A DNA stretch of 24,029 nucleotides from Ectocarpus siliculosus (lineage: Eukaryota > Sar > Phaeophyceae > Ectocarpales > Ectocarpaceae), in contig FN649729.1 in NCBI GenBank assembly GCA_000310025.1, positions 816,514 to 840,542 on the forward strand. The letters are read 5' to 3'. The stretch's first letter is position 1, and the number at the start of each line of letters is the position of its first letter. Below the pieces are notes generated by a model, which was not told the origin of the DNA, searched no databases, and was given only the letters and a program-made list of their open reading frames with translations. Positions 1 to 24,029 of this stretch are shown one piece after another. Position numbers and translations under genes: made by a program.

Positions 1-74
1 CGAGGCCGTGCTATGCCTTACCGTACCTTGTTCTGATGTACGCAACATTATTGCCGCGTGTCCCGGTGCACTGA

Positions 75-2329
75 ATGAGTGTTGCCCCCCCCCCCCCCCC
101 CCCTCCGCCCGAGATCCAGGCAACACACCAGAAGGCTCCTCAGTCCCCTCAGCGCAACAAGGCCTTCTTCCCTCCGACGCCCCCCCATTTTAATAACGTT
201 CCCGCTGCGGGCTCGTGGCCACCTTCTGTACCCGGGGGCAGCATGTCTTCCTACTTCGCGGGCTCTTCGGGGGCGGCGGGCGGTGCCGCCGACGGCACAG
301 CCGGTAACGGCGGTGCCAGCGGGGGCGGGGGCGCCTCGGCGGCGAAAACACCTTCCGTCGCCGCTGCCGTCTTCGCTGCCGCAACGGGGACCCCTGCTGC
401 TGCCGCCGCCGGCGGAGCGAATTCGTCGTCGCAGTTCCGGCTACACGAAGTCCTCGAAGAGGACGAGGGCGAAGAGCAAGGGCGCCCGGCCTCGCGAGTG
501 GCCGGAGGAGAGGAAGACACGGCGGTGGTAGCTGAGGAGGAGGCAGGGGCCGGGTCCGAGCCGGAAGCGTCTGCGTTGAGGAGGAGGCCACGCCGAAGAA
601 GCAGCAGCGACATCAGCAACAGTAGTGTTGGCGGTGCCGGTGCAAGCGGGACGGTTGCTTTGCCTAAGTCACGGCCTACCGGCGGCGGCGGCGGCGGCGG
701 CGGGTCTTGGCATGATCCAAGCGGCGGCGGACGTGCGAGCGACGGGTTTAACGTCGGGGGCGGGTGGGGATTGCCGGAGCATCACGACTTGCAGGCGTTC
801 GTGCAGTGGTGAGCTGGTGATGCTCTATGCTCTTTCTCTTTCGATGTCGACACTTTGCTGGTGTGATGAGCCACTCCATGTTGTTTTCGATGCGTTGGTA
901 AGAGTCGGGTGGCGTTGTACACCAAGCCTGTAAGTATTATATGAGTCGCCCCACAGGCGCGTCAATCTCGAAGTGCGCGCCTCGCTATGTCACGAGAAAC
1001 ATCTATACCCCCCTTCATCCATCTCTCGTTTTTTCGCATTGCGCAACAGGTACAGCCACGACGAACAGCGGGATACCAGGGATGGGCTCCGGCGGAGAGT
1101 CTCCAAGACGCTCGCTCCGCTGTCTAAGGCACGCGATAAGGCAGCCGGCAAGCAGGCCTCTAAGCGGGAGAAGGCCACGCGACAGGCGCAGAAGCGGGAG
1201 CTGGAGGCTTCCTCGGCGAGGGAGAAGTGAGTACCGGTATTATTTATCGGCCACTCACAGAACAACTGACAAGGGTGCTTCTTATTGACGAGGCGCCTTC
1301 AAGACCTTCGGGGCATGGTTTTTGGACTCCTTGTGTCTTTCTCGAGGCAACTGCAAGCGAGGCACGTACATGATAGCTCATTCAGTCGAAGAGCCACGGG
1401 ACCCACGCGTGTAGAAAGACATAGCTTTGGAGGGTTTCGACGAAAAACAGTTTACAAGTATGCCACATCTTGTTCCGTTTGTTGGTCTTTTTCATTAATT
1501 AGTTCTCATTGGTGCACAAACAACATTCACCGAAATGGGTTGGGCGGAGAACATGCGAGCCCAGCAGTCGGCAGTGTCGCACATCCCGTCGTTTGGGCCT
1601 GGTTCAACATACTCCGGAAACAAACATAACATCCCTACAAGTGAACATGACGAAACGCCACCGCCAAATGAAACCTATGTTCTTCCTTGTATACCTCATC
1701 TGGTATTTTTGTATACCTCATCTGGTATTTTTGGTCTCCTCGAGCGTTTAAACTAAAACCTTGCAGGTAGCCTTCGCTGACGCTATAGATTCCTTGCTAA
1801 TCTATCTTAGACTCTTCCTTCGACAGTAGTGGATTCGTTGGGTCCTATGCATATGAGGAAAAGAAAAAGAAAAAAAAACTTCAGTCCTCCCTAACTTGCC
1901 GCGTTTTCTGTTTGCAGGGCTGCCACGGACGCGCTCGAGCGCTGCCGGGCCCACGCCGAGAAGTGCTCGGACCGCACGACAGCGGCCATCGACTCCTGGC
2001 TCGCGGAGCGGCGGCGGCGGTGGGAGGCCGGGAAAACCCGCTGCCACGAGCTGGCGCCGCCGGCACGGAGCCACGTGGCCGACGGAAACGCCTTCGATGG
2101 CGGGACAAACCATGTCCCGGCAGGAGAGCAGGCGGCGGCCATTCCGGGAGCAGCGGCAAACGCTGCCGCGGGGCTAGGTGGAACGCAGGGCGGTGGGATG
2201 GCGCCACGTGACGGGAAGGAGTCGTTGCCGTGGGACTGGGGAAGGGACGGAGGGGAAGGAGCGAGCTTCGAAGACTTTTTTGAGACTTTCGCCGGCGGCG
2301 ACGATGACGAGGGGGCCGGGCTGCCTTAG
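75..2329 (+). CDS. Unrecognised low-complexity / basic helical protein, 3 exons
   Basis: I do not recognise this protein. Predicted exons are 75-808, 1050-1226 and 1918-2329, giving 440 residues if translation starts at the ATG at 75. Both introns have strong GTGAGC/GTGAGT donors and CAG acceptors, both are phase 2, and the frame closes on TAG at 2327-2329. Residues 1 to about 245 are low complexity: Pro-rich, then Ala/Gly-rich, an acidic stretch, an Arg-rich patch and a Gly run encoded by a GGC repeat. Exon 2 and early exon 3 encode about 105 charged, probably helical residues rich in Lys, Arg, Glu and Ala, including AIDSWLAERRRRWEAGK. The C-terminus is Gly-rich and acidic and ends FAGGDDDEGAGLP. 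The helical part faintly recalls coiled-coil or BAR-type helices, but I see no diagnostic motif. The 5' end is uncertain. A 19-C tract at 85-103 followed by CAG at 117-119 could be a splice acceptor, which would make the gene run off the left edge. Confidence 0.6.
85..119 (+). other. Poly-C tract followed by possible splice acceptor
   Basis: Nineteen C residues at 85-103 are followed by a short pyrimidine-rich stretch and CAG at 117-119. This can be read as a Pro-rich N-terminus starting at ATG 75, or as the polypyrimidine tract and acceptor of an intron ending at 119. Both readings keep the same downstream frame (phase 0 at 120). In-frame TGA at 72-74 closes the frame upstream of the ATG. 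Confidence 0.4.
1689..1732. repeat. 22-bp perfect tandem duplication
   Basis: The 22-base unit beginning GTATACCTCATCTGG occurs twice in direct succession, at 1689-1710 and 1711-1732, without mismatch. It lies in the second intron of the left-hand gene. Its perfection suggests a recent slippage duplication. Confidence 0.95.
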
Positions 2330-4645
2330 GCGTATGCTTGGAGTGCGTTGACTTGTTGGCCATACAGAGATTCAGTGTGATGAGAAAAACACGGTGTGTG
2401 GTTCTTTTTTCTGTTTGTAGTATGCCGCTTCCCTAGATGCAGAGGTTCGAAGGAAAAACCTCTTGTGGCATCATTCGCACGGGAGGAAAACTGCCGTGCA
2501 GAGGTTTTTGTAGAAGTATCCCCCGCTGCTGTTGCGTGCCACACTACGTATGCATTGTTCTATCGAACTGCTTTGCTCTATATTGTGCCGCACCGGTGCG
2601 GGGTATGTTAGGCACACTCGCGGTCTGCTTGCTGCAGGCAACACGTTCGCAGTTTTTTGTAGATCGCACAAGCGCATTTCGACGGCACCACGGTACACGG
2701 CAAGGAAGGAAGATACGACGCCATCATTGAACTGCCTTTCGCCCGCGGTGCTGTTGATTTTTTCCTGCGCTGCGTGTTTTGTAGTAAGTGTTTCAGCATG
2801 GTCGAAAAAAAAAGGAAATCCTATCCTTCTCGCACAAATGTATTTGTTCTGTTTCGTTTGTGTTGAGTATTTTTTAATGTTCAGTTTTGGGGACGCAATA
2901 CATATATGGCGATTTGTTCTTGTGTTTTTCCCGTTCGATTGATGCTTGTCTGGGTTGTTGTGGGTATCACACCGATGGCAGTGAATAGGTATTTACCGAG
3001 GCAAGACGTACTTCGAACGTCGGGTATGGGACGGGGAGGGTTAAGTAGCGCTACAGGCTTCCTGGGAGCAACAGGTGGCTTCCTGAGACGTTCGAAAAAC
3101 CTTCCTCATTTATATTTTTTCAATTGTACACATGAAGGGGGGGGTGGATGTCGTGGGAAGGCAGGTTGTGTCGCTCTGTCTCGTCTGCTGCTAGGTACCG
3201 GCTTTAATTTTTCCATCAGCTTAGATCTATCTCACGTCAACGTGCCAGTTTGGATCGGTTTCCCGATCGTGGTGTCTATGTAGCAGCTTTCTCTGACAGC
3301 TGCGAGAATAGGCAACAAGGGCGCGTCATGTTTGTACGATGTAAACAACAGGGTGTATGTATCATGGTACAGAGAATGCTTGATGGAGAGGCATGAGGCC
3401 CAATGTATTGCGATATTGTCGTTGTATGCATACTCCATACGAGTTGCGGTAGTGTGCTCTGGCAACACGGTCGGAAAGATGATGCAAATCTAAGTGAGAA
3501 ATAGAAACTTCGAAGCATAACGCACTTGCCAGACAAGGAAAAAACAAAACAAAACAGATTCATGCCCCGACCATTGTCCTCGTTAAAGAACTGACCGAGC
3601 CAACACGACCGGACGAGGCTAGATTTGCGGAACAGCAAACGGATGGGATTGTATTAAGCGTGCAGCATCCAACCTCCACTCTTCAACGGCCCTAACTGCG
3701 AAACGAGGGAATCGTCCTCGACGGACGGTTACGATCCTTTCTAAAGGTCACCTCCACAGGAGCGTATACGGAGTGGGGGAATACACGTGTATGACGCCCG
3801 CCCTGCAAGCTACCTCCCCTCCCCCCCCTCCCCCCCCCCCCCCTTCGTCGACGTAAACATGGAAGCGAGGGAATCGTGAATCGCCTTTGGCGGACGTTGA
3901 CGATCCATTCTGAAGGTCACCTCACTGCTGGACTATACACGTGCACATGTATGTCGCCCTCCCTGCCACCAACGACCAAACTAAGAAGCCTTGTTGTTGA
4001 ACAGAACATCATATACAAGGACGCAAGCGCGAAAGAAGCTACGTGTGATACACATGTATCTTCTGACATAGATAGTAACTCTTTGATAACTCTCTGAACT
4101 GCAAAAGGTAATCATCTGCGCTGCATGTCAAAGTACTGAAACAAAGGCGAAAGACTCCCTTCCCCTAGCGTATCACAATAGATGAAAGGAGAAGCCTGAA
4201 CTGCAGTATTTCCTATCTATGCAACCATGCGCGTTAAAAGTCTCCGCGTCACGGGTTCTAGTCGATGTAGTCGGGCATTTAGTTTTGGTCACATTCAGAG
4301 CTCACATCACAGGCACAACCCGTCACATCACCGAAGATTTGGCACCGATCCATTAAGACCACTCCTCCTCCCCCCACCGTTCGTAGTTTATTGAATTTAA
4401 TGAATGAGTTCAACACTAAACACGTGCAACGGACGCCAACAGTATGTATGTGTATCCCACAAAGTATGAAGCCCACAAGGACCTCGCCATGATAGTTCGG
4501 TACCCCTCTAAACAGAGCACCCCAAACCTCGCTCGCTGACAATCTGTCCCGATTTTGGTTGTCGTCTATTTCTTGTATTCTTTGACGTTTTCGCGCGCCG
4601 CCATCACCCAGCGTGCAATCTCTCATCCTAACAATTTGGACATAA
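2330..4645. other. No gene seen: UTR / intergenic stretch between convergent genes
   Basis: The region lies between the stop of the plus-strand gene (2329) and the stop of the minus-strand CLC gene (4646). It must hold both 3' UTRs. Open frames here are short, A/T-ending in codon third positions and not linked to plausible splice sites, so I call no gene. It contains a diverged direct repeat (3703-3970) and a long C-rich tract around 3820-3843. I see no canonical polyadenylation signal that would place either transcript end. Confidence 0.6.
3703..3970. repeat. Diverged direct repeat, two ~110-bp copies
   Basis: Copy A runs about 3703-3808 and copy B about 3864-3970, offset by 161 bases. Shared words in the same order include CGAGGGAATCG, ACGATCC followed by CTAAAGGTCACCTC or CTGAAGGTCACCTC, a TATAC segment, ACACGTG, and a final CGCCC-CCCTGC block. 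A C-rich tract (about 3812-3843) separates the copies. No coding frame is conserved between them. This looks like an old segmental duplication or a small interspersed element. Confidence 0.8.
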
Positions 4646-7600
4646 CTATGCCGCGGACAGCTTGTCGTGTACATCCTGGGTTCTGGAGTATGCCCCGCCA
4701 GCACCGAAGTGCTCCGGCAAGAGGTTCTCTCTAGTGATCATGCCCATGACCTCGTTGTAGTGGTTCACCACCACCAGGTGGCGAAGGCCTAACGTCCGGA
4801 ACATGATGTAGGCCCGGTGGGCGGAGGCGTGTTCTGGAGAAAGGCCGAAGAACGGAACGAGGGCATACAAAATATGTGTGTTCACACGCGTGCGCACACG
4901 TACGTGTGGTTAGCAGTTGTACGAAGGAGTCGCTCAAATTTCAAGCCGTGGTAGTTTTCGATTTTCAAGCTTTTGTAGAAATCTTTTTTGAGGTTGTGAA
5001 TTAATGTCCGCTCCACCGTGACTCCAAATCCGACCGGCAAAAACGGAGTCACTCCCGCTCCCTGTGGTACTGCTCAAAAAGTTCACAGTTGTTGGGACTT
5101 CCACGGGATTCGGCGGTTGTTTCTCTCTCGCGGTTTGGTATGAGCAATAACAAGCAAGGAGACGAGGGTGGTGCCAAGTTCTATGTACCTCGAGCCACCG
5201 ACGTCATTGACCGGTGTGTACGTAAATCAGCGACGTATTGGCAACCTACGATCGTACAGAGCACTCTGTTGCTAATATTGTCCAAGTACTCTACGAAGGC
5301 TGCCACGTGGCCGTCGTCGTTGTCGTCGATATTGTTGACATTGATTGCTATTGTTGGCAGCATGGTCTTTGTTGTTGTTATTGTTATTGTTATTGTTATT
5401 GTTGTTGTTTTCCGTCGTCGTTTCGTCGTTGTGATCATTTTGCCCTCAAAACGACGACTATTTCATTCTGTTCAATCATTTTCCCCGTTTAGATCTCCTC
5501 GAGGAAGAAATAGGTTTGGCGAGGACTTCTGCCCCCAAAGCGGGGGTCATTGCCCCGAGAACTTCGCTGCCATAAGGAAGAGTCATGGCGGTAAACATCG
5601 GGAATGGACAACTACTACCGAGGAAACTACCACAACGCTCGAACAGATCCCTCCAGATGACGTACGTACGTACATAGGTAGGTAGTCTCTACACAATGGG
5701 GGTGATGCGACGTATTCAGGAATGGCAACACAGTGCGAGAGGCGTTGCCTACTATAGTGATTCGTGAGGCGGAGCTGTTTCACCATCACACAAGCTTACC
5801 GTTGATGCAGTGTGGTCCGATCTGTACATAGGGCGCGATGTCCATGAGGCAATGCCAATGCTCGCCCCCTATCTTGATATCTTGGAGCATGGGGTAGTGT
5901 GGGTATGACCTCTCGAGCACACTCCACGACAGCTCCGGCAGTATGTCGTTCGGCCTGTGCCAAGTAGCGGGGTTGGCTACAAACATTAGAGTTGCGCATG
6001 GATGGGCGTGCAACAACATGTGGCGAACGTTCTTCAAGTACGGAGGGTACCATTACTCCTCCCTGTGGCTTTGTATTGCTGCAGCGAATGCCGTCGACGT
6101 GAACCACCTGGCCAATGTCGTCGAGGGCAGCGCGTACCACACACACACTTCCTGCTTCTTGAAGAGGAACCTTTCACACCCGATGGAGGATGTTTCAGCC
6201 GCAGGCTGTATTCGTATTCTCACATGTGGGTGGGCTGGACTACCCCACATACTACCGCGTCCGTCGCGAGTTGTTGCCGTGGCCGTGTACGCCCTACGGG
6301 GAGGGCAACATCTGGTTTACAAGTTGTCGTAGTGGTTGTATTCCAGGAGACTGTTCTGACCTCTGTAGCCCGGTGCGCCCGTTTCTCTCGAAATACGACT
6401 TACTGTAGGTGATCACATGCTCGTAGAGCTGCCGGGAAACATCAAACCAAACCCTCCACAATGTGGATAACGAAAACCTCCGTTCAAGAACATGCGAAAA
6501 AGAATAATCCCGTTCAAATTGCGCGTGGAGGGGTGTGCATGACAGTCGCACCCGAAAACACTGCCGCATCAGATAATCATGATCTTATCCCAACACCACT
6601 TTAAAAAACAGGTAAAAATACTACTTGTTTCGGGGCCTCGTACAATATGTGCTTTCTCTCTTTGTCACAACGACAATAATCCTTCCTAAACCTTCAAAAG
6701 GTAAGCTATCATCAACAACTTTGTTTTGACATTCCACCATCCTCGCTAAAACTGTGTTTATGGACAGTTCTCTTGAAGTGCGTCGAGATGTCCATGTACG
6801 TGTCCGCGGACGTACAACCGGTATCCACGGATGTCCGGAGACAGACACGTTCGCAACATTTTCGAATATGTGTGATTCCAGGGCTTCCGTCGGCGTTCCA
6901 GGAGCCACCACGGCCATGGCACATCTACAGATTTACCTCTATTTGGCCATCCGGTTCACCGTACGTACCTGGTGGGATCTTGAGCCGAGGGTTCCGTAAA
7001 GTGTCTTTCCATGAGGAGCACCGCCAGATTTTTCCTGAGCACGTAGCGAAGGAACAAAGCGATCAGCAAGAGACGACCAGAGAAGAGGTCAGTCTACTTG
7101 GGGATACAGAAAGTATTTTCAGGTCACAGAGAAGGAGGTGCAGATTTGCTTCTGCACCACTCAATCATCCCCTCGGAGGGCATACACCCTCGTCTTTGAA
7201 CCCCTGTTGTACTTGTACCATTATCATGGGCATGAGTAGAATAGAGCGCCGCCATCTTGCGCCTACCCTGCTTATCGCTGCCACCGTCTATATCCATGGA
7301 GTAGGATTGAAGAAAAGGCTTCAGACGATATTTCACCGCGTCATCACCGCACACGGGAAGCGAGTTACACGCGAAGCCTCCTGTGCCACTTTCACACGAT
7401 CGCCATGACCCGTGACATGACCAAGTGCACCGAACGGCTCGCGTCAACACCGGCTGCCTCGGGCACTCCAGTATGATGAGATCATCGGTCTTGGGGGTGG
7501 GGGGTGTTGATAAAACCTCAGCACCACACGCTGCATTGTGTCACCACAAAATAAATGTCACCTGTGTACCACCCCGAGGAGCACCCGTTGGTCCCTGTCC

Positions 7601-10600
7601 TCCACCACCGGGAAGCAGTTGTGGTCGTAGTCGCGAAGAATTGTCATGATAGCCTCCACCGTCTCGATCGGTCGCAGGCACACGACTTCTTTCGACATGA
7701 GCTGGTTCGCGCGCATGTTCTGCGTTCGGGTCTCTTCCGGAGGCTCCTGCGTTGGCGTGGATCGTGCCGTTGTTAGCAAGGGTGGCGTATGTATTGCGAA
7801 GACGGCGTCAGAAAAGGGGGACGGGGTTACAACGATGTCCCTCGTGTCGGAGCGAAGAAAAGGGGCATCGTACGCAGACACTCGTAGGTGAGCGAACCTA
7901 ACCTAACGGCAGTTGGAGGTTAGGATCGCTCCACCGGAGGGATTTTCTGTTGCAGTTCGTTTCGCTAGATACATAGATCCGGAAACCGTTCTGGGCTGTA
8001 ATCGGCTACCACCGTCTTCGAAGGGTTATTGTTCGTCAAGCTCGGTGGCTCACCTGCTCAAGAAAAGGCATCTTCTTGATGCTGATCTGCGTGTCGTAAA
8101 TGCCCTCGTTGAAGCGGTTTCCCACTGATCTCGCGACGATGAAAACAAGCATCAACGGGATCACGAACTGGTAGAAATAGGGAGGAAAGGGCGGAAAAAT
8201 GCGAAGTTACATCATCGGCGAACACATTTCCTTGCACGAACAATCATCTGCAAGCGCAGCGCTGTCGGCGCATGATAATATAGCTGCACATCGGACGTTC
8301 AGGATATTGATTCTCATCGATATTCACATCGCCCGCAGGTGCATTTTCTCGAGAAGCTTGCAAGTCGGCGTCCAGGCGATATACCATCGAGAGACAATCC
8401 CTTTCAAGTAGTGCAACACTGTGCTTGTCCTCCCCCCTGTAGAGTGTAGAATCCAATGCAGAACGCGCCATGCACTTTCAGGTACTCACCAAGACCCATC
8501 CTGATGCTTCCACCATCATGACCGTCACGCTCAGAGCCATCCGTGTGATGCCTCCCAGGATACCCGCACCGCCGACGAGCGCATAGGCTCGCGAATTTCT
8601 CCCCAACAACTCTCCTATGCTTCGGCCTGTCGCGAGTACCAATCCAGCGGTTCGAAGATGAAGACTAGACGCGCGTGAAGGGTGCGGATATGTTTGTCAT
8701 CTTGAATACGAAGTTCTTCGCCATATGCTGTCGTGAGAAGCATGCCCTTCCCATGTGGGCACGAACACGGCGTTGAACAAGAATTATCTTGTCTATGACC
8801 CCTCTTTTTCAACATTTCGGCAGCACCACCGTTTTACCGTTGTCTTCGTACCTAGAAACCGCTAATAACACGCAGTTGAGAACAAGAACGCGACGGCCTT
8901 GGGGCAGACTCCGGGTTGACAAGCAGGTCAAAATAGCGAGGCTTCGGGCGTGAACTGAATAGGTGAAACGAGGACGTCATGACTGTTGCATCCTAGCGCT
9001 TACCCATGGCCGCGCCGGACAATATGGCGGGGATGAACTGCCCGTTCGACACCCACACGCCGCTAGCGACGCACTGCAGGGTGATGAACACTCCAAAGAA
9101 CAGAACGGCGGACGAAGACCGGAGGGTGCCGTCGCCGAAGTGGAAGAGCAGCTTGATCGTCCCGTCTTGCTCGTTCAGGAACAAGGTTCCAAGCTAGCGT
9201 ATTCGTTGGGGTAGGCCAGGGTTGGGGTTAGCATCAGAATTAGATGTCCTTCCTCGTTTAAGAACTGATTTCTTAGTCTATTGTAGCGAGTGGGGTCGAC
9301 TACGTCGCTCCTGCGGGAACAGCTGCAGTTAAGGCGGTGTTCGGGAGATCTTGATAGTAATTTTTCTGCTCGGCACCTGATCGGCGGTCAACGACGACCT
9401 CTAACCCAATGCTTGCATTCAATGACGCACCGCAGGGAGCCAACGGTGTCTTCCTATTGACTCTGGACGTCGATGGAGACAGAGTACGTACAGCAGAATG
9501 AGATCCAACCCGGACGTGGGTTTCGTGCAACACCGGTTCAATGAAGACTGTTCGGGAAAGGTTTCGACAAGGAGACACTCTCGTCAACCCCGAAATTCCT
9601 GAGCAGAGTTGGTTTCGAAACTCGTGCGATCACCTCACCCACACTACATCAGTAGTCTTGTTTCTCGTATTCTCCGATAGGTGACATGCATGATCAAAAC
9701 GCTCTGAGCATATGCTGTCATTCAGCGCTTGTAAAGATGCAAAGCGACGGCCCTTGGCTGGCACAGGACAACAATTCGTCCAACACAGCACTAAACTCCA
9801 TCGCAATCTACCGCATGCAGGGAGAACACACACGATGGAATCAGCGAAACCAAGCAGCCAAGGTGACCAGTGCGCGTTGTTTTATTTTGTTTCAGAATTC
9901 ATCGAATGAGTGTGCCACACACTGCCTTGCAGACTAGACAAGAGTTCGTGTTGTTCCCTCAGCCCAAAAAATCTGCTGTTGCTTGCTGAAATATGGTGGT
10001 GGCAGCTGTTCAGAACTACAGCAGCACAGTCAATGCGTTCGTTCACCTCGTTGTATTCCCCGTGGTGGCAGTTGAGCGTGACGAGACGCTTAATGCTCGC
10101 TACCCCTGATGGGGACCATCCCTCGAGATCGGTCGGTACGGGGCGGCATTCTCCGACGGCGAGCGGGAGAAAAAACGCCACGGTAGTCATTATGCTGCTG
10201 ATCACCATGATCTGATCAAAACCGAGATTGAATTCAAGAGTGTAGCGAAAAGTTGATTGTCTGGGTAGCTTTGTATCCTGATCGAAAACGTAGAACAGAG
10301 GTCGCGTGCTCAACGGAGATGTCGTAACGACTACCTGTCTTTGCACCTGTCACCCAAACCAAAAACGAGGACGACACGGGAAAGGGACCAGGGCTTGCCG
10401 GGGTGGACCACGTGAGGTAGAGCTATGTATAGCCCCTCATACCGTGCAGAAAAAGCTGTCTCTTTGTGAAATTTCTCGCTTGCCTCGATAAAACGACGCT
10501 TCGCCCCCGCAAGATTTCTAGCCCTGAACAATGCCATGCGCTTGCTGCAGGCCACGAACCCAGCCCCCAGCAGGCCACCCAGGGTGGCGATTAGAGCAAA

Positions 10601-11634
10601 CATCGGCAGCTCCCACATGTAGAAGCTCGAGTCCTGCGCATGGGGGCGAGGGAGATGCATCCAACAGTCTGAACATTGAATACCCTGCTCGCCGGAACTC
10701 TCCCGTGGATGTAATCACTCACAGGTATGGGCCATCCGAGTCAATTTTTCCGTTCAAGTTTTGTTCCACAAGTTATTAAATTAATAGCGATAGAGTTGGA
10801 ACGTAAAACAACGATCTTCGTGATCGCCTCGTCGAGCAATGGAATAGAGTGCGTGTCATGCCAGTGCTGTCTCTTACTACCTCCCCCATCTCCACTTTGT
10901 GTGGTACACAAACATGAAACAACCGGCTAGGTTTGACGTGGCGTGATTACATCACCTAGCCTCGCCCTGCCACCAAGAACAACATCTTCCCATACAGGGC
11001 GTTCCTTCGCCAAACCCTTACGGTCTCTTCCTCGCCCCGCTCCCCCCCCTGTTGTACCCCTTGCAGGAAAAGAGGTCCAACCTATCTCGGTCAGTCAAGC
11101 AAGCCCCTCTCACCGAGTCTTGAAACTCTCCGAACACGAAGATGTCCGAAGCCGTGAGGGGCTCGTCGAACATGGTTCTCCCCTGAAACACGAGGTAGTA
11201 CACCACCACCGTCACCACCGCTGCCGCGAAGCTGGTCCGCATCATGGTGCACACACACGCGGCGGCGGCGGTGGCGGTGGAAGCCACGATGGTCGCGTGC
11301 GCGCGCGTCGGGAGGGGGCAGGGCATCAAAATCGCTTGCTTTCGTGGAGTGTTTTTCGGCCCCTAACCACACTTATCGGGTGGAACGATGCACTGCTGTT
11401 CCTCTATTCTTGTCCTCCGCTACCAGCCTAGATGCTTGGCTGTTTAGTACCACTAGTCGCTGGGGCGTCAGGTTCTACCCAGGGGCAGTGTGGACAGGTG
11501 TCACTTTTCCGAAATGGAATTGTGGGAGATTGCGAGTTCATCGTCTTGGGCAACAAGGCAAGATCTGACTCAAAAATGTGCTCAAGACGATGATCAATTG
11601 TGAGGACGGACGACTTATGGGTGGATGTTGACTT

Positions 11635-11665
<31 letters not shown>

Positions 11666-14600
11666 CAACTTTTTTTTTTTAACCCAAGAAAAAGCCAAAC
11701 CCCCCAAAATTTTCGGGCTTCCTTTTTTGGGTTTTGGCCCCCGGGCAAAAAAAATTTGGCCGCCAAATTTTTTTTAAACCCCTTTTTTTTCCCCCTTTTA
11801 CCCCCCCCCGGAAAAAAATGCCTCCAAAAAAAGTCCCCCCCCTCCGAAAGGAAAAAAAACCCCCCCAAAAGGGGGTCGGAAAGGGGGGACCCCACCCGGG
11901 GGGAGGGCCCTGGCCCCCCCAAAACCCCCCGGGAAAAAAAGGGGAGGGAATTTTTCCCGGAACCGATACCCTGGACCGGAAAAGGTTCCCAACAAAGGGG
12001 GCACCGCCGGGGGGACCCCCCGGAAAAAAGGGTTTTTTTTTCCCGGAAAACCCCAAATTTTTTCCCGGGTTTCCCCCCAAAAAAAAAATTTTATTTGGGG
12101 GGTGGGCGGGGCCCCCCCAAAATTAAAANNNNNNNNNNNNNNNNNNNNNNNNNNNNNNNNNNNNNNNNNNNNNNNNNNNNNNNNNNNNNNNNNNNNNNNN
12201 NNNNNNNNNNNNNNNNNNNNNNNNNNNNTGGGTGGTTGTTAATTTGGGGGGGGGGGGGGGGGGGGGAGCGGCGCCAGACCTTATTCTTATACACCAAGCA
12301 AAAGCACATACACTCAAACATTGACGGCATGCCTGTTTGGTGTTTGGTCCGCTGGCAGAAAAACGTTTGCCGTCGACATTCTTTCGAAGCCACTCGTTTC
12401 TCCCGCTTTACCTCCTCCACGTCAAAAACGTCGTCCAGAACGATGCCCCCTCCTCGAGAGCGAACAAAACGCCTCCGATCGGGGTGCGGAACGCGGCAGC
12501 CACACCGGCGGCAGTGCCCATGGCCGCCAAATCCCGCCTGCGAGACCAGGGACGGGAATTGCTCGTGAACGGTATACCGTGATCGGGAACGGTTCGGCAA
12601 CGAGGTGGGCACGGCGGGTGCAACCGCGGGAGAAGTGGATGTTGTTCGCGGATGACCCAAATTTTCATCGGTGTTACTCTCGAACTAGGAATTTGACTTG
12701 GGCTGTCAGTGGTCCCCGTAAATTCGAAAATGCGTGTGTGCATGGTACGGAAAACTTTCTGGCCGGATCGTGCCTGAGAGAGAGAGCGAGAGGATGGATT
12801 CTCGCGCTAGCCACAAAGAAAACCCAGCTTGCTCTTCCTATCAGCTGAACAATTGTCGTAACACTGATGGCACGTTGTTGTAATTTGCTGTTTACAAGTC
12901 TATTGAGGCCAAAAACGAACGCCATGTCCACGGTGAACGGCCCGGGGCCCAATTGCCGGATCAAATAGACGCAGGAAGCCTCGAGGAAAATGTCTTGCGT
13001 TCTCGAGCACTGCTTTCGGGAAGGAGGCGACCAAAACTGCGTATGATCAAGAAGAGGCAGTTGCGTCTTTGTTTTTCGGTGTTGTACTCTTGCCGAGACG
13101 AGAGTTAGTCGCGGTGTGACAGTTTGTCGACAATAACGGGAAGGGTGTTGTAGTCCAGCAACCAGTCACCTCGAATGTGAGCGTCCTACACCACGCTGTT
13201 TCTGTTGGCAAGGGCACACATCACGATCTCGAGAGGAAACTAGCACGATCACACCCTATCCTCCGCGCGGAGCTACAGAGCGTTTTCCGGCAAAATAGGC
13301 ACCTGTCTCGATCGTTGCGGAACTCCGCTACGCCCGGGATCCCAGGGATGTTGGCGATACCCCCCCCGATTGCCGCTCCGGCGTGAATCATGGGGCCTTC
13401 CTTGCCGATCGGTAGCCCCGAGGCCACTCCGAGGATAACGCCAAATACTTTCGTAACCAGAGTACTCGGAGCGAGGACCTGGAGTTGTGGCCAAGAGGGG
13501 GGGGGTGTCATGTGAGGTGCTTTTTTTCGAAGGCGACACGCGTACGTGGTCAGACAAAAGCACGTCCAAGAAAACCCCATCAATCGTCGCCGTGCCCATG
13601 AATAATTTTCGAATACAGAGCCGAAGATTTGCCGTCGGTAACGCTGCTGCTATTTTTTTTTTTCGCTGGGCTTCGAAAATCAATCGGACACCATCACCTT
13701 GGGCGATAGTGCTTCACGTCGGTGCTTTCGCTGCTATTTCTGTCTAGAATTTTTCACACGTTGTTGTCTTTACAGTAAATAGACCCGCTTGTACTCTTCA
13801 CGCCAGTCGTAGCAACGAACGAAGTCACAGAGCTTCACTCGGCACCACTTGTGCCCTACTCTCGTTCAAATACTTGGGCGGTCTGTGACACGGGCCGCCG
13901 CTTGTAGCATGGTGTTGACAAGACAACATAAAACCGTAGCTGCTCCTACGTTAGCTCCTGGCAACTAGAAACTACCATGCAACAATGATCGCGAAAGCGC
14001 ACCTCATACAGTGGAAAAAGCGTCATGCTTGCGATTTCTTTTTCTTCACCTGGGGAATGCTGACCCCATTCAGCAAGCACTTGGTCTCCGGTATTCCCGA
14101 ACCATTCGACCACGGCTGATACCACACCATGCCGAAAGCCCCCACCGTGAGAAGGCTGTTGATGAACCACAGCCACGCGAACGCTGTCCCATAGCGCGTG
14201 AAGTCTAGTGGGAAGGGTTGGCACGGAGGGCACGGGGGAGCACATGGAGACAAGGGCTTTCTCGAGTCACTTGCTGCTGTTGTAACGCGGCGCTACACGA
14301 GGTGGACAGGATATGAGGTTGGGAAACACGCTGTCCCCCCCCCGCAATTCTACCGCGGTAGCGAAACTTGTCCTATTTTGCCGGCGAAAGCCAAGTCTTG
14401 CCCACCCGACGATCCGGAATCACACACAGAGGCTGTGTTTCCGGGTGACGGTGAACGGACGAGGGCAAAACCCACCGGATTCGCCCTCGTGCTCTTCAAT
14501 GATGTGGGCGATGAAATGAAGCTTGGCGTGCACGATCCACTCGGTGAAGAACGTCACGAAGCAGCCAGTTAACCCCACCGCGATACCCAACGCGAGGGTC

Positions 14601-16348
14601 AGCGAACGCCCGACGAGCTTTCGGTGGCGTTTCGATCCTTTCGTCCCGCCGCGGTTGTTATTTGCTGCATCTTGTTTGTGTGTATGCCACACCTGGGGAG
14701 TGTTGGCAAATATGGTCAGAAATTTTGACAACGACGCGGAAGGCAAATGTCGCGCGCGAATTTATCTTCGGGTTGGCACAAACGAGGAAAGGGTGAACAC
14801 ACAGTGTTGAGAAACCCAACCCTGCCAGCATTGCGTCCTCTCTTTGGCCATCGTGAATATATTACTGGCAGATGATATGCGGAAGAAAGTCTTCCTACGG
14901 GGGAAACAAACCAAAATAATCTGTGTGCCAGACATGAAGAACGGTTCTCTGGGTGTCAACAACCACCGGCTACACCCATGCGATCGCGCCTTGTTCGCCT
15001 CATAACTCGTGATCCGAACCCGGTCACCCGAACTCTGTCTTCTGCGCTGGCGCTGGTACAACATTATTTTGGGTGTAGGCAGAAGTTGAAAACTTTTCGC
15101 ACCTTGCTGTCGTAGAGCTCGTAGTCTGCAGCTTCAAAAGTCTTGTGAGCTAGCCTTCGCCGCCGCCGGGCCGTAGCCCAGATGCTTTGAACTTGCTGGT
15201 TCGTTGGGAGACACAACAGAAGTACGATGAGCGGTAAAAGGCGGAGAAGATTTGATAGAAACGATGACAAGGACGTTGGTTCTAACGCAGGTTATCTGTA
15301 GGAACTGCAACGCTCTCCTTCTTTGCACATGGTCGCGATTTGAGTGTAGAAGACTCGTGTCATTATTCGTGTCGATATGAGGGACGGGGGCCCATCCTCT
15401 CATCCGGGGAATGTTACTACTCACTTTACTAAATAACAGACAGCATTAAATAACAACGGCAAAGCGTGAACGCATAGATTAGTGTGAACGTCCCGGAATT
15501 GACTACCGTACCTCGGCGTCCTGCTGGTCGTCCTTCTCTACGACGTGCATCAGCCAGTCGCGAAGAACGGTGTTATATTTGTCTCGCCCGCGTGTTGAGT
15601 CGCCATTTATCAGAGTCGTCCTGTCCTCAAGACCGATGGCATTGATGTCCCTGCCATTCACCACCACGACGCCGCTCTTGCTGCGGTCGCACCTAGCATG
15701 GGGTACACTGTCTTCACTGTTGTTCCCGTCACCGCCCTTTCCCTCATTGGAGGAGTATATTATGGTGCTGTTCGCCCGCTCAAAGAGGCTCAGTCGCCTG
15801 TGCTGTCCAAGCGGCGTCGGGTCTGCGTCTGACGGTTGAGCTGCTTCACGCATGACGAGAACTTCACGGTCCACTGCCAAGGGTGCACTATTCGTGGCCG
15901 CCCGCTCTGTGGAGCCACCTGGTAACTCGAGTTCATGTCTGCTGCTCCTCGGTTGCAATTTCTCTCCTCTTGGCGCCGCCGCTGCATCTGTGTCATGCTG
16001 TGGGATCGACGCCGGGTTGGTCGCCTTGTTCAATACTATCAGCGGATTCACGCCGATGAGAAGCGGGGGTTCAAGACCTCCATCATTGCTTGCCACCGAC
16101 GAGTACCCACTGCTTAGAACTTCATGGATCGAGTTTTGGCTACTCGCGTGATCGGATAAGCCGGCCCCGACCACGTGCGTTGTTGGCAGAACCGGAGCAC
16201 TTAGGGTTGACAGGTCGCTATTGTTGCTGGTCTGCCCTCCCGTCAATGGTGCGCCTTCGGCTTCATGATTCCGTCGCATTTCTCCGGCTTCTACCGGTGG
16301 CCGACTGCTGTTGCTGCCGGTGGAGACATCGTCCTTTTTCGACTCCAT
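4646..16348 (-). CDS. CLC-family chloride channel or Cl-/H+ exchanger with two CBS domains, 16 exons
   Basis: Predicted membrane Cl- transporter, closest in motifs to the CLC-6/7 and plant-type endomembrane clade. Exons in transcript order: 16348-15512, 15195-15103, 14692-14476, 14204-14050, 13478-13303, 12537-12412, 11231-11114, 10633-10484, 10211-10047, 9193-9004, 8626-8490, 8167-8054, 7746-7562, 7034-6969, 5954-5800, 4833-4646. They total 3,072 nt (1,023 aa), and every junction is phase-consistent. Exon 1 is a 279-residue, probably disordered N-terminus carrying EPPLLI, an acidic-dileucine-type sorting motif. [12 protein letters not shown] then precedes the membrane domain. Pore motifs: GSGIPE (417-422), with Ser418 as in Cl- rather than nitrate carriers; GKEGP (459-463), gating Glu461; [10 protein letters not shown], candidate proton Glu522; GQFIP (730-734); Tyr812 in EGIYD. 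CBS1 is at about 837-902 and CBS2 at about 945-1002. The start is the first ATG in an otherwise open upstream frame. Family assignment is very secure; subcellular location is inferred. Confidence 0.97.
4834..5799 (-). other. CLC intron 15 with TTGTTA microsatellite
   Basis: This 966-base phase-1 intron separates the two halves of CBS2. It has a GTAAGC donor at 5799 and a CCAG acceptor ending at 4834. It contains a TTGTTA/TTG simple repeat at about 5370-5410 (plus-strand reading). A plus-strand frame of 198 codons over 5089-5685 is partly made from this repeat, and I do not regard it as a gene. Confidence 0.85.
5370..5410. repeat. TTGTTA / TTG microsatellite
   Basis: About 41 bases of alternating TTG and TTA triplets lie inside CLC intron 15. 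It is a simple-sequence tract with no coding role. Confidence 0.9.
5955..6968 (-). other. CLC intron 14
   Basis: This 1,014-base phase-2 intron has a GTACGT donor at 6968 and a CACAG acceptor ending at 5955. It joins the 66-nt exon 14, which completes CBS1, to exon 15, which holds the CBS linker. I see no nested gene or RNA in it. Confidence 0.9.
9194..10046 (-). other. CLC intron 9
   Basis: This 853-base phase-0 intron has a GTGAAC donor and a GCTAG acceptor. It joins the residues EYNE to [11 protein letters not shown], matching the YND-x-A-x-L-x-F-N pattern of the extracellular/luminal loop in plant and CLC-7-type proteins. I see no nested feature in it. Confidence 0.88.
10212..10483 (-). 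other. CLC intron 8, non-canonical GC-AG
   Basis: The exon 8 end reads ATCGAG followed by GCAAGC at 10483-10478, so the donor is GC, not GT. The acceptor is CAG at 10214-10212. This junction joins RRFIE to [14 protein letters not shown] in phase 0 and aligns without a gap to the VIEAVLVAAV-TATVAF region as I recall it from CLC-7. The only GT dinucleotides close to the exon end would break the frame. AG|GCAAG is the usual consensus of GC-AG introns. Confidence 0.88.
11618..12128. repeat. Artefactual low-quality duplicate of ~12229-12730
   Basis: The stretch starts with TGGGTGGATGTTGACTT and a 27-G run. It continues as homopolymer-smeared sequence that follows, base-run by base-run, the clean sequence after the gap. 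Example: GAACCGATACCCTGGACCGG at 11960-11979 against GAACGGTATACCGTGATCGG at 12567-12586. It includes a corrupted image of CLC exon 6. I read it as the unreliable tail of reads passing through poly-G, left unmerged at a contig end. Confidence 0.9.
11635..11661. repeat. Poly-G tract, 27 bases
   Basis: An uninterrupted G run on the plus strand in CLC intron 6. Sequence quality collapses immediately after it. Its partner after the gap is the 21-G run at 12246-12266; the two probably represent one genomic tract. Confidence 0.95.
12129..12228. other. Assembly gap (100 N)
   Basis: Exactly 100 N, the customary placeholder for a scaffold gap of unknown size. The flanks overlap in content (TGGGTGG..TGTT..A..TT plus poly-G on both sides), so the real gap is probably negative, meaning overlapping contigs. 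Confidence 0.99.
12246..12266. repeat. Poly-G tract, 21 bases
   Basis: An uninterrupted G run just right of the gap, followed by good-quality sequence that leads into CLC exon 6. It is likely the same tract as 11635-11661, read from the other side. Confidence 0.95.
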
Positions 16349-18751
16349 GTAAACGACGCGTGAGCATATGCAGAGGTCGTATCGCCGATGAACGAAAGTT
16401 CGGGCTCTGTCGCCTCGCCGATTCTTCGTGCTCCGCTCGACCAAAAAGTTTTGGCACCGCAAGGTACACTGTACCGCTCCCCTTGTACTCCAGCTGCCAC
16501 TTTGTAAAACATAAGCCCCCTCTCTTTGAGCTCGGGGCTCACCAGGAGCTCATTTGCAATACACGAGACTGGGCGAAACGCCGGTGCTTTCGAGAGTGCT
16601 GCGGACGCGTCGACCCTGCGACTCGCCGACGACAACTGAACGTGATTGTTGGTGATCCACCGACACCGACGGTATCACGTCGGTGTAATGCGATAATTCT
16701 TTGGGCCGTGTGGTAAGGACCTTGATGCCGCTTGGTACTGCTGTAGCGCGCGTAAGCGCGTTCCTCGTCGCCACACACCTCGAGCGAGTGCACCTTATGC
16801 CACTGCTGCTGTTTTCTCCCCATTGTTCTCGTTTTCAAAATTATTTGACGGTTTTTTCCCCTTCTTGCCATGCATGAAACCCGGGCAGCTACATGCTACC
16901 TACCGCAGCCTTACGGCTATTTGCGGCGCCCCTATCATGACGCCCCTTTCGCTGCCGGCGGTGCGAGGCAGGCGGGACAGGACCCTTCTCTCCTCGCAGG
17001 CCTGCTCTTGCGCTGTTCCTGCCCGCATTCATTTGCACCATTCACGTTGCGGCACATCTGTAGACCACGACTACAAGCATGATGGGCTCGAAGACTTCAA
17101 CAAGTGGTTGCATGACGAGGGCCGCTCTTTTTCTTTCCGCATCATGCGCCCTCCTACTTCGACCTGCAACACCCTTCATTCGGCTGGCACCCCCAGGTCT
17201 GTTTTGCGCTGAGACAAAGCGTGATGTGTGCTGAGGTAGTGTGTATGACCGTCAGCATACACACTCCGTGGTGGTCCTCATGTCAGCTCGAAACCAACAT
17301 GAACACATGAACCATGACCGTTGAGTATGCAGCAGGATCAAGACAAACGAGCCCGTCCCCCGTACCCCAGCGATTACTCATCAAAATAGTACAAGTTTGA
17401 CTAGCGACGAATGCCCTTAACGCCATCCGCTGGCTTGTTGTTGCCGGTCATGTCAGGTATGAAGTATAAAGACATTTGGTGATGTGGGTATTGCCAGGAT
17501 CAACCAACCACGCCACAGTACAAAGTGAGGGGTGAGGGAGAAAATGAGCATTTTTCATGGGAAAGAGCCAGCGCAACGTGTTAGATGGACCAACGTAACA
17601 ACGACTCTCCATCACCATGCAGTTCATGATACAGGAACGTCTTACCTCTCTCTATTGTTCAAGGGGTGCGTTTCCTTGCCCTACTCCGCTCTTTTGCTAT
17701 CCATCATCTATGTATTCAAAGCTTGGTGTGGTATGGTATGAGGACGTTTTGCCCGCCGCACGCCGAAAGAGTTTTGGGCTTCCCGCTGTGGTACAATACT
17801 GTAATTAAGTACACGAACACCGGTACTCCGGGCGCAGTGGGATGGGATGGGACGGAAAAGCGAGACGCCATTTCATTGACGGGATGGGATGGAGCCAGCG
17901 CCTTTCTCGATGAGGATAGACAATAGATGATAAAAAGACAAGAAACAGACAGGAAATGAGCGAGAGTTGTGCTTTCTCGTTGCTGTGGGATACACCCCGC
18001 CACCACTCACTGACCAATGCGCCGACTCATCGAACTTTTGGCACAAGTACGTCCTGATGTAGCGAGAGGTGGAGGACAACTACGGGCGTTTACTCGCGGA
18101 ACAACCTATCGGGTTGTGATTCCACATTTTCTTCGCCGTTCTTGCACGGTGTGCGTGTGTAGGCGTACAATTGTACGTTTCGAGTGTATATGGCCACTTG
18201 GTGTTATATAGGCACGCCGCAGGACTGGGCGGGGTAATTGGGCAGAGAGTGGAATGTGAAGAGGGCGCAATGGAAACGGTTCAACTTTGGGCGGGATGGG
18301 AGAAGGTGGGAACAAAAGAGAGCGTCGCGGCAGGGCCGGGGGTGGCGGCGGGACGAAAAAAACACCACGGAAGCACCACACCATGCCATACCACAACGCA
18401 GAACGGGGACATCCCAACCCGTCGCTTTTGGGCGCGTATCCCTTATGCATTACCGTATGTACGGCCAGAGAGAATTCCTGCGGTGCGTCCGTCCGTTCAG
18501 CAGTTTCTTCGCGCAGGTCTACGTCGGGACGGGATGCTGAATATCACACCTCACCGAGAATCGACCGTTCAGTCTCGAAACATTTCAACACGAGTGTTTG
18601 AGGACCGTTAAAAGGGTAGTGGACAGGCTCCGTGTTCTTGTCGATTACCGGGGACCATGTAGCGACAATCCACATACGTTGTGCTTCGCCTCAATTGGCG
18701 GACTAAACGGCCTTGTCTTTGGGCGCCCAACTTTGTCCTGTGGTTTCACAG
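16349..18751. other. Upstream/intergenic region between divergent genes
   Basis: This stretch runs from the CLC start codon to the first exon I can support for the right-hand gene. It should contain the CLC promoter and 5' UTR, and the promoter and any early exons of the other gene. No TATA box or other element is clear enough to call. The minus-strand frame stays open upstream of the CLC ATG but has no further ATG. A short G-rich repeat of GGGAT units lies near 17838-17895. Confidence 0.55.
16874..17212 (+). CDS. Possible small ORF or early exon, unrecognised
   Basis: An ATG-initiated frame of 112 codons ends in TGA at 17210-17212. Codon third positions are fairly GC-rich, as in the neighbouring genes, and the segment DYKHDGLEDFNKWLHDEG looks protein-like. 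The first half is rich in Ser, Arg and Cys. It could be a small gene, the first exon of the right-hand gene (a weak AG|GTCTGT donor lies near 17198), or chance. I do not recognise the product. Other frames across the same DNA also read plausibly, which lowers confidence. Confidence 0.2.
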   Translation: MKPGQLHATYRSLTAICGAPIMTPLSLPAVRGRRDRTLLSSQACSCAVPARIHLHHSRCGTSVDHDYKHDGLEDFNKWLHDEGRSFSFRIMRPPTSTCNTLHSAGTPRSVLR

Positions 18752-21700
18752 CAGGAGCTGCTGACCCTGCCGGCGCCGCGCATCGCCAACGTCACGTACG
18801 TCCTGTGTCTGCGCGCCCGCACCATGCGCGGGTGAGTACAACAGTGCCTACCGTCGTACGTCACCGAAAGATAGATATGGTTCACCCGGGGGGTAACTTG
18901 CTGCAGCAGTGCATACGCCGGCACCGGTGGGACCGGGACCTACCCAGAGCAGATCGGAAGCCCGCGCACGAGGTCTCGGGCGGCGCGGGGGGGGGGGGCG
19001 TACTCTTATGTTTTGCATATCTTAACGGTTAAACCATTGACCACCCGTCCTCCAAAGGACGGGGCGTTGTTCCCACAGGACCGATTACTGACGGCCAATC
19101 GTTCCTTCCTACTTTGCCAAAGGGGGCTCAAAAATGTCTTCCCTAGTCTGTCTATCCTAACGATATCCCTTCCCGCCTTTTCAAACCACTTCCTACTCCC
19201 CAGTACAGCTACCGTCCTCTCCTCTCTATTCCATGCCTCAAACATCTCCCTGCACCTCCCTTATATTTTTCCCAGCTCAGTCATGTACACTTCTCTCTCC
19301 TTATTGTACAGCCGACATTCCGCGACTACATGGGGGGGGGGGCATGGCGATACGGCGTGCAACAGACAGCCCGCACAAACCTATTTTTTTGGAGTCCACT
19401 GGGTCGATCCTACATCCGGCTGTGCCATCGCCGTCAAGGAAGTTGTATCACCTCTGTAAACTCCACCTTTTGGACCCTGCGCTCCCCCCCTGGTCCAGTC
19501 CGCAGCACCCGTCGACATCCCATGTTCACGTCTCCCGCCACCTGCTGCGCAGGTGCTCGTCAACATGATGGCGGAGGTTGACGCAGACGTCCCGGGCATC
19601 GCGGACTCACGCTTGGCGGGGTGGAGGGTGGGGTCGAAACAAGCAGCTACTACTGCAACAGAGGACACAGCAGCAGTGGACAGCGATGCAGACTCGGAGG
19701 GAGGCGCGGGCGAGAGCGGAGAGCCCGGGTGCGGGGATGTGGTCGAGGTACGTACGTTGTGCTCTCTCGCCCGCCGAGTTGGTACGGATGGTGCGGCAAC
19801 CCAGCCCCTTGAGCTGAGACAGAACCAATCGCTCGGTACCATTGCCGCCGAGAGAGAACCAATCTCTCGGCATGTGCCAACAGCGCATCTTCGCGTCTCC
19901 TACCAAAAACGCAACAACAAACTCGATTGCTGTTCCTGACTTGGTGGCATCTGACAAGTGTCGAACGCATGAGGCATCAGTTGTGGGCACCGAAAGGTTC
20001 GCTGAGGACTATGTGTGTTGTGGGGTATGCGATGTTCGGGCAGCGTACTAAGTAAGGTAGCCACGAGAGGATGGTGGAGCTCATCGCTCAGATTCGAGGA
20101 AGCTGAGCCGACGAAAAAAGAGAAAGTAAACGAATTGGACGACAGCTGCTGCAAATCGAGACAAACCTGATCAATGCGAGGCCGCAAGGGGGAGGGGGGG
20201 GGGGGTATTCATCATCGAAAAAACAATTTCCCCGACCAGGACACCTCCCAATCCTTAACGTGTGAGATGGGATCTACAAGTACATATCACCCACCGAAAA
20301 AAACGAAATGGTATTCTTTATCTTGTTGAAAACATCTGTGAAGGTGAACTATCGAGTATCTGTTTTCCAGGTGGCGTCATGAGTGTTTTCGAAGAACCTG
20401 TGCTCTGCCCTAGACAACTGTCAGTACCGCCCCATGCCTTCCAGGGACCTATTCTGTCTATTGTTCCTTTTTTGGAACGAACCAGGCAAACATGCCTCCT
20501 CTTCCACGCGGGCTTTTGAGGTGTCGGGGTGGCATGCACGCGTTCCCCTTTTCCCACAGCAGCTGCAGCGTTCTTGCAGAAACGTTCGCAACAAGAGTAC
20601 TATCCCCTTTTCCTTTTGGATGAGCCTCTCTCCCAGCCCCTGCTGACGGATGTGTGCCCGAACCTGGGCGTTGAAGCCCGCTGACTGAGCCTCTTTCTCG
20701 GCCCCTGCTGACGGATGTGTGCCCGAACCTGGGCGTTGAAGCCCATTGGCTGAGCCTCCCTCGCTCTCATGGACATGAGCACGAACCTGGTCGTCGACAT
20801 ACCGCACTTACAGCACTTCCCATCTACTGTGCGCACCAACAACAGTACCCACTGACAGATTTGGTGAAGAACGAGTCAACCGACGGAAGGGAGAAGGGCG
20901 TGGCGGTCATCGTCAGCATCAACAAGCTGCGCAACGACGCCTGGAAACTGCCCGAGGACATTCTCGACAAAGCCGAGCTTCAGGTGTGTGTGTGTGTGTG
21001 TGGGTGTGTTTCCGTTCTATTTATTTTGGCGACAGTCCTCCCATTTTTCGTGGTGAGACATATATTACACGTGTGATTCAGTGTATGTAGATTACTACAC
21101 TTTTCCGTGTATTTTGTCGTACAACTACAACGACCCAGGGTCACACAGGTGCCGGATTGTTTTCCTCTTCCACATTGTGGCATGCCCCGGTCGGTGTCGC
21201 TTCTGGTTGATAAGCTGCTGGACGTCCAAGTGCTGTAGCGTTTGGTGTGTGTGTGGGGGGTAAGTTTTGTCTGCGAGGAGGCCTGCTTGTGTTCGCTCAT
21301 GCGCAACAACCGCTGAAGAAATTTTTTGTTGGGTTTTGTCGTCAGTCGCCCACGTGTGTGTGTGTGGCGACGTTTTTCGTGCGGCATAGACTGGTGTCCT
21401 GTTGTACACCAGCCGTGGTGGTGAGGCATGACACTGCTGCCGCCTTTCAGCGGATAAGCGAGTGCATGGTACGTTTTCCGGACACCGAAGTGCACGCTGC
21501 TTTTTTCGTCCAAGGCGCTCTTTGCTGCTTACGCTCCGCAAAATCGATTTTCATGGCTTCTGTTCAGCTGACAAACGGTTCAGCGGACAAAATCTGTGTA
21601 TCCGTTGTCTCTGCATTCAAGAATACCAAACGCTGACCTTTCACCTACTGCATGTAAACTAGAAACCGTCGACGGTACCTGGCGGGTTTCGGTTTATGAC

Positions 21701-22962
21701 GTACTGTTTCGGGCCCATGTCTACCGATCCATGTCCATGGCAGGTTCTGTGCCCCGATCTTGACAGCGAGGAGGAGGGAGTGTGGATGGCCGATGAGCTA
21801 GAAACATGTGCCTTCGCCAAGCTCGGAGAGATGAAAGTGGCAAGTGTCCTTTGCAATATACAAGTAGAGCATACCACATACAGTGGCGGCTACGGTTTAC
21901 GAGAGACTACGTAAGAGAAAGTACCGATTTAAGAGAGTCAAACTGGCTTGTCACGACCATGAGAAATGCATACATTTCACAGTACGGTTTAAGAGAAAAC
22001 CGGATTTACGAGAGAAATACTGGCTTGTCACGACCCTCTCTTAAACCGTAGCCGCCACTGTACTGTAGTGCATCTACCACCCGCCGGTGTAGGGTAGCAG
22101 CTCGGACGAGAGCAGCGCAAGTATTGCTGGCAGGGAGGGCCTGTCCTCGTTTCCTTTGACACGCCTACTTCGATCGGCAGCATACGTATATTGACGAAAG
22201 GCAGGATGATAGTTGCACAACCCGTTTTAGGACGAGCCAGTCTTCTTAGTTATACGACACATCCTCCCCTCATCATCTTGGGCGGCGTGGTCGTGATTAT
22301 TGAATCTACGAGCGTAAGCGGGGTTTTCTACGGTCGTGGGTACGGGTAGGCTTCGGGGAACAAATGCGGCTGACCCGGTCTTGAAGGGGATTGGCTCTGT
22401 TGTCACCGGACATCAAGCACGGCCTGCGGCCTGCGAACTCATAGTCTACACCTGGTGTTCATCACGAGTCACGTCGCCGTTCAGAGATGAATGGGTTGTG
22501 TGCCGTTTGGTGCCAGCATTCGAGACCCCACTGCTGTGAATAGGCTGCGATTCAAGGGTCGAAAGGTCGGCTTCCTGGTACTTGCGGTGTGCCCGTGCTA
22601 AGCCTCGCATGTACGCACTTGGTTTTCGGTGCGGTAGCTGTTCTTCTCTTTCTATCATTTTGTTTTCTTTTTCCCGAGTGGTTTGTACTCTATTCTTGTT
22701 TCGTTTCCCGTGGCGTCGTATGTGCCGGGTTTTGCGACCACGGGCTCCCCATCTCTGTGGACTATATAGAGCTAATGTGAGAGAAACAACAACAAAAACA
22801 AAACTTGGTGCTCCCGCTCTCCCGCGTTCGCTCTTAACAATAATCCAGCTCAAGTCATCCTTCAACGGTGCAATGGACAAGTGGAAGCGGTGGACGATTT
22901 CCGACGAACTCAGCGAGGGCTGTGGCGCGAGGGACGCTGAGTGGGAGTACGACATGCTCTAA
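18752..22962 (+). CDS. Unrecognised acidic protein, multi-exon, 5' end not found
   Basis: I do not recognise this protein. Supported exons are 19553-19747, 20846-20983, 21451-21468, 21744-21836 and 22849-22962, all phase 0, ending in TAA. They encode 185 residues. Exon 19553 begins at VLVNMMAEVDADVPGI and contains an acidic Ser/Gly/Glu stretch. Exon 20846 reads VAVIVSINKLRNDAWKLPED in its centre. The 18-nt exon encodes RISECM. The last exon ends DAEWEYDML. An earlier exon at 18752-18831 (ELLTLPAPRIANVTYVLCLR, almost entirely G/C in third positions, GTGAGT donor) is likely, but its phase 2 does not join directly to 19553, so at least one exon or boundary is missing. The donor after 21836 is weak (GTGGCA); an in-phase GTAGAG at 21864 would add nine residues. 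Codon bias and paired splice sites are the main evidence; function is unknown. Confidence 0.55.
18832..19552 (+). other. Presumed intron(s) of the right-hand gene
   Basis: It starts at a strong GTGAGT donor and ends at GCGCAG|GTGCTC. It holds a G run at about 18988-18999, another at about 19332-19341, a small hairpin (CCCGTCC at 19044-19050 with GGACGGG at 19057-19063) and a long pyrimidine-rich stretch around 19185-19280. The phases of the flanking exons do not match, so a small unrecognised exon probably lies within it. Confidence 0.45.
19847..19871. repeat. Short perfect hairpin
   Basis: GCCGAGAGA at 19847-19855 and its exact reverse complement TCTCTCGGC at 19863-19871 flank a seven-base loop. 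It lies in an intron of the right-hand gene. Function is unknown and it may be chance. Confidence 0.6.
20621..20800. repeat. 65-bp tandem repeat, two full units plus a decayed third
   Basis: Units start at 20621, 20686 and 20751, each with TGAGCCTC. The first two are nearly identical over CCCCTGCTGACGGATGTGTG and the following GGGCGTTGAAGCCC. The third diverges after about 10 bases but keeps GAACCTGG. The period is not a multiple of three, so the minus-strand frames with repeated peptides across it are not coding. The array sits just before the predicted exon at 20846. Confidence 0.92.
20984..21010 (+). repeat. GT microsatellite overlapping a splice donor
   Basis: The predicted donor after CTTCAG (20983) is itself the start of an uninterrupted GT dinucleotide run, followed by GGGTGTG. 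The repeat makes the exact donor ambiguous, but phase supports 20984. Confidence 0.75.
21451..21468 (+). other. Predicted 18-nt microexon (RISECM)
   Basis: Eighteen bases lie between a good pyrimidine-rich acceptor (CGCCTTTCAG) and a strong GTACGT donor, in phase 0 on both sides. It is part of the right-hand gene. The downstream reading frame continues open for 56 codons, so a longer exon cannot be excluded, but codon third positions there become A/T-rich. Confidence 0.5.
21879..22062. mobile_element. MITE-like element with 27-bp terminal inverted repeats, TA target site
   Basis: The left end TACAGTGGCGGCTACGGTTT at 21879 recurs in reverse complement at the right end (finishing 22062). The 27-base termini differ at one position. 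The flanks are consistent with TA target duplication and CAGTGG termini, as in Tc1/mariner-type elements. The 184-bp interior has no coding capacity. It carries two direct copies of TGGCTTGTCACGACC (about 21945 and 22021) and several variants of GGTTTA(A/C)GAGAG. It lies in the last intron of the right-hand gene. The superfamily call is inference. Confidence 0.88.
22063..22848 (+). other. Remainder of last intron of the right-hand gene
   Basis: This stretch runs between the MITE and the acceptor AATAATCCAG at 22848. I see no gene or structured RNA in it. Its last 200 bases are T-rich, consistent with intron sequence. Confidence 0.5.
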
Positions 22963-23366
22963 ATAGTCTAGCGCCGCTAAACGCGCAGCAGCACCACTTT
23001 GCACTAAACGTAGGATTGTAGGTGCGTTTTTGGGGCCGAGGCATACGATTCATTGTTACCTGAGTTTTCCAGTATTCATGATGTGCACGGCAGAAGGTAT
23101 TCTACGACTGCAAGCAGTGGATTGTTGTGGCTTTAGACCAACAATGAAGGCGCCAAGCAGGTACCCGTGGGCTAAACGTCCCCGCAAGGTTGCCCATATC
23201 AAGGGGAATTCGTTGATGTTGCTTCAGGAGCTTTTGGGAAGAAAGAGTTGTGTCGTAGAACTGTTTTCATTGTGTTTTTTTTTCATGGAAGCCGAAAATC
23301 AATCCCCTAGACAGGACTGAGAAAAACGGTCGCACCCGAGGTCATGTCATGAGCAGGTTGGGGGAC

Positions 23367-23400
23367 CGCCTCTTGTCGAGAGATCTACCCACAAGAGGCG
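23367..23400. repeat. Perfect 10-bp hairpin
   Basis: CGCCTCTTGT at 23367-23376 and ACAAGAGGCG at 23391-23400 are exact reverse complements around a 14-base loop. No T-run follows, so it is not a bacterial-type terminator. Function is unknown. Confidence 0.7.
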
Positions 23401-23768
23401 AGAGAAGTTTCCGTTGGCCGCATTTAGAAGGGAAATTGAAGCCCCTTTTCAAATACTCAGTACTTACCCGATGGAGCATGCTTGCCGCCCAGCACAAAGG
23501 TAGTGTTCGGCTCCCTGCTGGCTTGCTCCAATTGATGCTTCAACGATAGACGGTCGGTATAGTGTAAGTACAGTAGTGATGCCGCACTGAAGTCGCATCA
23601 CAACAGGGTAAAGGGGGTTTATAACGGAACGAGCAGCTTGTGTGTGACATGCACGGGACCATTGAACAGTGGGTTGTCAGCTTATAGCAGTACATGCGTG
23701 GCTGAAAAATAGCTCAGTTGGACACACCAAAATTGTACACACATTTTCCAGAAAACTTGCCACCACAA

Positions 23769-23784
23769 CCCCCCCCCCCCCCCC
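23769..23784. repeat. Poly-C tract, 16 bases
   Basis: An uninterrupted C run, one of several long G/C homopolymers in this window (also 85-103, about 3829-3843, 11635-11661, 12246-12266). All such tracts found outside coding exons are probably length-variable and error-prone in assembly. Confidence 0.9.
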
Positions 23785-24029
23785 TTCGTAGCATGCTATA
23801 TTTACACAAAGAACAAGTAGAAACACGACGAATGAATGATATCAGAACACCCGACTATACCTTCGCCTAGAGTGCGCAGAACATGAACAATTCCTGTAAA
23901 AAACTGTAGCATAGTTTTCAGGCCAAGAAGCCCAATACTTGCTTCTGTCCAAAGAGCAGCGGTAACACTGCTGTAAGCCCAATAATCAACTGCAGTTACG
24001 CGACGCCCGAAGAACGAAGCAAATAAAAA

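Follow-up and report, generated by a model that had tools for sequence, protein, structure and literature searches.

What is a stretch of several hundred bases, drawn out into homopolymer runs, doing directly beside an assembly gap in a CLC gene of Ectocarpus siliculosus, and is it DNA of the alga at all? The window, by which we mean the whole stretch of 24,029 nucleotides that was analysed, lies at C4:816514-840542 of a 189.46-Mb genome assembled into 492 contigs. All 150 matches to the EsV-1-7 cysteine-rich repeat that were scored in it, out of 880 candidates, exceed the Pfam cut-off, and none of 14 control genomes has a match; this family is large in Ectocarpus and points to a brown alga. 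An earlier note had proposed a false duplication at a scaffold gap, in which the 490 bases left of the N run were a degraded copy, smeared into homopolymers, of clean sequence to the right. A false duplication is by far the best explanation, with 11662-12128 as a collinear copy of 12269-12730, and the region is almost certainly a product of base calling and assembly, judging from the letters themselves.

Read from left to right, the locus opens with an unblurred flank, TGGGTGGATGTTGACTT (11618-11634, plus strand), which adjoins a tract of 27 G (11635-11661, plus strand) and then 467 smeared bases (11662-12128, plus strand). Together these 17 + 27 + 467 bases make 511, so that the copy foreseen on this side is present at a greater length than the 490 first given. 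The gap itself, exactly 100 N (12129-12228), is the sole N run in the window; 100 N was also the most frequent gap length among the sampled loci, and its size is probably arbitrary. To its right stand 17 bases, TGGGTGGTTGTTAATTT (12229-12245), a tract of 21 G (12246-12266, plus strand), and the unblurred sequence 12267-12733 (plus strand), which is the source of the smear and which, like everything following the 21 G, is ordinary. Homopolymer runs average 3.24 bases in the smear vs 1.43 in 12267-12733, and across 462 other 150-base windows the mean is 1.35 with a maximum of 1.65. The window holds further G/C runs that adjoin neither a gap nor any blur, at 85-103, 3821-3843, 18987-18998, 20194-20205 and 23769-23784; they are single runs of 12-19 bases, apart from 3821-3843, which is made of 8 + 14.

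The relation of the two sides was measured by sliding the 467-base segment, ungapped, along both strands of the window, leaving out placements that overlapped the segment or held more than 20 N. Over the 45,018 placements the mean identity was 25.1% (sd 2.1 points); the best, at +610, had 212 of 467 bases identical (45.4%), 9.6 sd above the mean, and the top six all fell at offsets 607-612. When the segment was cut into ten overlapping 80-base blocks, covering 440 of the 467 bases, every block had its best offset between 604 and 611 (offsets 570-649 tried), the value drifting slowly towards the gap, from 610-611 beside the tract down to 604 in the final block. With gaps allowed, the segment aligns to 12269-12730 (491 columns, 324 of them identical), which reproduces exactly the end of the copy at 12730 given by the earlier note. 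The alignment score is 311, while 30 dinucleotide shuffles of the left segment scored 76 +/- 15 with a maximum of 100; the alignment of both sides that had been proposed as a check thus upholds collinearity. Length is nearly conserved, to about 1-2%, since 467 bases stand for 462 and the register moves from 610 to 600. Two readings of one locus therefore lie one on each side of an assembly gap, as in a homotype false duplication. A plain repeat search of the window barely detected the copy, through a 15-base family, 80% identical, at spacing 611; the one exact 12-mer that it gave, at spacing 764, is off register and was taken as chance. In a whole-genome search, 12267-12733 had a single match, itself; because this search missed the known blurred copy, it would miss other blurred copies too.

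What kind of copy is this? The same words do return in the same order, as had been said, and the mode of their degradation is not the homopolymer indels then supposed: the left copy superimposes one sequence on itself in two to three registers. The first 200 bases of the smear equal the source at 63.0% of positions in register 610 and at 62.0% in register 611, yet 95.5% are matched by one or the other, 99.0% within registers 609-611 and 100% within 608-612, where the null means are 25%, 25%, 43%, 57% and 74%, respectively. A three-register hidden Markov model reaches a log-likelihood of -331.2 with 0.042 register changes per base, weights of 0.20, 0.42 and 0.38, and no residual noise. A mutated copy with indels is represented by a one-register model, with two fewer weights; its log-likelihood is -382.7 with 0.764 register changes per base, 51 log units behind the overlay. 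Five registers gain next to nothing (-330.2), and the three-register model placed at four unrelated positions, fitted there with fewer rounds, gives -650 to -632. In a simulation that calls the strongest peak from the source, up to 78.2% of the called bases are recovered vs 63.4% with one register, along a path that had been fitted to those very bases. Registers one base apart are overlaid while length is kept, and the blur starts at the 27 G of 11635-11661 in the direction of reading. Overlaid ladders that keep their spacing and swallow single bases are what is expected of a Sanger trace after homopolymer slippage, not of mutation.

The right side of the gap is not wholly clean either. Reads arriving at the same tract from the right would be expected to blur in the opposite sense just past it, and the differences bear this out. 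Three of the 17 bases of its entry (12229-12245) differ from the left entry (11618-11634), and all three repeat the base that precedes them when read on the minus strand. The right contig end is thus most likely a short ghost of a reverse read, namely the first 17 bases past the tract in a right-to-left read (minus strand), and the 27 G and 21 G are most likely one tract printed twice. The right copy is thus clean, as described earlier, except in these 17 bases. The two entries lie 611 bases apart (17 + 27 + 467 + 100), which is the excess, where about 610 had been predicted. Because the left side is a register overlay and the right side bears the ghost of the opposite read, the sequence is probably single-copy in the underlying DNA, which would make the assembly some 611 bases too long.

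A course of events that would yield this picture runs as follows. A Sanger read going from left to right would traverse the poly-G tract, printed as 27 and as 21 bases, and slippage within it would leave products of several tract lengths. Past the tract, the trace would consist of two or three ladders overlaid with a shift of one base; the base caller, presumably picking the strongest peak at each position, would stretch some runs and drop single bases. Reads coming from the right would reach the same tract from the opposite side and start to blur as well. The assembler would then fail to overlap the contig ends, retain the blurred tail and join the contigs across a 100-N gap, so that about 500 bases would stand in the assembly in both a blurred and a clean version. 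The sequence itself shows the collinearity, the register overlay, the direction of the reverse ghost and the recurrence at other tracts; we infer that the reads were Sanger reads, that slippage took place during the sequencing reaction rather than earlier and that read ends of low quality had not been trimmed away. The v1 assembly of Ectocarpus is described as built from Sanger reads (PMC7386250). According to PMC11541908, V2 comprises 28 pseudo-chromosomes (176.99 Mb) plus 17.97 Mb of unplaced sequence; it contains 11,588 gaps, its contig N50 is 33 kb, and there is a V5 based on Nanopore reads.

The present case is an instance of two described phenomena at once. A false duplication to which read errors give rise at a gap is called a homotype false duplication (PMC9516828). 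There, as here, sequence errors stop two readings of one locus from collapsing and the copies flank an assembly gap; here one copy carries the errors, as the overlay and the run lengths of both sides show. The published evidence consists of read depth, k-mers and discordant read pairs, whereas here it is the register overlay, taken from the bases alone; and while the word "homopolymer" is absent from the main text of PMC9516828, the error here is one identifiable process that follows a homopolymer. The second phenomenon is stutter by polymerase slippage in Sanger traces, which is stronger in repeats and homopolymers and in which, as is proposed for this locus, additional peaks on either side of the true one mislead base calling (PMC10643650). 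That account concerns single traces, with stutter peaks under a third of the main one, in contrast to the near-equal weights found here (0.20, 0.42 and 0.38), and unlike that stutter, the ghost at this locus carried several hundred bases into an assembly. A search for literature on slippage ghosts in assemblies, of Ectocarpus or in general, yielded among the matches listed (titles and abstract starts) only the general class (PMC9516828); the print record may hold others.

What does the artefact do to the gene in which it sits? Two minus-strand frames match the family Voltage_CLC (PF00654): 13326-13475 (profile positions 35-77), the preceding exon, and 12417-12545 (positions 85-127). The best solved structures for the frame holding the latter are the chloride channel protein 7jm6 (E 1.6e-13) and H+/Cl- exchange transporter 7, and on the unblurred side this exon is intact across the stretch that matches the family. 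A candidate GT donor lies at 12411-12410 on the minus strand, and the ghost is situated beyond it. The ghost of a CLC exon claimed by the earlier note corresponds to an echo of the exon at 12417-12545 (minus strand), which falls at about 11808-11937 on the same strand, a position obtained from the measured offsets (source exon minus about 609). The minus-strand frame 11428-12090, the sole frame scanned across this echo, had no Pfam match. Further along, the minus-strand frame 11018-11362 could by eye, by its likeness to CLC-7, be the next CLC exon; a Pfam scan of it gave no match, and against PDB sequences it had one match, to an oxidoreductase (E 0.19). The "322-codon ORF" of the earlier note corresponds to the plus-strand open frame 11594-12568, which counts 324 codons from stop to stop and runs through the 100 N.

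The locus is one case of an error that recurs in this assembly. Sites of at least 21 G followed by A, C or T number 876 + 936, and the poly-A equivalents 76 + 77, so that G/C sites of this length are about 12 times as many as A/T sites (1,812 vs 153); the poly-G counts are inflated because a single tract may appear to the left and again to the right of a gap, as here and at locus L005. The loci compared were 20 of 22 poly-G clusters on C1 among the first 100 matches listed (14 plus, 6 minus strand), 36 poly-G clusters on C2 among the matches listed, up to 2.98 Mb, a random sample of 20 spaced loci on C3, and, of the first 18 poly-A clusters, the 16 that remained when two lying inside poly-G loci already sampled were omitted. 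Gaps were present at 18 of 20, 33 of 36, 7 of 20 (four all N) and 11 of 16 of these loci, respectively. A flank was counted as blurred when its mean run length over 150 bases reached 2.0 or more. By this measure the 56 poly-G loci had 19 blurred gap flanks out of 72 (8/27 on C1, 11/45 on C2), which places a blurred flank at 8 of 20 loci on C1 and 10 of 36 on C2; the present window has one in two. None of the five gap flanks that make up the random control was blurred, nor any of 189 random windows off gaps, where the run length reached 1.76 at most. At the poly-A loci the figure was 10 of 15, which is not an independent count because the smears partly create poly-A runs.

Whether a flank overlays the sequence across its gap was scored where at least 200 bases were available on both sides, a pass meaning that the flank beats all 52 mismatched sources with z above 4. 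Thirteen of 27 two-sided loci passed: the present window, 5 of 9 on C1, 3 of 12 on C2, 4 of 4 at poly-A and 0 of 1 at random. Among the 54 flanks, 13 of the 15 smeared ones find their source across the gap, as do 7 of the 39 that are not smeared; the test is partly symmetric and so does not tell which side is the ghost. The other 14 loci failed, and the smeared left flanks of L019 and L090 had no source located across the gap by this test; gaps must therefore have other causes too, and not all gaps or smears are so simple. Near the far boundary of the smear, a homopolymer of at least 12 stands in 30 of 30 smeared flanks and one of at least 15 in 29, at loci that had been picked for long homopolymers, so that the tracts are near the smears partly by choice. 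Past the boundary tract the run length falls to 1.67 or less in 28 of 30, the exceptions being L026 (3.41, mis-segmented) and L056 (1.90), and the blurred stretches range from 40 to 504 bases with a median of 257 (n = 30). With generic local alignment across gaps, the true pair outscored each of its 54 mismatched pairs at 8 of 28 gaps, among them that of the window; this method is less sensitive than the overlay test, and matches between loci (scores up to 1055) lifted its null. At L010, L011, L022, L028 and L050 a gap flank has a long match to another locus's flank (cross-scores 779-1055), probably owing to dispersed repeats.

Several of these loci show other forms of the pattern. At L005 (G000:C1:345600-348000, about 900-1900), ghosts can be seen by eye on both sides of a 100-N gap: a smear past 21 G on the left, and on the right a faintly blurred copy of the left flank before 19 G. 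L002 (G000:C1:59300-61700, 969-1240) is a mirror form, with the gap directly after 24 G and, to its right, a blurred copy of the left flank followed by a second 24 G. At L053 (C2:2504400-2506400) and L084 (C3:1097000-1099000) the 100-N gap is blurred on both flanks, so that neither side is to be trusted. L019 (C1:2540900-2543400, 1017-1250) has a strong smear past 34 G, with no source found across its 57-N gap.

Could the overlaid ladders have another origin? The alternative that survives best is itself a form of base-calling and assembly artefact: a mixture of tract lengths may already have been present in the cloned DNA or the algal culture, so that a clean reaction would have read overlaid ladders. 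Long mononucleotide runs are generally unstable. The called bases fit such a mixture and slippage in vitro alike, nothing specific was found against it, and the smears near poly-A tracts (L080, L081, L085 and L086) are expected under both; we consider it possible and rather unlikely, and if true it would have the same consequence for the assembly. A bolder form of this idea, that the overlay is real length variation, with poly-G tracts varying in culture or on cloning and acting as systematic assembly breakpoints, so that the ghosts would mark hypervariable tracts genome-wide, seems to us improbable. A real tandem duplication, whose left copy would have decayed through mutation and homopolymer expansion, would account for the words, and their order, that the left and right of the gap have in common. 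Yet a decayed duplicate would be a single register with substitutions and sparse indels, and this is not what the left copy is: read in one register it needs a change at most bases while keeping its length, it stops exactly at the gap, the right flank carries a mirror blur, and the same geometry returns at other gaps. We regard such a duplication as scarcely credible. That the stretch is real, as low-complexity DNA or as a 322-codon gene, might be argued from the open frame 11594-12568, but the chance is negligible, given that the frame runs through 100 N, that two registers across the gap account for 95.5% of the first 200 bases and that the minus-strand frame 11428-12090 is without a Pfam match. 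Tandem duplication, low-complexity DNA and a novel open reading frame were accordingly rejected on the overlay, alignment, frame and Pfam evidence.

As biology, then, the region means nothing. It is a trap, made of several hundred believable bases that never existed, with open frames and an exon-like echo, and an artefact of this kind can pass for an exon duplication, an open reading frame or a low-complexity region. As the same mark stands at other gaps, the run length beside a gap offers a cheap screen, and anyone who takes gene models or intron lengths from the assembly, or surveys its low-complexity DNA, should mask the places where it is raised. The value of the case lies in this warning, and in a simple screen for those who use the assembly.
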